Assembly: GCF_037055355.1 (NCBI RefSeq) | Contig: NZ_CP146350.1 | Span: 5,727,001-5,791,000, forward strand | From: Streptomyces sp. DG1A-41 | GTDB lineage: Bacteria > Actinomycetota > Actinomycetes > Streptomycetales > Streptomycetaceae | DNA: 64,000 bases | Direction: 5' to 3' | Shown: piece after piece, positions 1 to 64,000 of the stretch | How the letters are laid out: each line of letters begins with the position of its first letter | How positions within the stretch are numbered: position 1 is the stretch's first letter | Translations under genes and position numbers: made by a program | The notes under the pieces: model-generated | Told to the model about the DNA's origin: nothing | Seen by the model: only the letters and a program-made list of their open reading frames with translations | Databases searched by the model: none

Positions 1-1712
<1,712 letters not shown>

Positions 1713-1854
1713 ACCCGCCCCCGCGCACAGCCGTACCACCGAACAGCGCTGTACATCACTTCGGTTGCGCCTGCCTGTAACCGGGTCGTGGCCGTACAGT
1801 CGATAGCCGGGTGGTCGTATCAGCGGCCCGTTAACTGAACCGACAGGAGACGAT

Positions 1855-2433
1855 GTGGGGACCGTAACGATCGGTGTCTCGATCGCGGTCCCGGAGCCTC
1901 ACGGCAGCCGGCTTCAGCAGCTGCGCGCGGGCTTCGGCGACGCCGCGGCTCACGGCATCCCCACGCACGTCACCCTGCTGCCACCGACGGAGATCGACGA
2001 GTCCGCCCTGCCTGCCGTCGAGGCGCATCTGTCCGAGGTCGCCGCGGCCGGCCGGCCGTTCCCGATGCGGTTGTCCGGCACCGGCACGTTCCGGCCCCTG
2101 TCGCCGGTGGTGTTCGTCCGGGTCGTCGCGGGTGCGGAGGCCTGCACCCGGCTCCAGGAGCAGGTCCGCGATCCCGCCGGGCCGGTCGTACGGGAACTTC
2201 AGTTCCCGTACCACCCGCACGTCACGGTGGCGCACGGCATCGAGGAGGCGGCGATGGACCGCGCCTTCGAGGAACTCGCCGACTACGAGGCCGAGTGGCC
2301 GTGCACCGGCTTCGCCCTCTACGAGCAGGGCGCCGACGGGGTGTGGCGCAAGCTGCGCGAGTTCCCCTTCGGCGGCTCGGTGGTCCCGCCCCAGGCCGGG
2401 CATGTGGAGCGCGGCTCCGTCCCCACCTGGTGA
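1855..2433 (+). CDS. 2H phosphoesterase / 2'-5' RNA ligase-like protein
   Basis: Two-histidine phosphoesterase fold protein of 192 residues. The paired catalytic motifs are H38-V-T40 (THVTLLPP) and H122-V-T124 (HPHVTVAHG), spaced as in the 2'-5' RNA ligase/cyclic phosphodiesterase superfamily. Members act on 2',3'-cyclic phosphates or related nucleotides; the actual substrate here is unknown. The start is GTG at 1855, with an AGGAG-like ribosome site at about 1845-1849. An out-of-frame ATG at 1853 overlaps it and is ignored. It stands just downstream of trpS and convergent with the dprE2 homologue (12 bp between stops), so a link with tRNA or RNA ends is possible but only inferred. Confidence 0.85.
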   Translation: MGTVTIGVSIAVPEPHGSRLQQLRAGFGDAAAHGIPTHVTLLPPTEIDESALPAVEAHLSEVAAAGRPFPMRLSGTGTFRPLSPVVFVRVVAGAEACTRLQEQVRDPAGPVVRELQFPYHPHVTVAHGIEEAAMDRAFEELADYEAEWPCTGFALYEQGADGVWRKLREFPFGGSVVPPQAGHVERGSVPTW

Positions 2434-2445
2434 TCCGCTCGTAGG

Positions 2446-3201
2446 TCAGATCGGCAGCCGCCGGAACACACCGCGCGGCAGGTGCCGCAGTGCCGACATC
2501 ACCACGCGCAGCGCGCCCGGCACCCACACCGTCTCCGAGCGGCGCCGCAGCCCCAGCTCGACGGCCGTCGCCACCGCCTCGGGCGTGGTCGCGAGGGGCG
2601 CCTCGGGAAGGCCTGCGGTCATCCGCGTCCGGACGAAGCCGGGGCGTACGACCATGACGTGCACGCCCGTGCCGTGCAGCGCGTCGCCCAGGCCCTGCGC
2701 GAAGGCGTCGAGGCCGGCCTTGCTTGAGCCGTAGATGAAGTTCGCGCGGCGGGCCCGCTCGCCCGCGACGGAGGACATGACGACCAGTGAGCCGTGCCCC
2801 TGGGACTGGAGCGCGCGGGCGCACACCAGGCCCGCCGAGACCGCGCCGGTGTAGTTGGTCTGCGCGACCCGCACCGCCGCCTCCGGCTCCCGCTCGTCGC
2901 GGGCCTGGTCGCCGAGGAGGCCGAAGGCGAGCAGCACCATGTCGATGTCGCCCTCGGCGAAGACCTTGCCGAGCACGGCCTCGTGGGAGGTGGGGTCGAG
3001 CGCGTCGAAGGCGACGGTGTGCACATCGGCCCCGAGCCCGCGCAACTGCCCGGCGGCCTCCTCCAGGGCGGGCGACGGGCGGCCGGCCAGCCAGACCGTG
3101 CGGGTGCGGCGGGCGATCAGCCGGCGGGCGGTGGCCAGCGCGATCTCCGACGTACCGCCGAGGACGAGCAGGGACTGAGGGAGACCGAAGGCGTCCTTCA
3201 T
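2446..3201 (-). CDS. dprE2: DprE2-like SDR reductase (polyprenylphosphoryl-2-keto-ribose reductase)
   Basis: Short-chain dehydrogenase of 251 residues. In mycobacteria DprE2 uses NADH to reduce decaprenylphosphoryl-2-keto-ribose to decaprenylphosphoryl-arabinose, the second half of the epimerisation started by DprE1. The N-terminal nucleotide site reads LVLGGTSEIALATARRL (about 12-28), and the catalytic Ser and Tyr-x-x-x-Lys appear as VVMSSVAGER and IYGSSKAGLD. The C-terminal RRLPRGVFRRLPI-like end is typical of DprE2. ATG at 3201 has AGGAG five bases upstream. It lies 34 bp after the dprE1 homologue and is probably cotranscribed with it. The assignment rests on the pair being adjacent; an SDR alone would be ambiguous. 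Confidence 0.88.
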   Translation of the reverse strand: MKDAFGLPQSLLVLGGTSEIALATARRLIARRTRTVWLAGRPSPALEEAAGQLRGLGADVHTVAFDALDPTSHEAVLGKVFAEGDIDMVLLAFGLLGDQARDEREPEAAVRVAQTNYTGAVSAGLVCARALQSQGHGSLVVMSSVAGERARRANFIYGSSKAGLDAFAQGLGDALHGTGVHVMVVRPGFVRTRMTAGLPEAPLATTPEAVATAVELGLRRRSETVWVPGALRVVMSALRHLPRGVFRRLPI

Positions 3202-3235
3202 GACAGCTCCTAGAGGTTGCCTGGTGTGCCTGTGC

Positions 3236-4630
3236 CTATGGCTGTGCCTGGAGGCCGAGGCGGCGGGACAGATCGGACGTGAAGACCCCGTGCGGATCCA
3301 GTTCCGCCCGCAGGGCCCGGAAGTCGTCCAGCCGCGGGTACATGGCCGCGAGCAGTTCCGGGCGCAGCCGGGCGTCCTTGGCGAGGTAGACGCGTCCGCC
3401 GACGGTGGCGACCTCCTCGTCGAGTTCGTCGAGGAACGTGCCGAGGCCGGGCAGGCCCGCCGGGATGTCCAGCGCCAGCGTCCAGCCGGGCACCGGGAAG
3501 GACAGCCAGCCCGGGTCGGACTCCCCGAAGCGCTTGAGGACGGCCAGGAAGGACGGGCAGCGGCGTTCGGAGATACGGCGCACGATGCGGCGCAGGGCGT
3601 CCTCCCGGCCGTAGCCGACGACGAACTGGTACTGAACGAAGCCGCCCCGGCCGTAGACGCGGTTCCAGTGGGGAACGCCGTCCAGGGGGTGGAAGAAGGC
3701 GGAGATGCGCTGGAGTTGGCCGGACCGGGCGCGGGGGGCTTTGCGGTACCAGAGCTCGTTGAAGAGGCCCACGGTCGTGCGGGTGAGCAGGCCCTCGGGG
3801 AGGACGGCGGGGACGGACGGGAGGCGGGAGGTGCGGAAGGACAGCGGGTCCCGGCGCAGGCGGGCGGGCAGCGCGTCCAGGGGCGCGTGGTCGCCGCGGG
3901 TGAGGACCGCGCGGCCGGTGGCGGCGCCCCGGGCCAGCAGGTCGATCCAGGCGACCGAGTAGCGGTAGCGGTGGTCGGTGGCCGCCAGCCGGGCCATCAG
4001 GTCGTCCAGGTCCGTCGCGCGTTCGGTGTCGACCGACATCAGCGAGGTCTCGACCGGCTGGAGCCGGATCGTCGCCGTGAGGATCACACCGGTCAGTCCC
4101 ATGCCGCCCGCGGTGGCGTCGAACAGGGGCGTGCCGGGGATCACCGTGCGGATCTCGCCGTCGGCGGTGAGCAGTTCGAAGGCGAGCACGTGCCGCGCGA
4201 AGGAGCCCGATACGTGGTGGTTCTTGCCGTGGATGTCGGCGCCGATCGCCCCGCCGACGGTGACGTAGCGCGTGCCGGGGGTGACCGGCACGAACCAGCC
4301 GAGCGGCAGCAGCACCTCCATCAGCCGGTGCAGGGAGACCCCCGCGTCGCACAGCACGGTGCCACCGTCGGCGTCGATCGCGTGGACGCGGTCCAGGCCC
4401 GTCATGTCGAGCACGGACCCGCCCGCGTTCTGCGCCGCGTCCCCGTAGGCCCGTCCCAGGCCCCGGGGGATCCCGCCGCGGGCCCCGCACTCCCGGACGG
4501 CTGCCGCGGCCTCCTCGTACGTCCGGGGGCGGATCAGGCGGGCGGCGGTGGGAGCGGTGCGGCCCCAGCCCGTGACGGTGGTGTGGTCCAGGCCCATGAC
4601 GTCCGGGTCGGAATCGGTGTCGGCAGACAT
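3236..4630 (-). CDS. dprE1: DprE1-like FAD-dependent polyprenylphosphoryl-ribose 2-oxidase
   Basis: Flavoprotein of the VAO/D-arabinono-1,4-lactone oxidase type, 464 residues, that oxidises the 2'-OH of polyprenylphosphoryl-ribose. FAD-binding stretches are visible: RPRTYEEAAAAVRE (35-48), GLGRAYGDAAQNAGG (57-71) and VGGAIGADIHGKNHH (125-139). The C-terminal PGWTLALDIP (381-390) and the GGRVYLAKDARLRPE stretch match the substrate-side domain of mycobacterial DprE1. By my alignment from memory, Ala386 stands where M. tuberculosis has Cys387, the residue trapped by benzothiazinones. ATG 4630 is favoured although the ribosome site is weak; ATG 4597 is an alternative. It is first in an operon with dprE2 and divergent from the PAP2/UbiA operon. 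Confidence 0.9.
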   Translation of the reverse strand: MSADTDSDPDVMGLDHTTVTGWGRTAPTAARLIRPRTYEEAAAAVRECGARGGIPRGLGRAYGDAAQNAGGSVLDMTGLDRVHAIDADGGTVLCDAGVSLHRLMEVLLPLGWFVPVTPGTRYVTVGGAIGADIHGKNHHVSGSFARHVLAFELLTADGEIRTVIPGTPLFDATAGGMGLTGVILTATIRLQPVETSLMSVDTERATDLDDLMARLAATDHRYRYSVAWIDLLARGAATGRAVLTRGDHAPLDALPARLRRDPLSFRTSRLPSVPAVLPEGLLTRTTVGLFNELWYRKAPRARSGQLQRISAFFHPLDGVPHWNRVYGRGGFVQYQFVVGYGREDALRRIVRRISERRCPSFLAVLKRFGESDPGWLSFPVPGWTLALDIPAGLPGLGTFLDELDEEVATVGGRVYLAKDARLRPELLAAMYPRLDDFRALRAELDPHGVFTSDLSRRLGLQAQP

Positions 4631-4763
4631 GCCCTTGACCGTATCGCCCCTATGTGGGTTATTAGTTCGAGAACATGGCATTCCTCCCCGAAACGGGTGA
4701 TTAATGGGATGTCGCTCAATATTGCCGGAGTTCAGGCCAGGTGGGCGTGAACAGTGAGTCCAC

Positions 4764-5285
4764 ATGGACGACCTCGACGACCTGCACGACATGGACCACC
4801 GGATCGTTTCGGCGCTCAGGGCGTGCGGCACCGACCCACGCGTGGCCGGCGCCGCGCGTGCCCTGTCCTGGGCGGGGGAACACGCGGCGCTCTGGCTGGC
4901 GGCCGGGCTCGCAGGAGCCGCCGTCGACGGCGGAAGACGCGGCGCCTGGCTGCGCGGCACGGCCCTCACCGCCGGGGCGCACCTCGTCAGCATGGGGGTG
5001 AAACGGGTCGTGCGCCGCCCGCGCCCCGCGCACGTCGAGCCCCTGGTGCGCACCGCCGGCCGGCACTCCTTCCCCAGCTCGCACGCCACCTCCGCCGCTG
5101 CCGCCGCCGTCGCCTTCGGCGCCCTGGGAGCACGCGCCGTCCCGCCGCTCGCCGCCGCCGTGTGCGTCTCGCGGCTGGTGGCCGGCGTCCACTACCCCTC
5201 GGACGTCGCGGCGGGCGCGGCCCTCGGTGCGCTCACGGCCCGGCTCGGCGCCCGCTGGATGAGGGGAGAGGCCCACCATGACTGA
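4764..5285 (+). CDS. PAP2-family phosphatase (candidate polyprenylphosphoryl-5-phosphoribose phosphatase)
   Basis: Membrane phosphatase of 173 residues with the three PAP2 signatures in order: K-x6-RP in KRVVRRPRP (about 81-89), the PSSHA motif (about 105-109) and SRLVAGVHYPSDV (about 137-149). Hydrophobic helices surround them. Its stop overlaps the start of the UbiA-type gene by 8 bp. In mycobacteria a PAP2 protein (Rv3807c) next to the UbiA enzyme (Rv3806c) is proposed to remove the 5-phosphate from decaprenylphosphoryl-phosphoribose; the same pairing here suggests the same job. Start ATG 4764 is preceded only by a weak GTGAG. The 133 bp to dprE1 is AT-richer than its surroundings and should hold two divergent promoters. 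Confidence 0.86.
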   Translation: MDDLDDLHDMDHRIVSALRACGTDPRVAGAARALSWAGEHAALWLAAGLAGAAVDGGRRGAWLRGTALTAGAHLVSMGVKRVVRRPRPAHVEPLVRTAGRHSFPSSHATSAAAAAVAFGALGARAVPPLAAAVCVSRLVAGVHYPSDVAAGAALGALTARLGARWMRGEAHHD

Positions 5286-6222
5286 GACGGCCGTCCTGCG
5301 GCAGCGCACCCCCCAGGAGCGGTCCGCGCTACCCCGCAAAGGCAGTCTCCTGGCCGGTCTCCTGCGGACCGCGCGGCCCAGGCAGTGGGTGAAGAACGTC
5401 CTGGTGGTCGCCGCCCCGGCGGCCGCCGGCGAGCTCTTCTCCCGGCATGCCCTGACTCAACTCGCCCTCGTCTTCGTGTTCTTCACCGCCTGCGCCGCCG
5501 CCGTCTACCTCGTGAACGACGCCCGCGACGCCGACGCCGACCGCGCCCACCCCACCAAGCGCCACCGCCCGGTCGCCGCCGGGCAGGTCCCGGTGCCCGT
5601 CGCCTACGCCGTCGGCGGCTGCCTCGGCCTGCTCGCGCCCGCCGCCGCGGCCTGGCTCTGCTCCCCGGCCGTCGCCGCCCTGCTGACCGCCTACCTCGGC
5701 ATGCAACTGGCCTACTGCGTCAGCCTCAAGCACGTCCTCGTCGTCGACCTCGCCGTCGTCACGACCGGTTTCCTGATGCGGGCGATGGTCGGCGGGCTCG
5801 CCCTCGGCATCCCGCTGTCACGCTGGTTCCTGATCACGACCGGGTTCGGCGCGCTGTTCATGGTGTCGGCCAAGCGCTACTCCGAAGCCGTGCAGATGGC
5901 CGGAAGAGCGGGCGCCACACGCGCGTTGCTCACCGAGTACACCACCGGCTACCTCCGCTTCGTCTGGCAGCTCGCGGCCGGTGTCGCCGTCCTCGGCTAC
6001 TGCCTGTGGGCCATGGAGGAGGGCGGCGTCCCGCACACCAGCGTGCTGCCCTGGCGGCAACTGTCCATGGTCGCCTTCATCCTCGCCGTCCTCAGGTACG
6101 CCGTCTTCGCCGACCGCGGCACGGCCGGCGAACCCGAGGACGTCGTCCTGCGCGACCGGGCGCTCGCCCTCATCGGCCTGGTGTGGGTGGCGATGTACGG
6201 CCTGGCGGTGGCCAATTGGTGA
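5278..6222 (+). CDS. UbiA-type polyprenyl-phosphate 5-phosphoribosyltransferase
   Basis: Integral membrane prenyltransferase of 314 residues. In mycobacteria the orthologous enzyme (Rv3806c) transfers 5-phosphoribose from PRPP to decaprenyl phosphate, the entry to decaprenylphosphoryl-arabinose. The first Asp-rich motif reads NDARDADADRAHP (about 80-92), followed by TKRHRPVAAG, which is characteristic of this subgroup rather than of quinone-synthesis UbiA. The N-terminal RPRQWVKN is also typical. Several hydrophobic helices follow. It overlaps the PAP2 gene by 8 bp upstream and the GtrA gene by 4 bp downstream (GTGA), so translation is coupled. Confidence in the subgroup comes from both motif and neighbourhood. 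Confidence 0.9.
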   Translation: MTETAVLRQRTPQERSALPRKGSLLAGLLRTARPRQWVKNVLVVAAPAAAGELFSRHALTQLALVFVFFTACAAAVYLVNDARDADADRAHPTKRHRPVAAGQVPVPVAYAVGGCLGLLAPAAAAWLCSPAVAALLTAYLGMQLAYCVSLKHVLVVDLAVVTTGFLMRAMVGGLALGIPLSRWFLITTGFGALFMVSAKRYSEAVQMAGRAGATRALLTEYTTGYLRFVWQLAAGVAVLGYCLWAMEEGGVPHTSVLPWRQLSMVAFILAVLRYAVFADRGTAGEPEDVVLRDRALALIGLVWVAMYGLAVANW

Positions 6223-6671
6223 CCACGCGCGCATGGTCGAGCCCCACGGCCCCCTGCCGCCGGGAGCTCCTGGGCTTCGCCACCGTCGGTCTCCTCGCCT
6301 ACGCCGTCGACCTCGCCCTCTTCACGTACCTGCGCGGCCCCGCCGGACTCGGCCCGCTCACCGCCAAGGCCCTGTCCTTCGTGGCCGCGTGCTCGGTCGC
6401 CTACGCGGGCAACGCCCTCGGCACCTACCGGAACAGGCGGCCCAGGGGCCTGCGCCCGTACGCCGTCTTCTTCGCGGTGAACCTCGCCGGTGCCGCCGTC
6501 CAACTGCTCTGCCTCGCCGTCAGCCACTACGGCCTCGGACTCACCTCGCAGCGCGCGGACACCGTCTCCGGCGCGGTCATCGGCATGGCACTGGCCACGA
6601 TTCTGCGGTTCTGGGGTACCCGTACATGGGTCTTCCGGGCGGAGGGCAGAGTCGGATCATGGACTGGCTGA
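6219..6671 (+). CDS. GtrA-family membrane protein
   Basis: Small four-helix membrane protein of 150 residues, of the GtrA type thought to move or present polyprenyl-linked sugars across the membrane. The opening RELLGFATVGLLAYAVDLALF and the later KALSFVAACSVAYAGNALGTYR fit the family. The start is GTG at 6219, sharing four bases with the UbiA stop. In mycobacteria Rv3789, a GtrA protein, sits beside dprE1 and acts in arabinogalactan assembly, so this gene completes the same set. The stop lies 13 bp inside the next gene. Confidence 0.85.
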   Translation: MTTRAWSSPTAPCRRELLGFATVGLLAYAVDLALFTYLRGPAGLGPLTAKALSFVAACSVAYAGNALGTYRNRRPRGLRPYAVFFAVNLAGAAVQLLCLAVSHYGLGLTSQRADTVSGAVIGMALATILRFWGTRTWVFRAEGRVGSWTG

Positions 6672-7585
6672 AAAGGCTCCCGGTCGTCGGGCCGTGGGCG
6701 ACACGGCTGATGATCACCCACGCGTGGCGGTCGTACGAGCGGCTGGACCGCGTGAAGTGGACGCGGCTGGCCGCCGCGATGACCTTCACCAGCTTCGTCG
6801 CGCTGTTCCCGCTGCTGACGGTGGCCGCCACCATCGCCGCCGCCACGCTCAGCACGCAGCAGCAGGACAGGCTCCAGGACAGGATCGCCGAGCAGGTGCC
6901 CGGCATATCCGACCAGCTGGACATCGCCGGCCTGGTGGAGAACGCCGGCACCATCGGCCTCATCGCGGGCGCCCTGCTGCTGTTCACCGGCATCAACTGG
7001 GCCGGCTCGATGCGCGAGTGCCTGCGCGCGGTGTGGGAACTGCCCGACGAGGAGGAGAGCCCGGTCCTGCGCTACGCCAAGGACGCGGGCGTCCTGATCG
7101 GCCTCGGCGGCGCGCTCCTCGTCACCATCGCCGCCTCCGCCGTCGCCTCGGCGATGATCGGCTGGATCACCCAGCACCTGGGCATCGACGAGGGCGGCTG
7201 GAGCGGGGTCCTGCTGCACATCGCCGCGTTCTTGGTCGCCGTGCTCGCCGACTTCCTGCTCCTCCTCTACGTCCTGACCCTGCTGCCCGGCGTCGAGCCC
7301 ACGCGCCACCGCCTGGTCGTGGCGGCGCTGACCGGAGCGGTCGGCTTCGAGCTGCTGAAGCTGCTGCTCAGCGGCTACTTGCAGGGCGTGGCCGCGAAGA
7401 GCATGTACGGCGCGTTCGGTGTGCCCGTCGCACTGCTGCTGTGGATCAACTTCACCTCGAAGCTGGTGCTGTTCTGTGCCGCCTGGACGGCGACGCAGAG
7501 CAAGGAGGACGAACTCCCGGACGTCCCGGACGTCACGGGCGAGTCCGGCGACGCACCAGATCCGGCAGTGGCCAACGGCGGTTGA
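6659..7585 (+). CDS. YihY/BrkB-family membrane protein
   Basis: Polytopic inner-membrane protein of 308 residues in the YihY/UPF0761 (BrkB, formerly called ribonuclease BN) family. Signs are the AAAMTFTSFVALFPLLTVAA helix near residue 40, a helix GTIGLIAGALLLFTGI, and a C-terminal pair of helices ending ALLLWINFTSKLVLFCAAWT. No enzymatic role is established for the family; transport or envelope roles have been suggested. ATG 6659 lies inside the GtrA gene (13-bp overlap), so it is the last gene of the PAP2-UbiA-GtrA operon. Its last 53 bp overlap the convergent carboxypeptidase gene. Confidence 0.85.
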   Translation: MDWLKRLPVVGPWATRLMITHAWRSYERLDRVKWTRLAAAMTFTSFVALFPLLTVAATIAAATLSTQQQDRLQDRIAEQVPGISDQLDIAGLVENAGTIGLIAGALLLFTGINWAGSMRECLRAVWELPDEEESPVLRYAKDAGVLIGLGGALLVTIAASAVASAMIGWITQHLGIDEGGWSGVLLHIAAFLVAVLADFLLLLYVLTLLPGVEPTRHRLVVAALTGAVGFELLKLLLSGYLQGVAAKSMYGAFGVPVALLLWINFTSKLVLFCAAWTATQSKEDELPDVPDVTGESGDAPDPAVANGG

Positions 7586-8861
7586 CCAGGAAGGCGCCGC
7601 CCGCGAGCAGCACCAGCACACCGCCGGTGATGCCGAGTGCGGTCCCGATGCCGCTGGAGCCGTTCGCGGCCGGGGCGCTGGCCATCGGCTTCGAACCGGT
7701 CCCGGCCGTGCCGCTGCCACCGTTCCCGGAGCCGCCGGCCTCGCCGGAGGGGTTCGCGCCGGGCTGGGCGCCGGCCTGCGCGGCGCTCTTCGGCGGCACC
7801 AGCTCGCCCACGGGCTGCACCTTCCCGGCCGCCTTGAAGCCCCAGTCGAACAGCCGTGCGGTCTCCTTGTAGACCTCGTTGTGCTCGTCCTTCGCCGGGT
7901 TCATCACCGTGACCAGCAACACCTTGCCATCGCGCTCGGCGACACCGGTGAAGGTGGCGCCCGCGTTGGTGGTGTTGCCGTTCTTGACGCCGGCGATGCC
8001 CTGGTAGACGGGCAGGTCCGCGTCGCCGCTCAGCAGCCGGTTGGTGTTCTGGATCTCGAAGGACTTGCGGACCGTCTTGCCCTTCTTGTTCTTCTCCGTC
8101 GCGCCGGGGAACTTCGCGCTGACCGTCGAGGCGTACTCGCGGAAGTCCTTCTTCTGCATCCCGGAGCGGGCGATCAGCGTCAGGTCGTACGCGGAGGAGA
8201 CCTGTCCCTCGGCGTCGTAGCCGTCCGGGCTGACGACGTGTGTGTCGAGGGCCTGGAGCTCCTCGGCGTGCTCGTTCATCTCCCTGACGGTGTTCTCGAC
8301 GCCCTCGTTCATCGCGGACAGCACGTGCACGGCGTCGTTGCCGGAGCGCAGGAAGACGCCCAGCCACAGGTCGTGCACGGTATAGGTCTCGTCCTCCTTT
8401 ATCCCGACCATGCTGGAGCCCGAGCCGATGCCCGCCAGGTCGGAGGGGGCGACCTTGTGCTTGGCCGTCCTCGGGAACTTAGGCAGCAGCGTGTCCGCGA
8501 ACAGCATCTTCAGCGTGCTCGCCGGGGCCAGCCGCCAGTGCGCGTTGTGCGCGGCCAGCACGTCACCGGACTCGGCGTCGGCGACGATCCAGGAGCGGGC
8601 GCTCACGTCCTTCGGCAGCACCGGCACGCCGCTCGCCAGGTTCACCTGCGTTCCCGGCTGCCCGAGCCGGGCGCCGCCCACGGTCGACATCGACGCCGGG
8701 GGAGTGGCCGACGGGCTCGCCGACGGACTGCCCGAGGGGCTCGGGGCCGCGACGGCCGCGGGTGCGGCCAGGGCGAGGGACGACAGGACGGCGGAGGTGA
8801 CCAGCAGGGATCGCCTGGCGGTCTTCTTCGGAGCGGGCACGATCGGAAACGTACATGCCAT
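7533..8861 (-). CDS. D-alanyl-D-alanine carboxypeptidase (PBP5-like, S11)
   Basis: Secreted, membrane-anchored serine peptidase of 442 residues that trims the terminal D-Ala of peptidoglycan stem peptides. The Ser-x-x-Lys motif is in LAPASTLKMLFAD, Ser-x-Asn is SGNDAV, and a Lys-x-Gly-type motif is VKNGNTTNAG. The N-terminus has a basic segment and a hydrophobic stretch ending AAPAAVAAPS (signal peptide), followed by a Ser/Pro linker. The C-terminus has a Gly-rich linker, one membrane helix (GITGGVLVLLAGGAFLV) and a basic tail, so it is anchored at both the wall and membrane side. ATG 8861 has no good ribosome site; GTG 8840 is an alternative. The 3' end overlaps the convergent BrkB gene by 53 bp. 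Confidence 0.9.
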   Translation of the reverse strand: MACTFPIVPAPKKTARRSLLVTSAVLSSLALAAPAAVAAPSPSGSPSASPSATPPASMSTVGGARLGQPGTQVNLASGVPVLPKDVSARSWIVADAESGDVLAAHNAHWRLAPASTLKMLFADTLLPKFPRTAKHKVAPSDLAGIGSGSSMVGIKEDETYTVHDLWLGVFLRSGNDAVHVLSAMNEGVENTVREMNEHAEELQALDTHVVSPDGYDAEGQVSSAYDLTLIARSGMQKKDFREYASTVSAKFPGATEKNKKGKTVRKSFEIQNTNRLLSGDADLPVYQGIAGVKNGNTTNAGATFTGVAERDGKVLLVTVMNPAKDEHNEVYKETARLFDWGFKAAGKVQPVGELVPPKSAAQAGAQPGANPSGEAGGSGNGGSGTAGTGSKPMASAPAANGSSGIGTALGITGGVLVLLAGGAFLVNRRWPLPDLVRRRTRP

Positions 8862-9011
8862 ACGGGAGGAAGTCCCGCCCGTGCCCCCACCCCGGGACCG
8901 GAACCGGACAGGCTCTGGCGATACTGGTCTCATGCTGTGCTCATCCGGGGACAACCCCCGGACCCCCGGCCGCCCCCGGGAGCCCGGCGTTGTGATGAAA
9001 GGTCTGGTTTT

Positions 9012-9251
9012 GTGAAGCTCAGCCGCCCCGTCTCCTGGTTCCTGCTCGCCTTCGGGGTGTGGAGCTGGGTCATCTGGATCACTTTCGTCAAGAACCTTGT
9101 CAAGGACAGCAGCGGGCTCGCCTTCGACGACGGTCATCCCACGGCGTACTTCTGGGTGCACCTGCTGCTCGCCGTCGTTTCCTTCGTATTGGGGACGGTC
9201 ATCGGGGCCATCGGGTTGCGTGGTCTGCGCGCACTGCGCCGGACGTCATAG
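9012..9251 (+). CDS. Small two-helix membrane protein, conserved in Streptomyces
   Basis: 79-residue protein with two clear membrane helices (about 8-26 and 49-70) joined by a short loop with YFWVHLLLAVVSF. Start is GTG 9012, with AAAGG at 8998-9002 as ribosome site. A six-codon ORF (ATG 8995, MKGLVL) ends inside this start and may couple or leader it. It lies 23 bp before the metallophosphoesterase gene and is probably in its operon. No function recognised. Confidence 0.7.
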   Translation: MKLSRPVSWFLLAFGVWSWVIWITFVKNLVKDSSGLAFDDGHPTAYFWVHLLLAVVSFVLGTVIGAIGLRGLRALRRTS

Positions 9252-9274
9252 CGGCAATCGGGAGACACGACACC

Positions 9275-11047
9275 GTGGCCATCGCCTTGTTCGTACTCGT
9301 CGCAACTCTCGTCCTGGCCGTCATCGTGACGGCCAACTGGTACGTGTGGCGCCGTCTGTTCCGCGACACGACCCGCGGCCCGGGCCTCACGCGCCGCGCG
9401 GGCGCGGTCCTGATCGCCGGCGGCTGGATCCTCGCGATCACGGCCCTGGTCGCCGAACGCTCGGGCGCCCCGTTCTGGCTCCAGCAGGTCCTCGCCTGGC
9501 CGGGCTTCCTGTGGCTGGCCCTGTCGATATACCTGTTCCTGGCGGTGCTGGCGGGGGAGGTCGTACGGCCTCTGCTGCGGTGGTTCGCCGAACGCCGGGC
9601 GAGAACGACGAACCCGGGCCCGGAGCCCGGCCCGATGACGCGAAGCCCCCTGGACGAGACGGGCTCGGAGCCGACCCCCGACGTGGAGCATCTCTCCCGC
9701 ACGGCTGCCGCGCCCGACGGGGGAGGCGCACCGCAGGAGGGCCACGCTGGCGTGCCTGACGGAGTGCCTGCTTCCGCAGCGGTGGCTGACGGGCGGGCGG
9801 AGGTCGGTACCGGTGTGTCCGGCGGAGCAGCCGCTTCGGCGGTGGCCGGGCCGTGGGCGGACGGAGCCGGTGTGCCTGGCGGAGCGCCCGCGCCGCAGGC
9901 GGATCGTGCCGGTGCGCCTGGCGGGGGGCCCGCTTCCGCGACGGCGGCCGGGAGCCAGGGGGAGAGTGGCGCTGGCGTGCGTGGCGGAGCAGCCGCTTCG
10001 GCGGTGGCCGGGCCGCGGGCGGACGGGGACGATGTGGCTGGCGGGGCGACGGCTTCGGCGACGGCGTCCGGGCCGCAGGCCGATCGTGCCGGTGCGGTCG
10101 GTGAAGCGGGCGCTTCCGCCACCGCCCCGCACCCGCGGGAGGAACCCGGGCCCGCCACCCCCGGCAGCTCACCGCAGCCGCTCACCACCCCAGGCGCCAC
10201 CGGCACCACTGCCCCCACCGGCCCGTCCCGCCGCCTCTTCGTCTCCCGTGTCGTCGCCGGGGCCGCCGCGGCCGCCGCTGTCGGGACCGTCGGGTACGGG
10301 ACGTACGGCGTACTGCGCGGGCCCAAGGTGAAGCGGGTCACCGTGCCGCTGGCCAAACTGCCGCGCGCGGCGCACGGGTACCGGATCGCCGTGGTCAGTG
10401 ACGTGCACCTCGGCCCGGTCCTGGGCCGCGGCTTCGCGCAGAAGGTCGTCGACACGATCAACGCGACCCAGCCCGACCTGATCGCGGTCGTCGGCGACCT
10501 GGTCGACGGCAGTGTGAAGGACCTGGGCCCCGCGGCGGCCCCGCTGGCCCAGCTGAAGGCCGGTCACGGGTCCTACTTCGTCACCGGGAACCACGAGTAC
10601 TTCTCCGGCGCGGAGCAGTGGGTCGAGGAGGTCCGGCGCCTCGGCCTCACCCCCCTGGAGAACGCCCGCAGGGAACTCCCGCACTTCGACCTGGCCGGAG
10701 TCAACGACGTGACCGGCGAGGACGAGGGCCAGGGCCCCGACTACGCCCGGGCCCTCGGCGACCGGGACACCGCACGCGCCTGCGTGCTCCTCGCCCACCA
10801 GCCCGTGCAGATCCACGACGCCGTCGACTACGGCGTGGACCTCCAGCTCTCCGGCCACACCCACGGCGGCCAGCTCTGGCCCGGCAACCTCCTTGCCGCC
10901 GCCGCGAACCCGACCGTCGCGGGCCTGGAGCGTTACGGCGACACCCAGCTCTACGTCTCACGCGGCGCGGGCGCCTGGGGCCCGCCCACCCGGGTGGGGG
11001 CACCATCGGACATCACGGTCATCGAGCTGGCGTCGAAGCAGGCCTGA
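9275..11047 (+). CDS. Membrane-anchored metallophosphoesterase with repeat-rich linker
   Basis: Calcineurin-like phosphoesterase of 590 residues. Three N-terminal helices lie within about residues 1-110. Residues about 115-325 form a low-complexity Gly/Ala/Pro linker built of degenerate ~20-residue units. A further hydrophobic segment (LFVSRVVAGAAAAAAVGTVGYGTYG) precedes the catalytic domain. Metal-binding motifs appear in order: VVSDVHLG, VGDLVDG, TGNHEYF, LLAHQP and LSGHTHGGQLWPG. Such proteins resemble YkuE/LpxH-type enzymes acting at the membrane; the substrate is unknown. GTG 9275 has GGGAG at 9260-9264. The linker is far longer than family members need, and its DNA contains near-exact direct repeats. 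Confidence 0.9.
   Translation: MAIALFVLVATLVLAVIVTANWYVWRRLFRDTTRGPGLTRRAGAVLIAGGWILAITALVAERSGAPFWLQQVLAWPGFLWLALSIYLFLAVLAGEVVRPLLRWFAERRARTTNPGPEPGPMTRSPLDETGSEPTPDVEHLSRTAAAPDGGGAPQEGHAGVPDGVPASAAVADGRAEVGTGVSGGAAASAVAGPWADGAGVPGGAPAPQADRAGAPGGGPASATAAGSQGESGAGVRGGAAASAVAGPRADGDDVAGGATASATASGPQADRAGAVGEAGASATAPHPREEPGPATPGSSPQPLTTPGATGTTAPTGPSRRLFVSRVVAGAAAAAAVGTVGYGTYGVLRGPKVKRVTVPLAKLPRAAHGYRIAVVSDVHLGPVLGRGFAQKVVDTINATQPDLIAVVGDLVDGSVKDLGPAAAPLAQLKAGHGSYFVTGNHEYFSGAEQWVEEVRRLGLTPLENARRELPHFDLAGVNDVTGEDEGQGPDYARALGDRDTARACVLLAHQPVQIHDAVDYGVDLQLSGHTHGGQLWPGNLLAAAANPTVAGLERYGDTQLYVSRGAGAWGPPTRVGAPSDITVIELASKQA
9821..10015 (+). repeat. Direct repeats in the metallophosphoesterase linker
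   Basis: A 33-base segment at 9821-9853 recurs exactly at 9983-10015, followed by one mismatch and ten more identical bases. The offset is 162 bases, or 54 codons, so frame is kept. Weaker copies extend over about 9740-10110 and encode units of the form (V/A)xGGAxASAxAxGxxADxAG. Confidence 0.8.
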
Positions 11048-11214
11048 CCCTGCGTGAGCGCTGCGAAAGCGGACCGAAACGCCCATTGGTAAGGTCTTTC
11101 CCAACTCGATAGATCTCCCTTCCGCCAGGTCAAACACCTGTGATTGGGTGAGGCCGCCACAAAGGGGTGTGGCACTGGCACAAGGGCCCAAGGGCCTCGG
11201 GAGGGCGAAGGCCG

Positions 11215-12771
11215 ATGCGATCGGTTCGCATGCGGATACTCGCGGGACTGCTCGTCCTGGCAGTCGTGGGAGTGGGCGCCTGGCAGCTCGTGCCGTCGAA
11301 GAAGGACGGCAGGACCATCACCGTCGGCACGACGGACGCCGTCACGTCCCTCGACCCGGCCGGCGCCTACGACGCCGGTTCCTGGGCGCTGTTCAGCAAC
11401 GTCTTCCAGTCGCTGCTCACCTTCGCCCCGGGCGGCAGCACACCCGTACCGGACGCGGCCAGGAGCTGCGCGTTCACCGGCGGCGACCTGACCACGTACC
11501 GCTGCGAACTGCGCTCCGGCCTCACCTTCCCGAGCGGCCGGACGATGACCGGGGAGGACGTGAAGTACTCCTTCGACCGGATCATGAAGATCAAGTCCCC
11601 GGTCGGTCCGGCGCCCCTGCTCGACACTCTCCGTTCGGTGGACGCCGACGGGCCGACCGTCACCTTCCACCTGTCCTCGCCCGACGCCACGTTCCCGTTC
11701 AAGGTGGCCACCGGCGCGGGCTCGATCGTCGACCACACCGCGTACCCGGCCGACAAGCTGCGCACCGGCGACGGTGTCGACGGCACCGGCCCGTACACCC
11801 TCACCTCCTACACGAAGGACGACAAGGCGGTCCTCGCGCCCAACAGCCGCTACCGGGGCGCCGTCAAGGGGGGCGCGGACCGGCCCGTCGAACTGCGCTA
11901 CTACGCCACCCCCGACGCCCTGGACACCGCCTGGAAGGCGAGGCAGGTCGAGGTCGCGACCCGCCAGCTGCCGCCCGACGTCCTCGCCGGCCTGAACCCG
12001 AGCGACCCGACGCAGCGCGTCTTCGAGGCGGACGGCTCCGAGACCCGCAACCTGTACTTCAACACCCGCGCGGGCAAGCCCCTGCACGATTCGAAGGTCC
12101 GGCAGGCCGTGGCCTGGCTGATCGACCGCGAGCGGCTGGCCGCCACCGTCTACGACGGGACCGTCGACCCGTTGTACTCGCTGATCCCGGCGGGCCTCAC
12201 CGGGCACACCGCCTCGTTCTTCGACGACTACCCCGGCCCGGACCCGAAGAAGGCGCGGCAGTTGCTCACCCGGGCCGGCGTGACCCTGCCGGTCCGCTTC
12301 ACCTACGGCTACGCCAAGGGCCGCGGCGCCGGTGCGCAGGAGGCCGCCGAGATCAAGCGGGAGCTGGAGGCGAGCGGCCTGTTCAAGGTCACCCTCCAGG
12401 GCTACGAGTGGACCGGCTTCCAGAAGCGGTGGGCGAGCGGCAAACTCGACGCGTACGCCGTCGGCTGGGTCGCCGACTTCCCCGACCCCGACACCTTCGG
12501 AGCCGCGCTCGTCGGCACCGGCAGCGCCATGAACACCGGCTACAGCAGCAAGACCGTCGACCGGCTCATCCAGGACAGCCAGCGCTACGCCGACCGCGGA
12601 GAGGCCGACCGGGACTTCCGCTCGGTGCAGCAGACCGTCGCCCAGGACGTGCCGGTGCTGCCGCTGTGGCAGGCCAAGGAGTACGTCGTCACCACCGAGG
12701 ACATCGGCGGCGGCCAGTATCTGTCGGACGGCACGGGCGTGTTCCGCCTCTGGAGCCTCACCGGAATCTGA
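11215..12771 (+). CDS. ABC transporter solute-binding protein, family 5 (peptide-type), orphan
   Basis: Extracytoplasmic solute-binding protein of 518 residues, DppA/OppA type. Family features are TDAVTSLDPAGAYDAGSW at the N-terminal lobe, DVKYSFDRIM, VRQAVAWLIDRERL in the hinge region and GWVADFPDPDTFGAALV near the C-terminus. The N-terminus has one hydrophobic helix (about residues 8-24) but no lipobox cysteine, so it is predicted to be anchored by an uncleaved helix or secreted rather than lipidated. ATG 11215 is chosen for its GGGAGG site at 11200-11205; the frame is open to 11167. No permease or ATPase genes adjoin it, so partner and ligand are unknown. Confidence 0.85.
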   Translation: MRSVRMRILAGLLVLAVVGVGAWQLVPSKKDGRTITVGTTDAVTSLDPAGAYDAGSWALFSNVFQSLLTFAPGGSTPVPDAARSCAFTGGDLTTYRCELRSGLTFPSGRTMTGEDVKYSFDRIMKIKSPVGPAPLLDTLRSVDADGPTVTFHLSSPDATFPFKVATGAGSIVDHTAYPADKLRTGDGVDGTGPYTLTSYTKDDKAVLAPNSRYRGAVKGGADRPVELRYYATPDALDTAWKARQVEVATRQLPPDVLAGLNPSDPTQRVFEADGSETRNLYFNTRAGKPLHDSKVRQAVAWLIDRERLAATVYDGTVDPLYSLIPAGLTGHTASFFDDYPGPDPKKARQLLTRAGVTLPVRFTYGYAKGRGAGAQEAAEIKRELEASGLFKVTLQGYEWTGFQKRWASGKLDAYAVGWVADFPDPDTFGAALVGTGSAMNTGYSSKTVDRLIQDSQRYADRGEADRDFRSVQQTVAQDVPVLPLWQAKEYVVTTEDIGGGQYLSDGTGVFRLWSLTGI

Positions 12772-12780
12772 CGCCGTGCC

Positions 12781-13527
12781 TCAGGAGGGGGAGCGACGCG
12801 GCGCCGCCGGGTCCGGGATCGCCCGCGTCATCCCCGGCAGGAAATCCGTGAACAGCTCGTGCACTTCGCGCACGAGAGGCCGCAGCACCCGGAAGCGGGC
12901 CAGGGCGACGCCCCGCGCGGTGAGCCGGGCACCGCGCTCGGCCAGCCGGTAGCTGCGCTCCCGTCCCTCCGTCCGGTCGAAGATCCAGTACAGGACGAGC
13001 CCCATCTGGGACAGCCACATCAACTCGGGCAGGATGTCCCGCAGTTCGTCGGGCACCTTGCTCTTCGTCGCCCCGGCCAGCACCTCCCGGTGGACGCTGA
13101 TGGCCTCCTCGCGCGCGTGCTCCGACTCCGGGGAGAAGGGGCTGAGCGGGCTGTCCGGGTCGGCGGCGTTCTTGAAGAACTGCACCGCGAACTCGTGGTA
13201 CGGCGCTGCGATGTCCAGCCACGCCCGCAGCACACCCGCGATCCGGGCCTCCAGATCGGTCTCCCGGTCCAGGATCTCCCGGACCGCCACCTGGTGTTCG
13301 GCGGCGATCCGGTCGTAGAAGCCCTGGATCAGGTGCTCCTTGCCCTCGAAGTAGTAGTACGCGTTCCCGACGGAGACCCCGGCCTCCTTGGCGATGGCCC
13401 GCATCGTCGTCTTGTCGTAGCCGCGCTCCTGGAACAGCCGCATGGCCGTCTCCAGGATCAGGGCGCGGGTCTGCTCGGACTTGGTCGGGGTGGCGCCGTC
13501 GTCGGGGCCGTCGTTCTTCGCGGGCAC
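12781..13527 (-). CDS. TetR-family transcriptional regulator
   Basis: One-component regulator of 248 residues. The helix-turn-helix is MRAIAKEAGVSVGNAYYYFE (about 40-59), after the usual opening helix with LILETAMRLFQERGYDKTT. The C-terminal ligand domain includes AYRLAERGARLTARG-like and PLVREVHELFTDFLPG stretches; the ligand is unknown. GTG 13527 is the most likely start although the ribosome site is weak. It is the last of three minus-strand genes spaced 12 and 17 bp apart, whose promoter region carries two matching palindromes (14517-14577). Autoregulation is therefore likely. Its stop lies about 10 bp from the convergent solute-binding gene. Confidence 0.9.
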   Translation of the reverse strand: MPAKNDGPDDGATPTKSEQTRALILETAMRLFQERGYDKTTMRAIAKEAGVSVGNAYYYFEGKEHLIQGFYDRIAAEHQVAVREILDRETDLEARIAGVLRAWLDIAAPYHEFAVQFFKNAADPDSPLSPFSPESEHAREEAISVHREVLAGATKSKVPDELRDILPELMWLSQMGLVLYWIFDRTEGRERSYRLAERGARLTARGVALARFRVLRPLVREVHELFTDFLPGMTRAIPDPAAPRRSPS

Positions 13528-13544
13528 GGAAAGAGAGCCTAACG

Positions 13545-14084
13545 TCAGCGCCCCGGCACCCGGCGCGGGGCGCAGGTGCCGTCGGCGCAGCCCGGCGCGC
13601 TGTGGGCCCAGCCGAGGTCCGGGTCGTACGCCCACCCGTCGGCCCGCCGGTACACCCGGCCGCCCCACTGCGCCCCGCCCCGCTGCCCCCGGCTCCACTG
13701 CGCCCCGCGCCACTTGGCGGCGGCCAGTACGGCGCCCTTGGCGAGCCGGGCGCCGGACGGGGTGCTGAGCCGGTGGGCGAGCGGCCGGTGCTCGCGCAGC
13801 GCCCACAGGGTGACGACCCAGGCGGCGGGGCCCCGGTAGACCTGCCCGGCGTCGCCGACGACGGTGATCTCGTCGAGGGTGGCACCGTGGTCGAGGCCGG
13901 GAAAGCGCCGCCGGGCCTCCTCGGAGCCGGCCGGGACCAGCTCCAGCGGCACCAGCTGAGGCTGCCGCCGGAGCCAGTCGCGCAGGAACGCGCACAGGGA
14001 GCACTCGGCGTCGTACAGGACGGTGAGCCGGCGGACCGGTGCGGGTGTGTTCGTGCCGGTCGCGTTCGTGCCGGTGGCGTTCAT
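13545..14084 (-). CDS. DCC1-type (DUF393) thiol-disulfide oxidoreductase-like protein
   Basis: 179-residue protein of the DUF393/DCC family, named for the conserved D-x-x-C-x-x-C motif, here DAECSLC at about 26-32, in LTVLYDAECSLCAFLRDWL. A thioredoxin-like redox role is suggested for the family but not proven. Residues 1-13 (MNATGTNATGTNT) are a short internal repeat. The C-terminal third is rich in Trp, Gly and Arg and ends with a second cysteine pair, CADGTC. It lies between a small membrane protein and a TetR regulator in one operon, so it may work with the membrane protein. Confidence 0.8.
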   Translation of the reverse strand: MNATGTNATGTNTPAPVRRLTVLYDAECSLCAFLRDWLRRQPQLVPLELVPAGSEEARRRFPGLDHGATLDEITVVGDAGQVYRGPAAWVVTLWALREHRPLAHRLSTPSGARLAKGAVLAAAKWRGAQWSRGQRGGAQWGGRVYRRADGWAYDPDLGWAHSAPGCADGTCAPRRVPGR

Positions 14085-14096
14085 GCCGGCCTCCGC

Positions 14097-14504
14097 TCAG
14101 GCCTGCGCCGACGGGGCGACCCAGCCCTGCGGCGGCACCGGCGGCACCTGCTCCCGCTCCATGGCGCCCCGGCGCCGGATCCGGTTGAGCACATAGACGT
14201 TGGCCAGGTGCATCACGCCGAGCACCAGCAGCACCACGCCGAGCTTGGTCGACAGCGCCTCGAAGACGCCGCGCGTGTCGGTGATGGTCTCGTCGCCGCT
14301 CAGGTACAGCGCGACGAACCCGAGGTTGACGAGGTAGAAGCCGACCACCAGGAGGTGGTTGACGGCGTCGGCGAGCTTCTCGTTGCCGTGCAGCACATCG
14401 GCGAGGAAGACCCTCCCGTTCCGGCTGAGCGTGCGGGCCACCCAGATGGTCAACCCGACGCTGACCAGCAGGTAGATGACGTAGGCGACGACCGTGCGGT
14501 CCAT
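14097..14504 (-). CDS. Small membrane protein, first gene of TetR operon
   Basis: 135-residue protein with three predicted membrane helices: VVAYVIYLLVSVGLTIWVA (about 5-23), HLLVVGFYLVNLGFVALYL (about 49-67) and LGVVLLVLGVMHLANVYVL (about 87-105), then a Pro-rich cytoplasmic tail. ATG 14504 has AAGGGTGGGG just upstream. No named family is recognised with certainty, but similar proteins sit beside DUF393/TetR genes in other Streptomyces as far as I recall. Its leader contains the palindrome pair at 14517-14577. Confidence 0.75.
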   Translation of the reverse strand: MDRTVVAYVIYLLVSVGLTIWVARTLSRNGRVFLADVLHGNEKLADAVNHLLVVGFYLVNLGFVALYLSGDETITDTRGVFEALSTKLGVVLLVLGVMHLANVYVLNRIRRRGAMEREQVPPVPPQGWVAPSAQA

Positions 14505-14516
14505 TGCCCCACCCTT

Positions 14517-14577
14517 CTTGAACACGTTCAAAATGCTGTCGAGGAAGACTGTAGGCTCTTTTTTGAACGTGTTCAAG
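14517..14577. promoter_or_regulatory. Paired palindromic operator for the TetR operon
   Basis: TTGAACACGTTCAA at 14518-14531 and TTGAACGTGTTCAA at 14563-14576 are each near-perfect dyads (TTGAAC-N2-GTTCAA), and with flanks (14517-14533 and 14561-14577) form exact 17-base inverted copies. Centres are 45 bp apart, about four helical turns. Placed 13 bp before the operon start, they are best read as two dimer sites for the TetR protein encoded at 12781-13527. Confidence 0.7.
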
Positions 14578-15320
14578 ACGTGGTACCCGATGACTGTCCG
14601 CATGGTTCTTGCTGCTGCCGGACGCCCGTGCGGGCGTCCGGCATGCCGTCCGTCCGGACGTCGTACGAGGAGGGGTTCGGGTCGGCCTGGTACAGCTGCC
14701 GGCCCAGCTTGAGTTCGTCGAACGTCGGGAAGACGAACGGGTCCGACGTACCGCCGTGTTGGTCGGTGGAGACGGTCAGGTCGGGCCGGAGGTCTTCCAG
14801 GCGGTCCAGTCCCCGGTCGGTCCGAGGTCGGAGCCGACCCAGCAGAAGTTGTGCTCTCGGTGGGCACGTACTGGCCGCCGAGCGGACGGACCAGGGTCGG
14901 GGAGTCCGGGCCGGAGGCCTCCGCCAGGGTCCAGTGCGCCCAGTCGGGGGCGGCCGGGAGGGCGTCCACCCTCAGCCGCATCCGGGCCCAGAAGCTGTTG
15001 CCGGGGGAGACAGGGCGTGGGAACTCCAGGAAGGCGCGGCCGTTGCCCTCGGTATGGATGCGAGTTCACGGCCGTGGCCGGTGGAGGCGGGGGTGAGGTC
15101 AGCGTGCCGTCGGAGGTGTCCGAGGTCCAGCCGGGGCCTTCCGAGGTCCAGCCGCGGCCTTCGGTGACCGGGCCGAGGGGGAGGCGGTCGAAGCTCTCCC
15201 GCGCGAGGACCGGGGAGGGTGCCGCCGAGGCGGTGGGGGACGTCGTGAGCTGCGCGGAAGCCGTGGCCAGCAGTGCGGCGGCGGTCCTTCTGAGGTATGC
15301 CCTGCGGGCAGTCTGACCAC
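14573..15320 (-). pseudogene. Decayed secreted protein gene (several frameshifts)
   Basis: Reading the minus strand, coherent protein text is spread over different frames. A signal-peptide-like opening (RRAYLRRTAAALLATASAQL, near 15310-15250) runs into ESFDRLPLGPVTEGRGWT. A frame change near 15060 gives NGRAFLEFPRPVSPGNSFWA and then a stretch down to about 14860. Another change gives HNFCWVGSDLGPTGDWTAW, and a third frame gives DPFVFPTFDELKLGRQLYQ and SSYDVRTDG, ending at a TGA at 14573-14575 inside the right palindrome. This looks like a secreted jelly-roll-type wall or carbohydrate-binding protein of a kind common in Streptomyces, now inactivated by at least three indels. No intact start is seen. 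Confidence 0.7.
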
Positions 15321-15389
15321 GACAGTCACACCCGTGACGGACAGCGAGCCTCAAGTGGCCGGACAAGTTCCGTTTCGGTCCGGATCGGC

Positions 15390-15823
15390 TCAGCCGCCTT
15401 CCGGCTGGCCGGACTTGAGGACCTCGCCGACGTCGAAGGTGACGGGGGCGCCGACGGAGTCGGGGAGAGTGACCGATTGGCCCGGTGCGTAGACCTGGTG
15501 GCTGCCGTACGCGTCGTCGACCGGATCGCCGAGGACGTGGAGACGCTGGGAAGCCACAGGCCGACCCCTTGGAGTACCCGGGTCCCCGCGGCATGCAGTC
15601 CCGCCGCAAGGAATGGAACCGTCAGGGTGGGTCAGAACTCCGGCGTGGGGCCGTCCTGCGGCGGGGACACGAGGATCCGGCCTCCGATGATCTCGACGCG
15701 GTAGCCCGGATCGCGGTCCACGAGACGGTTCGCCTCCGCGATCAGCGGACGTTCGTCGTGAGGCCGCTCGACGGATGCTGCGGGCATCACGTGCCTCCCG
15801 TGGGCTGGTGTCGAGAGCATCAT
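15390..15823 (-). pseudogene. Uma2-family (DUF820) gene remnant
   Basis: The N-terminal part (start near 15823-15787) reads PLIAEANRLVDRDPGYRVEI and IIGGRILVSPPQDGP, as in Uma2-type PD-(D/E)XK-fold proteins, then hits a stop at 15632. In another frame closer to 15390 the C-terminal part LHVLGDPVDDAYGSHQVYAP and VTLPDSVGAPVTFDVGEVLK ends in TGA at 15390. The middle of the gene is missing: about 430 bp remain against roughly 580 bp for the intact homologue at 56321-56905. Confidence 0.75.
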
Positions 15824-15888
15824 CGTAGGTCCGAAGCCGCCCGAGCGTCCCTCTCAGCCTCGCTCACTCAATGGTGTGGCATATGCCC

Positions 15889-15921
15889 GAGGGCCCCGTT
15901 TCCAGCGGAAACGGGGCCCTC
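15889..15921 (-). terminator. Terminator of the sdh operon
   Basis: Perfect 15-bp stem (15889-15903 with 15907-15921) and a three-base loop, 21 bp beyond the sdhB stop on the minus strand. No T-run follows. Confidence 0.85.
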
Positions 15922-15942
15922 ACAGCCGTACGGCGGACAACC

Positions 15943-16722
15943 TCAGTAGCGGCGCGTGATCAGCGCTCGCTTCACCTCGGCGATCGCCTTCGTGACCTCG
16001 ATGCCGCGCGGGCAGGCGTCCGTGCAGTTGAAGGTCGTGCGGCAGCGCCAGACGCCGTCGCGGTCGTTGAGGATCTCCAGGCGCTGCTCGCCCGCCTCGT
16101 CACGCGAGTCGAAGATGAAGCGGTGCGCGTTGACGATGGCCGCCGGGCCGAAGTACTGGCCGTCGTTCCAGAAGACCGGGCACGACGTGGTGCAGGCCGC
16201 GCAGAGGATGCACTTCGTCGTGTCGTCGAAGCGCTCGCGGTCCTCGGCGGACTGGAGACGCTCGCGCGTGGGCTCGTTCGTGTCCTTCGTGATGAGGAAG
16301 GGCATGACGTCCCGGTACGCCTGGAAGAACGGCTCCATGTCCACGACCAGGTCCTTCAGGACCGTCAGGCCCTTTATCGCCTCGACCGTGATGGGCTTCT
16401 CGGGGTTGATGTCCTTGATCAGCGTCTTGCAGGCAAGGCGGTTCTTGCCGTTGATCCGCATCGCGTCCGAGCCGCAGATGCCGTGGGCGCAGGAGCGGCG
16501 GAACGTGAGGGTGCCGTCGAGGTCCCACTTGATCTTGTGGAGGGCGTCGAGGACGCGCTCCTTCGGGTCGATCTCCAGCTGGAAGTCTTCCCAGCTCGCC
16601 TCCGCCGCGACCTCCGGGTTGAACCGGCGGATGCGGAAGGTGACCGTGATGTAGGGGGAGTCGGCGAAACCGGGCTCGGGCTTTCCGGCCGCGTCCGACT
16701 TGTCCAGAACGGGGGTAGCCAT
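15943..16722 (-). CDS. sdhB: Succinate dehydrogenase iron-sulfur subunit
   Basis: Electron-transfer subunit of respiratory complex II, 259 residues, on the cytoplasmic face of the membrane. All cluster ligands are visible: the [2Fe-2S] set in CAHGICGSDAMRINGKNRLAC, the [4Fe-4S] set in CILCAACTTSCP, and the [3Fe-4S]/[4Fe-4S] set in CRTTFNCTDACPRGI. Its ATG shares bases with the sdhA stop (ATGA at 16719-16722 read on the minus strand), so translation is coupled. It is the last gene of sdhCDAB and is followed by the terminator at 15889-15921. Confidence 0.98.
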   Translation of the reverse strand: MATPVLDKSDAAGKPEPGFADSPYITVTFRIRRFNPEVAAEASWEDFQLEIDPKERVLDALHKIKWDLDGTLTFRRSCAHGICGSDAMRINGKNRLACKTLIKDINPEKPITVEAIKGLTVLKDLVVDMEPFFQAYRDVMPFLITKDTNEPTRERLQSAEDRERFDDTTKCILCAACTTSCPVFWNDGQYFGPAAIVNAHRFIFDSRDEAGEQRLEILNDRDGVWRCRTTFNCTDACPRGIEVTKAIAEVKRALITRRY

Positions 16723-18476
16723 CAGTACTTACGCTCCATCGGCTGGTAGCGGGTCTGGACGACCGGCTTGTAGTCGAGACGGACGGTTTCGGAGCCGTCG
16801 GCGCCGACTTCGCGGTACGCCATGGTGTGGCGCATGAAGTTGACGTCGTCGCGGTTCGGGTAGTCCTCGCGGTAGTGACCGCCGCGGGACTCCTTGCGGG
16901 CGAGCGCGGAGACCGCCATGACCTCGGCGAGGTCGAGCAGGTTGCCCAGCTCGATGGCCTCCAGCAGGTCCGTGTTGAACCGCTTGCCCTTGTCCTGGAT
17001 CGACACGTTCTTGTAGCGCTCGCGCAGCTCCGCGATCTTCTCGACCGCAGTCTTGATCGTCTGCTCGGTGCGGAACACCATGACGTTGGCGTCCATGGTC
17101 TCCTGGAGCTCCCGGCGCAGCGTCGTCACGCGCTCGGTGCCGGTGGAGTCGCGCAGCATCTCCACCTGCTTGATCACGAACTCGGCCGGGTTCTCCGGCA
17201 GTTCGACGAAGTCCGCCGTCTGGGAGTACTCGGCCGCGGCGATGCCGGCCCGCTTGCCGAAGACGTTGATGTCCAGGAGCGAGTTCGTGCCGAGGCGGTT
17301 CGCGCCGTGCACCGACACGCAGGCGACCTCGCCGGCCGCGTACAGGCCCGGGACGACCGTGGTGTTGTCCGCCAGGACCTCACCCTCGACGTTCGTCGGG
17401 ATGCCGCCCATCGCGTAGTGGGCAGTGGGCTGGATCGGGATCGGGTCCGTGTACGGCTCGATGCCGAGGTACGTACGGGCGAACTCGGTGATGTCGGGCA
17501 GCTTGGCGTCCAGCTGCTCCGGAGGGAGGTGGGTGAGGTCGAGGTAGACGTGGTCGCCCTCGGGGCCGCAGCCGCGGCCTTCCCGGATCTCCGTGTAGAT
17601 GGACCTCGACACCACGTCTCGCGAGGCCAGGTCCTTCATGACCGGCGCGTACTTCTCCATGAAGCGCTCGCCGTCCTTGTTGCGGAGGATGCCGCCCTCA
17701 CCACGGGCGCCCTCCGTCAGCAGGATGCCCATGCGCCAGATGCCGGTCGGGTGGAACTGGAAGAACTCCATGTCCTCCAGCGGGATGCCCCGGCGGTAGA
17801 CGGCCGCCTGGCCGTCACCGGTCAGCGTGTGCGCGTTGGACGTCACCTTGAAGAACTTGCCGCAGCCGCCGGAGGCGTAGATCACGGCCTTCGCCTGGAA
17901 GACGTGGATCTCGCCGGTGGCGAGCTCGTACGCCACGACACCGGCCGACTTCTTGACGCCGTCGACCTCGGTGATCAGCTGGTCCAGGACGTAGAACTCG
18001 TTGAAGAACTCCACGCCCTCCTTGACACAGTTCTGGTACAGCGTCTGGAGGATCATGTGGCCGGTGCGGTCGGCCGCGTAGCAGGAGCGGCGGACCGGGG
18101 CCTCGCCGTGGTTACGGCTGTGACCGCCGAAGCGGCGCTGGTCGATCGTGCCGTTCGGGGTGCGGTTGAACGGCAGGCCCATCTTCTCCAGGTCGAGGAC
18201 GGAGTCGATGGCCTCCTTCGCCAGGATCTCGGCGGCGTCCTGGTCGACCAGGTAGTCACCGCCCTTGACCGTGTCGAAGGTGTGCCACTCCCAGTTGTCC
18301 TCCTCCACGTTGGCCAGCGCGGCGGCCATGCCGCCCTGCGCGGCGCCCGTGTGGGAGCGGGTCGGGTAGAGCTTGGTGAGCACGGCGGTGCGGCTGCGCT
18401 TCGTCGACTCGATGGCGGCGCGCATACCGGCGCCACCGGCGCCGACGATGACGGTGTCGTACTTGTGGATCTTCAT
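16722..18476 (-). CDS. sdhA: Succinate dehydrogenase flavoprotein subunit
   Basis: Catalytic subunit of complex II, oxidising succinate to fumarate with covalently bound FAD; 584 residues. The dinucleotide fold opens at [17 protein letters not shown] (8-24). The flavinylation region reads [16 protein letters not shown], with the FAD-bearing His in SHTGAAQ. Active-site stretches [15 protein letters not shown] and [13 protein letters not shown] are intact. Located between sdhD and sdhB in one operon. The ATG at 18476 follows sdhD by 19 bp. Confidence 0.98.
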
Positions 18477-18495
18477 GATTCTCGCAGCCCCGTGC

Positions 18496-18978
18496 CTAGC
18501 GGATGTTCGGGTCGAAGGTGAAGATCACCAGCGTGCCCAGCAGGATGGTGAACACCGTGGCGGTGTAGAGCAGGCCCTTGAGCCACAGCCGGGTGTTCGC
18601 GCGCTCCGCGTAGTCGTTGATGACCGTGCGCAGGCCGTTGGCGCCGTGCAGCATCGCGAGCCACAGCATCAGCAGGTCCCAGACCTGCCAGAAGGGGCTC
18701 GCCCAGCGGCCCGCCACGAAGGCGAAGCCGATCTTGGAGACACCGCCGTCCAGCACGAGCTGGATCAGCAGGTGGCCGAGGACCAGGACGACCAGCAACA
18801 CGCCCGACAGGCGCATGAACAGCCAGGCGGCCAGCTCGAAGTTGCCCCGGGTGGTCTTCGGGGTCTTCTTGGTGCGCTTGCGCGGGGCCTCGATGAGGGG
18901 CGCCGGGTTGTCGACGGTGTAGACGGCGCCGCCCTCGACGGGGCCGACGCCGGCAGCGGTCTTCTCAGTCGTGGACAT
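18496..18978 (-). CDS. sdhD: Succinate dehydrogenase membrane anchor subunit
   Basis: 160-residue membrane anchor with three helices after a long polar N-terminus (about 45 residues). Helices include [39 protein letters not shown] and [20 protein letters not shown]. The His in VLGHLL is a candidate haem ligand and the LHGANGLR stretch is typical of actinobacterial SdhD, where it helps form the quinone site. It lies 5 bp after sdhC. Confidence 0.93.
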
Positions 18979-18983
18979 TGGCG

Positions 18984-19364
18984 TCAGCTCCCGAAGAGTT
19001 CACGAGCGGCGTGGCCGAGAACGGGGTAGATCGCCCCGAGCATCAGCACGACCCAGAGCGCGACGACGGCCCAGAGCATCTGCTTCTGGTACCGGGCGCC
19101 CTTGATCCAGAAGTCGACGGCGATGACGCGCAGGCCGTTGAGCGCGTGGAAGAGGATGGCGGCGACGAGGCCGTACTCCAGCAGCGCGACGATCGGCGTC
19201 TTGTACGTGGCCACGACGTTGTCGTAGGCCTCGGGCGACACACGGACGAGTGCGGTGTCCAGCACGTGAACGAACAGGAAGAAGAAGATGAGGACGCCGG
19301 TGACTCGGTGAGCCACCCAGGACCACATTCCTTCCCGGCCGCGGTACAGCGTTCCAGCCGGCAC
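18984..19364 (-). CDS. sdhC: Succinate dehydrogenase cytochrome b subunit
   Basis: 126-residue cytochrome b556-type anchor of complex II. The opening AGTLYRGREGMWSWVAHRVT and the helix VLIFFFLFVHVLDTALV, with His residues in AHRVTG and FVHVLD, fit the haem-binding SdhC of Streptomyces. GTG 19364 is preferred over the upstream ATG at 19505 because GGAGGA lies eight bases before it and homologues start here. First gene of sdhCDAB; its promoter should lie in 19365-19620, where no gene is seen. Confidence 0.93.
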   Translation of the reverse strand: MPAGTLYRGREGMWSWVAHRVTGVLIFFFLFVHVLDTALVRVSPEAYDNVVATYKTPIVALLEYGLVAAILFHALNGLRVIAVDFWIKGARYQKQMLWAVVALWVVLMLGAIYPVLGHAARELFGS

Positions 19365-19620
19365 GGAAGTTTCCTCCGGGAGCGGGGATTGGGGCCGCGC
19401 CGGCTTGGTGTGTCGGTCGGGCCCGGCCGGGTACGGTCCACCGGCCCCCAGCATCGTAGCGAGGCGCTGCCGCTGGGCTGAGCCGGGGTCTGGCTGTGTG
19501 ATCAAACTGGCATGCGTACGGGCTAGCCTTCGGCGGCTTCTGGGGTGGGGTGTCCTGTTATCGGCCGGGTGTGGCGCCGTCGTGGCTTGTCGCGCCCACG
19601 CGGCGGTAGCCGCATATCGA

Positions 19621-20079
19621 CTACAGCCCCGCGCCCCTGAGGGCGTGGACCAGCCGTTCCCTTGCCAGGCGCCGTAGCTCGTCGGCCACCACCATCCGCT
19701 CCTCCTCCGGATCGTTGGTCAATCGTGACCGGATGGCTTCCAGGAGGCGGTCCAGGGTCTCCGCCGGCGCCACGTCGGCCAGGCAGATGACGAACACGTG
19801 TCCGAAGCGGGCCTCATAGGCGGCGTGCGCTGCGCTGAGGGCCGTGTGGGCCGCGGAGTAGGTGTCCGGCGGGAGGGTCGGCAGGGACTCGGCTGCCAGT
19901 GCCTCGGTCAGGTCGGGCCAGGTCAGGTCGTAGGCCGCTTCGTCCGCCGCGGCCAGCAGGGAGGCCAGGTCCGGATAGGGGCGGTGTTTCGCGACCCGCC
20001 GGGACCAGCGGGGGCTGCGCAGGCAGGAGAGGAGCGTCTGCTCCAGGGCCTGAGCGGAGGCTGCGTTGAAGTGCTCCAC
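19621..20079 (-). CDS. OHCU decarboxylase-like protein
   Basis: 152-residue helical protein resembling 2-oxo-4-hydroxy-4-carboxy-5-ureidoimidazoline decarboxylase (UraD), which makes S-allantoin in purine breakdown. Matches include an FNAASAQALEQTLLSCLRSP opening, RRVAKHRPYPDLASLLAAAD, and FGHVFVICLADVAPAETLD followed by RLTNDPEEERMVVADELRRL. No other purine-catabolism gene lies beside it, and I could not point to the family's usual catalytic His-Pro motif, so this may be a divergent member. ATG 20079 chosen as the first Met before the FN motif. Confidence 0.7.
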   Translation of the reverse strand: MEHFNAASAQALEQTLLSCLRSPRWSRRVAKHRPYPDLASLLAAADEAAYDLTWPDLTEALAAESLPTLPPDTYSAAHTALSAAHAAYEARFGHVFVICLADVAPAETLDRLLEAIRSRLTNDPEEERMVVADELRRLARERLVHALRGAGL

Positions 20080-20304
20080 GGGTATGGCGAGTCGGCCGGG
20101 GAGGTCTGGGAGACGGTGCGCAGGCAGCGTGGGTCCTTGTGGGCGTCACGTGTGTCGGCAGGGCATGTTGTGAGAGATGTGACGTCACGCTATCGAGTAC
20201 GACCATGACGTGTCCGATGGATGCCCGAATTTCACCCGGGAGAGAGAGTTTCGCGACGCGTGGTGGACGCGCGCCGGGTGGCATGGGGTCTTAGGTTGGC
20301 GGGT

Positions 20305-21966
20305 GTGAGTCAGCACAGGCGCCGGGGTTCGGCGAAGCAGGTGAAGCAGCGGCAGCAGCGGCAGGTGCTGGTCGCGGCCATGGCCGTCGCGCTGGTCGTG
20401 GTCGTGGCCGGGGTGAGTCTGGGGCTCTGGGCGGCCTCGGGTGGCGACGGCGGGCCGGAGGCCAGATCCTCCCAGGGCCGGACCGCGGCCGCCCCGCACG
20501 GCACCTCGCCGGAGGACGCCCCGAGTCCGAGCCGCTCGTACGCCCTGTCCAAGGCGCCGCGGACGATCCCCGCCGTGCGCGAGCACACCGCGGCGCGCGG
20601 CCCGGGCTGGCGTCCCGCGAGCGGGAACCGGGTCGTCGTGGACGACCCGGCGCTGGCCGACGAGGGCCGGCTGATCGCCGGTGAGCTGGGCCTGACGTAC
20701 GAGGGCGAGAAGGACGACCGGCGCGCCGGGGACCTGCGGCTGACGCTGAACGAGGACAAGGGCGCGAACCCGGAGTCGTACGTCATGACCGTGCGCGGCG
20801 GGCGGGTGGAGATCAGCGGACCCGCCGACGCGGGCGTCTTCTACGGCACCCGCACCCTCAAGCAGGAGGTGCACGACGGCGGCACGGCGCCCGAGGGCGT
20901 GGTGCGGGACGAGCCGGCCAAGGCGCAGCGCGGGTTCATGCTGGACATCGCGCGCAAGAACTTCACGGCGGGCTGGATCGAGGACCGGGTCCGGGAGCTG
21001 GGCGATCTGAAGTTCAACCAGCTCGGTCTGCACTTCTCCGACGACCAGGGGTTCCGGATCGAGTCCGACTCGCACCCGGAGATCGTGTCCCGGCAGCATC
21101 TGACCAAGGCGCAGGTGCGGAAGATCATCGACCTCGCGGAGAGCCGGCACATCACCGTCGTGCCCGAGATCGACTCCCCGGGGCACCTCGGCGCGGTCAT
21201 CGACGCCCACCCCGACCTCCAGCTGCGCACCGCGCAGGGGTCGGCGGTGCAGGGGGCCATCGACATCTCCAAGAGCGAGAGCGCCGACATCGTCGACGAC
21301 CTGCTGAACGAGTACGCGGACCTGTTCCCGGGCGGGCCTTGGCACCTCGGCGGCGACGAGTACCAGGCACTGGTGCGCTCCGATCCGGAGGCGTCGTTCC
21401 CGCAGCTGGCCACCGCCGCGCGGGAGAGGTACGGCTCCGGCGCGACGGTCGCCGACCTCGCCACCGGCTGGCTCAACGACCGGGCCGACACCGTCCGCAA
21501 GCACCAGCGCACCCCGCGCGCGTGGAACGACGGTTTCTTCCGCGGCACCTCCGTCAAGGCGGACAGGGACATCCAGGTCGCCTACTGGACCGGCAAGGAG
21601 ATCGGCGCCCGGCAGCCGGCGGAGTACCTGGCCGAGGGCCGGAAGGTGATCAACTACAACGACGAGTTCCTGTACTACGTGCTCGGCCAGCCGCAGACCT
21701 TCGTCTATCCGACGGGGCAGCGGATCTACGAGCAGTGGACGCCACGCGTGCTGCGCGGCACGACGGCCGTGCCGGAGCGCTACGACGGGCAGATCCTCGG
21801 CGGGTCCTTCGCCGTCTGGTGCGACCTCGCGAACGCGCAGACGCAGGACCAGGTGGCGGCCGGGATCCGGATGCCGCTGCGGGCCACCGTCCAGAAGCTG
21901 TGGGACCCCGACAGGCCCGAGCTGTCCTGGGCGGAGTTCCGGGCGCTTGCGGACAGGCTGGGCTGA
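20305..21966 (+). CDS. Secreted beta-N-acetylhexosaminidase, GH20
   Basis: Glycoside hydrolase family 20 enzyme, 553 residues from GTG 20305, that removes terminal GlcNAc/GalNAc, for example from chitin oligomers or wall fragments. A basic N-terminus and one hydrophobic helix (about 19-43) indicate export with membrane anchoring. An N-terminal GH20b-type domain with PADAGVFYGTRTLKQ precedes the barrel, in which FMLDIARKNFT, LHFSDDQGFRIES and VVPEIDSPGHLGA are typical. The catalytic Asp-Glu pair is D351-E352 in WHLGGDEYQ, acting by substrate-assisted catalysis. ATG 20221 is in frame but has no ribosome site. A 10-bp hairpin (21982-22009) follows the stop. Confidence 0.93.
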   Translation: MSQHRRRGSAKQVKQRQQRQVLVAAMAVALVVVVAGVSLGLWAASGGDGGPEARSSQGRTAAAPHGTSPEDAPSPSRSYALSKAPRTIPAVREHTAARGPGWRPASGNRVVVDDPALADEGRLIAGELGLTYEGEKDDRRAGDLRLTLNEDKGANPESYVMTVRGGRVEISGPADAGVFYGTRTLKQEVHDGGTAPEGVVRDEPAKAQRGFMLDIARKNFTAGWIEDRVRELGDLKFNQLGLHFSDDQGFRIESDSHPEIVSRQHLTKAQVRKIIDLAESRHITVVPEIDSPGHLGAVIDAHPDLQLRTAQGSAVQGAIDISKSESADIVDDLLNEYADLFPGGPWHLGGDEYQALVRSDPEASFPQLATAARERYGSGATVADLATGWLNDRADTVRKHQRTPRAWNDGFFRGTSVKADRDIQVAYWTGKEIGARQPAEYLAEGRKVINYNDEFLYYVLGQPQTFVYPTGQRIYEQWTPRVLRGTTAVPERYDGQILGGSFAVWCDLANAQTQDQVAAGIRMPLRATVQKLWDPDRPELSWAEFRALADRLG

Positions 21967-21981
21967 CCACGCACGAATTGG

Positions 21982-22009
21982 CCCGTACGGCTGCGAACCG
22001 CCGTACGGG
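21982..22009 (+). terminator. Terminator after hexosaminidase gene
   Basis: CCCGTACGGC at 21982-21991 pairs with its complement at 22000-22009 around an eight-base loop, 15 bp after the GH20 stop. Confidence 0.7.
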
Positions 22010-22062
22010 TGTGGTGGTCTTCTGAGACGAGCCGAATCGAATATGCCGGGGGGAACCGGAGC

Positions 22063-22569
22063 ATGGGGTACTGGGGGTACTTCGTCGTGGGCCGTGGGCA
22101 GCGGCCGCTGGCGGAGCTGGACGCACTGGTGGGCGCGACGGAGGCGATGGTGCGGCGCACCTCGGCGCCGGGCGGGTGGCAGGTCTGGGAGTACCCGAGC
22201 AGCGACGGCGACGTCGGGAACATGAACGCCCTCGCCCGGGAGACCGGGGCGCCCGCGCTGTTCGGGTACGTCATGAACAGCGAGTGCGTGGTGCTGGAGG
22301 CCGCGGCGCCGGAGAGCGGGACGTGGACGACCTGCCTCGCCCGGGCCGCCATGGCCGGGTACCTGGGGGCCGGCCGGGAGGGCCTCACGCTGGAGGACTA
22401 CTTCCTCGAACCGCGCGACGCCGCCGGGCACGCCGTCCGCTGGGCCGCGGAGGCCGGGCGCGAAGTGAACGCCGACGCGCTGGTGGACGTACTCACTTCA
22501 GACCCCGATCCCCTGGCCGAAAATCTCTTCTTCCGCTTCCTCGACCGACTGGGCGTCGTGCCCCTGTGA
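22063..22569 (+). CDS. Conserved hypothetical protein
   Basis: 168-residue soluble, acidic protein starting MGYWGYFVVGRG. No signal peptide, membrane helix or known motif is seen. ATG 22063 follows a GGGGGG stretch at 22047-22053. It heads a run of three small unrecognised genes on the plus strand (22063, 22678, 23386). Codon use is like its neighbours, so it is probably native. Confidence 0.7.
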   Translation: MGYWGYFVVGRGQRPLAELDALVGATEAMVRRTSAPGGWQVWEYPSSDGDVGNMNALARETGAPALFGYVMNSECVVLEAAAPESGTWTTCLARAAMAGYLGAGREGLTLEDYFLEPRDAAGHAVRWAAEAGREVNADALVDVLTSDPDPLAENLFFRFLDRLGVVPL

Positions 22570-22677
22570 CGTTCCGGGGCTGTTGCACGCAGTAAGGGGA
22601 AGTGCGGGTTCCGTGAGGGGTGAGGGCTGGAAGCGGCCTGGTAGGGCCCTGAACAAGGCCCGCGGAGGGAGGCGTGG

Positions 22678-23232
22678 ATGAGCCTGGTGGAGTTGATCGC
22701 ACAGGCCGACGAACGCGGGCTGGCCGCGAGCGGGCTGGCTTGTTTGGATCGGTGTGTGCCCCTCCTGGGCGGCGACGACGAGATCCTGCGGCCGCTGTGG
22801 GCGAGCCTCACCGACACCGCCCGTACCGGCGACTGGGGTGAAGGGCTGGAGCTGGCGCGCGGCAAGCTGGACGCCGCCGGCACCGGGGACGAGGCGGTCG
22901 TGCTCGCCCACCGGATGCTCGAGGCCGCTCCCGTCGAGCGGTCCCCCGCCGGGGTACGGGTGTGGGCCGACGCCTGCTCCGTCGCCTCCCTCCAGATCCA
23001 CCGCCTCCTCGACACCGCCGAGGACGACGCCTCGTCGGTCTCCGTGCGCCGCGAAGGTCGTACGGAGGGCATGTCGCCGCTCGTCGCCGCGGAACTGCGC
23101 CGCCAGATCACCGTCCTGGAGGTCCTGGCCGGACACGGCCCGGCCGGGCTGCGGCGGGCGCTGGAGGTGTCGACCGAGGGGCGGCGGGTGCTGCGCGCGG
23201 TCGTCTCGCGCCGGAGTCGGCAGCAGGGCTGA
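22678..23232 (+). CDS. Conserved hypothetical helical protein
   Basis: 184-residue, mostly helical, acidic protein (MSLVELIAQADERGLAASGL start). No catalytic motif, signal or membrane segment is seen. ATG 22678 is preceded by GCGGAGGGAGGC, a good ribosome site. About 110 bp after the previous gene and 150 bp before the next; whether they form one transcript is unclear. Confidence 0.7.
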   Translation: MSLVELIAQADERGLAASGLACLDRCVPLLGGDDEILRPLWASLTDTARTGDWGEGLELARGKLDAAGTGDEAVVLAHRMLEAAPVERSPAGVRVWADACSVASLQIHRLLDTAEDDASSVSVRREGRTEGMSPLVAAELRRQITVLEVLAGHGPAGLRRALEVSTEGRRVLRAVVSRRSRQQG

Positions 23233-23385
23233 GGACCGGACCGCTGGGCCTCCGACCGGCCTAAACCCCCTTTCCTGGAAGAGTCCTGTGACCGTCGTGG
23301 GGCCGACGTGGGGCGGTCCTGCGCCGGTTGCGGGCAGCCGCCGATTCCGTGTGACGAAACGCCACGCCGCAGCGCTTTCCGGGAT

Positions 23386-23781
23386 GTGACGACTCAGCAG
23401 GAAACCAGGCCCTCGGCCGCGGCCAAGCCGCTGCGGTGGGCGGCGGACACCGTGGCGACCATGCGCGAGGGAGCACGGCTGCGCCTCGACTACTCGGCAC
23501 AGAGTCTGTGGAGCATCGACCGGATGATCGAGGGGATACGGCGGGAAGGAGCGCCGTACGCCGCCGTGCAGGAGGTGCTGCGCGGGTTCGGGGCCTACGC
23601 CGGTGAGGTGATGGCGCGTCAGACCGGGGCCGAGTGGTGGGCGACGGGCGGCGACCACTGGATCCGCACCCCCGACGGACGCCTCTGGGACCCGATCGAC
23701 GAGGCCCGCCGCTGTTACGCCGGGCACGGCTCGCTGCGGCTGCTGTGCCGGGACGCGACGACGGCCGCACCCCGGAACTAG
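23386..23781 (+). CDS. Small hypothetical protein
   Basis: 131 residues from GTG 23386; an in-frame ATG at 23308 is possible but the extra residues look unprotein-like. The C-terminal half reads EWWATGGDHWIRTPDGRLWDP, with several Trp and His. No family recognised. Convergent with the amidase gene, with stops 2 bp apart. Confidence 0.6.
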   Translation: MTTQQETRPSAAAKPLRWAADTVATMREGARLRLDYSAQSLWSIDRMIEGIRREGAPYAAVQEVLRGFGAYAGEVMARQTGAEWWATGGDHWIRTPDGRLWDPIDEARRCYAGHGSLRLLCRDATTAAPRN

Positions 23782-23783
23782 CG

Positions 23784-24956
23784 TCAGCGCGCGAGCACCA
23801 CCGTGGCGTCGCCCTCGGTTCCGGGAGCGGCCGGCTCCAGGGCTTTGGGCTTGGCGGTCGTCCCGGCGAGGGTACGGATCTCGGGCAGGTCGGCGTAGAG
23901 GTTCTGGCCGGGGCACTCGGTCGGATAGCCGTCGCGGTGGCCGGAGATGCGGTGCAGCGTGGCCTTCTGGCCCGCCTTGTACTTGCCGTTGTCGGCACCG
24001 GCGGTGAGCACCACCGTCCCGGTCGGGTCGATGCCGTACAGGCCGAGCTTCCAGGCCGCGACCTTGGCGACCGACTTGCGCACGGCGGTGTTCGCGGTCG
24101 TCTTGGTGTAGTCGCCGAGCACCGAGACGCTGCTGGTGCCGGTGTTGAAGCCGTAGGTGTGCGCGCCGAGGACGGGTCTGTCGATGCCGCCCGCACGGCC
24201 CTCGAAGACCGTGCCGCACTTGTCGACGAGGAAGTGGTAGCCGATGTCGTTCCAGCCGTTGCTCCGCACGTGGTAGAGGAACACGCCGCGCACGATCGAC
24301 GCCGAGTCGGCGCAGGTGTAGTCGTTGGTGCCCGCCGTGTGGTGGACGAACATCGCCTGGGTGCCGGTGGTGTAGGTGGGCGGGTCCTTCACCAGGGACT
24401 CGTCGGCGCCCCAGGCGGAGCGTGAGGTGACGGCGGGACGTTCGGCGGCGGGCCCACCGGCGGCCGGGGCGGCGGCGTCCGGTTCGACGACCGTGGTGTG
24501 CACGGCGTCCGACCCGCCGTCCGGGTCGACCAGCTCGACGCGCAGCCCCTCGGGCAGCCGCGTGCCCGACACCCGCACCTGGATGCCGTCCGAGGGCCCG
24601 GTCCACAGCGGCTGGGTGCCGCCCCGGACTCCGGCGCGGTGGCGGTCGGGGCCGGTCTCGGGCGTCCGGACGTCGGTGTCGAGGGCGTGCCACGCGCTCC
24701 ATTCGCCGCTCTCGCGGGAGCGGGTGCGTACCTGCGCGGTACCGTCCAGGGCCGCGGCCGGGTCGTCCCAGGTGACGCCGATCATGCTGAACGGCTCGGT
24801 GGTGCGCGGGGCGAGGGACCGCTCGTGCGGGTCACCGTCCGGCACCCGGACGGTGTGCACGCCGTCGGAGGAGGAGGTCCGGGCGGGCTGGGTGAGGCCG
24901 AGCGTGCCGGCGGCCAGGGCGGTGGCGACGGCGGTGTGCAGCAGGAGGCGTGTCAT
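23784..24956 (-). CDS. Secreted PGRP-type N-acetylmuramoyl-L-alanine amidase
   Basis: 390-residue exported protein with an amidase_2/peptidoglycan-recognition domain in its C-terminal half. The N-terminal segment MTRLLLHTAVATALAAGTLG is a signal peptide. Residues about 40-165 form a beta-rich domain with SGEWSAWHAL. The catalytic domain (about 175-350) starts SRSAWGADESL; zinc ligands are in FVHHTAGT and in the RISGHRDGYPTECPG stretch, and YHFLVDKCGTVFEGR is characteristic. It cleaves the muramoyl-L-alanine bond in the wall. Upstream (24957-25131) is a leader with a short AT-richer stretch and no gene. Confidence 0.92.
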   Translation of the reverse strand: MTRLLLHTAVATALAAGTLGLTQPARTSSSDGVHTVRVPDGDPHERSLAPRTTEPFSMIGVTWDDPAAALDGTAQVRTRSRESGEWSAWHALDTDVRTPETGPDRHRAGVRGGTQPLWTGPSDGIQVRVSGTRLPEGLRVELVDPDGGSDAVHTTVVEPDAAAPAAGGPAAERPAVTSRSAWGADESLVKDPPTYTTGTQAMFVHHTAGTNDYTCADSASIVRGVFLYHVRSNGWNDIGYHFLVDKCGTVFEGRAGGIDRPVLGAHTYGFNTGTSSVSVLGDYTKTTANTAVRKSVAKVAAWKLGLYGIDPTGTVVLTAGADNGKYKAGQKATLHRISGHRDGYPTECPGQNLYADLPEIRTLAGTTAKPKALEPAAPGTEGDATVVLAR

Positions 24957-25131
24957 GCGCGGCTCGATTCCGGTCCTCTGGGGGGCGATGGGATGCGGTG
25001 ATCGTCATCGTCATTCCCCCCTGTGGAGCTGTCCGTTCGGTCTGCCGGAGAAATCCGGCAAACGGCGGAGGAGCGGCGCAGGACCGGCAGGGGCCCCGTG
25101 CGGTGCACGGAGCCCCCGAGGTGTCACGGCG

Positions 25132-25330
25132 TCAGCGTCCGGCCGGGTTGGCGTCCGTCGGTGTGCCCAGCGTGGGCTTGCTGAAGACGACGGAGTCGGC
25201 GTAGCCGAGGCCGGTGCTGTTGCTCGGCGGTCCAGCAGGATGCCGTCGCCCCCGTCCTCGCCGTCGGCGCCGAACGTGAGGCCCGCCCGGCCGAAGCCGG
25301 ACACTGGCCACATCGGCACCCGGCGTCACA
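25132..25330 (-). pseudogene. Possible remnant of a secreted protein
   Basis: The minus strand carries two short coherent stretches in different frames: VSGFGRAGLTFGADGEDGGD (near 25310-25250) and, after a frame change, STGLGYADSVVFSKPTLGTP ending in TGA at 25132-25134. No start or family can be given. The rest of the 24957-25535 gap holds no convincing gene. Confidence 0.35.
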
Positions 25331-25535
25331 CGGTGCCACTCACCCAGCGCACACCTGCGACGGCCATACGTCGCCCGGTTGTGCAGATTCGCGTGCTCGC
25401 GCAGTACGGTTGCCGCGGTCCGTACCGCGCGGGGAGCCCCCGCGTGCTGTGACATTTCTCCGCAGCCCGGCGCTGATCAACGTGGAGGACGTGGCACGGA
25501 CGCGTTCCCCGCGGTGCGGGCGCACCGGGCAGGGC

Positions 25536-26222
25536 ATGCCGGGCATCCGGGATGTTCCGGCCGGAGCGGATCCGCCGCGAACCCGGTACGGACGAGGACG
25601 GTTTTTGGGCCAGCGAGGGGAACCCCGGCGCACGCAGGAGCGCGACGGGGAACTGGGCGCGGCCGTCGCGCGGGCCCAGAACGGTGACGAGGCGGCCTTC
25701 GCGGTCGCCTACCGGATCGTGCAGCCCGGACTGCTCGGCTACTTGCGCGGACTGGTCGGGGAGGACGCGGAGGACGTGGCCTCCGACGCCTGGCTGGAGA
25801 TCGCCCGGGACCTGGGGCGGTTCAAGGGCGACGGGGCCGGGTTCCGCGGCTGGACGGCGACCATCGCCCGGCACCGGGCGCTGGACCACCTGCGCCGCCA
25901 GCGCGTACGGCCGAGGTCGTCCGCGCTGGAGCAGGACGTCCTGGACCTGCCCGGGCCGCACAGCACCCACGACCAGGCGCTGGAGGCCATGTCCACCGAG
26001 CAGGCCCTTCGGCTGGTCAGCGGCCTGCCGCAGGACCAGGCCGAGGCCGTGCTGCTCCGGGTCGTGGTGGGGCTGGACGGACCCGCCGCCGCCCGCGTCC
26101 TCGGCAAGCGGCCGGGGGCCGTGCGGACAGCCGCGTACCGGGGCCTGAAACGCCTCGCCACCCGGCTGGGCGCAGAAGGTGTGACGGATGAGGCTCCCCG
26201 GACGCTGGGGGAGTCGAAATGA
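25536..26222 (+). CDS. ECF-type RNA polymerase sigma factor (module 1)
   Basis: Sigma-70 family protein of about 228 residues with regions 2 and 4 only. Region 2 runs from AVARAQNGDEAAFAVAYR through LRGLVGEDAEDVASDAWLEI to RGWTATIARHRALDHLR. Region 4 is LPQDQAEAVLLRVVVGLDGP and KRPGAVRTAAYRGLKRL. It redirects polymerase to a specific promoter set, unknown here. ATG 25536 is a guess; TTG 25605 with GAGGA upstream would give a tighter N-terminus. The stop overlaps a short ORF start (ATGA at 26219), and a membrane protein follows at 26394. It is a close paralogue of the sigma factor at 27918. Confidence 0.88.
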   Translation: MPGIRDVPAGADPPRTRYGRGRFLGQRGEPRRTQERDGELGAAVARAQNGDEAAFAVAYRIVQPGLLGYLRGLVGEDAEDVASDAWLEIARDLGRFKGDGAGFRGWTATIARHRALDHLRRQRVRPRSSALEQDVLDLPGPHSTHDQALEAMSTEQALRLVSGLPQDQAEAVLLRVVVGLDGPAAARVLGKRPGAVRTAAYRGLKRLATRLGAEGVTDEAPRTLGESK

Positions 26223-26401
26223 GCGATGACGGCGGGCCGGGCGGAACGCCAGGGCCCGGTGGCCTGAACGGGGCGGACGAACGAGACGTATGGATCGGGC
26301 CCGGAACGCCGGGCCGCTGGGCCGGGTCGGCCGGGTCGTACGGACACGGCGGGCACCGCGGGACGTGTGGATCGAGCAGGGACGGAACAGAACATGGGTG
26401 A
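26219..26401 (+). CDS. Short Gly-rich ORF coupled to sigma gene (uncertain)
   Basis: 60-codon ORF whose ATG overlaps the sigma stop (ATGA). The product is Gly/Arg-rich with no motif. It may be a real coupled leader or only space left when the membrane-protein gene start moved downstream; the paralogous module at 28592 couples the membrane protein directly. Confidence 0.3.
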   Translation: MSDDGGPGGTPGPGGLNGADERDVWIGPGTPGRWAGSAGSYGHGGHRGTCGSSRDGTEHG

Positions 26402-27323
26402 ACATCAGAACGACGGCGGGTTCCCGGGCCGTCGGCGTGTGCACCCTGGGAGTTCCGCGTACGACCACCGGGCGACGTGGGACGCCGACGGCCGGCTGCC
26501 CGGCCACCGCGGGACGGCCGGCCTCGGCTCCCGTCCCCTCTTCGACGAGGCCGAGCTGGAGGCGCTGCTCGCGGCCGCCCTCATCCGGGACCGGATCGAC
26601 GCCGAGGCCGAGCAGCGGGCCGTGGCCGCGTTCCTGGCCGCCCGGGACGCCGGAGCGCACCGGGCCCGCACCCGCCGCCGGGACGACTGGCGGCCCCGGG
26701 AGCGCCGGCATCCGGGGCGTTCGCTGAAGGCCACGCTCTCCGTGCTGCTCGCCAGTCTCACGCTGGGCGGTGTCGCGGTCGCGGCGATCGGCTCGGTGGG
26801 ATCCACGGACGGCGCCGACGACCACGGCCGTCCGCCCGCCCCCACCCGCGCCCCCGGCGCCCCGGCGGGCGAGCCCACCGGCACCGCACCCGGTTCCCCG
26901 ACCGGCTCCGCGTCCGCGCGCCCGGACCGCCCCGCCCCCGCCCAGGACACCGAAGCCCAGTGCCGCGCCTACGAGCAGGTCGACGGCCGGGGCAAGGCCA
27001 TGGACGCGACGGCCTGGAAGCGCCTCGTCGAGGCCGCGGGCGGTGAGAGGAACGTCACGGCGTACTGCGCCAGGCAACTGGCCCGGTCCGAGGCGAAGCC
27101 CGGCAGCACCGCCAAGCCGGAGCAGAGCGCGAGCGCCCCCGGATCCGCCGGAGCCGACAACCGCTCGGGCAACGCGGACAACGGCGCCGGCAACGCGGAC
27201 AACGGCGCCGGCAACGCGGACAACGGGCCGGGTGCCGCGCAGAGCGGCGGGGACGGTGCCGCCGACGGCGCCTCGTCCGGCGCCAAGGGCAAGCCCGCCC
27301 AGCCCGACGACCGCCGCCCGTAG
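26394..27323 (+). CDS. Putative anti-sigma membrane protein with two-Cys external domain (module 1)
   Basis: 309-residue bitopic protein. A cytoplasmic part (1-110) ends in AEQRAVAAFLAARDA and a basic segment; a single helix spans about 111-134. Outside lie a Pro/Thr/Gly linker (140-185), a small domain with Cys190 and Cys225 (CRAYEQ...TAYCARQL), and a tail with three NADNGAG-type units (257-280). ATG 26394 has AGGGACGG upstream. Position next to an ECF sigma gene and single-pass topology suggest an anti-sigma or co-regulator, but no zinc-type anti-sigma motif (HxxxCxxC) is present. The paralogue at 28592 has the same layout. Confidence 0.65.
   Translation: MGEHQNDGGFPGRRRVHPGSSAYDHRATWDADGRLPGHRGTAGLGSRPLFDEAELEALLAAALIRDRIDAEAEQRAVAAFLAARDAGAHRARTRRRDDWRPRERRHPGRSLKATLSVLLASLTLGGVAVAAIGSVGSTDGADDHGRPPAPTRAPGAPAGEPTGTAPGSPTGSASARPDRPAPAQDTEAQCRAYEQVDGRGKAMDATAWKRLVEAAGGERNVTAYCARQLARSEAKPGSTAKPEQSASAPGSAGADNRSGNADNGAGNADNGAGNADNGPGAAQSGGDGAADGASSGAKGKPAQPDDRRP
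27172..27234 (+). repeat. Three in-frame 21-bp repeats
   Basis: Bases about 27170-27232 hold three near-identical 21-base units (GGCAACGCGGACAACGGCGC type) encoding NADNGAG/NADNGAG/NADNGPG in the external tail of the membrane protein. Confidence 0.8.
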
Positions 27324-27354
27324 CGGATTCGGCAACAGGAGCCGGAGCATCACG

Positions 27355-27570
27355 TAGCGCCGACGGCTTCAACTACGTCGCCTCGTCGGCACCTCGATCG
27401 GGCACGGTCGTCGTGGTCACTGTCGCCGCAGCGAAGCAGTGGACGCCGGTGATCGACCCGCCACCTTGGCCGTCGCCCCGACACTCGGCCCGGCCGCCGG
27501 GCTGCTCGTCGGCATGTACCCGGCTTGGAGAGCGTCCCGCATCCCGCCCGGCGAAGCGCTGCGCCGTTGA
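27355..27570 (+). pseudogene. C-terminal remnant of an FtsX/MacB-type ABC permease
   Basis: In one frame TVVVVTVAAAKQWTPVID is followed, after a one-step frame change near 27460, by ATLAVAPTLGPAAGLLVGMY and PAWRASRIPPGEALRR with TGA at 27568-27570. The last part is the classic C-terminus of FtsX-like permeases (G-x-x-PA-x-RA-x-x-x-x-P-x-EALR). Only about 70 codons remain and no ATPase gene adjoins. It sits between the two sigma modules. Confidence 0.75.
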
Positions 27571-27917
27571 CGCCGAGCGCGAAGGGGCGGTATGCGCCGG
27601 AGACGGCCGAGGCCGCCACCCCCCACAGGAGAGGCCCCGGCCGTCGCGCGGCACGGACCGCGCGGCGGCCCGTACTCCCTACAGCGTCCGGGGTGCGTTT
27701 TCTGTCACACCCCACCGTGTCACGGCTTAGTTGCATCCTGGGCGGACATGGACGGGGAGTGGTTTCAGGTCGTAACGTGCCTTTCGCGCCAACGCGGAGG
27801 CACCAAGACCACCGCAACCACCTGCGGTCCTGCTACCGCAACCATCAATTGAGGAACCACAACGGCGAGAACCCGGTCCGCGAAAAGCGGCACCGGTTTA
27901 GGCGCATAAGGGGTGCG

Positions 27918-28592
27918 GTGCTGGGGGACGACGCGGAGCTGACCGCCGCGGTGCGCGCGGCACAGGACGGAGACGAAAACGCGTTCCGGACTGTGTACCG
28001 GGCCGTGCACCCGCGGCTGCTCGGGTACGTACGGACGCTGGTCGGCGACCCCGAGGCCGAGGACGTGACGTCCGAGGCATGGTTGCAGATCGCCCGGGAC
28101 CTGGAGCGGTTCACCGGCGACGCGGACCGCTTCCGCGGCTGGGCCGCACGGATCGCCCGCAACCGCGCGCTGGACCACATACGCATGCGCGGGCGCCGGC
28201 CCGCGATCGGCGGCGACGAGACGGAACTGACCGGCCGGGCCGCCGAGTCCGACACCGCCGACGAGGCCATCGAGGCACTCGCCACCGACGGTACGTTCTC
28301 CCTGATTTCCCGGTTGCCGCAGGACCAGGCCGAGGCGGTCGTGCTGCGGGTGGTGGTGGGGCTCGACGCGAAGACCGCCGCCGAGACCCTCGGCAAGCGC
28401 CCGGGCGCCGTCCGTACGGCGGCCCACCGGGGCCTGAAGCGGCTCGCCGAACTGCTCGGCGGCGATCCGGAGGCCGATCCGGAATCGGCCGGAGTGCTCG
28501 ACGCCCTGCCGCCCCAGCGAGAACCGCGCGGCGGTGCCATGGCGTCCGCACGTGTGACGCACAGCGTCGCGCGGACGCAGAAGGATGTGTGA
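27918..28592 (+). CDS. ECF-type RNA polymerase sigma factor (module 2)
   Basis: 224-residue sigma factor closely similar to the one at 25536. Region 2 includes VRAAQDGDENAFRTVYRAVH, TLVGDPEAEDVTSEAWLQI and RGWAARIARNRALDHIRMRG; region 4 includes LPQDQAEAVVLRVVVGLDAK and KRPGAVRTAAHRGLKRLAEL. GTG 27918 is chosen because AAGGGG ends five bases before it and homologues start MLGDDAEL. Its TGA overlaps the next ATG by one base (TGATG), coupling it to the membrane protein. The preceding ~350 bp after the permease remnant have no gene and probably carry its promoter. Confidence 0.9.
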   Translation: MLGDDAELTAAVRAAQDGDENAFRTVYRAVHPRLLGYVRTLVGDPEAEDVTSEAWLQIARDLERFTGDADRFRGWAARIARNRALDHIRMRGRRPAIGGDETELTGRAAESDTADEAIEALATDGTFSLISRLPQDQAEAVVLRVVVGLDAKTAAETLGKRPGAVRTAAHRGLKRLAELLGGDPEADPESAGVLDALPPQREPRGGAMASARVTHSVARTQKDV

Positions 28593-29602
28593 TGGCCGAC
28601 GAGCAGTACTGGTGGCTGGACCGCGAGACGGCGGAGCGTTTGCTGAGCGGAGAGCCACTCGAAGCTGTCGACGGCGCCGCCCGGGACGAGGCCGAACGGC
28701 TCGCCGCAGCACTTCGCGCGCTCTCCGCCTCACCCCCGCTGACCAGCGAGGAACTCCCCGGTGAGGCCGCGGCGATGGCCGCCTTCCGTAAGGCGCGAGC
28801 GGAACGCGCATACACCGGAGCGGCCCCTGCGGCCGACGGCGGACGGGCCGGTACCGAGGTCGCCGACGCCGGGCTGGTCCGGATCGGAACCCCGCGCGGC
28901 AGCGGCCCCGGCGACGTCCGGCGGCCTCGCTGGGCCCGTCCCGTGCGCCTCGCCCTGGCCGCCGTGCTGGCCGTCGGCATGACCGGCGGTACCGCCCTCG
29001 TGGCCGGAACCGGAGCCCTGAAGGCACCGTTCGGCAACGACGAGCCCCACCCCGGCTCCTCGGTCTCGGCCGCTGTCACTCCGCCCGAGCGCCCGCTGGT
29101 GTCGCCCTCGCCGAGCGACGCCGCGCAGGGCGGGTCCACGCCCGACGACGCCCCGAGCGGCGGCTCGACGGGCGACGCCGGTGACCCCGGACGGGATGTG
29201 GCGGGCGACGACCCGGCCCCGCAGCCCGGCGCCGGCGACCGGGGCGACCGCCCCGGTGACAGCCGCGGGGAGATCGCTTCGGCCTGCCGCGATCTCCGCG
29301 ACGGAAAGCGGCTGGACGCCGACCGCGGGCGCGCCCTGCGGGACGCGGCGGGCGGCTCCCGGGTCTGGAAGTACTGCACGGGCGTCCTGTCCGGCGGCCG
29401 CTCGGGCGAGCGGCAGGACGGGGACACGGACCGGCGCAACCGCGAGGACAGGTCCGGGGAGCAGGACCGGAAGCGGGACGAGGCCGAGAAGAAGGACGAG
29501 AGGCGGGGCGGGAAGCGGGCCGAGAAGCAGGACGAGAGGCAGGGCGGCGACGATGACCGCGCGGGCCGAGGTCGGTCCGCGCGGTCTCTCGCACCGCTGT
29601 GA
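28592..29602 (+). CDS. Putative anti-sigma membrane protein with two-Cys external domain (module 2)
   Basis: 336-residue bitopic protein. The cytoplasmic part (1-115) has EAAAMAAFRKARAERA, matching AVAAFLAARDA in the module 1 protein. One helix spans about 117-141. Outside are a Pro/Ser/Gly linker, a small domain with Cys232 and Cys262 (ACRDLRDGKRLDAD...VWKYCTGVL), and a highly charged Lys/Arg/Glu/Asp C-terminal tail (about 270-330). Coupled to the sigma gene by TGATG. An anti-sigma role is inferred from position and topology only. Confidence 0.7.
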   Translation: MADEQYWWLDRETAERLLSGEPLEAVDGAARDEAERLAAALRALSASPPLTSEELPGEAAAMAAFRKARAERAYTGAAPAADGGRAGTEVADAGLVRIGTPRGSGPGDVRRPRWARPVRLALAAVLAVGMTGGTALVAGTGALKAPFGNDEPHPGSSVSAAVTPPERPLVSPSPSDAAQGGSTPDDAPSGGSTGDAGDPGRDVAGDDPAPQPGAGDRGDRPGDSRGEIASACRDLRDGKRLDADRGRALRDAAGGSRVWKYCTGVLSGGRSGERQDGDTDRRNREDRSGEQDRKRDEAEKKDERRGGKRAEKQDERQGGDDDRAGRGRSARSLAPL

Positions 29603-29804
29603 CCTGCAGTTTCGTACTCCGTGAAAATATCATCGCCGAGGGTGTGACGTTTTCGGCCGCCCCGGCGCAGTAATGAGTGAGCCGACTGGTCATCGGCCGT
29701 CGCACGGAGCCGGGGTTCCCCCCGTACCCACGGCTCGTGCACCTGAGCGCGGGCGGGACACGTTCCCCCGGTCCCGCCCGCGCCCCATCTCCCCTTCCGC
29801 GTCC

Positions 29805-30671
29805 TCACCAGGACACGACGACCTTGTCGCCGTCGCGGACCTGCGCGTACAGCTCCGCGATCGCCCCCTCGTCCCGTACGTTGACGCAGCCGTGCGAGGC
29901 GCCCGCGTAGCCCCGGGCCGCGAAGTCGGGGGAGTAGTGCACGGCCTGGCCGCCGCTGAAGAACATCGCGTAGGGCATGGGCGAGTCGTAGAGCGTCGAC
30001 ACGTGGTCGCGGGACTTCCAGTAGACGGAGAACACACCCTCCCTGGTCGGTGTGCCGCGCGAGCCGAAGCGGACCGCCATCGTCGACACGGTCCGGCCGT
30101 CGATCATCCAGCGCAGCGTCCTGCTGGTCTTGTCGATGCACAGCACCCGCCCGGTCGTGCAGCGCGGGTCCGGTGGATCGGCCGGCTGGCCGCCCATGAG
30201 GTACAGGTCCCAGGTGCCCGGCTCGCGGGTCATCCGCAGTAGCCGCTGCCAGGTGACGGTGTCGGTCCGCCCGGTGCGCGGCAGCCCCCGCTTGCCCTGG
30301 AAGCCGCTGACCGCCCGCTCGGTCGACTCGTCGTACGTGCCGGTCGGCCCGTCGAAGAGCCAGGCGACCTGCCGCAGCCGGGCCTGGAGCTCGCGGACGT
30401 CCCGGCCGGTGTCGCCGCGGGACCACAGCACACGCGGCGGGACGGGGGCGGTGCCGGGCTTGTCGTCGCCGGGCGGGGCGGGAGCGGTGTCCGGTCCGCC
30501 GTCGTCGTCGGGGGTGCGCGGCGGGGGCGGGGTGTCGCCGGGTAACTCGATGTGCACCGGTGAGCGGCGCTTTCCGTCGCCGTCGGGGGCCTGCACGGTA
30601 CAGCCGGCCAGCACGGCCGCCCCGGCGACTGCCACTGCGATCGCTGCTCTGCCCATGCCCGTGGTACGCAC
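29805..30671 (-). CDS. L,D-transpeptidase lipoprotein with peptidoglycan-binding domain
   Basis: 288-residue exported lipoprotein. The lipobox is LAGC at about 20-23. After a Pro/Asp-rich linker comes a PGB1-type domain (VRELQARLRQVAWLFDGPTG through TERAVSGFQGKRGLP). The YkuD catalytic domain ends with SHGCVNVRD, with catalytic Cys262 and His260. It forms 3-3 or Lpp-type crosslinks in the wall and is insensitive to most penicillins by family knowledge. ATG 30671 is divergent from the mutase gene; the 132-bp gap holds both promoters. The end is convergent with the module 2 gene, 202 bp away with no gene between. Confidence 0.92.
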   Translation of the reverse strand: MRTTGMGRAAIAVAVAGAAVLAGCTVQAPDGDGKRRSPVHIELPGDTPPPPRTPDDDGGPDTAPAPPGDDKPGTAPVPPRVLWSRGDTGRDVRELQARLRQVAWLFDGPTGTYDESTERAVSGFQGKRGLPRTGRTDTVTWQRLLRMTREPGTWDLYLMGGQPADPPDPRCTTGRVLCIDKTSRTLRWMIDGRTVSTMAVRFGSRGTPTREGVFSVYWKSRDHVSTLYDSPMPYAMFFSGGQAVHYSPDFAARGYAGASHGCVNVRDEGAIAELYAQVRDGDKVVVSW

Positions 30672-30803
30672 GCGGCCCTCCGTCGTCTCACCGGTGTGCC
30701 CGGATCGTCACCTGAGATGTTCCCCTGGGGTGACCCGTCCCGAACCAGAGGGCATGGTGGTGAGCGAGGTTCATTCGGACCGTCCTGCGGGAGGCATCAG
30801 ACC

Positions 30804-32384
30804 ATGGCGCGCGAGTCGGAGTCCGGGCTGCCCATCGAACCGGTCTACGGGCCGGACGACCTGCGGGACTGGGACCCGGCACAGAAGCTGGGGGAGCCGG
30901 GGGCGTACCCCTTCACCCGTGGCGTGTACCCGACCATGTACACCGGCCGGCCCTGGACGATGCGCCAGTACGCGGGCTTCGGCACGGCGACCGAGTCCAA
31001 CGCCCGCTACCGGCAGCTGATCGCCCACGGCACGACCGGCCTGTCGGTCGCCTTCGACCTGCCCACCCAGATGGGCCACGACTCCGACGCCCCGCTCGCC
31101 CACGGCGAGGTCGGCAAGGTGGGCGTCGCCGTCGACTCCGTCGACGACATGCGGGTGCTGTTCGGCGACATCCCTCTGGACCAGGTCTCGACGTCGATGA
31201 CGATCAACGCCCCCGCGGCCCTGCTGCTGCTCCTCTACCAGCTCGTCGCGGAGGAGCAGGGCGTCGGTGCCGACCGGCTCACCGGGACGATCCAGAACGA
31301 CGTCCTGAAGGAGTACATCGCCCGCGGGACGTACATCTTCCCGCCGAAGCCCTCGCTGCGCCTGACCGCCGACATCTTCAAGTACTGCCGGGCCGAGATC
31401 CCGAAGTGGAACACCATCTCGATCTCCGGCTACCACATGGCCGAGGCGGGAGCCTCCCCGGCGCAGGAGATCGCGTTCACCCTCGCCGACGGCATCGAGT
31501 ACGTCCGCACGGCGGTCGAGGCCGGAATGGACGTCGACGACTTCGCGCCCCGCCTGTCCTTCTTCTTCGTCGCCCGTACGACGCTCCTGGAGGAGGTGGC
31601 CAAGTTCCGTGCAGCGCGCCGGATCTGGGCGCGGGTGATGAGGGAGGAGTTCGGCGCGGAGAACCCCAAGTCGCTGATGCTGCGCTTCCACACGCAGACG
31701 GCGGGCGTCCAGCTGACGGCCCAGCAGCCGGAGGTGAACCTGGTCCGCGTCTCGGTCCAGGCCCTGGCGGCGGTCCTGGGCGGCACCCAGTCCCTGCACA
31801 CCAACTCCTTCGACGAGGCCATCGCCCTGCCCACGGACAAGTCCGCCCGCCTGGCGCTCCGTACCCAGCAGGTCCTCGCGTACGAGACCGACGTGACGGC
31901 GACCGTCGACCCCTTCGCGGGCTCCTACGTCGTCGAGAAGATGACGGACGACGTGGAGGCGGCGGCCGTCGAACTGATGGCCAAGGTCGAGGAGCTGGGC
32001 GGCGCGGTCGGCGCCATCGAGCGCGGCTTCCAGAAGAACGAGATCGAGCGCAGCGCCTACCGCATCGCCCAGCAGACCGACTCCGGCGAACGTGTCGTCA
32101 TCGGCGTCAACCGCTTCCAGCTCGACGAGGAGGAGCCGTACGAGCCCCTGCGGGTGGATCCGGCGATCGAGGCCCAGCAGGCGGAGCGGCTGGCCAGGCT
32201 TCGCGCCGAGCGCGACCAGCCGACGGTGGACGCGGCCCTGGCCGCCCTGAAGAAGGCCGCCGAGGGCGAGGACAACGTCCTGTACCCGATGAAGGACGCG
32301 CTGCGGGGCCGTGCCACGGTCGGCGAGGTGTGCAACGCCCTGCGGGAGGTGTGGGGGACGCACGTCCCGGCCGACGCGTTCTAG
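30804..32384 (+). CDS. Acyl-CoA mutase large subunit without B12 domain (methylmalonyl-CoA mutase family)
   Basis: 526-residue barrel subunit of an adenosylcobalamin mutase. Family stretches [47 protein letters not shown] and [17 protein letters not shown] are intact. The cobalamin-binding domain (DxHxxG) is absent, so it needs a separate small subunit, not seen in this window. Tyr56 and Arg174 occupy positions that, by my recall, are Tyr89 and Arg207 in methylmalonyl-CoA mutase (Phe/Gln in isobutyryl-CoA mutase). That favours a carboxylated substrate. ATG 30804 has GGGAGG at 30788-30793. The stop abuts the convergent monooxygenase stop with no bases between. Confidence 0.9.
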
Positions 32385-33881
32385 CTAGGGGGTGTCGCTC
32401 AGGGTGCGGGCCGGATACACCGCGGCGGCCGGGGTCTGTAGCGGGGACACCGTGCTGATGAGTTGTCCGTCGCGGGTGCGTGACCAGAGACCGGCGCGCG
32501 CCATGTACCGCCTCAGTCCGTCGCCCGTGTCGCCCGCCCAGCCCACATAGCCGTCCGGCCGTACCAGGAACAGGCCCTTTCCGTACGTCGCCTGCTCCGC
32601 CCCGCCGACGCCGTGCACCGGCTCCGGCAGCGCCGGTGCCTTCGTCCCCACAGCCACCAGCGTCCAGTGCGGTCCCCGGAAGGCGTCGAAGAGCCGTACC
32701 CCTCCCAGCGTGCCGTCCGGTGCGCGGTCGCCGGCCCGGAGGGCGCCCGGGGTCGTACGGGTCTCCTCCGTGAGTGACGACTCCCGGTATCCCAGCCCCA
32801 GTTGGCGGGTCGCCTCGCCGCGCCGGGTCTCCCCGCGGTGGACGCTCGTCGACAGGCCGAGCATGTCCGCGGCGATCGGCCGCCGTTCCTCCTCGTAGGT
32901 CTCGAGGAGCGACGCCGGCGCACCGCCCTTCAGCACCGCGCCCAGCTTCCACCCCAGGTTGTAGGCGTCCTGGACGCTGGTGTTGAGGCCCTGGCCGCCG
33001 GCCGGGGAGTGCACGTGCGCCGCGTCGCCGGCGAGGAAGACCCGCCCGGAGCGGAAGCGGTCCGCCAGGGCCGCCCGGGGGCGGAAGTCCGAGGCCCAGC
33101 GCACCTGGGTCACGGCCTCCGGCGTGAGGTGCGAGCGGGCGGCGACGACCTTCCGGATGCCCTCCAGGGAGAGGTCCGGGGCCGTCAAGTCCGGGATCCG
33201 CGCCACCAGCTGGAAGTCCTCCGTGCCGGCCAGCGGGCAGATCGCGAGGAAGCCGTCGCCGTCCCCGCCCGGCGGGAAGATGTGCCAGTGGTCCCGGTCC
33301 AGGCCGCTGATCCGGACGTCCGCCACGAGCGTCGGCTTCGGGTCGACGGTCTCGCCCGTCATGCCGATGCCGAGGAGTCGGCGTACGGTCGAGCGGCCGC
33401 CGTCCGCCGCGACGGCGTACCGGGCGGTGACGGGCTCACCGGAGGCGAACTCCGCGCGGACCCCGTCCGCGTCCTGCGTCAGGCCGACGACCTCCCGGCC
33501 GAAGGCCACCGTCCCTCCCAGCTCCGCGAGCCGTGCCCGCAGGATCTGCTGCGTGCGCCACTGCGGCACCATCCACGGCTCGGTGTACGGCGAGTCCTCG
33601 CTCGGCTCGGCCGGGTCGAACATCCGGTGCTCGCCCGCCCGCCTGCCGTCCTGCCAGATCACCCCCACCGGGTAGGGGCTGCCCGCCGCGCGGATCGCGT
33701 CGAGCACGCCCAGGTCGTCGAAAACCTCCATCGTGCGCGGCTGGATGCCCTTGCCGCGCGAACCGGGGAACAGCGCCGGAGCCCGCTCGACCACCAGCGC
33801 GGCCACACCACGCCGGGCGAGATCGACGCCGAGCGCCAGACCGGTCGGGCCGGCGCCCACCACCAGTACGTCCCTGTCCAT
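32385..33881 (-). CDS. FAD-dependent aromatic monooxygenase (class A)
   Basis: 498-residue flavoprotein of the PHBH/RdmE/Rox type, hydroxylating aromatic compounds or antibiotics with NAD(P)H and O2. The FAD-binding GxGxxG is DVLVVGAGPTGLALGVDLAR (4-23); the DG motif is VAADGGRSTVRRLLG; the second FAD motif GD is VFLAGDAAHVHSPAGGQGLN. A C-terminal thioredoxin-like domain with ARAGLWSRTRDGQLIS follows, as in polyketide and rifampicin hydroxylases. Divergently transcribed from a TetR gene, with two shared operators between them, so expression is probably induced by a substrate-like ligand. Confidence 0.92.
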   Translation of the reverse strand: MDRDVLVVGAGPTGLALGVDLARRGVAALVVERAPALFPGSRGKGIQPRTMEVFDDLGVLDAIRAAGSPYPVGVIWQDGRRAGEHRMFDPAEPSEDSPYTEPWMVPQWRTQQILRARLAELGGTVAFGREVVGLTQDADGVRAEFASGEPVTARYAVAADGGRSTVRRLLGIGMTGETVDPKPTLVADVRISGLDRDHWHIFPPGGDGDGFLAICPLAGTEDFQLVARIPDLTAPDLSLEGIRKVVAARSHLTPEAVTQVRWASDFRPRAALADRFRSGRVFLAGDAAHVHSPAGGQGLNTSVQDAYNLGWKLGAVLKGGAPASLLETYEEERRPIAADMLGLSTSVHRGETRRGEATRQLGLGYRESSLTEETRTTPGALRAGDRAPDGTLGGVRLFDAFRGPHWTLVAVGTKAPALPEPVHGVGGAEQATYGKGLFLVRPDGYVGWAGDTGDGLRRYMARAGLWSRTRDGQLISTVSPLQTPAAAVYPARTLSDTP

Positions 33882-33894
33882 GCGCCACCCTCTC

Positions 33895-33909
33895 CTTAAC
33901 GCTGTTAAG
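33895..33909. promoter_or_regulatory. TetR operator O1
   Basis: CTTAACGCTGTTAAG, a 15-base dyad (CTTAAC-N3-GTTAAG), 14 bp before the monooxygenase start. Confidence 0.8.
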
Positions 33910-33931
33910 TGACCTCTGCCCCGAGCGTCGC

Positions 33932-33946
33932 CTTAACGGTGTTAAG
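33932..33946. promoter_or_regulatory. TetR operator O2
   Basis: CTTAACGGTGTTAAG, a second copy of the same dyad 37 bp from the first, 10 bp before the tetR start. Two sites in a divergent promoter are the classic TetR-type control of both genes. Confidence 0.8.
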
Positions 33947-33955
33947 TTGTCAAGC

Positions 33956-34606
33956 GTGAGTACGGAACGACGCGAGCCCCTGGACCGCCGACGCGTCGCG
34001 GACAGCGCGCTGCGGCTGCTGAACGAGGTGGGCCTGGACGGCCTGACCCTTCGCGCCATCGCCCGGGAACTGGACGTGAAGGCGCCCGCCCTCTACTGGC
34101 ACTTCAAGGACAAGCAGGCGCTGCTCGACGAGATGGCGACGGAGATGTACCGCCGGATGGTCGCCGGGGCCTCGCTCGATCCGGCCGACACCTGGCGGGA
34201 ACGGTTGCTGAAGGCCAACCGCGGGCTGCGCGCCGCCCTGCTGGGCTACCGGGACGGCGCCAAGGTGTTCAGCGGCTCACGCTTCACGGGCATCGAGCAC
34301 GCCGGGCAGATGGAGGACAACCTGCGCCTGCTGACGGCCGCCGGCTTCACCCTCCCCCAGGCGGTCCGCGCGCTCACCACGGCGTATCTGTACACGCTGG
34401 GCTTCGTCACCGAGGAGCAGGGCGTCCAGCCGCTGCCGGGCGAGCGGCGCGAGGGCTACGACGTGAACGAACGCGCCCGCCTGATGGCCGACTTTCCCTT
34501 GTCGGCCCAGGCGGGCGCGGAGATCTTCGAGGATTACGACGGGCACTTCGAGGAGGGGCTGGCGCTCGTGATCGGGGGGATCGGGGCGCGGTACGGGGTC
34601 GCGTGA
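33956..34606 (+). CDS. TetR-family regulator (TetR_C type)
   Basis: 216-residue repressor. The DNA-binding helices include VADSALRLLNEVGLDGLTLR and AIARELDVKAPALYWHFKDK. The C-terminal domain (AHAGQMEDNLRLL-like, LTTAYLYTLGFVTEEQ, YDVNERARLMADFP) matches the tetracycline-repressor class with a small-molecule pocket. GTG 33956 directly follows operator O2. It likely represses itself and the divergent monooxygenase until an aromatic ligand binds. Confidence 0.92.
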   Translation: MSTERREPLDRRRVADSALRLLNEVGLDGLTLRAIARELDVKAPALYWHFKDKQALLDEMATEMYRRMVAGASLDPADTWRERLLKANRGLRAALLGYRDGAKVFSGSRFTGIEHAGQMEDNLRLLTAAGFTLPQAVRALTTAYLYTLGFVTEEQGVQPLPGERREGYDVNERARLMADFPLSAQAGAEIFEDYDGHFEEGLALVIGGIGARYGVA

Positions 34607-34618
34607 CGCCCCGGGGTC

Positions 34619-35539
34619 TCATCCCCGGCTCGCGCGTGCCCGTCGTACGGCCCGGGTGACCGCGGGGGGCAGCAGGTCCTTGGCGAGCCGGCGGGCCCGG
34701 GACGGGGCCGGCCGGGCCGGGCGTGCGGCGCGGGACTCGGTGACCTTGGCGGCCGGGGCGTTGGGCGGGATCGGCGCCACGTAGTGCCGGGAGGGCGGGA
34801 AGGGTGGCGGCTTCATGCCCTTGGACCGGGCGCGGACCAGCCGGTGCCCGGCCGCCTCCTGCACGCTCAGCCCGCAGTCCGAGCGCTGCCGCAGCATGGC
34901 GAGCAGCTCCTCCTGGAGCGGCTCGGGGTCGCCCCAGGTGCCGTACAGCTTCTGCGTGCTGAGACAGACCGGGCGCAGGCCGCGGTTGAGGACGGCCTCC
35001 CAGGCGGCGACCGAGACGCCCGGGGTGTGCTCGGAGCGGAAGTCGTCGAGAACCACGATGCCCTCGGGCATCAGGATGTCGTGGGCCGCGCCGATGTCGC
35101 CGTACACGTGCTCGTACAGGTGTGAGGCGTCGACGTGGACGAAGCGGCAGCTGCCGGGGGCCACCTTCTCGGACACCACCGAGCTGGGGGCCGCGATCAC
35201 CGTCGGCAGGGTGTCGTGGAAGGAGAGGTAGTTCCGCTCGAAGGCCTGCTGGGTGAGCGAGGCGTACGACTTCGTCGCCTCCGCCTGGTTGGCCCCGTCG
35301 GGGGCGTCGCCCTCGAACAGGTCGCAGACGGTGAACTTCTCGCCGTCCTGGAGATGATGGCCGAGGAGGATCGCGCTCTTGCCCATGTAGACGCCGAGCT
35401 CCAGCAGGTCTCCGCGCATCCCCTGCTTCTGCTGCCGCTCCAGGAACCAGGTGAACAGCATCTGGTCCAGCGGCGGGAACCAGCCCGGGACGTCGGCGAG
35501 TTCGCCGGGGTACGTGTCGGTCACTTGTGCGTTGGTCAT
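34619..35539 (-). CDS. Class I SAM-dependent methyltransferase (TylF/CmcI-like)
   Basis: 306-residue protein with the SAM fold: DLLELGVYMGKSAILLGHHL (motif I, about 44-63), FTVCDLFEGDAPDG, RFVHVDASHLYEHVYGDIG and VVLDDFRSEHTPGV. The C-terminal 60 residues are basic and Pro/Ala-rich. Sugar O-methyltransferases in antibiotic and glycopolymer clusters look like this. Standing at the edge of the nonulosonate cluster, it may O-methylate a wall-polymer sugar (I recall 3-O-methyl-galactose in S. coelicolor wall polymer). The operon with the acyltransferase upstream (63 bp away) is likely. Confidence 0.82.
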   Translation of the reverse strand: MTNAQVTDTYPGELADVPGWFPPLDQMLFTWFLERQQKQGMRGDLLELGVYMGKSAILLGHHLQDGEKFTVCDLFEGDAPDGANQAEATKSYASLTQQAFERNYLSFHDTLPTVIAAPSSVVSEKVAPGSCRFVHVDASHLYEHVYGDIGAAHDILMPEGIVVLDDFRSEHTPGVSVAAWEAVLNRGLRPVCLSTQKLYGTWGDPEPLQEELLAMLRQRSDCGLSVQEAAGHRLVRARSKGMKPPPFPPSRHYVAPIPPNAPAAKVTESRAARPARPAPSRARRLAKDLLPPAVTRAVRRARASRG

Positions 35540-35602
35540 GAGACGAGCCTTCTCCCTGAGCGGTGCCCAAACCGACGGTTGGTTGAACGTCCCGTGAACA
35601 GC

Positions 35603-36757
35603 TCAGCGGGCCTTGGCCAGCAAGGCCCGCAGCCGCGGGGTCAGCGGCTTCTCGACATACTTGTTCAGCAACCACGCCAGCAGCAGCATTGAGGCCACTG
35701 TCAGGGCGAATGTCGCCGCGGACGGCAGACCCAGGCCGCGGTGCAGGGCGTGGATCACCACCCAGCCGAGGTGCTCGTGGACGAGGTAGAACGGATACGT
35801 CAGCGCCCCCGCCACCGTCAGCCAGCGCCAGTTCGCCCAGCGCAGCCAGCCCAGCGCGATCGCCGCGACCGCGACGAATCCGAAGGTCACGACGGCGACG
35901 ATGCCGACCGAGGAGCGGTACGAGAAACCGCCCGCTTCGGGGGCGTGCCACAGCCCCTGCACCGCGTAGTGCTGACCGATCAGCCAGCTCACGGCGACGA
36001 TGCCCCACCCGTAGGCGTCCCGCCGGTCGAGGTGGACGAGGTAGAGGCCGACACCGCCGATGAAGAAGGGGGCGTACTCGGGCATCACGACGATGTCGAG
36101 CAGTGGCATGTGCGCGTTCGCCGAGATCACCGCCGCCAGCGTCCAGCCGGCGCAGAACATGATCACCCGGCGGCGGTTCGCCCCGGGGAGCACGACGCAC
36201 AGCGCGAACAGCGCGTAGAAGCGGACCTCCGCCCACAGCGTCCAGCACACCCCGAGCACCCGGTCCACGCCCAGCGGCATCTGAAGCATGGTCAGGTTCA
36301 CCAGGGCGTCGCTCGGCGAGACCGCCTTGTAGGCCACCATGGGCAGCGCGAACACCGCCGTCACGAGCACGACCGCCACCCAGTAGGCGGGCAGCAGCCG
36401 GGAGGCGCGGGAGGCGAAGAACGACTTCAGCGGCCGGCCCCAACCGCTCATGCAGATCACGAACCCGCTGATCACGAAGAACACCTGGACGCCGAGGCAG
36501 CCGTAGGCGAAGTACTCGTGCAGGGTCGGGAACTGCTCCTTGGGCGAGCCGCCCCAGGCCTCGGAGACCTCACCGTCGCGTCCGCCGTAGTGGTACGCCG
36601 CCACCATCAGCGCGGCCACCAGCCGCAGTCCGTCCAGGGCACGCAGCCGGCCGCCGGAGCTGTTCCGGCGCCGCGGGACGGTCGTGGCGCCCGGTGGTTC
36701 GACCAGCACGGCTACTTCGGGCCGGGGCTTGCGGGTGCTGACGACCGTCTCGGTCAC
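35603..36757 (-). CDS. Membrane acyltransferase 3 family protein (OafA-like)
   Basis: 384-residue polytopic protein with about ten helices. LRALDGLRLVAALMVAAYHYGG near residue 37 carries the conserved R-x10-H type signature of acyltransferase 3, and QVFFVISGFVICMSGWGRPL follows. These proteins O-acetylate or O-succinylate extracellular polysaccharides. Its place beside the polysialyltransferase-like gene suggests modification of the same wall polymer. ATG 36757; the 175-bp gap to the next gene upstream includes an AT-richer stretch (36835-36870) that may hold its promoter. Confidence 0.88.
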   Translation of the reverse strand: MTETVVSTRKPRPEVAVLVEPPGATTVPRRRNSSGGRLRALDGLRLVAALMVAAYHYGGRDGEVSEAWGGSPKEQFPTLHEYFAYGCLGVQVFFVISGFVICMSGWGRPLKSFFASRASRLLPAYWVAVVLVTAVFALPMVAYKAVSPSDALVNLTMLQMPLGVDRVLGVCWTLWAEVRFYALFALCVVLPGANRRRVIMFCAGWTLAAVISANAHMPLLDIVVMPEYAPFFIGGVGLYLVHLDRRDAYGWGIVAVSWLIGQHYAVQGLWHAPEAGGFSYRSSVGIVAVVTFGFVAVAAIALGWLRWANWRWLTVAGALTYPFYLVHEHLGWVVIHALHRGLGLPSAATFALTVASMLLLAWLLNKYVEKPLTPRLRALLAKAR

Positions 36758-36932
36758 GCTGAAAACCTCTGTAGCTCGTATGTCCTTCTCATGAGCCGCC
36801 TGTGGGCGGGCAGGGCGCCTGTCACCCTAGGCCGGGAATTGACGCAATTACGTTCGATGGCAACAGGCTTCGCCTCCCGGTTTCCATGGGTTCATCTCGA
36901 TGTCGCCGAGACGGGCGCCGGGCGAACCTGTT

Positions 36933-38264
36933 TCAGCGGCGCACCGCCTTGCGCAGCGCCCGCGCCCGCCGGACCACCCGGCGCGCCGTGGAATTGCGGG
37001 GCAGGAACGCCAGCCGCTGCGGAATACCGCCGGGCAGCCCGAGCGAGGTGAGACGGCGCTTCTTGAAGTAGCGCCGGGTGCGCGGACCGAGATGGCGGGA
37101 CAGGAACCGTTCCGCCTGCGGGCGCAGGTCCGGATAGATCTGCGGCTGCATGGTGAATCCGACGGCGGTCACCAGATCGGACAGCAGCTCGGCCGGCAGC
37201 AGGTCGCCGGCCTTGCCGCCGTCCAGGTCGGGCAGCAGCGCGTCCGCCAGGGTGGTGGGGATCCGGTTGCTGTTCTGATACGGCGTCAGCCGCTCCAGCA
37301 GCAGCTCGGTGCCGATGCGCGCGACCGGCAGCTCGTAGAACACCGAGGCCGTGAACAGCGCGGTCGAGAAGCAGCCGACGACCAGGGCGGGCCGGGTCCG
37401 TTCGAACAGCACCTCGGCGAGCACGGGCGTGTCCAGCACGGTGAGGTCCACGCCGAGCTTCTCGGCCTCGGTCTCCAGAGCGCGGCTGTAGCGCGCCGGT
37501 GCGGTCGGGTGCGGTTTGAAGACGACCGTGCGGTGGCCGCGGGCGACCGCGCCCCGCATCATCCGCACGTGCAGGTCCTCTTCCTCCTCGGGCGAGAGGA
37601 TGTTCAGCGCCGACAGGTACTGACCGAGCAGCAGCGCCGCGTCGCCCGGCAGGTCGGGCAGCTCCGGCACGGTCTCGGTGACCTCGCCCAGCACCTTGAG
37701 GAACGCGGGCGACGGCACCAGCCGCGCCGGCACCTCGAACTCGGTCAGCAGCATCGGCGTGAGCCCCGGTACCAGATCGAGGTGCAGCAGCCGCCGCACG
37801 CGCGTGCCGACCAGCGGGTCGAGCTTGTTGCGCGTGGGGCCGTAGCTCATCAGCCCGTCGGCGTAGACGTCGATGGGGGCGTCGGTGAACAACTGCGCCA
37901 CCGTGAGCGCGGGCGCGACCTGGATGGACTCCAGGGCCAGGCTGATGCGGTCGTCGCCGAGGCCCCACAGCATCCGCAGATAGCGCTCGAACAGCGGGAT
38001 GTCGTCGGAGCGCGGCGTCCAGGCCCCGGGGTGGAACGGGCGGATGGCGTCGTTCCAGGACAGCACGTCGTCGAAGTGCTCGCGCAGCGGCGCGAACCCC
38101 GGCATTTCGTCGAGGGCCGGGGTGGTCTCCGGGGTCGCGGAGTTGTTGAACACCAGCAGCACCCGGCGGTCCGGCTCCTCGAAGAGGTCGGAGTCGATCG
38201 CGGCGGCCAGGGTGGCGACGCCGTACAGCGTCGAGGCGCAGAAGATCTGTGTGGTCCCGGGCAT
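36933..38264 (-). CDS. Polysialyltransferase-family glycosyltransferase
   Basis: 443-residue protein matching the bacterial alpha-2,8-polysialyltransferase (GT52-like) family. It opens TTQIFCASTLYGVATLAAAI, and has HRTVVFKPHPTAP and VVGCFSTALFTASVFY, the stretches expected to hold the HP and SxS-type motifs of nucleotide-sugar binding in this fold. The C-terminal 60 residues are strongly basic, as in peripheral membrane glycosyltransferases. It presumably polymerises a CMP-nonulosonate made by the plus-strand genes. The ATG overlaps the GT2 stop (ATGA). Confidence 0.83.
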   Translation of the reverse strand: MPGTTQIFCASTLYGVATLAAAIDSDLFEEPDRRVLLVFNNSATPETTPALDEMPGFAPLREHFDDVLSWNDAIRPFHPGAWTPRSDDIPLFERYLRMLWGLGDDRISLALESIQVAPALTVAQLFTDAPIDVYADGLMSYGPTRNKLDPLVGTRVRRLLHLDLVPGLTPMLLTEFEVPARLVPSPAFLKVLGEVTETVPELPDLPGDAALLLGQYLSALNILSPEEEEDLHVRMMRGAVARGHRTVVFKPHPTAPARYSRALETEAEKLGVDLTVLDTPVLAEVLFERTRPALVVGCFSTALFTASVFYELPVARIGTELLLERLTPYQNSNRIPTTLADALLPDLDGGKAGDLLPAELLSDLVTAVGFTMQPQIYPDLRPQAERFLSRHLGPRTRRYFKKRRLTSLGLPGGIPQRLAFLPRNSTARRVVRRARALRKAVRR

Positions 38265-39250
38265 CAGGCGGCCGCTCCCGCCGGCGTAACCCTGCGCCGC
38301 AGCCGCCGCAGCTTGGACGAGCGGTCCATGTCCATGGCCTCCAGTGCGTCACCGAGCGCGTCCTGCGGCATGCGCTTGATGGCCGCCGCGCTCATCGACC
38401 GCAGCTGCCTCGCCACGGCCGGTTCGAACCTGTCTTCGTTGGAAAGGTGGTGCGCGATGATCGCGCAGTACGTCCGTACCGCCTTCGGCAGCAGCCGGTC
38501 GGCCTCACGGTCGGCGGCCGTCTCCTCGATCACCTGGTCGAAGGCGCGGATGAAGTCGAGCTGGCGGACATCGCCGATCTGGGTCAGGGACGAGGCCACC
38601 CCGCGCCGGTAGAACACGCCCAGCAGGCTCACCACGGCGAACGACTCCGCCTCGCGGTGCAGCTTCCAGATCCACGGCCGGTCCTCGGCCGTGCGCAGCC
38701 CGTCGGTGAAGTGCAGCAGGCCCCGGTCCAGGAGACGGCGGTGGTAGGCGCCGGCCCAGGCGTAGGCGTAGTCCACCGAGGTCGAGCGGTGGGAGGGGAG
38801 AATCGCCTCCCGCGGGTCGAACGCCTCCCAGCGCCGGCCGACCGGGACCCGGGACACGGAACGGGCGCGCGCGGTGGCCTGCACATGGTCGGTGCGGATG
38901 AAGTCGCAGCCCAACGCGTCCAAGGCGGACACCAGTTCGGCGAGGTAGCCGGGGGCCAGCCAGTCGTCGCCGTCCAGGAACGTCAGGTACTCGCCCTGCG
39001 CCGCGTCCAGGCCGGTGTTGCGGGCGGTGGCGAGCCCCCCGTTCTCCTCGTGTCGGATGTAACGCACCTGCGCGACATCCGAAAGGTCCTCGGCCGCCCG
39101 TTCGAGAATGGCCGGTGTCCCGTCCTTCGAATGGTCGTCGACCAGGATGAACTCGAAATCGCGGGCGGCGTTCAACCGAAGGCTTCTGAGTGTGTCCGGG
39201 GCGTATTGCTGCACGTTGTAGAACGGCACGATCACGGAAAGCTTAGGCAC
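38264..39250 (-). CDS. Family 2 glycosyltransferase
   Basis: 328-residue GT-A fold enzyme. VPKLSVIVPFYNVQQYAPDT opens the nucleotide-binding domain; EFILVDDHSKDGT, GGLATARNTGLDAA and the DxD-containing FLDGDDWLAPGYL follow. A helical C-terminal half with TAEDRPWIWKLHREAESFAV resembles teichoic-acid-type transferases. GTG 39250 is the start by homology; no clear ribosome site. Translationally coupled to the polysialyltransferase-like gene. It probably adds a hexose or the primer unit of the polymer. Confidence 0.88.
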   Translation of the reverse strand: MPKLSVIVPFYNVQQYAPDTLRSLRLNAARDFEFILVDDHSKDGTPAILERAAEDLSDVAQVRYIRHEENGGLATARNTGLDAAQGEYLTFLDGDDWLAPGYLAELVSALDALGCDFIRTDHVQATARARSVSRVPVGRRWEAFDPREAILPSHRSTSVDYAYAWAGAYHRRLLDRGLLHFTDGLRTAEDRPWIWKLHREAESFAVVSLLGVFYRRGVASSLTQIGDVRQLDFIRAFDQVIEETAADREADRLLPKAVRTYCAIIAHHLSNEDRFEPAVARQLRSMSAAAIKRMPQDALGDALEAMDMDRSSKLRRLRRRVTPAGAAA

Positions 39251-39420
39251 CCGCAAAACGTTAGGAGGCCGTCCGGCTCCGGAACTTTCCGGTGAACATA
39301 CACTGGGTGAACTCAATGTGTCAGAACGGTGCACCCCGTGTACTTCCCCGTTCGCCACGGGCCAGTTCGGCTCCCGGTGGTGCGTTGTTAACTTTTCGTT
39401 GAGTCGTGGTTCCGCCATAC

Positions 39421-39438
39421 CTAGGAATTGCTTCCTAG
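39421..39438. promoter_or_regulatory. Palindrome in divergent promoter region
   Basis: CTAGGAATTGCTTCCTAG: 7-base arms around TTGC, in the 198-bp AT-richer gap between the two halves of the nonulosonate cluster, 11 bp before GTG 39449. A possible operator. Confidence 0.45.
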
Positions 39439-39448
39439 CGTCGTCGAC

Positions 39449-40795
39449 GTGCCAGCAAGTACACCGAAGCGCCCGCGAATCGCCGTCCTCGCGGACTCCG
39501 ACACCCGCTGGAAATGGGGTGCGCTCACCGCGCACCGCATCGCCCCGGGACAGTCCATGGAAACCGCACCGCGCGAGGGCGCGCAAGTCGGCCCCGCCCT
39601 CGACGGATTCCTGCTGCGCGGCCGGGCCACGCCCACGCCGCGCCAACTGGAGGAAGTGGGCGTGCGCGCCGACTCGCTGCGGGAGGTCACCGCCGTCGAG
39701 TTCCTGCGCACCATGGCCGAGGAGTCCTACGACATCCTCGTTCTCGCCCTCGTCGGCGGCGGTGTGCAAGCGATGCTGCACGGCCTGGGGCGCGTCTGGG
39801 AGGACCGGACTTCGCGTCCCGTCGTCGTCACCGGCTACGTCGGTGTCGTCTACGAGAAGCTCGCCGACGGCCTGCTGCTGCGGCACGGCGCGGACCTCGT
39901 CCTCGCCAACTCCCGCCAGGACGCGGACCGTTTCCGGGCCGTCTACGAAGGGGTGGGCGCCGACGCCTCGTCGGTGACCGAGGTGGCCCTGCCGTTCCTC
40001 GGCGGTGCGGACTACGAAGGTGAACACGACCCGTACACGGTCGTCTTCGCCGCCCAGCCCTCCGTGCCGGAGAGCCGCAAGGACCGTACGTACCTGCTGA
40101 ACCGGCTGGTCCAGCACGCCCGCAAGCACCCCGAGCGCGAAGTGCTGCTGAAGCTGCGCTCCAAGCCGGGCGAACACACCACCCACATCGAGGAGTTGCC
40201 GTACCAGAAGCTGGTGCAACGCCTCGACCCGCCCACCAACTTCCGTCTGGTGTACGGGAACATGGGCGAGGTCCTCGACCGCACCGACCTGCTCGTGACG
40301 GTCAGCTCCACGGCCGCCCTGGAGTCGCTGCACCGCCGTATCCCCACGGTCGTGCTGACCGACCTCGGCATCCGCGAGTCGCTCGGCAACCACCACTTCG
40401 TGGGCTCCGGCTGCCTCGCCTCCTGGGACCAGCTCGACACCGGGCACCGGCCGGCACCCGACGAGGAGTGGGTGGCCCGGCAGGGGGTCGTGGCGGACGG
40501 ATCCTACGCATCCGCCTTCGACGCGGCGCGCGAACGCATCGCCAAGCTGCTCGACCGGCCCGGCGGCCTGCCGCCGCTGACCCCGTACTACACACCCGTC
40601 ACCGCGCCCGGCTATCTGCCCGGGATCCTCGCCCGCCACCACCTCGGCCCGGACGGCACCCCGCTGCCCGGCGCTCCGGCCGCCGACAGGGAGCCCGGCC
40701 CGGTCCGGCAGATCGTGCGCCGGGCGGCGCGCGGCGCCTACCGGCACGGCGTGCAGCGCGTGGCGCCCGTCATCCGGCGGATGGGGGAGCTGTGA
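39449..40795 (+). CDS. Putative glycosyltransferase (DUF6716-like), nonulosonate cluster
   Basis: 448-residue protein with a Rossmann-like GT-B layout but no standard Pfam motif I can name with certainty. It starts PASTPKRPRIAVLADSDTRW; later come VVVTGYVGVVYEKLADGLLL, DLVLANSRQDADRFR and LLVTVSSTAALESLHRRIPT, the last resembling the polysialyltransferase/capsule-transferase SxS region. The basic tail (RQIVRRAARGAYRHGVQRVA) suggests membrane association. GTG 39449 is preferred; TTG 39428 is in frame. First of four plus-strand genes with neuA and neuB. Confidence 0.75.
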   Translation: MPASTPKRPRIAVLADSDTRWKWGALTAHRIAPGQSMETAPREGAQVGPALDGFLLRGRATPTPRQLEEVGVRADSLREVTAVEFLRTMAEESYDILVLALVGGGVQAMLHGLGRVWEDRTSRPVVVTGYVGVVYEKLADGLLLRHGADLVLANSRQDADRFRAVYEGVGADASSVTEVALPFLGGADYEGEHDPYTVVFAAQPSVPESRKDRTYLLNRLVQHARKHPEREVLLKLRSKPGEHTTHIEELPYQKLVQRLDPPTNFRLVYGNMGEVLDRTDLLVTVSSTAALESLHRRIPTVVLTDLGIRESLGNHHFVGSGCLASWDQLDTGHRPAPDEEWVARQGVVADGSYASAFDAARERIAKLLDRPGGLPPLTPYYTPVTAPGYLPGILARHHLGPDGTPLPGAPAADREPGPVRQIVRRAARGAYRHGVQRVAPVIRRMGEL

Positions 40796-40839
40796 GCCGC
40801 CCCGAGCCCTCCGCCCAAGGAGCCCAAGGAGTAGACCCC

Positions 40840-42105
40840 ATGTCCCACCCGGAAGCGGGCACAGGCGCCTCGGTGCGCCGCGTGCTCGCGGTGATCCCCG
40901 CGCGCGGCGGCTCCAAGGGCGTGCCCGCGAAGAACCTCGCCCCCGTCGGCGGCGTGCCCCTGATCTCCCGTGCGGTGCGCGAGTGCCGCGCCGCCCGGCT
41001 CGTGACGGACGTCGTGGTCTCCACCGACGACCAGGCCATCGCGGCCGCCGCGCGTCAGGCCGGCGCCGAGGTCGTGCTGCGGCCCGCCGCCATCGCCGGC
41101 GACACGGCCACCTCCGAGGCCGCCGTACTGCACGCCATGGACGCCCACGAGGCCCTGCACGGCGCGGTCGTGGACGTGGTGCTGCTGGTGCAGTGCACCA
41201 GCCCGTTCATCGCCCGCGAGGACGTCGACGGAGTCGCCGCGGCCATCGCCGAGAACGGCGCCGACACGGCCCTCACCGTGGCCCCGTTCCACGGCTTCGT
41301 CTGGCGCGACGCCGAGGACGAGGTCGCGGCCGGCACCGTCACGGAGGCCGACGCGGCCGTCGGCGGCGGCTACGGCGTCAACCACGACAAGTCCTTCCGC
41401 CCCCGCCGCCAGGACCGCCCCCAGGACCTGCTGGAGACGGGCGCCGCCTACGCCATGGAGGCGGTCGGCTTCCGCAAGCACCAGCACCGCTTCTTCGGCC
41501 GGACCGAACTGGTCCGCACCGACGCCGCGCGCGTGCTGGAGATCGACGACCCGCACGACCTCGCCCGCGCCCGGGCCCTCGCGCCGCTCTTCGACGCGGA
41601 CCGCCCCGGCGCGCTGCCGACCGCCGCCGACATCGACGCGGTCGTCCTCGACTTCGACGGCACCCAGACCGACGACCGGGTGCTGGTCGACTCCGACGGA
41701 CGGGAGTTCGTCTCCGTGCACCGCGGGGACGGACTCGGCATCGCGGCCCTCCGCAGGAGCGGCCTGAAGATGCTGATCCTGTCCACGGAACAGAACCCTG
41801 TGGTCGCCGCCCGGGCCCGGAAGCTCAAGCTCCCGGTGCTGCACGGCATCGACCGCAAGGACCTCGCGCTGAAGCAGTGGTGCGAGGAGCAGGGCATCGC
41901 GCCGGAGCGCGTGCTCTACGTCGGCAACGACGTCAATGACCTCCCGTGCTTCGCCCTCGTGGGCTGGCCCGTGGCGGTCGCGAGCGCCCACGACGTCGTG
42001 CGCGGCGCCGCACGCGCGGTCACCACCGTCCCCGGTGGTGACGGCGCGATCCGAGAGATCGCCAGCTGGATCCTCGGCCCCTCTCTCGATTCCCTCACCA
42101 AGTAA
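40840..42105 (+). CDS. neuA: CMP-nonulosonate synthetase fused to HAD phosphatase
   Basis: 421-residue two-domain enzyme. Residues about 12-250 are an acylneuraminate cytidylyltransferase (VLAVIPARGGSKGVPAKN, then VLLVQCTSPFIARED), making the CMP-activated nine-carbon sugar. Residues about 262-421 are a KdsC-like HAD phosphatase with D271-x-D273 in VVLDFDGTQTDDR and the acidic motif YVGNDVNDLP (D364, D367), so it looks active. That suggests one protein removes the 9-phosphate and activates the sugar. ATG 40840 has AAGGAG at 40826-40831. It sits 44 bp after the preceding gene and 14 bp before neuB. Confidence 0.93.
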   Translation: MSHPEAGTGASVRRVLAVIPARGGSKGVPAKNLAPVGGVPLISRAVRECRAARLVTDVVVSTDDQAIAAAARQAGAEVVLRPAAIAGDTATSEAAVLHAMDAHEALHGAVVDVVLLVQCTSPFIAREDVDGVAAAIAENGADTALTVAPFHGFVWRDAEDEVAAGTVTEADAAVGGGYGVNHDKSFRPRRQDRPQDLLETGAAYAMEAVGFRKHQHRFFGRTELVRTDAARVLEIDDPHDLARARALAPLFDADRPGALPTAADIDAVVLDFDGTQTDDRVLVDSDGREFVSVHRGDGLGIAALRRSGLKMLILSTEQNPVVAARARKLKLPVLHGIDRKDLALKQWCEEQGIAPERVLYVGNDVNDLPCFALVGWPVAVASAHDVVRGAARAVTTVPGGDGAIREIASWILGPSLDSLTK

Positions 42106-42119
42106 GGACATCTCCTGCC

Positions 42120-43058
42120 ATGAGCACCAACTCCCGTATCCGTCAGTTCGGTTCGCGCGAGGTCGGCCCGGGCAAGCCCGTCTACGTCTGCGGCGAGATC
42201 GGCATCAACCACAACGGCGAGCTCGAGAACGCCTTCAAGCTGATCGACGCGGCCGCCGAGGCCGGCTGTGACGCGGTCAAGTTCCAGAAGCGCACCCCGG
42301 AGATCTGCACCCCGCGCGACCAGTGGGACATCGAGCGCGACACGCCCTGGGGCCGGATGACGTACATCGACTACCGCCACCGCGTGGAGTTCGGCGAGGA
42401 CGAGTACCGCCAGATCGACGAGTACTGCAAGACCAAGAACATCGACTGGTTCGCCTCCCCGTGGGACACCGAGGCCGTCGCCTTCCTGGAGAAGTTCGAC
42501 GTCCCGGCCCACAAGGTGGCGTCCGCCTCCCTCACCGACGACGAGCTGCTGCGCGCCCTGCGCGCCACCGGCCGCGCGGTGATCCTCTCCACCGGCATGT
42601 CGACCCCGAAGCAGATCCGCCACGCGGTCGAGGTCCTCGGCTCCGACAACATCCTGATGTGCCACGCCACGTCGACCTACCCGGCGAAGGCCGAGGAGCT
42701 CAACCTCCGCGTCATCAACACCCTGGAGCGGGAGTACCCGAACGTCCCGATCGGCTACTCCGGCCACGAGACGGGCCTCCAGACCACGCTGGCCGCGGTC
42801 GCGCTGGGCGCGGTGTTCGTCGAGCGTCACATCACCCTCGACCGCGCCATGTGGGGCTCGGACCAGGCCGCCTCCGTGGAGCCGCAGGGCCTCACCCGCC
42901 TCGTCCGCGACATCCGCACCATCGAGGCCTCCCTCGGTGACGGCGTGAAGAGGGTCTACGAGTCCGAGCTGGCCCCGATGAAGAAGCTGCGCCGCGTCGC
43001 CGGTGTGGTCGCCGAGGCGGAGATCGCCGACGCGGCGGGCGAGCCGGTAGGCGTCTGA
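42120..43058 (+). CDS. neuB: Nonulosonate (sialate/Kdn) synthase, NeuB family, without SAF domain
   Basis: 312-residue TIM-barrel enzyme condensing phosphoenolpyruvate with a hexose or hexose phosphate. Conserved stretches are VYVCGEIGINHNGELENAF, AVKFQKRTPEICTPRDQW, ILSTGMSTPKQI, HATSTYPAKAEELNLR and GYSGHETGL. Typical NeuB proteins of about 350 residues end in an antifreeze-like SAF domain; here the chain stops shortly after the barrel, as in some phosphate-using (Neu5Ac-9-P/Kdn-9-P) or variant synthases. Upstream of it is neuA with 14 bp spacing. Confidence 0.9.
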   Translation: MSTNSRIRQFGSREVGPGKPVYVCGEIGINHNGELENAFKLIDAAAEAGCDAVKFQKRTPEICTPRDQWDIERDTPWGRMTYIDYRHRVEFGEDEYRQIDEYCKTKNIDWFASPWDTEAVAFLEKFDVPAHKVASASLTDDELLRALRATGRAVILSTGMSTPKQIRHAVEVLGSDNILMCHATSTYPAKAEELNLRVINTLEREYPNVPIGYSGHETGLQTTLAAVALGAVFVERHITLDRAMWGSDQAASVEPQGLTRLVRDIRTIEASLGDGVKRVYESELAPMKKLRRVAGVVAEAEIADAAGEPVGV

Positions 43059-43104
43059 GCGCACAACCCCCACAACCCCCTTACGACGGGACGGTCGTAC
43101 GTCG

Positions 43105-44316
43105 ATGAGCCCCCGCGCCGGGAATGCCGGCCCCCACACTCTCGCCTTCGTCGAGAGTCCGGTACAGCTGCTGAACGTGCTGGAGTGGGCGCACGCGCAT
43201 GCGCCCGGCGTGGGGCTCACCCTCGTGGTGCTGTCGCCCGTCGACCCGATGACGCGCGGCCAGCTGCGGCGGATGTCCGACCTGGCCCGCGACGAGGGGC
43301 ACGAGGTCCGCTGGGAGGAGGCGCGCGGCGGCCCCATGGCGCCCTTCCAGACCATCGGCGGCCTGGCGGGCCTGCTCCGCAAGGCGCGCCGGATCGTGCT
43401 GGGGGACCCCTTCTCCCGCTACGTCCAGCTGCTGCTGACGATCACACGGGCCCGTGACCTGGTCGTCGTCGACGACGGCACGGCGACGATGGAGTTCGTC
43501 GGCCAGCTGGCCCGGGGTGAACGGCTGGTGCGCTGGCACCGCAAGGGCGGCCGCCCCGGCCCGCGGGACCTGATCTTCGCGCCGGTGTCCTCCTCGGCGC
43601 GCCGCCGCCTGACCCCCGGCGGCGATCGCCGCGTCGAGATCTTCTCCTCCATGCCGATGGAGGAGACGCCGGCGGGCGTCACCGTCAGCGCCAACGACTT
43701 CGCCTGGCTCCGGGCCCGTTTCGGCCCGCCCCGCATCACCAAGGGCGCCGACATGGTCGGCACGTCGCTGGTGGAGACGGGAGTGGTCGACGACGACCGC
43801 TACCTGGAAGCCGTCCGCTCCCTGGCCAGGACCCACGGCGCCACCCGCTACTTCGCCCACCGCCGCGAGAGCACGGACAAGCTCCACCGGCTCGCCGTCG
43901 AGACCGGCCTGGAGATCGTCCGCCCCGAACTCCCCCTGGAACTGATCGCCCGCCGCGGCCCCATCGGCCGCACGATCCTCAGCTTCCCCTCCACGGTCGT
44001 CCACACCCTCCCCCTCGCCCTCTCCGGCACCGAGGTCCGCGTAGCGGTCTGCGACATCGACCCGACCTGGCTGACCGACCACGCCTCCCCTCGCGCCCAG
44101 GGCTTCCTGTCGGGGGTGACAGGGGCGGCGCGGGATGTGCAGCGGTTGTCTACGGCGGGGGCGCAGGGTCCGGAGGACGTGACTGGGGCGGAGAGCGTGA
44201 CTGGGCCAGCGGGCAAGACTGGACCGGCGGGTCCGGTCGGACCGGGGGGACGGAGGGGCGCGGCGGCATCCGAGGGTCCCAAGGGCACGGCGGATGCGGC
44301 CGGCCCGGGGGTATGA
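43105..44316 (+). CDS. Polysialyltransferase-like protein with collagen-like tail
   Basis: 403-residue protein. The first 340 residues (HTLAFVESPVQLLNVLEWAH start, VVDDGTATMEFVGQLARGER, TRYFAHRRESTDKLHRLAVE, ILSFPSTVVHTLPLALSG) resemble capsule or alpha-2,8-sialyltransferase-like proteins. The last 50 residues are Gly-Xaa-Yaa-like (SVTGPAGKTGPAGPVGPGG) and look like a later addition. Last gene of the plus-strand nonulosonate operon. Its stop overlaps the ATG of a 32-codon ORF that continues Gly-Xaa-Yaa triplets in the -1 frame. Confidence 0.75.
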   Translation: MSPRAGNAGPHTLAFVESPVQLLNVLEWAHAHAPGVGLTLVVLSPVDPMTRGQLRRMSDLARDEGHEVRWEEARGGPMAPFQTIGGLAGLLRKARRIVLGDPFSRYVQLLLTITRARDLVVVDDGTATMEFVGQLARGERLVRWHRKGGRPGPRDLIFAPVSSSARRRLTPGGDRRVEIFSSMPMEETPAGVTVSANDFAWLRARFGPPRITKGADMVGTSLVETGVVDDDRYLEAVRSLARTHGATRYFAHRRESTDKLHRLAVETGLEIVRPELPLELIARRGPIGRTILSFPSTVVHTLPLALSGTEVRVAVCDIDPTWLTDHASPRAQGFLSGVTGAARDVQRLSTAGAQGPEDVTGAESVTGPAGKTGPAGPVGPGGRRGAAASEGPKGTADAAGPGV

Positions 44317-44411
44317 CGGGCCCGGCGGACTCGGCCGGGACGGCGGGCGCGGCAGGTGTCGCCGGTCCCGCCGGGGCGGCAGGTGCCGCGGGCGCGGTGG
44401 CTGCCGGCTGA
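44313..44411 (+). CDS. Short collagen-like ORF (possible frameshifted continuation)
   Basis: 32 codons from ATG 44313, overlapping the previous stop as ATGA. The product reads AGTAGAAGVAGPAGAAGAAG, seven regular G-x-x triplets. It may be a coupled peptide, or show that the upstream tail once ran on in one frame. Confidence 0.35.
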   Translation: MTGPADSAGTAGAAGVAGPAGAAGAAGAVAAG

Positions 44412-44601
44412 GGTACCGGAGACGCCTGGGGAGCCGGGGGCCAGGCGGATTGTCAGGCGCCCCGGCGGTTCAGTCAGACCCCGCGGACCTGACGGCCAGC
44501 CAGGCCGGGCGGCAAGGGCCCGAAGACCTGCGGCCGCTCACGCACCGGCAGGGGCGCCACACGCACTGACCGCGGCGGGCGGGCACGCATCGGTGGGCTC
44601 A

Positions 44602-45075
44602 GGCAGGCTCCGGGGCGGGATCGGGCATCAGCACGTGCGCACCGCTCGCCCGAGGGCGGGTTCGCGCATCGGCCGGGGGTGTACCTGTGCACGGCCGGTG
44701 GTGCACACGCGGCGGGGTCAGGCGGGCTCCGGGGCGGGATCGGGCACTGACACCGGCGCATCGCTCACCCGAGGGCGGGTTCGCGCATCGGCCGGGGGTG
44801 TACCTGTGCCCGGCCGGTGGTGCACACGCGGCGGGGTCAGGCGGGCTCCGGGGCGGGATCGGGCACTGACACCGGCGCATCGCTCACCCGAGGGCGGGTT
44901 CGCGCATCGGCCGGGGGCGTACCTGTGCACGGCCGGTGGTGCACGGCGGCGGGGTCAGGCAGGCTCCGGGGCGGGATCGGGCACTGACACCGGCGCATCG
45001 CTCACCCGAGGGCGGGTTCGCGCATCGGCCGGGGGCGTACCTGTGCACGGCCCGTGGTCCACGGCGGCGGGGTCA
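44602..45075. repeat. Array of four ~119-bp tandem repeats
   Basis: Units at 44602-44720 (119 bp), 44721-44839 (119), 44840-44957 (118) and 44958-45075 (118), plus a diverged fifth start at 45076-45150. Each begins GGC(A/G)GGCTCCGGGGCGGGATC and ends GGCGGGGTCA; inside are GAGGGCGGGTTCGCGCATCG and GTGCACGGCC. The unit length is not a multiple of three, so no single reading frame is kept; the array looks noncoding. It fills most of the gap between the nonulosonate cluster and the methyltransferase gene; 44412-44601 holds no other gene. Confidence 0.9.
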
Positions 45076-45158
45076 GGCACACATCGAGGTGGGCTCAGGC
45101 ACCGACACGGCCGCGCCACTCACCCAAGGGCGGCTCACCCACCCCCCGCGGCCAAGGC

Positions 45159-45848
45159 TCACGCTCCGGCAGGCGCCGGCTTGCGGGCCAGCAGGAACGC
45201 ACGAGGGTGTTGCTCCTCGCCCTCGGGCTCCCGCAGTACGCGGGCGTGGAGTTCCAGGCCCGCGTTCGTGAGGTGTGCCGCGACGGTCTCCGGGGTGCGC
45301 CAGTAGTAGTCGAGCGAGATCTCCTGCCCGAAACGCTCGGTGAGGTGCGCGCGGCCGTCCTCGGTCCCGGACTGGAAACCGAGGAGCACGGGCGCCCCCG
45401 GCACCAGGACGCGGTGGAACCCGGCGAAGACCGAGGACAGGTGATCGTCCGGCACATGGATGATCGAGTACAGCGCGACGATGCCGCCGAGCGTCTCGTC
45501 CGGCAGGTCCAGGGCCGTCATCGAACCGACGTGGAAACGCAGCCCCGGGTGCGCCCGGCGGGCCAGGGCCACCATGCGGGGCGAGACGTCGACCCCGAAC
45601 ACCGGCAGCCCCAGGTCGTGCAGCCGGGCCGCCACGTGTCCGGGCCCGCTGCCGATGTCGGCGACCGGTGGCTGCACGGGCGCCCCGGGAGTACGCACCA
45701 GGTCGACGAAGGCCGTGAGCAGGGCCCGCTCCAGCGGTCTCCCGGCGAGACTGTCCGGGAAACCGGCGGCGTAGTCCTCGGCGATGGCGTCGTACGAGGC
45801 CTGGGCGGACTGGACGAACTCGGGGCTGTCGGCGCGCACGGGGCGCAC
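45159..45848 (-). CDS. Class I SAM-dependent methyltransferase
   Basis: 229-residue methyltransferase of the UbiE/Coq5-like type. SAM motif I is VADIGSGPGHVAARLHDLGL; motif II/III stretches are FGVDVSPRMVALARRAHPG and GGIVALYSIIHVPDDHLSSV. The substrate is unknown. GTG 45848 is favoured: a -10-like GATAGT sits directly before it, which would give a leaderless mRNA. GTG 45839 and TTG 45881 are alternatives. The stop is next to the tandem-repeat array. Confidence 0.85.
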   Translation of the reverse strand: MRPVRADSPEFVQSAQASYDAIAEDYAAGFPDSLAGRPLERALLTAFVDLVRTPGAPVQPPVADIGSGPGHVAARLHDLGLPVFGVDVSPRMVALARRAHPGLRFHVGSMTALDLPDETLGGIVALYSIIHVPDDHLSSVFAGFHRVLVPGAPVLLGFQSGTEDGRAHLTERFGQEISLDYYWRTPETVAAHLTNAGLELHARVLREPEGEEQHPRAFLLARKPAPAGA

Positions 45849-46127
45849 ACTATCGGGGCCGTGCGTCCGCCAGACGAACAAGGCCGTGTTCCCCGCGCAG
45901 GGCGTGGTATCCGTGGAGGAGGATGGATGGATACCGGTGCCGTGAGCCAGATGTGGCTGACGTCACATTCCGTGGGTCGTGGTGACCGGCTCGGCCCTGA
46001 AGGCGGGCGAGTTTACCCATCTCAGTTGATAGCTATGCGCTGGGCGGTCATATTTTCTTCCCCGAACGGGTTGAAGTTTTGTTGATCGAGGGTCGGACGA
46101 CCGCCCTGGCGCCCTACCCTTCAGAGG

Positions 46128-47372
46128 GTGAAGCAATTGATGTCACTGGAGTCCGAGGTCGATCTTCCCGGGGGAGCCGTGCTCCCCGGCGCGCTGCCCG
46201 ACGCTCTGCGCGCCGAGCTCATCGCGTTCCGACGCGACCTGCACATGCACCCCGAGCTGGGCAACCAGGAGTTCCGCACGACAGCCGCGATCAAGGAGCG
46301 GCTCGAGAAGGCCGGCCTCAAGCCGCGCGTCCTCGCCGTCGGGACAGGACTCGTCTGTGACATCGGCGTAGAGGGCGAGCGGTGGGACGGGGGCCCCAGC
46401 ATGCTCGCCCTGCGGGCCGACATCGACGGCCTGCCCATCCCCGACATGAAGAGCGAGTGCCCGTACCGCTCGACCGTGCCCGACCGCGCGCACGCCTGCG
46501 GCCACGACGTGCACACCACCGTCGTCCTCGGCGCCGGTCTCGTCCTCGCCGAACTGCACAAGCAGGGCCTGCTGCCCCGCCCCGTCCGGCTGATCTTCCA
46601 GCCCGCCGAGGAGGTGCTGCCCGGCGGTGCGGCCGACGTCATCAAGTGCGGGGCGCTGGAGGGGGTCGGCGCGATCGTCGCCGTGCACTGCGACCCCCGG
46701 GTGGACGCCGGCCAGGTCGGACTCCGGGAAGGGCCCATCACCTCCGCCTGCGACCGGCTGGAGATCGCCCTGAACGGCCCGGGCGGGCACACCGCACGCC
46801 CCCACCTCACGACCGACCTGGTCACCGCGGCCGCCCGCGTCGTCACCGACGTACCCGCCCTGGTCGGCCGGCGCTTCGACAGCCGGAGCGGGCTCGCCAT
46901 CACCTGGGGCCGCATCGAGTCCGGGCACGCGCCGAACGTCATCCCGCAGCACGCCGAGCTCTCCGGCACGGTGCGATGCCTCGACATCGAGGCGTGGCGG
47001 CAGGCTCCCGACGTCGTGGTCGCCGCGATCGACGAGATCGCCAACGTGCACCGCGCCAAGTCGGAGATCAACTACGTCCGCGGCGTCCCGCCCGTCGTCA
47101 ACGAGCCCGGCGTGACCGAACTGCTGCGCGACGCCATGATCGCCCGACGCGGCGTCGAATCGGTCGTAGGCACCGAGCAGAGCCTCGGTGGCGAGGACTT
47201 CTCCTGGTACCTGGAACACGTCCCCGGCGCCATGGCCCGCCTGGGCGTACGCACCCCCGGCGAACGCCAGGTACGCGACCTCCACCAGGGCGACTTCGAC
47301 GTCGACGAGTCGGCCATCACGGTCGGCGTGGAACTCTTCACGGCGGCGGCCCTGGTCAACGGCCTGCGCTAG
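46128..47372 (+). CDS. M20-family amidohydrolase (N-acyl-amino-acid type)
   Basis: 414-residue cytoplasmic metallopeptidase-like hydrolase of the IAA-amino acid/hippurate hydrolase group. ELIAFRRDLHMHPELGNQEF opens the catalytic domain; metal ligands lie in RAHACGHDVHTT, QPAEEVLPGGA and near the C-terminal LGGEDFSWYL. The dimerisation domain (GPGGHTARPHLTTDLV) is intact. GTG 46128 has TACCCT eight bases upstream and no spaced ribosome site, so the mRNA may be leaderless. It precedes the nucleoside transport genes by 500 bp and is probably separate. Confidence 0.9.
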   Translation: MKQLMSLESEVDLPGGAVLPGALPDALRAELIAFRRDLHMHPELGNQEFRTTAAIKERLEKAGLKPRVLAVGTGLVCDIGVEGERWDGGPSMLALRADIDGLPIPDMKSECPYRSTVPDRAHACGHDVHTTVVLGAGLVLAELHKQGLLPRPVRLIFQPAEEVLPGGAADVIKCGALEGVGAIVAVHCDPRVDAGQVGLREGPITSACDRLEIALNGPGGHTARPHLTTDLVTAAARVVTDVPALVGRRFDSRSGLAITWGRIESGHAPNVIPQHAELSGTVRCLDIEAWRQAPDVVVAAIDEIANVHRAKSEINYVRGVPPVVNEPGVTELLRDAMIARRGVESVVGTEQSLGGEDFSWYLEHVPGAMARLGVRTPGERQVRDLHQGDFDVDESAITVGVELFTAAALVNGLR

Positions 47373-47812
47373 CGGCCGACCGCCGGAGTGTCGCGGGGGC
47401 TCGAGCGACGTAACCGCCCTGGGGCCGCGTGCCGGGCGGCACTGGGCCGGCCGGATGGGTGACTACGGGGCTGGGCGGCCGGGCGCTGCTCGGACACATG
47501 GCCCCGGGCCCGTCCGGCCGCTCCCTTCCAGGCCGCCCGGCGTATCGCCCAGGCACGGCACCCCCTCGGGCCGGTCCGGCTGCCCCTGGGCCGCCCGGTG
47601 CCCGCCCCGGTGGAGTCTCCCGCGCACGACCGGCGAAGACTCCGGTTGCGCCCCGGGCGGCCCAGGGGCAGCCTGGTGCGCGTGACGAGCAGGCATGCGC
47701 CGTGTGCCCGAGTACACCTTTCGCCCCCGTTCGCTCCCGTGGTTCACAGGGGCGTAACCGGCCATCGGCACGAATGGGTAACGGCCCCGCGGTGAACCGT
47801 TCCCAGGAGTGT
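47373..47812. other. Gene-free gap with a long nested inverted repeat
   Basis: About 500 bp lie between the amidohydrolase and the first BMP gene. 21-base arms at 47578-47598 and 47653-47673 are exact complements; inside them GGAGTCT (47612-47618) pairs with AGACTCC (47637-47643). Open frames here do not look like protein. The structure may end the amidohydrolase transcript. Confidence 0.6.
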
Positions 47813-47824
47813 CTACGCGCGTTA
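47813..47824. promoter_or_regulatory. Nucleoside-regulon operator, copy 1
   Basis: CTACGCGCGTTA, overlapping a -10-like TAATGT at 47823-47828 before the first BMP gene. About 33 bases around it (47798-47832) are nearly identical to those around copy 2. Confidence 0.65.
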
Positions 47825-47879
47825 ATGTGCGCCGAACCGAGTACCCGCTGCGGGGCTTTGGAGAATGGGGAGCTTCAAG

Positions 47880-48923
47880 ATGCGTCGGATTTCCAAACTG
47901 ACCCGCGTCGCGGTGGGGGTCGCGTCGCTCGGGCTCGTCGCCACGGCCTGTGGTGGCACCAGTGGTGAGAGTGGTGGCAGCGACAACAAGGACCGTGGCG
48001 TCGCCATCGCCTACGACGTCGGCGGCAAGGGCGACCAGTCCTTCAATGACGCCGCCTACGCCGGCCTGACCAAGGCAAAGGACGAGTTCGGCTACAAGAC
48101 CGCCGACATCGAGCCCACCGAGGGCGAGACGGACGCGGACAAGGAGCAGCGCCTGGCCTCGCTGGCCAAGCAGGGCTACAACCCGGTCATCGGTGTCGGG
48201 TACGTCTATGGCCCGGCGATGAAGAACGCGGCCGCCAAGTACCCGGACACCACCTTCGGCATCGTGGACTCCGTGGTCGAGGCCAAGAACGTCGCCTCCC
48301 TCGTCTTCGCCGAGGAGCAAGCCTCGTACCTCGCCGGTGTCGCCGCGGCCAAGGCCACCAAGTCGGACGTCGTCGGCTTCGTGGGCGGTGTGGACATCCC
48401 GCTGATCCACAAGTTCGAGGCCGGCTACAAGCAGGGCGTGGCGGACACCAAGCCCGGCGTCAAGGTGCTGTCCCAGTACCTGACCCAGACGGCCGAGGAG
48501 GGCGGCTTCGCCAGCCCCGACAAGGGCAAGGCCGCCGCCGAGGGTCAGATCGAGAGGAAGGCCGACGTGCTCTACGCGGCAGCCGGCCTCTCCGGGCAGG
48601 GCGTCATCGAGGCCGCCGCCAAGGCGAAGGTCTGGGCGATCGGCGTCGACTCCGACCAGTACAAGCAGGCCGCTCTCGCCCCGTACAAGAACTACATCCT
48701 CACCTCCGCCCTCAAGGACGTCGGCGGCGCGGTCTACGCGCTGGCCAAGTCCGTCCAGGACGACAAGCCCCTGACCGGCACTCAGACCTTCGACCTGAAG
48801 GTCAACGGCGTCGGCCTCTCCGAGGCGAACCCCGAGTACGCCAAGATCCCGGGTCTCAAGGCAGCCGTGGACAAGGCCAAGGAAGGCATCGACGACGGTT
48901 CCATCAAGGTCAAGACCGAGTAG
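47880..48923 (+). CDS. BMP-family nucleoside-binding lipoprotein, copy 1
   Basis: 347-residue extracytoplasmic lipoprotein of the basic membrane protein (PnrA/BmpA) family, which captures purine nucleosides for an ABC transporter. Lipobox LVATAC is at about 20-25. Family signatures include VAIAYDVGGKGDQSFNDAAY, NPVIGVGYVYGPAM, VGFVGGVDIPLIHKFEAGY and WAIGVDSDQYKQAA. ATG 47880 is chosen over ATG 47865 because GGGGAG ends seven bases before it. It is a tandem paralogue of the next gene, and both stand before an ATPase and two permeases of matching type. A strong hairpin (48956-48992) follows. Confidence 0.94.
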   Translation: MRRISKLTRVAVGVASLGLVATACGGTSGESGGSDNKDRGVAIAYDVGGKGDQSFNDAAYAGLTKAKDEFGYKTADIEPTEGETDADKEQRLASLAKQGYNPVIGVGYVYGPAMKNAAAKYPDTTFGIVDSVVEAKNVASLVFAEEQASYLAGVAAAKATKSDVVGFVGGVDIPLIHKFEAGYKQGVADTKPGVKVLSQYLTQTAEEGGFASPDKGKAAAEGQIERKADVLYAAAGLSGQGVIEAAAKAKVWAIGVDSDQYKQAALAPYKNYILTSALKDVGGAVYALAKSVQDDKPLTGTQTFDLKVNGVGLSEANPEYAKIPGLKAAVDKAKEGIDDGSIKVKTE

Positions 48924-48955
48924 GACGAGTCGTACGTCAACGGTCTGCGACAGCC

Positions 48956-48992
48956 GGAGCGGGCGAGCACCCTGGGTGCCCGCCCGCTCCGC
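48956..48992 (+). terminator. Terminator between the two BMP genes
   Basis: Arms 48956-48973 and 48975-48992 pair over 18 bp with one mismatch. The second BMP gene therefore likely has its own promoter, in line with its own operator at 49177. The remaining 49000-49170 holds only short (ACCAGGA)-like repeats at 49016-49045 and no gene. Confidence 0.8.
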
Positions 48993-49176
48993 CGTTCCCC
49001 GGGGGTATCCAGGGACCAGGAACCGGAGACCAGGAGCCAGGAACCAGCAAGCACGTCCGGGAATCGGATCACCCAGCGCCACGCCCCGTTCGCGGTCGGC
49101 AACCACCGGCCAAGAGCCGGTGATGGCTTGGCCACGGGCGCATAACAAGGTGGACAGAAGGGGTTTCCAGGTAGGT

Positions 49177-49188
49177 CTACGCGCGTTA
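49177..49188. promoter_or_regulatory. Nucleoside-regulon operator, copy 2
   Basis: CTACGCGCGTTA with -10-like TAATGT at 49187-49192. Flanks match copy 1 (GTTTCCAGG upstream, GTGCGGCGAA downstream). Confidence 0.65.
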
Positions 49189-49261
49189 ATGTGCGGCGAA
49201 ACCAGCGCCGCAGCCGACCCGTCCGGCGCTTGTACAAGCTTGTACGACAGGAGCACCACTC

Positions 49262-50308
49262 ATGCGCCGGATTTCCCGGATCACGGTCGCAGGCGCAGCG
49301 ACCGCTTCCCTGGCCCTCGCCCTCGCCGCCTGCGGCAGCACCTCGACCTCCGGGTCGTCGGACTCGAAGGGGAACAAGGGCCTCGCCATCGCGTACGACG
49401 TCGGCGGCAAGGGCGACCAGTCCTTCAACGACGCCGCGTACGCGGGTCTGGAGCAGGCGCAGAAGGAGTTCGGCTACGAGACGGCCGACGTGGAGCCCAC
49501 CGAGGGCGAGACGGACGCCGACAAGGAGCAGCGCCTGGTCTCGCTGGCCAAGCAGGGCTACAACCCGGTCATCGGTGTCGGCTACGCGTACGCCTCGGCC
49601 GTCAAGGGCGCCGCGGAGAAGTTCCCGAAGACCACCTTCGGCATCGTCGACGACGCCACGATCAACGCCAAGAACGTCGCCGACCTCGTCTTCAGCGAGG
49701 AACAGGCCTCGTACCTGGCCGGTGTCGCCGCCGCCAAGAGCACCAAGTCGAACGTCGTCGGCTTCGTGGGCGGTGTGGACATCCCGCTGATCCACAAGTT
49801 CCAGGCGGGCTTCGAGCAGGGCGTCAAGGACACGAACCCGAAGGTCAAGGTCCTCTCGCAGTACCTCACCCAGACGGCCGAGGAGGGCGGCTTCTCCAGC
49901 CCCGACAAGGGCAAGACGGCCGCCGAGGGGCAGATCGAGAAGAAGGCCGACGTGGTCTACGCGGCCGCCGGCCTGTCCGGCCAGGGTGTGATCGAGGCCG
50001 CCGCCGCCAAGAAGGTGTGGGCCATCGGTGTGGACTCCGACCAGTACAAGCAGGCCGCCCTTGCCAAGTACAAGGACTTCATCCTCACCTCGGCGATGAA
50101 GGACGTCGCCAAGGCGGTGTACAACCTGGCGAAGTCGGTCGAGGACGGCAAGCCCGAGACCGGTATCGTTCGTGGCGATCTGAAGACCGGCGAGGTGAGC
50201 CTGTCGGACTCCAACCCGAAGTTCGCGGACGACGCCGAGCTTCAGGAAGCCATCAAGACGGCCAAGGAGAAGATCATCAACGGCGAGATCAAGGTCAAGA
50301 GCAGCTGA
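49262..50308 (+). CDS. BMP-family nucleoside-binding lipoprotein, copy 2
   Basis: 348-residue paralogue of the preceding lipoprotein, similar throughout (IAYDVGGKGDQSFNDAAYAG, DIPLIHKFQAGFEQG, VWAIGVDSDQYKQAALAKYK). Lipobox LALAAC is at about 17-22. ATG 49262 has AGGAG with ideal spacing. The duplication may give two affinities or nucleoside preferences for one transporter; inference only. Downstream hairpin at 50353-50390. Confidence 0.94.
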   Translation: MRRISRITVAGAATASLALALAACGSTSTSGSSDSKGNKGLAIAYDVGGKGDQSFNDAAYAGLEQAQKEFGYETADVEPTEGETDADKEQRLVSLAKQGYNPVIGVGYAYASAVKGAAEKFPKTTFGIVDDATINAKNVADLVFSEEQASYLAGVAAAKSTKSNVVGFVGGVDIPLIHKFQAGFEQGVKDTNPKVKVLSQYLTQTAEEGGFSSPDKGKTAAEGQIEKKADVVYAAAGLSGQGVIEAAAAKKVWAIGVDSDQYKQAALAKYKDFILTSAMKDVAKAVYNLAKSVEDGKPETGIVRGDLKTGEVSLSDSNPKFADDAELQEAIKTAKEKIINGEIKVKSS

Positions 50309-50329
50309 CGACCGACTGCTGAGCAGGCA

Positions 50330-50345
50330 GTAACCCCGGGGTTAC
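50330..50345. other. 16-bp perfect palindrome
   Basis: GTAACCCCGGGGTTAC, 22 bp after the second BMP stop and just before the terminator. Role unknown; possibly part of the transcript end. Confidence 0.5.
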
Positions 50346-50352
50346 GTCCGCT

Positions 50353-50390
50353 CAACGGGGTACGGGGAGGCTGCTCCTCGTACCCCGTTG
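50353..50390 (+). terminator. Terminator after second BMP gene
   Basis: Arms 50353-50369 and 50374-50390 pair over 17 bp (one G-T pair) around a four-base loop. Confidence 0.8.
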
Positions 50391-50427
50391 TCGCGGTGCG
50401 TCGGCCCCTTTGTATGCCGTAGGGGCG

Positions 50428-50439
50428 CTACGCGCGTAG
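50428..50439. promoter_or_regulatory. Nucleoside-regulon operator, copy 3
   Basis: CTACGCGCGTAG, a perfect palindrome, 28 bp before the likely translation start of the ABC operon. Confidence 0.65.
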
Positions 50440-50467
50440 ACGACCCCCGTCCCCAGGAGAGTGCGCC

Positions 50468-52086
<1,619 letters not shown>

Positions 52087-52087
<1 letters not shown>

Positions 52088-53208
52088 TGAAGAAGTTCGA
52101 CAGGGAGCGCGTGCTCCTCGCGGTGGCCGGACCGGTCATCGCGCTCGCCGTGGCCTTCGTCCTGAGCGCGATCGTGCTGGTCGCGTCGGGCAAGAACCCC
52201 GTCGAGCCGTTCGCCCTCATGTTCGAGCAGATCGGGTTCTCGGACATCCAGGTGCTGGTCATCAACCAGGCGTCGATGTACTACATCGCGGCGCTCGCGG
52301 TGGCCATCGGCTTCCGGATGAACCTGTTCAACATCGGCGTCGACGGCCAGTACCAGCTCGGCGCGATGCTGGCCGCCATCGTCGGCGCCCACGTCGCTCT
52401 GCCGGCCGGCCTCCAGATCCCGCTGCTGCTCCTGACCGCCGTCCTCACCGGCGCCTTCTGGGCCGGCATCGCCGGTGTCCTCAAGGTCACCCGCGGCGTC
52501 AGCGAGGTCGTCGCCACGATCATGCTCAACGCGATCGCGACCTCCGTGATCGCCTACCTGTGGCTGCCGAACGTCTTCGGTGTGAAGGTCGGCAACAACA
52601 ACACCACCGGCGAGATGCACGAGTCCGGCTGGATCCCCGGCATCAACATGGGCGCGGCCGGCGAGATCTACGGCCTGGTGCTGCTCGCCGTCCTGCTCGG
52701 CATCGGCTACTGGGTCGTCCTCAACCGCACCCGCTTCGGCTTCGACCTGCGCGCCTCCGGCGCCTCGCAGACCGCCGCCGCGGCCAGCGGCGTGGACCCG
52801 GGGCGCATGGTGCTCAGCGCCATGCTGATCTCCGGCGGCATCGCGGGCCTCGCCGGCCTGCCGATCCTGCTCGGCGACACCCACACCTACAGCCTCAACT
52901 TCCCCACGGGCATCGGCTTCCTCGGCATCGGCATCGCCCTGCTCGGCCGCAACAGCCCCGTGGGCATCGCCTTCGCCGCCCTGCTGTGGGCCTGGCTCGA
53001 CAAGGCCTCGCCCGAGCTGGACTTCCACGGCTACGACAAGGAGATCGCGGTCATCATGCAGGGCCTGATCGTGCTCTCGGTCGTCGTCTCCTACGAGGCC
53101 GTCCGCGAGTGGGGCCTGCGCCGCCAGCAGCGCCGGGTCGGCGCCGAACTGGCCGCCGGTCACGTCCTCGGCAACAACAACACCACGAAGGAGGTGGCTG
53201 GCCGATGA
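52087..53208 (+). CDS. Nucleoside ABC transporter permease 1
   Basis: 373-residue membrane protein of the BPD_transp_2 (RbsC/NupP-like) family with about nine to ten helices. Diagnostic text includes YYIAALAVAIGFRMNLFNIG followed by VDGQYQLGAMLAA, VTRGVSEVVATIMLNAIATS and GGIAGLAGLPILLGDTHTYS. It pairs with the next gene to form the channel for nucleosides. Its ATG overlaps the ATPase stop by one base; its stop overlaps the next start (ATGA). Confidence 0.94.
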
Positions 53209-54470
53209 CCACCGCGACCGACCTCAACCAGCCCACGCTGCAGCCCGCGGCGCCGACCGGCCGCCGCCTGTCGTGGCCCGTCCTGCTGCTGATCATCGCC
53301 GGAGGCCTGGCGCTCACCTCGATCGTCCGCCTCATCACCGGCGCCGACGGCATCACCAACGTCAGCCAGATGTCCACCGCGCTCCAACTCGCCGTGCCGA
53401 TCGGCCTCGCCGGTCTCGGCGGCCTGTGGGCCGAGCGCGCGGGCGTGGTCAACATCGGCCTCGAGGGCATGATGATCCTCGGCACCTGGTTCGGAGCCTG
53501 GGCCGGTTTCCAGTGGGGCCCGTGGACCGGTGTCCTGGTCGGCATCCTCGGCGGCGCGATCGGCGGCCTGCTGCACGCCTTCGTGACCGTCACCTTCAAC
53601 GTCAACCACATCGTCTCCGGTGTGGCCATCAACATCCTCGCCCTCGGCGCCACCCGCTACCTCGCGCCCCTCGCCTTCGAGGGCCACACGGGCGGCTCCG
53701 CCAAGCAGTCCCCGGCGGTCGACTCCCTCGGCAGCTTCACGGTGCCGGGACTGTCCGACGCCCTGCGGGACCTCAACGCCCACGGCTGGTTCCTCATCTC
53801 CGACATCGCCGGCCTGCTCGGCGGCCTGGTCACCAACGTCTCCTGGCTGACCCTGATCGCCGTCGCGCTGATCCCCGGCACCTGGTGGGTGCTGTGGCGC
53901 ACCGCGTTCGGCCTGCGGCTGCGCTCCTGCGGCGAGAACCCGGTGGCCGCCGAGTCCCTCGGCGTCAACGTCTACAAGTACAAGTACATCGCCGTGATCA
54001 TCTCCGGCGGTCTGGCCGGCCTCGGCGGTGTCTTCCTGTCGATCGTCGCCAACCCCTTCTACCTGGAGGGCCAGGTCAGCGGCCGCGGCTTCATCGGCCT
54101 CGCGGCGATGATCTTCGGTAACTGGATGCCGGGCGGCCTCGCCCTCGGCGCAGGGCTTTTCGGCTACACCGACAGCCTCAACCTGCGCGGCGGCTCCGCG
54201 AACGTCCACGCCCTGCTGCTGCTCGGCGCGCTGCTGCTGGTCATCGGCGCGATCTGGCTGGTGATCCGCAAGAGGTACGTCCCGGCCGTGTGCACGCTGG
54301 TCGCCGGCGCCCTGGTGTTCACCTGGTACGCGACCACCGACGAAGTCCCGAACCAGGTCGTCTCGGCCACGCCGTACGTCATCACCCTGGTGGTCCTCGC
54401 CCTGTCCGCCCAGCGCCTGCGGATGCCGAGGGCGAACGGCATGCCGTACCGGAAGGGGCAGGGCAAGTGA
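53205..54470 (+). CDS. Nucleoside ABC transporter permease 2
   Basis: 421-residue second permease of the same family, longer by an N-terminal extension and two extra C-terminal helices. GLGGLWAERAGVVNIGLEGM and HAFVTVTFNVNHIVSGVAIN, then GRGFIGLAAMIFGNWMPGG, are typical of the BMP-linked NupQ-like group. ATG 53205 shares four bases with the previous stop. The next gene starts at GTG 54467 inside its stop, so the transporter and the catabolic enzymes are one transcript. Confidence 0.94.
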   Translation: MTTATDLNQPTLQPAAPTGRRLSWPVLLLIIAGGLALTSIVRLITGADGITNVSQMSTALQLAVPIGLAGLGGLWAERAGVVNIGLEGMMILGTWFGAWAGFQWGPWTGVLVGILGGAIGGLLHAFVTVTFNVNHIVSGVAINILALGATRYLAPLAFEGHTGGSAKQSPAVDSLGSFTVPGLSDALRDLNAHGWFLISDIAGLLGGLVTNVSWLTLIAVALIPGTWWVLWRTAFGLRLRSCGENPVAAESLGVNVYKYKYIAVIISGGLAGLGGVFLSIVANPFYLEGQVSGRGFIGLAAMIFGNWMPGGLALGAGLFGYTDSLNLRGGSANVHALLLLGALLLVIGAIWLVIRKRYVPAVCTLVAGALVFTWYATTDEVPNQVVSATPYVITLVVLALSAQRLRMPRANGMPYRKGQGK

Positions 54471-54871
54471 CCGACGCAGGCCCGGACGTCGACTGGGAGA
54501 AGCTGCGCGCGGTGGCCCGGGACGCCATGTCCCGGGCGTACGCCCCGTACTCCGGCTACCCGGTCGGCGTGGCGGCCCTGGTCGACGACGGCCGGATCAT
54601 CTCCGGCTGCAACGTAGAGAACGCCTCGTACGGGCTCGCCCTGTGCGCCGAGTGCGGCCTGGTGTCGGAGCTGCACAACACCGGCGGCGGCAGGCTGACG
54701 CACTTCACGTGCGTCGACCGGAACGGCGAGTCGCTCGTCCCGTGCGGCCGCTGCCGCCAGCTGCTGTACGAGTTCGGCGGCCCGGACCTGCTGCTTGAGA
54801 CACCGGCGGGCATCCTGCCGCTGTCGGAGATGCTGCCGCAGGCCTTCGGGCCCGGCCACCTCAGCAAGTAA
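54467..54871 (+). CDS. cdd: Cytidine deaminase
   Basis: 134-residue homotetramer-type enzyme turning cytidine or deoxycytidine into uridine or deoxyuridine. The catalytic motif is ISGCNVENASYGLALCAECG (Cys-Ala-Glu), with the second zinc pair in VPCGRCRQLL. GTG 54467 overlaps the permease stop (GTGA). Being cotranscribed with the importer, it processes incoming pyrimidine nucleosides. A hairpin separates it from deoA. Confidence 0.96.
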   Translation: MTDAGPDVDWEKLRAVARDAMSRAYAPYSGYPVGVAALVDDGRIISGCNVENASYGLALCAECGLVSELHNTGGGRLTHFTCVDRNGESLVPCGRCRQLLYEFGGPDLLLETPAGILPLSEMLPQAFGPGHLSK

Positions 54872-54879
54872 CTCCCGTG

Positions 54880-54908
54880 CGGCCCTCCTGAGTCGATCAG
54901 GGGGGCCG
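54880..54908 (+). terminator. Hairpin between cdd and deoA
   Basis: Arms 54880-54891 and 54897-54908 pair over 12 bp (one G-T pair) with a five-base loop. It may attenuate or process the transcript before deoA. Confidence 0.55.
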
Positions 54909-54943
54909 TACGGCTTCTGGAATCCTCGGAAGGAAGCCAAGCC

Positions 54944-56227
54944 ATGGCCATGGACGCCATCTCCGTCATCCGCACCAAGCGGGACCGCGGCGAACTCAGC
55001 GACGAGCAGATCGACTGGGTCATCGACGCGTACACCCGCGGGGAGGTGGCCGACGAGCAGATGTCGGCCCTCGCGATGGCCATCCTGCTCAACGGCATGA
55101 ACCGCCGCGAGATCGCCCGCTGGACGGCCGCGATGATCGCCTCCGGCGAGCGCATGGACTTCTCGTCCCTGTCCCGCCCGACGGCCGACAAGCACTCCAC
55201 GGGCGGCGTCGGCGACAAGATCACGCTGCCGCTCGCCCCCCTGGTGGCCGCCTGCGGCGCGGCGGTCCCGCAGCTGTCGGGCCGCGGCCTCGGCCACACG
55301 GGAGGCACGCTCGACAAACTGGAGTCCATCCCCGGCTGGCGCGCCCTGCTCTCGAACGAGGAGATGCTGCACGTCCTGGACACCACCGGCGCGGTGATCT
55401 GCGCGGCGGGCGACGGCCTGGCCCCGGCCGACAAGAAGCTGTACGCCCTGCGCGACGTCACGGGCACGGTCGAGGCGATCCCGCTGATCGCCTCCTCGAT
55501 CATGTCGAAGAAGATCGCGGAGGGTACGGGCTCGCTGGTCCTGGACGTGAAGGTGGGCACGGGCGCCTTCATGAAGACCCTGGAGGACGCCCGCGAACTG
55601 GCCGCCACGATGGTCGGCCTGGGCACGGACCACGGTGTGAAGACGGTCGCGCTCCTCACGGACATGTCGACCCCGCTCGGCCTGACGGCCGGCAACGCCC
55701 TGGAGGTCCGTGAGTCGGTGGAGGTCCTGGCGGGCGGCGGCCCGGCGGACGTGGTCGAGCTGACGATCGCCCTGGCACGCGAGATGCTGGACGCCGCCGG
55801 GGTGAAGGACGCCGACCCGGCGAAGGCCCTGGCCGACGGCTCGGCGATGGACGTCTGGCGCCGCATGATCACGGCCCAGGGCGGCGACCCGGACGCGGCG
55901 CTTCCGGTGGCCCGCGAACAGCACCTCATCAAGGCCCCGGCCTCGGGCGTCCTCACTCGCCTCGACGCCTACGGCATCGGCGTCGCTGCCTGGCGCCTCG
56001 GTGCGGGCCGCGCCCGCAAGGAGGACCCGGTCCAGGCGGGCGCGGGCGTGGAGATGCACGCCAAGCCGGGCGACACGGTGCGGGAGGGCCAGCCCCTGCT
56101 GACCCTCCACACGGACACGCCGGATCGCTTCGAGTACGCGCTGGAGTCGGTCGAGGGCTCGTACGACATCGCCGCTCCGGGGACGGCCTTCACGGCGTCG
56201 CCGGTGGTGCTGGAACGTATCGCCTGA
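54944..56227 (+). CDS. deoA: Thymidine phosphorylase (pyrimidine-nucleoside phosphorylase)
   Basis: 427-residue enzyme splitting thymidine or deoxyuridine with phosphate into base and deoxyribose 1-phosphate. The family signature is SGRGLGHTGGTLDKLESIPG (about 111-130); KHSTGGVGDKITL holds phosphate-binding residues. ATG 54944 has GGAAGG upstream; an alternative Met lies two codons in. 72 bp after cdd in the same direction, so the import, deamination and phosphorolysis steps are together. A hairpin follows at 56250-56281. Confidence 0.96.
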   Translation: MAMDAISVIRTKRDRGELSDEQIDWVIDAYTRGEVADEQMSALAMAILLNGMNRREIARWTAAMIASGERMDFSSLSRPTADKHSTGGVGDKITLPLAPLVAACGAAVPQLSGRGLGHTGGTLDKLESIPGWRALLSNEEMLHVLDTTGAVICAAGDGLAPADKKLYALRDVTGTVEAIPLIASSIMSKKIAEGTGSLVLDVKVGTGAFMKTLEDARELAATMVGLGTDHGVKTVALLTDMSTPLGLTAGNALEVRESVEVLAGGGPADVVELTIALAREMLDAAGVKDADPAKALADGSAMDVWRRMITAQGGDPDAALPVAREQHLIKAPASGVLTRLDAYGIGVAAWRLGAGRARKEDPVQAGAGVEMHAKPGDTVREGQPLLTLHTDTPDRFEYALESVEGSYDIAAPGTAFTASPVVLERIA

Positions 56228-56249
56228 CCAGGCGGTTTCTCATTCGGGT

Positions 56250-56281
56250 GAACGGGATCGGTGGACCCGCCGGTCCCGTTC
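56250..56281 (+). terminator. Terminator after deoA
   Basis: GAACGGGA at 56250-56257 pairs with TCCCGTTC at 56274-56281, with a further CGG/CCG pairing inside. It probably ends the nucleoside operon. Confidence 0.6.
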
Positions 56282-56320
56282 GGCATGCTGGGATCGGTGA
56301 CGCACCGATAGGAGACCGCC

Positions 56321-56905
56321 ATGAGCGCACTCACCGTGAGCCAGGACCCCGACCAGAACTGGGACGACCTCGTCCGGTTCTGGGAGGACATGGAATGGCC
56401 TGAGGGCAGCAAGGTGGAGATCATCGAGGGGATCATCACCGTGTCACCTGCTCCCGCGTCCCGCCACAACGTGATCGCGGCCCGCATCCAGCGTCGCCTC
56501 TACTCCGCGATCCCCGAGGACTGGGAGGTCTTCCAGAAACTGGCGATCGCCGTACCGTCACGTCTGGGCATGCTCATCCCGGACCTGCTCGTGGCGCCCG
56601 TGCAGGAGTGCGCGGAGGCGGACTCCCACATCCCGGCGGCCCTGGCCGAACTCGTCGTCGAGGTGACCTCCAAAGCCAACGCCCGTCACGACCGCGTCAG
56701 CAAGCCCGCCGCATACGCCACGGCCGGGATTCCGCTCTACCTCCTCATCGACCGCTGGGCTCCCGGAGGCCCCACCGCGACGCTCTACGGGGAGCCGAAG
56801 GGCGATGTCTACCGCGTGCTGAGCGCCGTGAAGTTCGGTGACCCCATCAAGCTGCCGGACCCGTTCGACGTGACGATCGACACCGGTGAGTTCCCGGTCG
56901 ACTGA
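56321..56905 (+). CDS. Uma2-family (DUF820) protein
   Basis: 194-residue protein of the Uma2 family, a PD-(D/E)XK nuclease-like fold expanded in Streptomyces and cyanobacteria with unknown function. WPEGSKVEIIEGIITVSPAP (about 26-45) and LIPDLLVAPVQ...LVVEVTSKANARHDRVSKPA hold the likely Asp and Glu-x-Lys/Ser site residues. ATG 56321 follows ATAGGAG. It is an intact relative of the remnant at 15390-15823. Confidence 0.85.
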   Translation: MSALTVSQDPDQNWDDLVRFWEDMEWPEGSKVEIIEGIITVSPAPASRHNVIAARIQRRLYSAIPEDWEVFQKLAIAVPSRLGMLIPDLLVAPVQECAEADSHIPAALAELVVEVTSKANARHDRVSKPAAYATAGIPLYLLIDRWAPGGPTATLYGEPKGDVYRVLSAVKFGDPIKLPDPFDVTIDTGEFPVD

Positions 56906-56908
56906 CCG

Positions 56909-57829
56909 TCACCCCAGCAACGCCGCGACCACCACCAGAACCGGCACCGCCAACACCGTCGACAACAAGATCGCCTCCCTCGCCAGCACCTCGCCCACCC
57001 GGTAACTGCTCGCGTACGTGAACAGGTTCTGCGCCGCCGGAAGTGCCGACGTCACCACCACGTCGAGCAGGGAGGCCCCGTGGAGGCCGAAGACGCCCAC
57101 GGCGAGCGCCCAGGCGACCAAGGGCTGGATGACCGCCTTGAGGGTCACGGCGAGGAGGACAGGGGCCCGTTCCGCGCCTCGCAGCGGGATCGTGCTGCCG
57201 CGCAGCGAGATGCCGAAGGCCAGAAGCACCGCCGGGACCGACATGTTGGCGATGAGAGTCAGGGGGTCCATCAAGGGGCCCGGTACCGTGAGACCCGACG
57301 CCGACGCCGCCACACCGGCCAGGGAGCCCAGGGCTATCGGGTTGCGCAGGGGCGTGAGCAGGCGCTGCCACAGGGGCCGCTTCTCGCCGCCGCTCGCCAG
57401 GTCCAGGACCGTCAGCGCCACCGGCGTAACCCCGACCAGCTGGAACAGCAGCACCGGCGCGACCAGCGACGCGTCGCCCAGCACGTACACCGCGATCGGG
57501 ATGCCGAGGTTCCCCGAGTTGACGTAGCTGGAGCACAGCGCGCCGATCGTCGTCCGGCCCACACCCCAGCCGCGCGCGGCACCCACCGCCACGAAGACAC
57601 CCGCCACCGCCGCCGTGCTCATCGCCGTGACCAGCAGCCGGTCGGAGAAGATCACCGACAGGTCGGCCTGGGCGAGCGTCGTGAAGAGCAGGGCCGGAGA
57701 CGCCACGTGGAAGGCCAGCCTGGTCAGCACCTCGCGCCCGCCGTCGCCCAGATGTCCACGGCGACCGATCAGATAGCCGACCCCGATGACGACCGCGATG
57801 ACCGCGAAGCCGCTCAGCACCCCCTGCAC
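56909..57829 (-). CDS. AEC-family (auxin efflux carrier-like) transporter
   Basis: 306-residue membrane permease with about ten helices in two similar halves. SGFAVIAVVIGVGYLIGRRG opens it; SSYVNSGNLGIPIAVYVLGD carries the conserved NxGNxGxP-type motif, and VVTSALPAAQNLFTYAS is the matching second-half motif. Family members export or import organic acids and related anions; the substrate here is unknown. ATG 57829. Convergent with the Uma2 gene, with stops 3 bp apart. Confidence 0.88.
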   Translation of the reverse strand: MQGVLSGFAVIAVVIGVGYLIGRRGHLGDGGREVLTRLAFHVASPALLFTTLAQADLSVIFSDRLLVTAMSTAAVAGVFVAVGAARGWGVGRTTIGALCSSYVNSGNLGIPIAVYVLGDASLVAPVLLFQLVGVTPVALTVLDLASGGEKRPLWQRLLTPLRNPIALGSLAGVAASASGLTVPGPLMDPLTLIANMSVPAVLLAFGISLRGSTIPLRGAERAPVLLAVTLKAVIQPLVAWALAVGVFGLHGASLLDVVVTSALPAAQNLFTYASSYRVGEVLAREAILLSTVLAVPVLVVVAALLG

Positions 57830-57965
57830 GGCGCCCCCTCACCGGAGATGCGGGCGTCGGACAGCGCGGGAGGGGCAGTTGCATGGTGCATACAGCCAAC
57901 CCTCCGGGGCAGGCCGTCCCGAGGTCAATGTGATCCTTACGGCGCCGAGAGGACGGACCGCCGCG

Positions 57966-58352
57966 ATGAGTTACCGCCGCCCGCCCGGTCTACCGATCGT
58001 GGACGCCATGACACCGCCCGTGCTCGTGCTCCCCGGCCCCGTCGCCCGGGACGAGGTGAGCGGACTGAGCGACGACGTGAGGGCACTGCTGCAAGCCGGC
58101 CGTGCCCGGGTCGTGGTGTGCGATGTCGGAGGCCTCGGGCCGCCGGGGCTCGCCGCCGTCGACCTGCTCGCACGCCTCCAGCTCGCCGCCCGCAGGGCCG
58201 GGGGCCGGATACGACTGCGCGACCCCGACCCGGCCCTACGCGCCCTTCTCGACCTGGTCGGGCTCCGCTTCGAGGTGGAGGGGCAGGTCGAAGAGGGGGA
58301 ACCAGCGCTGGGTGTCGAGGAAGCAGTGGAACCCGGTGATCCGGCCGTCTGA
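57966..58352 (+). CDS. STAS-domain protein, 3' end antisense to ECF sigma gene
   Basis: STAS-type protein of 128 residues from ATG 57966 or 114 from ATG 58008. VLVLPGPVARDEVSGLSDDV, RVVVCDVGGLGPPGLAAVDL and RIRLRDPDPALRALLDLVGL follow the anti-sigma-antagonist fold, but Asp/Gly replaces the usual phosphorylatable Ser-containing DSSG motif. The last 39 codons (58236-58352) lie antisense to the sigma gene and read as Glu-rich text, so the true domain ends near 58260. The STAS region itself is convincing; the tail is a by-product of overlap. Confidence 0.7.
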   Translation: MSYRRPPGLPIVDAMTPPVLVLPGPVARDEVSGLSDDVRALLQAGRARVVVCDVGGLGPPGLAAVDLLARLQLAARRAGGRIRLRDPDPALRALLDLVGLRFEVEGQVEEGEPALGVEEAVEPGDPAV

Positions 58353-59252
58353 GATCTCCAGCACCTGGACCGCCCACGGCGTGAAGCCGCCCTTCTCCGG
58401 GTCCGGCTTGTACTGGGCGAACCCCGGCAGGCCGTTGACCTGGACCGGCACCAGCCGGGAGCCCGCGCAGGGCGCGCCGAGGGTGGTCATGAAGCCGGTG
58501 ATGTCGCCGACGCCGGTCAGCCACAGGTCGAACGGCGGCATCGTCATCACCGCGTCCTCGTGCAGCAGGGCTGTCAGCGCCGACATGTCGTAGCCCTCGA
58601 AGGCCGCCACATAGCGGTCCAGCAGCTTCTGCTGGTCCTCGTCCAGCGGGTCGGAGACGGTCGCGTCGGCGCCCGGCTCCTGCCGCTCGGCCAGTGTCGC
58701 GCGGGCCCGCTGGAGGGCGCTGTTGACCGACGCCACGGACGTGTCCAGCAGCTCGGCGACCTCGCTGGCCTTCCAGGCCAGCACCTCGCGCAGGATCAGC
58801 ACGGCCCGCTGCTTGGCCGGCAGCTGCTGCAGGGCGGCCATGAAGGCGAGCCGCACCGACTCCTTGGCTATCGCCGCCTCCGCCGGGTCGGCGGTCGTGG
58901 GCAGCACACGGGCGTCCGGCATGGGCTCCAGCCAGGTGTTGTCAGGGCGGGGGGTGAGGGCCGCCTGGGCGAGCGGGGTGGACTCGGTCAGGTCCATGGG
59001 CCTGGCGCGCTTGTTGCCCGCGGTCAGCATGTCCAGGCACACGTTGGTCGCGATGCGGTAGAGCCAGGAGCGGAGGCTGGAGCGGCCCTCGAACTTGTCG
59101 TAGCTGCGCCAGGCGCGGACCATCGTGTCCTGTACCGCGTCCTCGGCCTCGAAGGAGGAGCCGAGCATCCGGTAGCAGTACCCCGTCAGCTCCGTCCGGT
59201 GTGCCTCCAGCCTGGCGTCCAGGTCTGTCGGTGTCGCCGTGCCGTTCGTCAT
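58236..59252 (-). CDS. ECF sigma factor with C-terminal SnoaL-like domain (SigG/SigJ type)
   Basis: 338-residue sigma factor. Region 2 is ELTGYCYRMLGSSFEAEDAV through VRAWRSYDKFEGRSSLRSWL and YRIATNVCLDML; region 4 is LPAKQRAVLILREVLAWKAS and VASVNSALQRARATLA. Residues about 205-335 form a SnoaL/NTF2-like fold (RYVAAFEGYDMSALTALLHE, ISDGRITGFHCFLDTQRWFP). In such ECF groups the C-terminal domain replaces a separate anti-sigma factor and tunes activity. ATG 59252. No anti-sigma gene adjoins, in keeping with this. Its 3' end overlaps the STAS gene by 117 bp. Confidence 0.93.
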   Translation of the reverse strand: MTNGTATPTDLDARLEAHRTELTGYCYRMLGSSFEAEDAVQDTMVRAWRSYDKFEGRSSLRSWLYRIATNVCLDMLTAGNKRARPMDLTESTPLAQAALTPRPDNTWLEPMPDARVLPTTADPAEAAIAKESVRLAFMAALQQLPAKQRAVLILREVLAWKASEVAELLDTSVASVNSALQRARATLAERQEPGADATVSDPLDEDQQKLLDRYVAAFEGYDMSALTALLHEDAVMTMPPFDLWLTGVGDITGFMTTLGAPCAGSRLVPVQVNGLPGFAQYKPDPEKGGFTPWAVQVLEISDGRITGFHCFLDTQRWFPLFDLPLHLEAEPDQVEKGA

Positions 59253-59371
59253 CGTCCACCCACCCCTGTGGAATTTCTGTCACGCGCCATCGCGCCCAGC
59301 ACTTCGGAAGCTACCGCAGCCCACTGACAACGGCCCCCCGAGCGCACGAAAGCGCAGGCAGGAGCGGTGCT

Positions 59372-60520
59372 TCACACCAGCTGTTTCACCGACATCAGCA
59401 GATGCCGGTGCTCCCCGGCCATCTCCCCGGCCGCCTCGGCAGCCCCCTCGCCCGGCACCGCGTGCAGCAGCGCCCGCTGCCCCGCCCCCAGCAGTTCCAG
59501 CCGTACGCGCGGAGTCTCGAAGGACGTCAGCGCGTCCAGCAGATAGGCCGGGTTGAAGGCCATCGGCACCTCGTCGGCGCCCGTCAGCGTGGCCGGCAGC
59601 CGCTGGGCCGCCACGTCGTCGCCGTCGCCGGCGCGGAGCATGACGGACCCGTCGGACGAGAAGTCCAGCCGCACCGGACTGTTCGCCTCCGCCACCACCG
59701 CGACCCGCCGCACGGCCTCCGCGAGCCCCTCGCACTCCACTTCGGCGACCGCGGCCCCCGCCATGTCGAACAGCGACCTGTACGTCGGCAGCCGTCCGTC
59801 CAGGAGCCGCAGCGCCGTCCGCGTCCGCCCGCCCCCGAAGCCGATCAGTCCGCCGCCACCGGCCGGGTCCCAGCCGATCAGCACGTCCCCGCAGCGGCCC
59901 AGCGACCGCGCGACGTCCAGCAGGCGCCGCGCGGGCAGCAACGCGTCCACCACACCGTCGGCCGCCGCACCCGGCCGCCACTCCAGCCGCCGCACGGCGT
60001 ACCGGTAGCGGTCCGAAGCGGCGAGTGTCATCTCCTCGCCGTCCAGACGCAGTTGGACCCCCGTCAGCAGCGGCAGCGTGTCGTCGCGCCCGGCCGCCAC
60101 CGCGACCTGGGCGACGGCCGTCGCGAACGCGGCGCCGTCCACCGTGCCGTACGGCGCGGGCGGCACCGGCAGGGCCGGGTACTCGGTGACGGGCAGCGTC
60201 GACAGCCCGAACCGCGTACCGTCCGCCTCCACCGTGAACCGCGAGGCCTCCAGCGCGCAGCTCACCGGCCCGTCCGGCAGCACCCGGCAGACGTCCAGCA
60301 GCCGCCGCCCCGGGACGAGCACCCGCCCGGGTGCCGCGACCTCGGCGTCGGCCTCCACCCGTACCGCCGCCTCGAAGTCGAACCCCGTCACGGCCAGCCG
60401 CCCCGCGTCCGCCTCCAGCAGCAGCCCGCCCAGCACCGGCACCGGCGTCCGCGCGGGCAGCGCCCGCACCGCCCGGCCCACGGCCTCGGCGAACGCCGTA
60501 CGGTCGATGCGGAACTCCAT
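59372..60520 (-). CDS. Second DNA polymerase III beta (DnaN-like) sliding clamp
   Basis: 382-residue protein with three clamp domains. MEFRIDRTAFAEAVGRAVRA opens domain 1 as in DnaN; domain 2 has LPLLTGVQLRLDGEEMTLAA and ASDRYRYAVRRLEW; domain 3 ends EHRHLLMSVKQLV, like the HRYLLMPVRL terminus of DnaN. The true dnaN sits near the replication origin with dnaA and recF, none of which are here, so this is a paralogue. It could serve a translesion polymerase or be a specialised clamp. ATG 60520 is followed upstream by a 101-bp gap to the MFS stop. Confidence 0.88.
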   Translation of the reverse strand: MEFRIDRTAFAEAVGRAVRALPARTPVPVLGGLLLEADAGRLAVTGFDFEAAVRVEADAEVAAPGRVLVPGRRLLDVCRVLPDGPVSCALEASRFTVEADGTRFGLSTLPVTEYPALPVPPAPYGTVDGAAFATAVAQVAVAAGRDDTLPLLTGVQLRLDGEEMTLAASDRYRYAVRRLEWRPGAAADGVVDALLPARRLLDVARSLGRCGDVLIGWDPAGGGGLIGFGGGRTRTALRLLDGRLPTYRSLFDMAGAAVAEVECEGLAEAVRRVAVVAEANSPVRLDFSSDGSVMLRAGDGDDVAAQRLPATLTGADEVPMAFNPAYLLDALTSFETPRVRLELLGAGQRALLHAVPGEGAAEAAGEMAGEHRHLLMSVKQLV

Positions 60521-60621
60521 GAAAAATCCCCCTGGGCCGAGTCCGGTGGTCAGCAGACGCGGACGTTATCCGCACCCACTGACAACCGGCCCCGACCAGG
60601 GGGAACGGCCGGACTCCGGGC

Positions 60622-61890
60622 TCAGGCGGCCGTGGCCAGGCGCTGCACCCGTGCCGCCCGCGTCCCGAAGACCGTGATCGTGACGACGCCCAGGACCGCC
60701 AGCAGGCCGACCCCGACCGTCCCGGCCCAGCCGCCGGCGTGGAAGGCGATCGCGCCGACCGTGCTGCCCGCGCTGGAGCCGATGTAGTACGCCGACTGGT
60801 AGAGCGCCGAGGCCTGTGCGCGGCCGGTCGTGGCCGTCTTGCTGACGGCCGAGGACGCCACCGCGTGGCCCGCGAAGAAGCCCGCCGTGATGAGGACCAG
60901 GCCCAGCAGGATCAGCGGGAGGGAGCCGGCCAGGGACAGCAGCAGACCCGCCGCCGTCGTACCGCCGCCCGCGTACAGCGCGCCCCGGCGGCCCAGCCTG
61001 CCCACCAGGCGGCCGGCCGTCGACGCCGACACCGTACCGACGAGGTACACCAGGAAGACCGAGCCGATGATGCCCTGCGGCAGCGAGAACGGTGCCTCGG
61101 TCAGCCGGTAGCCGATGACCGTGTACACGCCACCGAACACCGTCATGAACAGCGCGCCGATCGCGTACAGCCGGCACAGCAGCGGGTTGGACAGGTGGTC
61201 ACGGACCGTCCGGGCCAGCACGCGCGGGCGCAGCGAGCCGGTCTTGAAGTTCTTCGGTGCCGGGAGCAGCAGCCGGAAGGCCACCGCGCACGCCACCGCG
61301 AGCGCGCCGATCACACCGACGGCGACCCGCCAGCCCCACTCCTGGGCGACCCAGCCGGTGATGACCCGGCCGCTCATCCCGCCGACGCTGTTGCCCGCGA
61401 CGAACAGTCCGATCGCGGTGACCAGCGCCTTGGGACTGACCTCCTCCGCGAGGTACGCCGTCGCCGACGCCGGCAGTCCGGCCAGCGCCGCGCCCTGGAG
61501 CGCCCGCAGCACGACCAGGACCCCCAGCGACGGGGCGAAGGGTGCCAGCAGTCCGACCGTCACCGCCACGGCCAGCGAGGCCGTCATGACCGCACGCCGC
61601 CCGAAGCGCTCCGACAGGGCGCTCATCGGCAGGACGAACAGCGCCAGCCCGCCCGTCGCGGCGGCCACCGTCCAGCTCGCGTCGCTCGCCGTCACCCCGA
61701 ACTCGCCGGAGATCAGCGGGAGCAGCGCCTGCGTGGAGTACAGCAGCGCGAAGGTCGCGACACCCGCGAGGAAGAGGGCGAGGCTCATCCGGCGGTAGCC
61801 GGGCCCGCCCGGGGACATACGTGAGTCGGCGGCAGGGACAGAGGCATCGGCGCCCACGGTGGTGGACGCCCCGGTACTGGCGGGAGACAT
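60622..61890 (-). CDS. MFS transporter (YnfM-like efflux protein)
   Basis: 422-residue twelve-helix major facilitator. After a 30-residue polar start, MSLALFLAGVATFALLYSTQ begins helix 1; LSERFGRRAVMTASL is the loop 2-3 motif, and RALQGAALAGLPASATAYL matches motif C-type sugar/drug efflux proteins. Likely exports small metabolites. ATG 61890 is divergent from a LysR gene; the 63-bp gap has an imperfect dyad TCCAATGCATGGA at 61922-61934 that could bind LysR. Confidence 0.9.
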   Translation of the reverse strand: MSPASTGASTTVGADASVPAADSRMSPGGPGYRRMSLALFLAGVATFALLYSTQALLPLISGEFGVTASDASWTVAAATGGLALFVLPMSALSERFGRRAVMTASLAVAVTVGLLAPFAPSLGVLVVLRALQGAALAGLPASATAYLAEEVSPKALVTAIGLFVAGNSVGGMSGRVITGWVAQEWGWRVAVGVIGALAVACAVAFRLLLPAPKNFKTGSLRPRVLARTVRDHLSNPLLCRLYAIGALFMTVFGGVYTVIGYRLTEAPFSLPQGIIGSVFLVYLVGTVSASTAGRLVGRLGRRGALYAGGGTTAAGLLLSLAGSLPLILLGLVLITAGFFAGHAVASSAVSKTATTGRAQASALYQSAYYIGSSAGSTVGAIAFHAGGWAGTVGVGLLAVLGVVTITVFGTRAARVQRLATAA

Positions 61891-61953
61891 GCTTCGAAAC
61901 TACGTACGCGCCCACTGATCCGTCCAATGCATGGAACCGCCATAATCGTTCCC

Positions 61954-62916
61954 ATGGCGCATCAGCACAGTTCAGCGGCTCGACTGTCACCATCCGGTGA
62001 CACAGAAGACATGGCACAGATGTCGAAGGTGCTGGCCCCCCGCCTCGCGTACTTCGCCGGCGTGGCCCGCACCGAGCACGTCACCCGCGCCGCCCAGGAG
62101 ATGAACGTCCCCCAGTCGACCCTCTCCCGGGCCATGGCCCGCCTGGAGCAGGACCTCGGCGTGGATCTCTTCGCCCGCCACGGCCGCACGGTCTCCCTCA
62201 CCCCGGCCGGGCGTACCTTCCTCACCTCCGTCGAGCGCGCCCTGGCCGAGGTCGAGCGCGCCGCCGAGCAGGTCCGGGCCGACGCCGACCCCGCCACCGG
62301 CAAGGTCGCCTTCGGCTTCCTGCACACCATGGGCGCCGAGACGGTCCCGGGCCTCCTCCAGGCCTTCCGCGCCGATCATCCGCGCGTCCGCTTCAGCCTC
62401 GTCCAGAACTACGGCGAGGCCATGCTCGAACGCCTCCGCGCCGGCGAACTGGACCTGTGCCTGACGTCCCCCGTCCCCGACGCCCCCGACCTGGTCGCCC
62501 GCCGCCTCGACGAGCAGAAACTCCGCCTGGTCGTCCCGGCCGACCACCCCCTCGCCACCCGTCGGCGCATCCGCCTGGCCGAAGCGGCCGACGAGACCTT
62601 CGTCACCCTGGAACCCGGCTACGGCATGCGCCGCATCACCGACGACCTCTGCAAGGAGGCCGGCTTCAAGCCCCGCATCGCCTTCGAGGGCGAGGAGGCG
62701 GAAACCCTGCGGGGCCTGGTGGCAGCGGGCCTCGGCGTCGCCCTCCTGCCCCCACCGGCCGTCCCCCGCCCGGGAGTGGTCGAACTGACGGTCACGTCCC
62801 CCCGAGCGGCCCGCGAAATCGGCGTGGCCTGGCTGGAGGGCCACCCGGACACACCCCCGGTAGCAGCCTTCAAGAAGTTCCTGCTCTCAAGAAGAGGCAG
62901 CTTGTTGCCGACCTAG
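61954..62916 (+). CDS. LysR-family transcriptional regulator
   Basis: 320-residue regulator. The winged HTH is LAYFAGVARTEHVTRAAQEM followed by NVPQSTLSRAMARLEQDLGV (about 31-70). The effector domain begins GKVAFGFLHTMGAETVPGLL and contains LDLCLTSPVPDAPDLVARRL. It probably controls the divergent MFS gene. ATG 61954 has CATAAT eight bases upstream at 61941-61946, suggesting a very short or absent leader. In-frame Met at 62011 is the alternative favoured by some homologue lengths. Confidence 0.92.
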   Translation: MAHQHSSAARLSPSGDTEDMAQMSKVLAPRLAYFAGVARTEHVTRAAQEMNVPQSTLSRAMARLEQDLGVDLFARHGRTVSLTPAGRTFLTSVERALAEVERAAEQVRADADPATGKVAFGFLHTMGAETVPGLLQAFRADHPRVRFSLVQNYGEAMLERLRAGELDLCLTSPVPDAPDLVARRLDEQKLRLVVPADHPLATRRRIRLAEAADETFVTLEPGYGMRRITDDLCKEAGFKPRIAFEGEEAETLRGLVAAGLGVALLPPPAVPRPGVVELTVTSPRAAREIGVAWLEGHPDTPPVAAFKKFLLSRRGSLLPT

Positions 62917-63008
62917 CGGCGCGGCTGTATCCATGTGCGGCTCCGCCGCGCGGGCGCGAGCAACCACCGACAACCCGCACCCCGAAACCACAAGCACCTC
63001 AAACGGCG

Positions 63009-63767
63009 CTACCGCCTCGAAGGACTGAACCCCGCAGCCAGTGGCATCCGCAACCCCAACGGCGGTGGCGCGGCAAACGCATCCCGCACAGGCCGGGACA
63101 CGTCCCGCCCGAACAGGACCCCCATCACGAAGTCCTCGGCCAACGCGAGGACTTCGTCCCGGTACTGACTCAACCCGTGCCCGTCCGCATGCACTTCGAA
63201 CCGGCACACATCCCGATTCGCCTTCTTCGCACGCGCCGCCAGCCGGAACGACAACTCGGGATCCGTCCGCGCGTCGTTCGTGCCGTGCACGATCAGCACC
63301 TGCCGCCCCACCAGCTGCTTCACCGGTTCGGGTGGCGCGGCCACATCCTCCTCCGGCAGCCAGGGAGCGAGCGCCAGTACGGAGTTGACGGCCTCGTGCC
63401 CAGCCGCCCGCAACCCGGCCCGGCCGCCCATGCCGATACCGGCGAGGCAGACGGGAACGTCTCCGTAACGCCGTACGACCTCGTCGGCCGCCCAGGCCGC
63501 GTCGGCCGCGAGGTTGGCCTCGCTGCCGTTCCAGCCGCGGTAGCGGTAGTGCACCACGTGTGTGACGAGACCCTCGTCCCGGCCCGCGCGGGCCAGGCGG
63601 CGCCCCAGGGCGCGTACGGAGGCGGTCGCCACCATGGGAGACGGTCTGCGGCCGGAGACCTCGTCGCCGCCGGGGAGCAGCAGCACGACGCCGCTCACCG
63701 CCGACGGCGCCGGACCGAATGTCCTGCCCAGCCGGGCCCTGCGAACCGGCGTCGGTTGGTGTGCCAT
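63009..63767 (-). CDS. Alpha/beta hydrolase-fold protein with altered nucleophile elbow
   Basis: 252-residue protein of the dienelactone-hydrolase-like fold. VVLLLPGGDEVSG holds the oxyanion region; D165 in VHGTNDARTDP and H197 in EVHADGHGLSQY fit the catalytic acid and histidine. The nucleophile elbow, usually G-x-S-x-G, reads G110-I-G112-M-G114, with Gly in the Ser position. It may be a non-catalytic or unusual member. ATG 63767. Convergent with LysR; the 92-bp gap 62917-63008 holds no gene. Confidence 0.8.
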   Translation of the reverse strand: MAHQPTPVRRARLGRTFGPAPSAVSGVVLLLPGGDEVSGRRPSPMVATASVRALGRRLARAGRDEGLVTHVVHYRYRGWNGSEANLAADAAWAADEVVRRYGDVPVCLAGIGMGGRAGLRAAGHEAVNSVLALAPWLPEEDVAAPPEPVKQLVGRQVLIVHGTNDARTDPELSFRLAARAKKANRDVCRFEVHADGHGLSQYRDEVLALAEDFVMGVLFGRDVSRPVRDAFAAPPPLGLRMPLAAGFSPSRR

Positions 63768-63862
63768 GACAGAACAGTGTCAGAAGCGCGGGTGTACTCG
63801 ACCCGTCCTTGGGGTCACCGTTAGGTATCGACGGAAACGCAAAGGATACGAGGACCCGCCAT

Positions 63863-63874
63863 CTACGCGCGTAG
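63863..63874. promoter_or_regulatory. Nucleoside-regulon operator, copy 4
   Basis: CTACGCGCGTAG, perfect palindrome, 16 bp before the adenosine deaminase ATG. The -10-like TAGAGT at 63879-63884 puts transcription start at or near the ATG (leaderless). Confidence 0.65.
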
Positions 63875-63890
63875 GAGTTAGAGTGCGGAA

Positions 63891-64000
63891 ATGACGAGCC
63901 AGACCATCGCGAACACCCCGACACCGGAGCAGATCCACCGGGCGCCCAAGGTTCTGCTGCACGACCACCTCGACGGCGGCCTGCGTCCCGCCACGATCGT
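63891..64000 (+). CDS. add: Adenosine deaminase, N-terminal part (cut by window edge)
   Basis: First 36 codons only. [18 protein letters not shown] carries the His-x-His metal site (HDHLDGG) that opens adenosine deaminases, which turn adenosine into inosine. No spaced ribosome site precedes ATG 63891, consistent with a leaderless transcript from TAGAGT. It shares its upstream palindrome with the nucleoside transport genes 13-16 kb away. Confidence 0.9.

Follow-up and report, generated by a model that had tools for sequence, protein, structure and literature searches.

The nucleoside regulons of E. coli DeoR and CytR comprise deoCABD, cdd, udp, nupG and tsx, and their operators differ in sequence from the site described here. 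Like these regulons, the Streptomyces set studied here unites nucleoside transport with deo/cdd catabolic genes, and a common operator is found at the uptake and catabolic genes; unlike them, it carries the same site at secreted nucleases, nucleotidases and purSQ, and its sole DeoR-family candidate (L013:6049-7011) scores below the cut-off of the E. coli DeoR equivalog model (PRK10681, 73 bits against 244). PurR regulons, whether of the LacI type (E. coli) or the PRTase type (B. subtilis), place purine synthesis and purine transport genes under one factor, and here purSQ and a purine permease likewise share the operator (19/19 rows each), whereas the core of the present set is nucleoside catabolism; moreover, neither the E. 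coli PurR box nor the PurBox of B. subtilis resembles CTACGCGCGTAG. Searches of open-access literature turned up no account of this operator or regulon; the papers containing the motif string do not, by their titles, deal with Streptomyces regulation. SCO4920 of Streptomyces coelicolor appears as a DeoR-family module of a computed network (PMC3224704); it belongs to the same regulator family as a gene lying near punA in our genome, no operator was seen for it in that paper, and the main text contains neither 'nucleoside' nor 'CGCGCG'.

Within the window (the whole 64-kb stretch of DNA analysed), CTACGCGCGTWR was recovered at exactly the four positions given by the first-pass annotation, 47813, 49177, 50428 and 63863, the latter two being the two perfect 12-base palindromes it had reported. 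The first copy, CTACGCGCGTTA (47813–47824, + strand, as are all genes and -10 boxes below), precedes a BMP/PnrA-type substrate-binding lipoprotein gene (47865–48923; PF02608, 186 bits) and shares the first TA of a -10-like TAATGT (47823–47828). The second, also CTACGCGCGTTA (49177–49188, +), overlaps another TAATGT (49187–49192) ahead of a second such lipoprotein gene (49262–50308; PF02608, 201 bits). The third, CTACGCGCGTAG (50428–50439, a palindrome without strand, exact at the ABC gene in 6/14 genomes), stands 5' of an operon encoding an ABC transporter ATPase (50516–52087; PF00005; its start is uncertain, the frame being open further upstream), a BPD_transp_2 permease (52087–53208; PF02653), a second permease (53205–54470, start by reading; the enclosing frame scored 119 bits with NCBIfam ABC_B6_perm_1, below the cut-off of 465), cytidine deaminase (cdd, 54467–54871, start by reading; NF004064, 183 bits, cut-off 74) and thymidine/pyrimidine-nucleoside phosphorylase (deoA, 54944–56227; NF004490, 646 bits, cut-off 269). 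The fourth, again CTACGCGCGTAG (63863–63874, palindromic), precedes the adenosine deaminase gene add (63891–64000, continuing beyond the window end; PF00962, 353 bits on L012:1892-3049), with a -10-like TAGAGT (63879–63884) beginning 4 nt past the site and the add ATG 6 nt further on, so that a leaderless add transcript is predicted. Domain and family matches thus agreed with the nucleoside genes that had been named behind each site, and both abutting -10-like boxes were present. The earlier estimate that such recurrence is unlikely by chance also held, since the 10-base core CTACGCGCGT gave 6 strand-matches in the window, whereas shuffles averaged 0.29 and reached 6 in 0/100 cases. When two mismatches to the 12-mer were allowed, 14 matches were found against a shuffle mean of 19.4, and because this is no enrichment the signal in the window is confined to the strict site.

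Across the 8.99-Mb genome, exact CTACGCGCGTWR occurred at only 9 places, 8 of them 5' of nucleoside or nucleotide genes, and the flood of unrelated hits that had been named as grounds for rejecting the idea was therefore absent from the own genome. The exact targets outside the window were deoC, punA and two secreted 5'-nucleotidase-family genes; the palindrome at 8711671 (L014) had no adjoining nucleotide gene. With one mismatch allowed, 27 places were found, against 26 for the reversed pattern; since these counts are equal in substance, conservation at orthologues was required for weak sites. Eight of 22 one-mismatch sites adjoined nucleotide-related genes (2 of these 8 being nucleotidase promoters already counted), as did one of the 15 reversed-pattern loci examined out of the 26 places, a uridine-kinase-like gene just below the Pfam cut-off. 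Three one-mismatch sites were conserved in the genus, at purSQ (19/19 same-genus rows against 0/11 outgroup rows), at the purine permease (19/19 against 0/8) and at the start codon of a secreted nuclease (16/18 same-genus rows), the same-genus rows representing related rather than independent genomes. By sequence comparison, these conserved sites extend the predicted regulon to the three genes; the proposed nucleoside uptake and salvage regulon is thus upheld in its content and was drawn too narrowly in its scope. Further sites at PhoX, Exo_endo_phos and CN_hydrolase genes (L298–L300) are candidates.

Conservation among orthologues, also named beforehand as a test, was found well beyond the genus. 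The palindrome was present in 120/121 family genomes and, in a class-wide sample, in 12/354 genomes outside the genus; in 40 same-genus genomes it occurred 157 times, whereas the reversed control reached 17. Across 15 genera, represented by 17 genomes, the site was kept 5' of add, deoC, punA and the BMP genes while the flanks diverged: 16/17 add rows were exact and one had a single mismatch, deoC rows were exact in 9/17 and had one mismatch in 8/17, punA rows were exact in 12/16 with one mismatch in 3/16 and two in 1/16, and the core CTACGCGCGT lay upstream of BMP genes in 14/14 genomes having BMP rows. Information content was 1.0–2.0 bits within the site (values inflated by the choice of rows by core match) and at most 0.28 outside it, bar three adjoining bases (0.84, 0.57 and 0.37). 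A second adenosine deaminase gene also bears the site (G007, G003), and in other genera it was found at purN (two genera), purK and purB (one each) and RNase Sa-like genes. No site with up to two mismatches was seen 5' of cdd (11 rows), pmm (17 rows) or the DeoR-family gene (20 rows). About half of the further sites had no adjoining nucleotide gene (20/40 in ten other same-genus genomes and about 20/43 in 16 other genera). Outside the family, a nucleoside-salvage gene stood behind the site in 0/10 loci, read by eye in 7 genomes (4 of the 12 class genomes with the palindrome plus 3 order-level genomes); one of these outsiders, G126, had three sites among IS-like and unrelated genes, and two of the ten, inside genes for the purine enzyme IMP dehydrogenase (L087, identified by Pfam, and L089), were counted as chance. 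From these comparisons, we predict that the 12-base element is a genuine operator and that the regulon it serves, for nucleic-acid scavenging and purines, extends across the family.

The position of the site relative to the promoter was characteristic of each gene. The TANNNT box lay at offset +1 for deoC in 17/17 rows, +4 for add in 14/17, -2 for BMP genes in 13/16 and, less uniformly, +12 for punA in only 9/16. The site was located past the start codon in RNase Sa-like genes and in the gene for the secreted nuclease. The asymmetry of CTACGCGCGTTA results from the TAnnnT overlapping its right half. An RNA element was rejected, since at the BMP genes the site lies before or over the -10 box, outside what would be transcribed. 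The overlapping or flanking of the -10 box at a per-gene spacing most likely indicates a repressor.

We therefore favour, with a probability of about 0.8, the reading that one transcription factor acts through the element as its operator and controls a regulon, common to the family, with which nucleic acids and nucleosides are scavenged; this factor is most likely a dimeric repressor. Outside the cell, nucleosides would be released by secreted nucleases and 5'-nucleotidases; the BMP lipoproteins, the ABC transporter and the purine permease would import nucleosides and bases; their breakdown would fall to Add, Cdd, DeoA, PunA and DeoC together with aldehyde dehydrogenases, and de novo purine synthesis through purSQ would fall under the same site. 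The factor would bind between -35 and -10, over the -10 box or just 3' of the start codon, blocking polymerase or its escape, and a nucleoside-derived ligand may release it. Slightly better than even, in our judgement, are the odds of a bolder version, in which a single Streptomyces-family repressor responds to a purine or nucleoside-derived signal and controls the entire path, starting with secreted RNases and DNases and passing by way of 5'-nucleotidases and uptake/salvage to de novo purine synthesis, its unusually strict 12-bp operator being selected even within the opening codons of genes for secreted nucleases and forcing CTA, a rare leucine codon, in RNase Sa-like genes. While they develop and produce antibiotics, Streptomyces recycle nucleic acids from their own lysed mycelium and from dead neighbours; many of these antibiotics are themselves nucleosides or require a supply of purines. 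With a strict operator and about a dozen targets, the question of which factor links nucleic-acid breakdown to purine economy can be put to a direct test, and the regulator should be obtainable with a short DNA bait.

Two other accounts of the site itself were weighed. Were it an activator site or the promoter element of a special sigma factor, the fixed spacing to the -10 box within each gene family would be expected; however, the spacing varies among families (-2, +1, +4, +12) and the site lies past the start codon in the genes for the secreted nuclease and for RNase Sa-like proteins, neither of which would fit a class II activator or a sigma element, and the element is a 12-bp palindrome over core promoter sequence, which makes this account quite improbable. 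That the site is a compositional or structural accident (CGCGCG runs, a Z-DNA-prone tract or inherited promoter similarity) could draw on the GC-rich genome and on a one-mismatch count about equal to that of the reversed control, but it is at odds with the gap between exact palindromes and their reversed counterparts (157 against 17), with coherent targets at which the site stays while the flanks diverge, and with the additional sites at the second adenosine deaminase, purN, purK, purB and RNase Sa-like genes. Counts together with orthologue and genus conservation have already refuted it in substance, leaving it a negligible chance.

As to the identity of the favoured repressor, no regulator gene lay directly behind any exact site of the own genome. 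A DeoR-family protein, whose gene lies about 2.2 kb away from the punA site and of which SCO4920 is, by gene order, presumably the orthologue, could be a sugar-phosphate-sensing repressor acting here: it has HTH_DeoR and DeoRC sensor domains, is 75–93% identical in 19/19 other family genomes searched, and its gene has stayed close to punA and deoC in most genomes whose contigs permit a view, while three order-level outgroups had only paralogue-like matches of 40–44% and the fourth gave no match at E 1e-30. Its presence thus parallels the operator inside the family and order; against this, 34 genomes outside the genus carry relatives of 47–70% identity (E 1e-50) and 33 of them lack the palindrome, even though SEVTVRRD in the recognition helix was kept in 17/20 inspected non-genus relatives. 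Six relatives of one family (f19, L215–L220) adjoin a sugar-type ABC ATPase gene, with 6–7 GATC in the 260 bp 5' of DeoR, where about 2.2 would be expected from the locus; in the Streptomyces family, the DeoR promoters have a different conserved block, with no CTACGCGCGTAG within two mismatches, and the best NCBIfam resemblance, below cut-off, is to AgaR/GlpR. Weakened by these profile, own-promoter and outgroup-neighbourhood comparisons, the protein is a weak candidate and probably not the regulator. An AsnC/Lrp gene in G442 (L282) has CTACGCGCGTTA over its own -10 box; as an autoregulated regulator it was rejected, the site being found with at most one mismatch in 0/80 loci of its relatives (the best 80 of 322). 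In G434 (L256), a TetR gene lies beside the site, as a single occurrence.

The genes behind the four window copies of the 12-base element (47813, 49177, 50428 and 63863) encode two BMP substrate-binding lipoproteins, an ABC ATPase and permease with cytidine deaminase and pyrimidine-nucleoside phosphorylase, and adenosine deaminase, confirming all four positions reported by the first-pass annotation as well as the placement and identity of the target genes. Its view that chance was an unlikely origin was likewise upheld: the 10-base core CTACGCGCGT had six strand-matches in the window against 0.29 expected, with six or more in none of 100 shuffles.

The proposed genome-wide search, run with CTACGCGCGTWR on the 8.99-Mb contig of which the window forms bases 5727001–5791000, returned nine places, eight of them before nucleoside or nucleotide genes. 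Outside the window, the site precedes a deoxyribose-phosphate aldolase gene (deoC) followed by two aldehyde dehydrogenases (5804882), purine-nucleoside phosphorylase (punA; site at 5808833) followed by a phosphohexomutase-family gene (pmm), a TAT-type secreted protein from the 2',3'-cyclic-nucleotide phosphodiesterase/5'-nucleotidase group (2155327, a tandem double site; Pfam 5_nucleotid_C, score below the NCBIfam equivalog cut-off) and a second secreted 5'-nucleotidase-family protein (4201716). The ninth place, a perfect palindrome at 8711671, lies before a membrane-type protein gene with no nucleotide link, whose product had no match in a Pfam search.

Conservation upstream of orthologues, named by the first-pass annotation as a test of its reading, was seen in 15 genera. 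Cluster regions were taken from 20 family genomes of 17 genera, the family and genus being, by gene order, probably Streptomycetaceae and Streptomyces; three of these regions (genomes G438, G447 and G452) reached only the DeoR-family gene, and the footprint therefore covers 17 genomes of 15 genera. The add site was exact in 16 of 17 rows (16 genomes) and had one mismatch in the other; one row is a second, Pfam-confirmed adenosine deaminase of genome G007, 61% identical, with its own palindrome at the start. The deoC site was exact in 9/17 rows and had one mismatch in 8/17, and the punA site was exact in 12/16, with one mismatch in three rows and two in one. The BMP core was exact in 14/14 genomes, including two (G432 and G435) whose BMP proteins are merely 29–33% identical to those of the window. 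An exact site preceded the ABC gene in 6/14 and a one-mismatch site preceded deoA in 2/14 (G444 and G433); in the sampled genomes, the regions upstream of cdd, pmm and the DeoR-family gene held no site at up to two mismatches. Across 71 distinct aligned sites, letters were near-invariant inside, partly by construction since rows were selected by core match, and the flanks, unaffected by this selection, carried at most 0.28 bits save for three bases beside the site.

In a class-wide set of 394 genomes, exact palindromes occurred in all 40 same-genus genomes (2–6 each; 157 in total vs 17 for the reversed pattern) and in 12 of the 354 others, eleven with one and G126 with three. Family-wide, 120/121 genomes and 16/17 genera had the palindrome; the sole exception, G440, retains inexact copies at add (CTACACGCGTAG), deoC (CTACGCGAGTAG) and punA (CTACGCGCGTTA). 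Of ten loci from seven genomes outside the family, inspected by eye, two were inside IMP dehydrogenase genes and not one preceded a gene for nucleoside salvage.

In ten other same-genus genomes, 20 of 40 further sites, named by eye, lay before nucleoside or nucleotide genes: 5'-nucleotidases of type A (seven) and type B (eight, one confirmed), together with one BMP, one punA, one deoC, one add and one second add gene, four of them cluster genes on separate contigs. The remaining 20 did not. In 16 other genera, every one of the 43 sites lying away from the main cluster was examined. Twenty, by eye, preceded BMP, 5'-nucleotidase, deoA, NCS1 cytosine/purine permease, RNase Sa-like ribonuclease, purN, purS/Q, purK or purB genes (Pfam on representatives: Transp_cyt_pur, Ribonuclease, PurS, GATase_5, Formyl_trans_N, PurK_C, ADSL_C), and a GmrSD_C nuclease gene in G440 brought the nucleotide-linked total to 21/43; two sites (loci L246 and L247) adjoin the gene of a secreted protein that had no Pfam match, and 20 had no nucleotide link. 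In the RNase Sa-like genes of four genera (L274, L276, L278 and L280) the site falls within codons 5–8, with leucine codon CTA, which is rare in this bacterial group.

One-mismatch places were not enriched in the own genome (27 vs 26 for the control), and nucleotide-related genes adjoined 8 of 22 such sites. Sites of this class also stand at PhoX, Exo_endo_phos and CN_hydrolase genes. The three sites tested for conservation were all conserved in the genus, the counts not being independent as these genomes are related: 19/19 at the purS-purQ promoter (18 with one mismatch, one with two; 0/11 outgroup rows), 19/19 at the purine permease (Xan_ur_permease; identical letters CTACGCGCGGAG in 17; 0/8 outgroup rows), and 16/18 loci with CTACGCGCGT at the start of a secreted GmrSD_C-type nuclease. 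The nuclease core lies after the extrapolated start codon in 15 and just before it in one; of the two exceptions, one is truncated at the end of its contig and the other has a non-aligning N-terminus, and G017, where the nuclease match is broken, stands outside the 18 loci.

Judged on sequence, the site is the predicted operator of a regulon for nucleic-acid scavenging and purines that spans the family; the nucleoside-regulon reading of the first-pass annotation holds and was even understated, as purine and nuclease targets extend it. We found no paper on this operator among the open-access literature searched; within that scope the regulon is new, though of a familiar kind.

The distance from the palindrome end to a -10-like TANNNT hexamer is constant within each gene family: +1 in 17/17 deoC rows, +4 in 14/17 add rows (+3 in one, none in two of 61–65% identity), -2 in 13/16 BMP rows and +12 in 9/16 punA rows (otherwise +13, +10, -1, -2 or none). 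Since the sites lie over or beside the -10 at offsets that differ between genes, this geometry would suit a repressor rather than an activator or sigma element. In the BMP form, CTACGCGCGTTA, the right end of the site is ceded to TAATGT, TAAGCT or TACGGT, which explains the two imperfect window copies. At window 63863–63893 the add ATG lies 6 nt after TAGAGT, and a leaderless add transcript is therefore predicted.

None of the nine exact own-genome sites precedes a regulator gene. That the DeoR-family protein encoded near punA (locus L013, 6049–7011, about 2.2 kb from the punA site) is the regulator is an improbable reading: its neighbours are fitting and its presence pattern fits inside the family and order, but relatives elsewhere, 17 of the 20 inspected retaining the SEVTVRRD helix, come from genomes of which 33 of 34 lack the palindrome, and the conserved elements in DeoR promoters are different ones. 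An AsnC gene, tested as another lead, failed. SCO4920, a DeoR-family gene of Streptomyces coelicolor, is a member of a computed network module (PMC3224704) and figures in a list of regulator genes from work on carbon catabolite control (PMC4848846).

Further observations concern individual loci. The ABC ATPase frame at window 50472–50516 is, by eye, open 5' of the GTG at 50516, back to an ATC behind AGGAG, and this rare ATC may be the true start. In three same-genus genomes (L198, L208 and L052), TACGCGCGTAG lies about 80 nt 5' of one secreted-type protein gene with no nucleotide link, and in three genera (L213, L263 and L264) the site lies 5' of genes named by eye as family-5 type solute-binding lipoproteins. 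In six genomes of another family (f19; L215–L220) the DeoR relative adjoins a sugar-type ABC ATPase gene. GATC is abundant in the 260 bp upstream of this relative (6–7 copies vs about 2.2 expected) and may mark another kind of DeoR operator.
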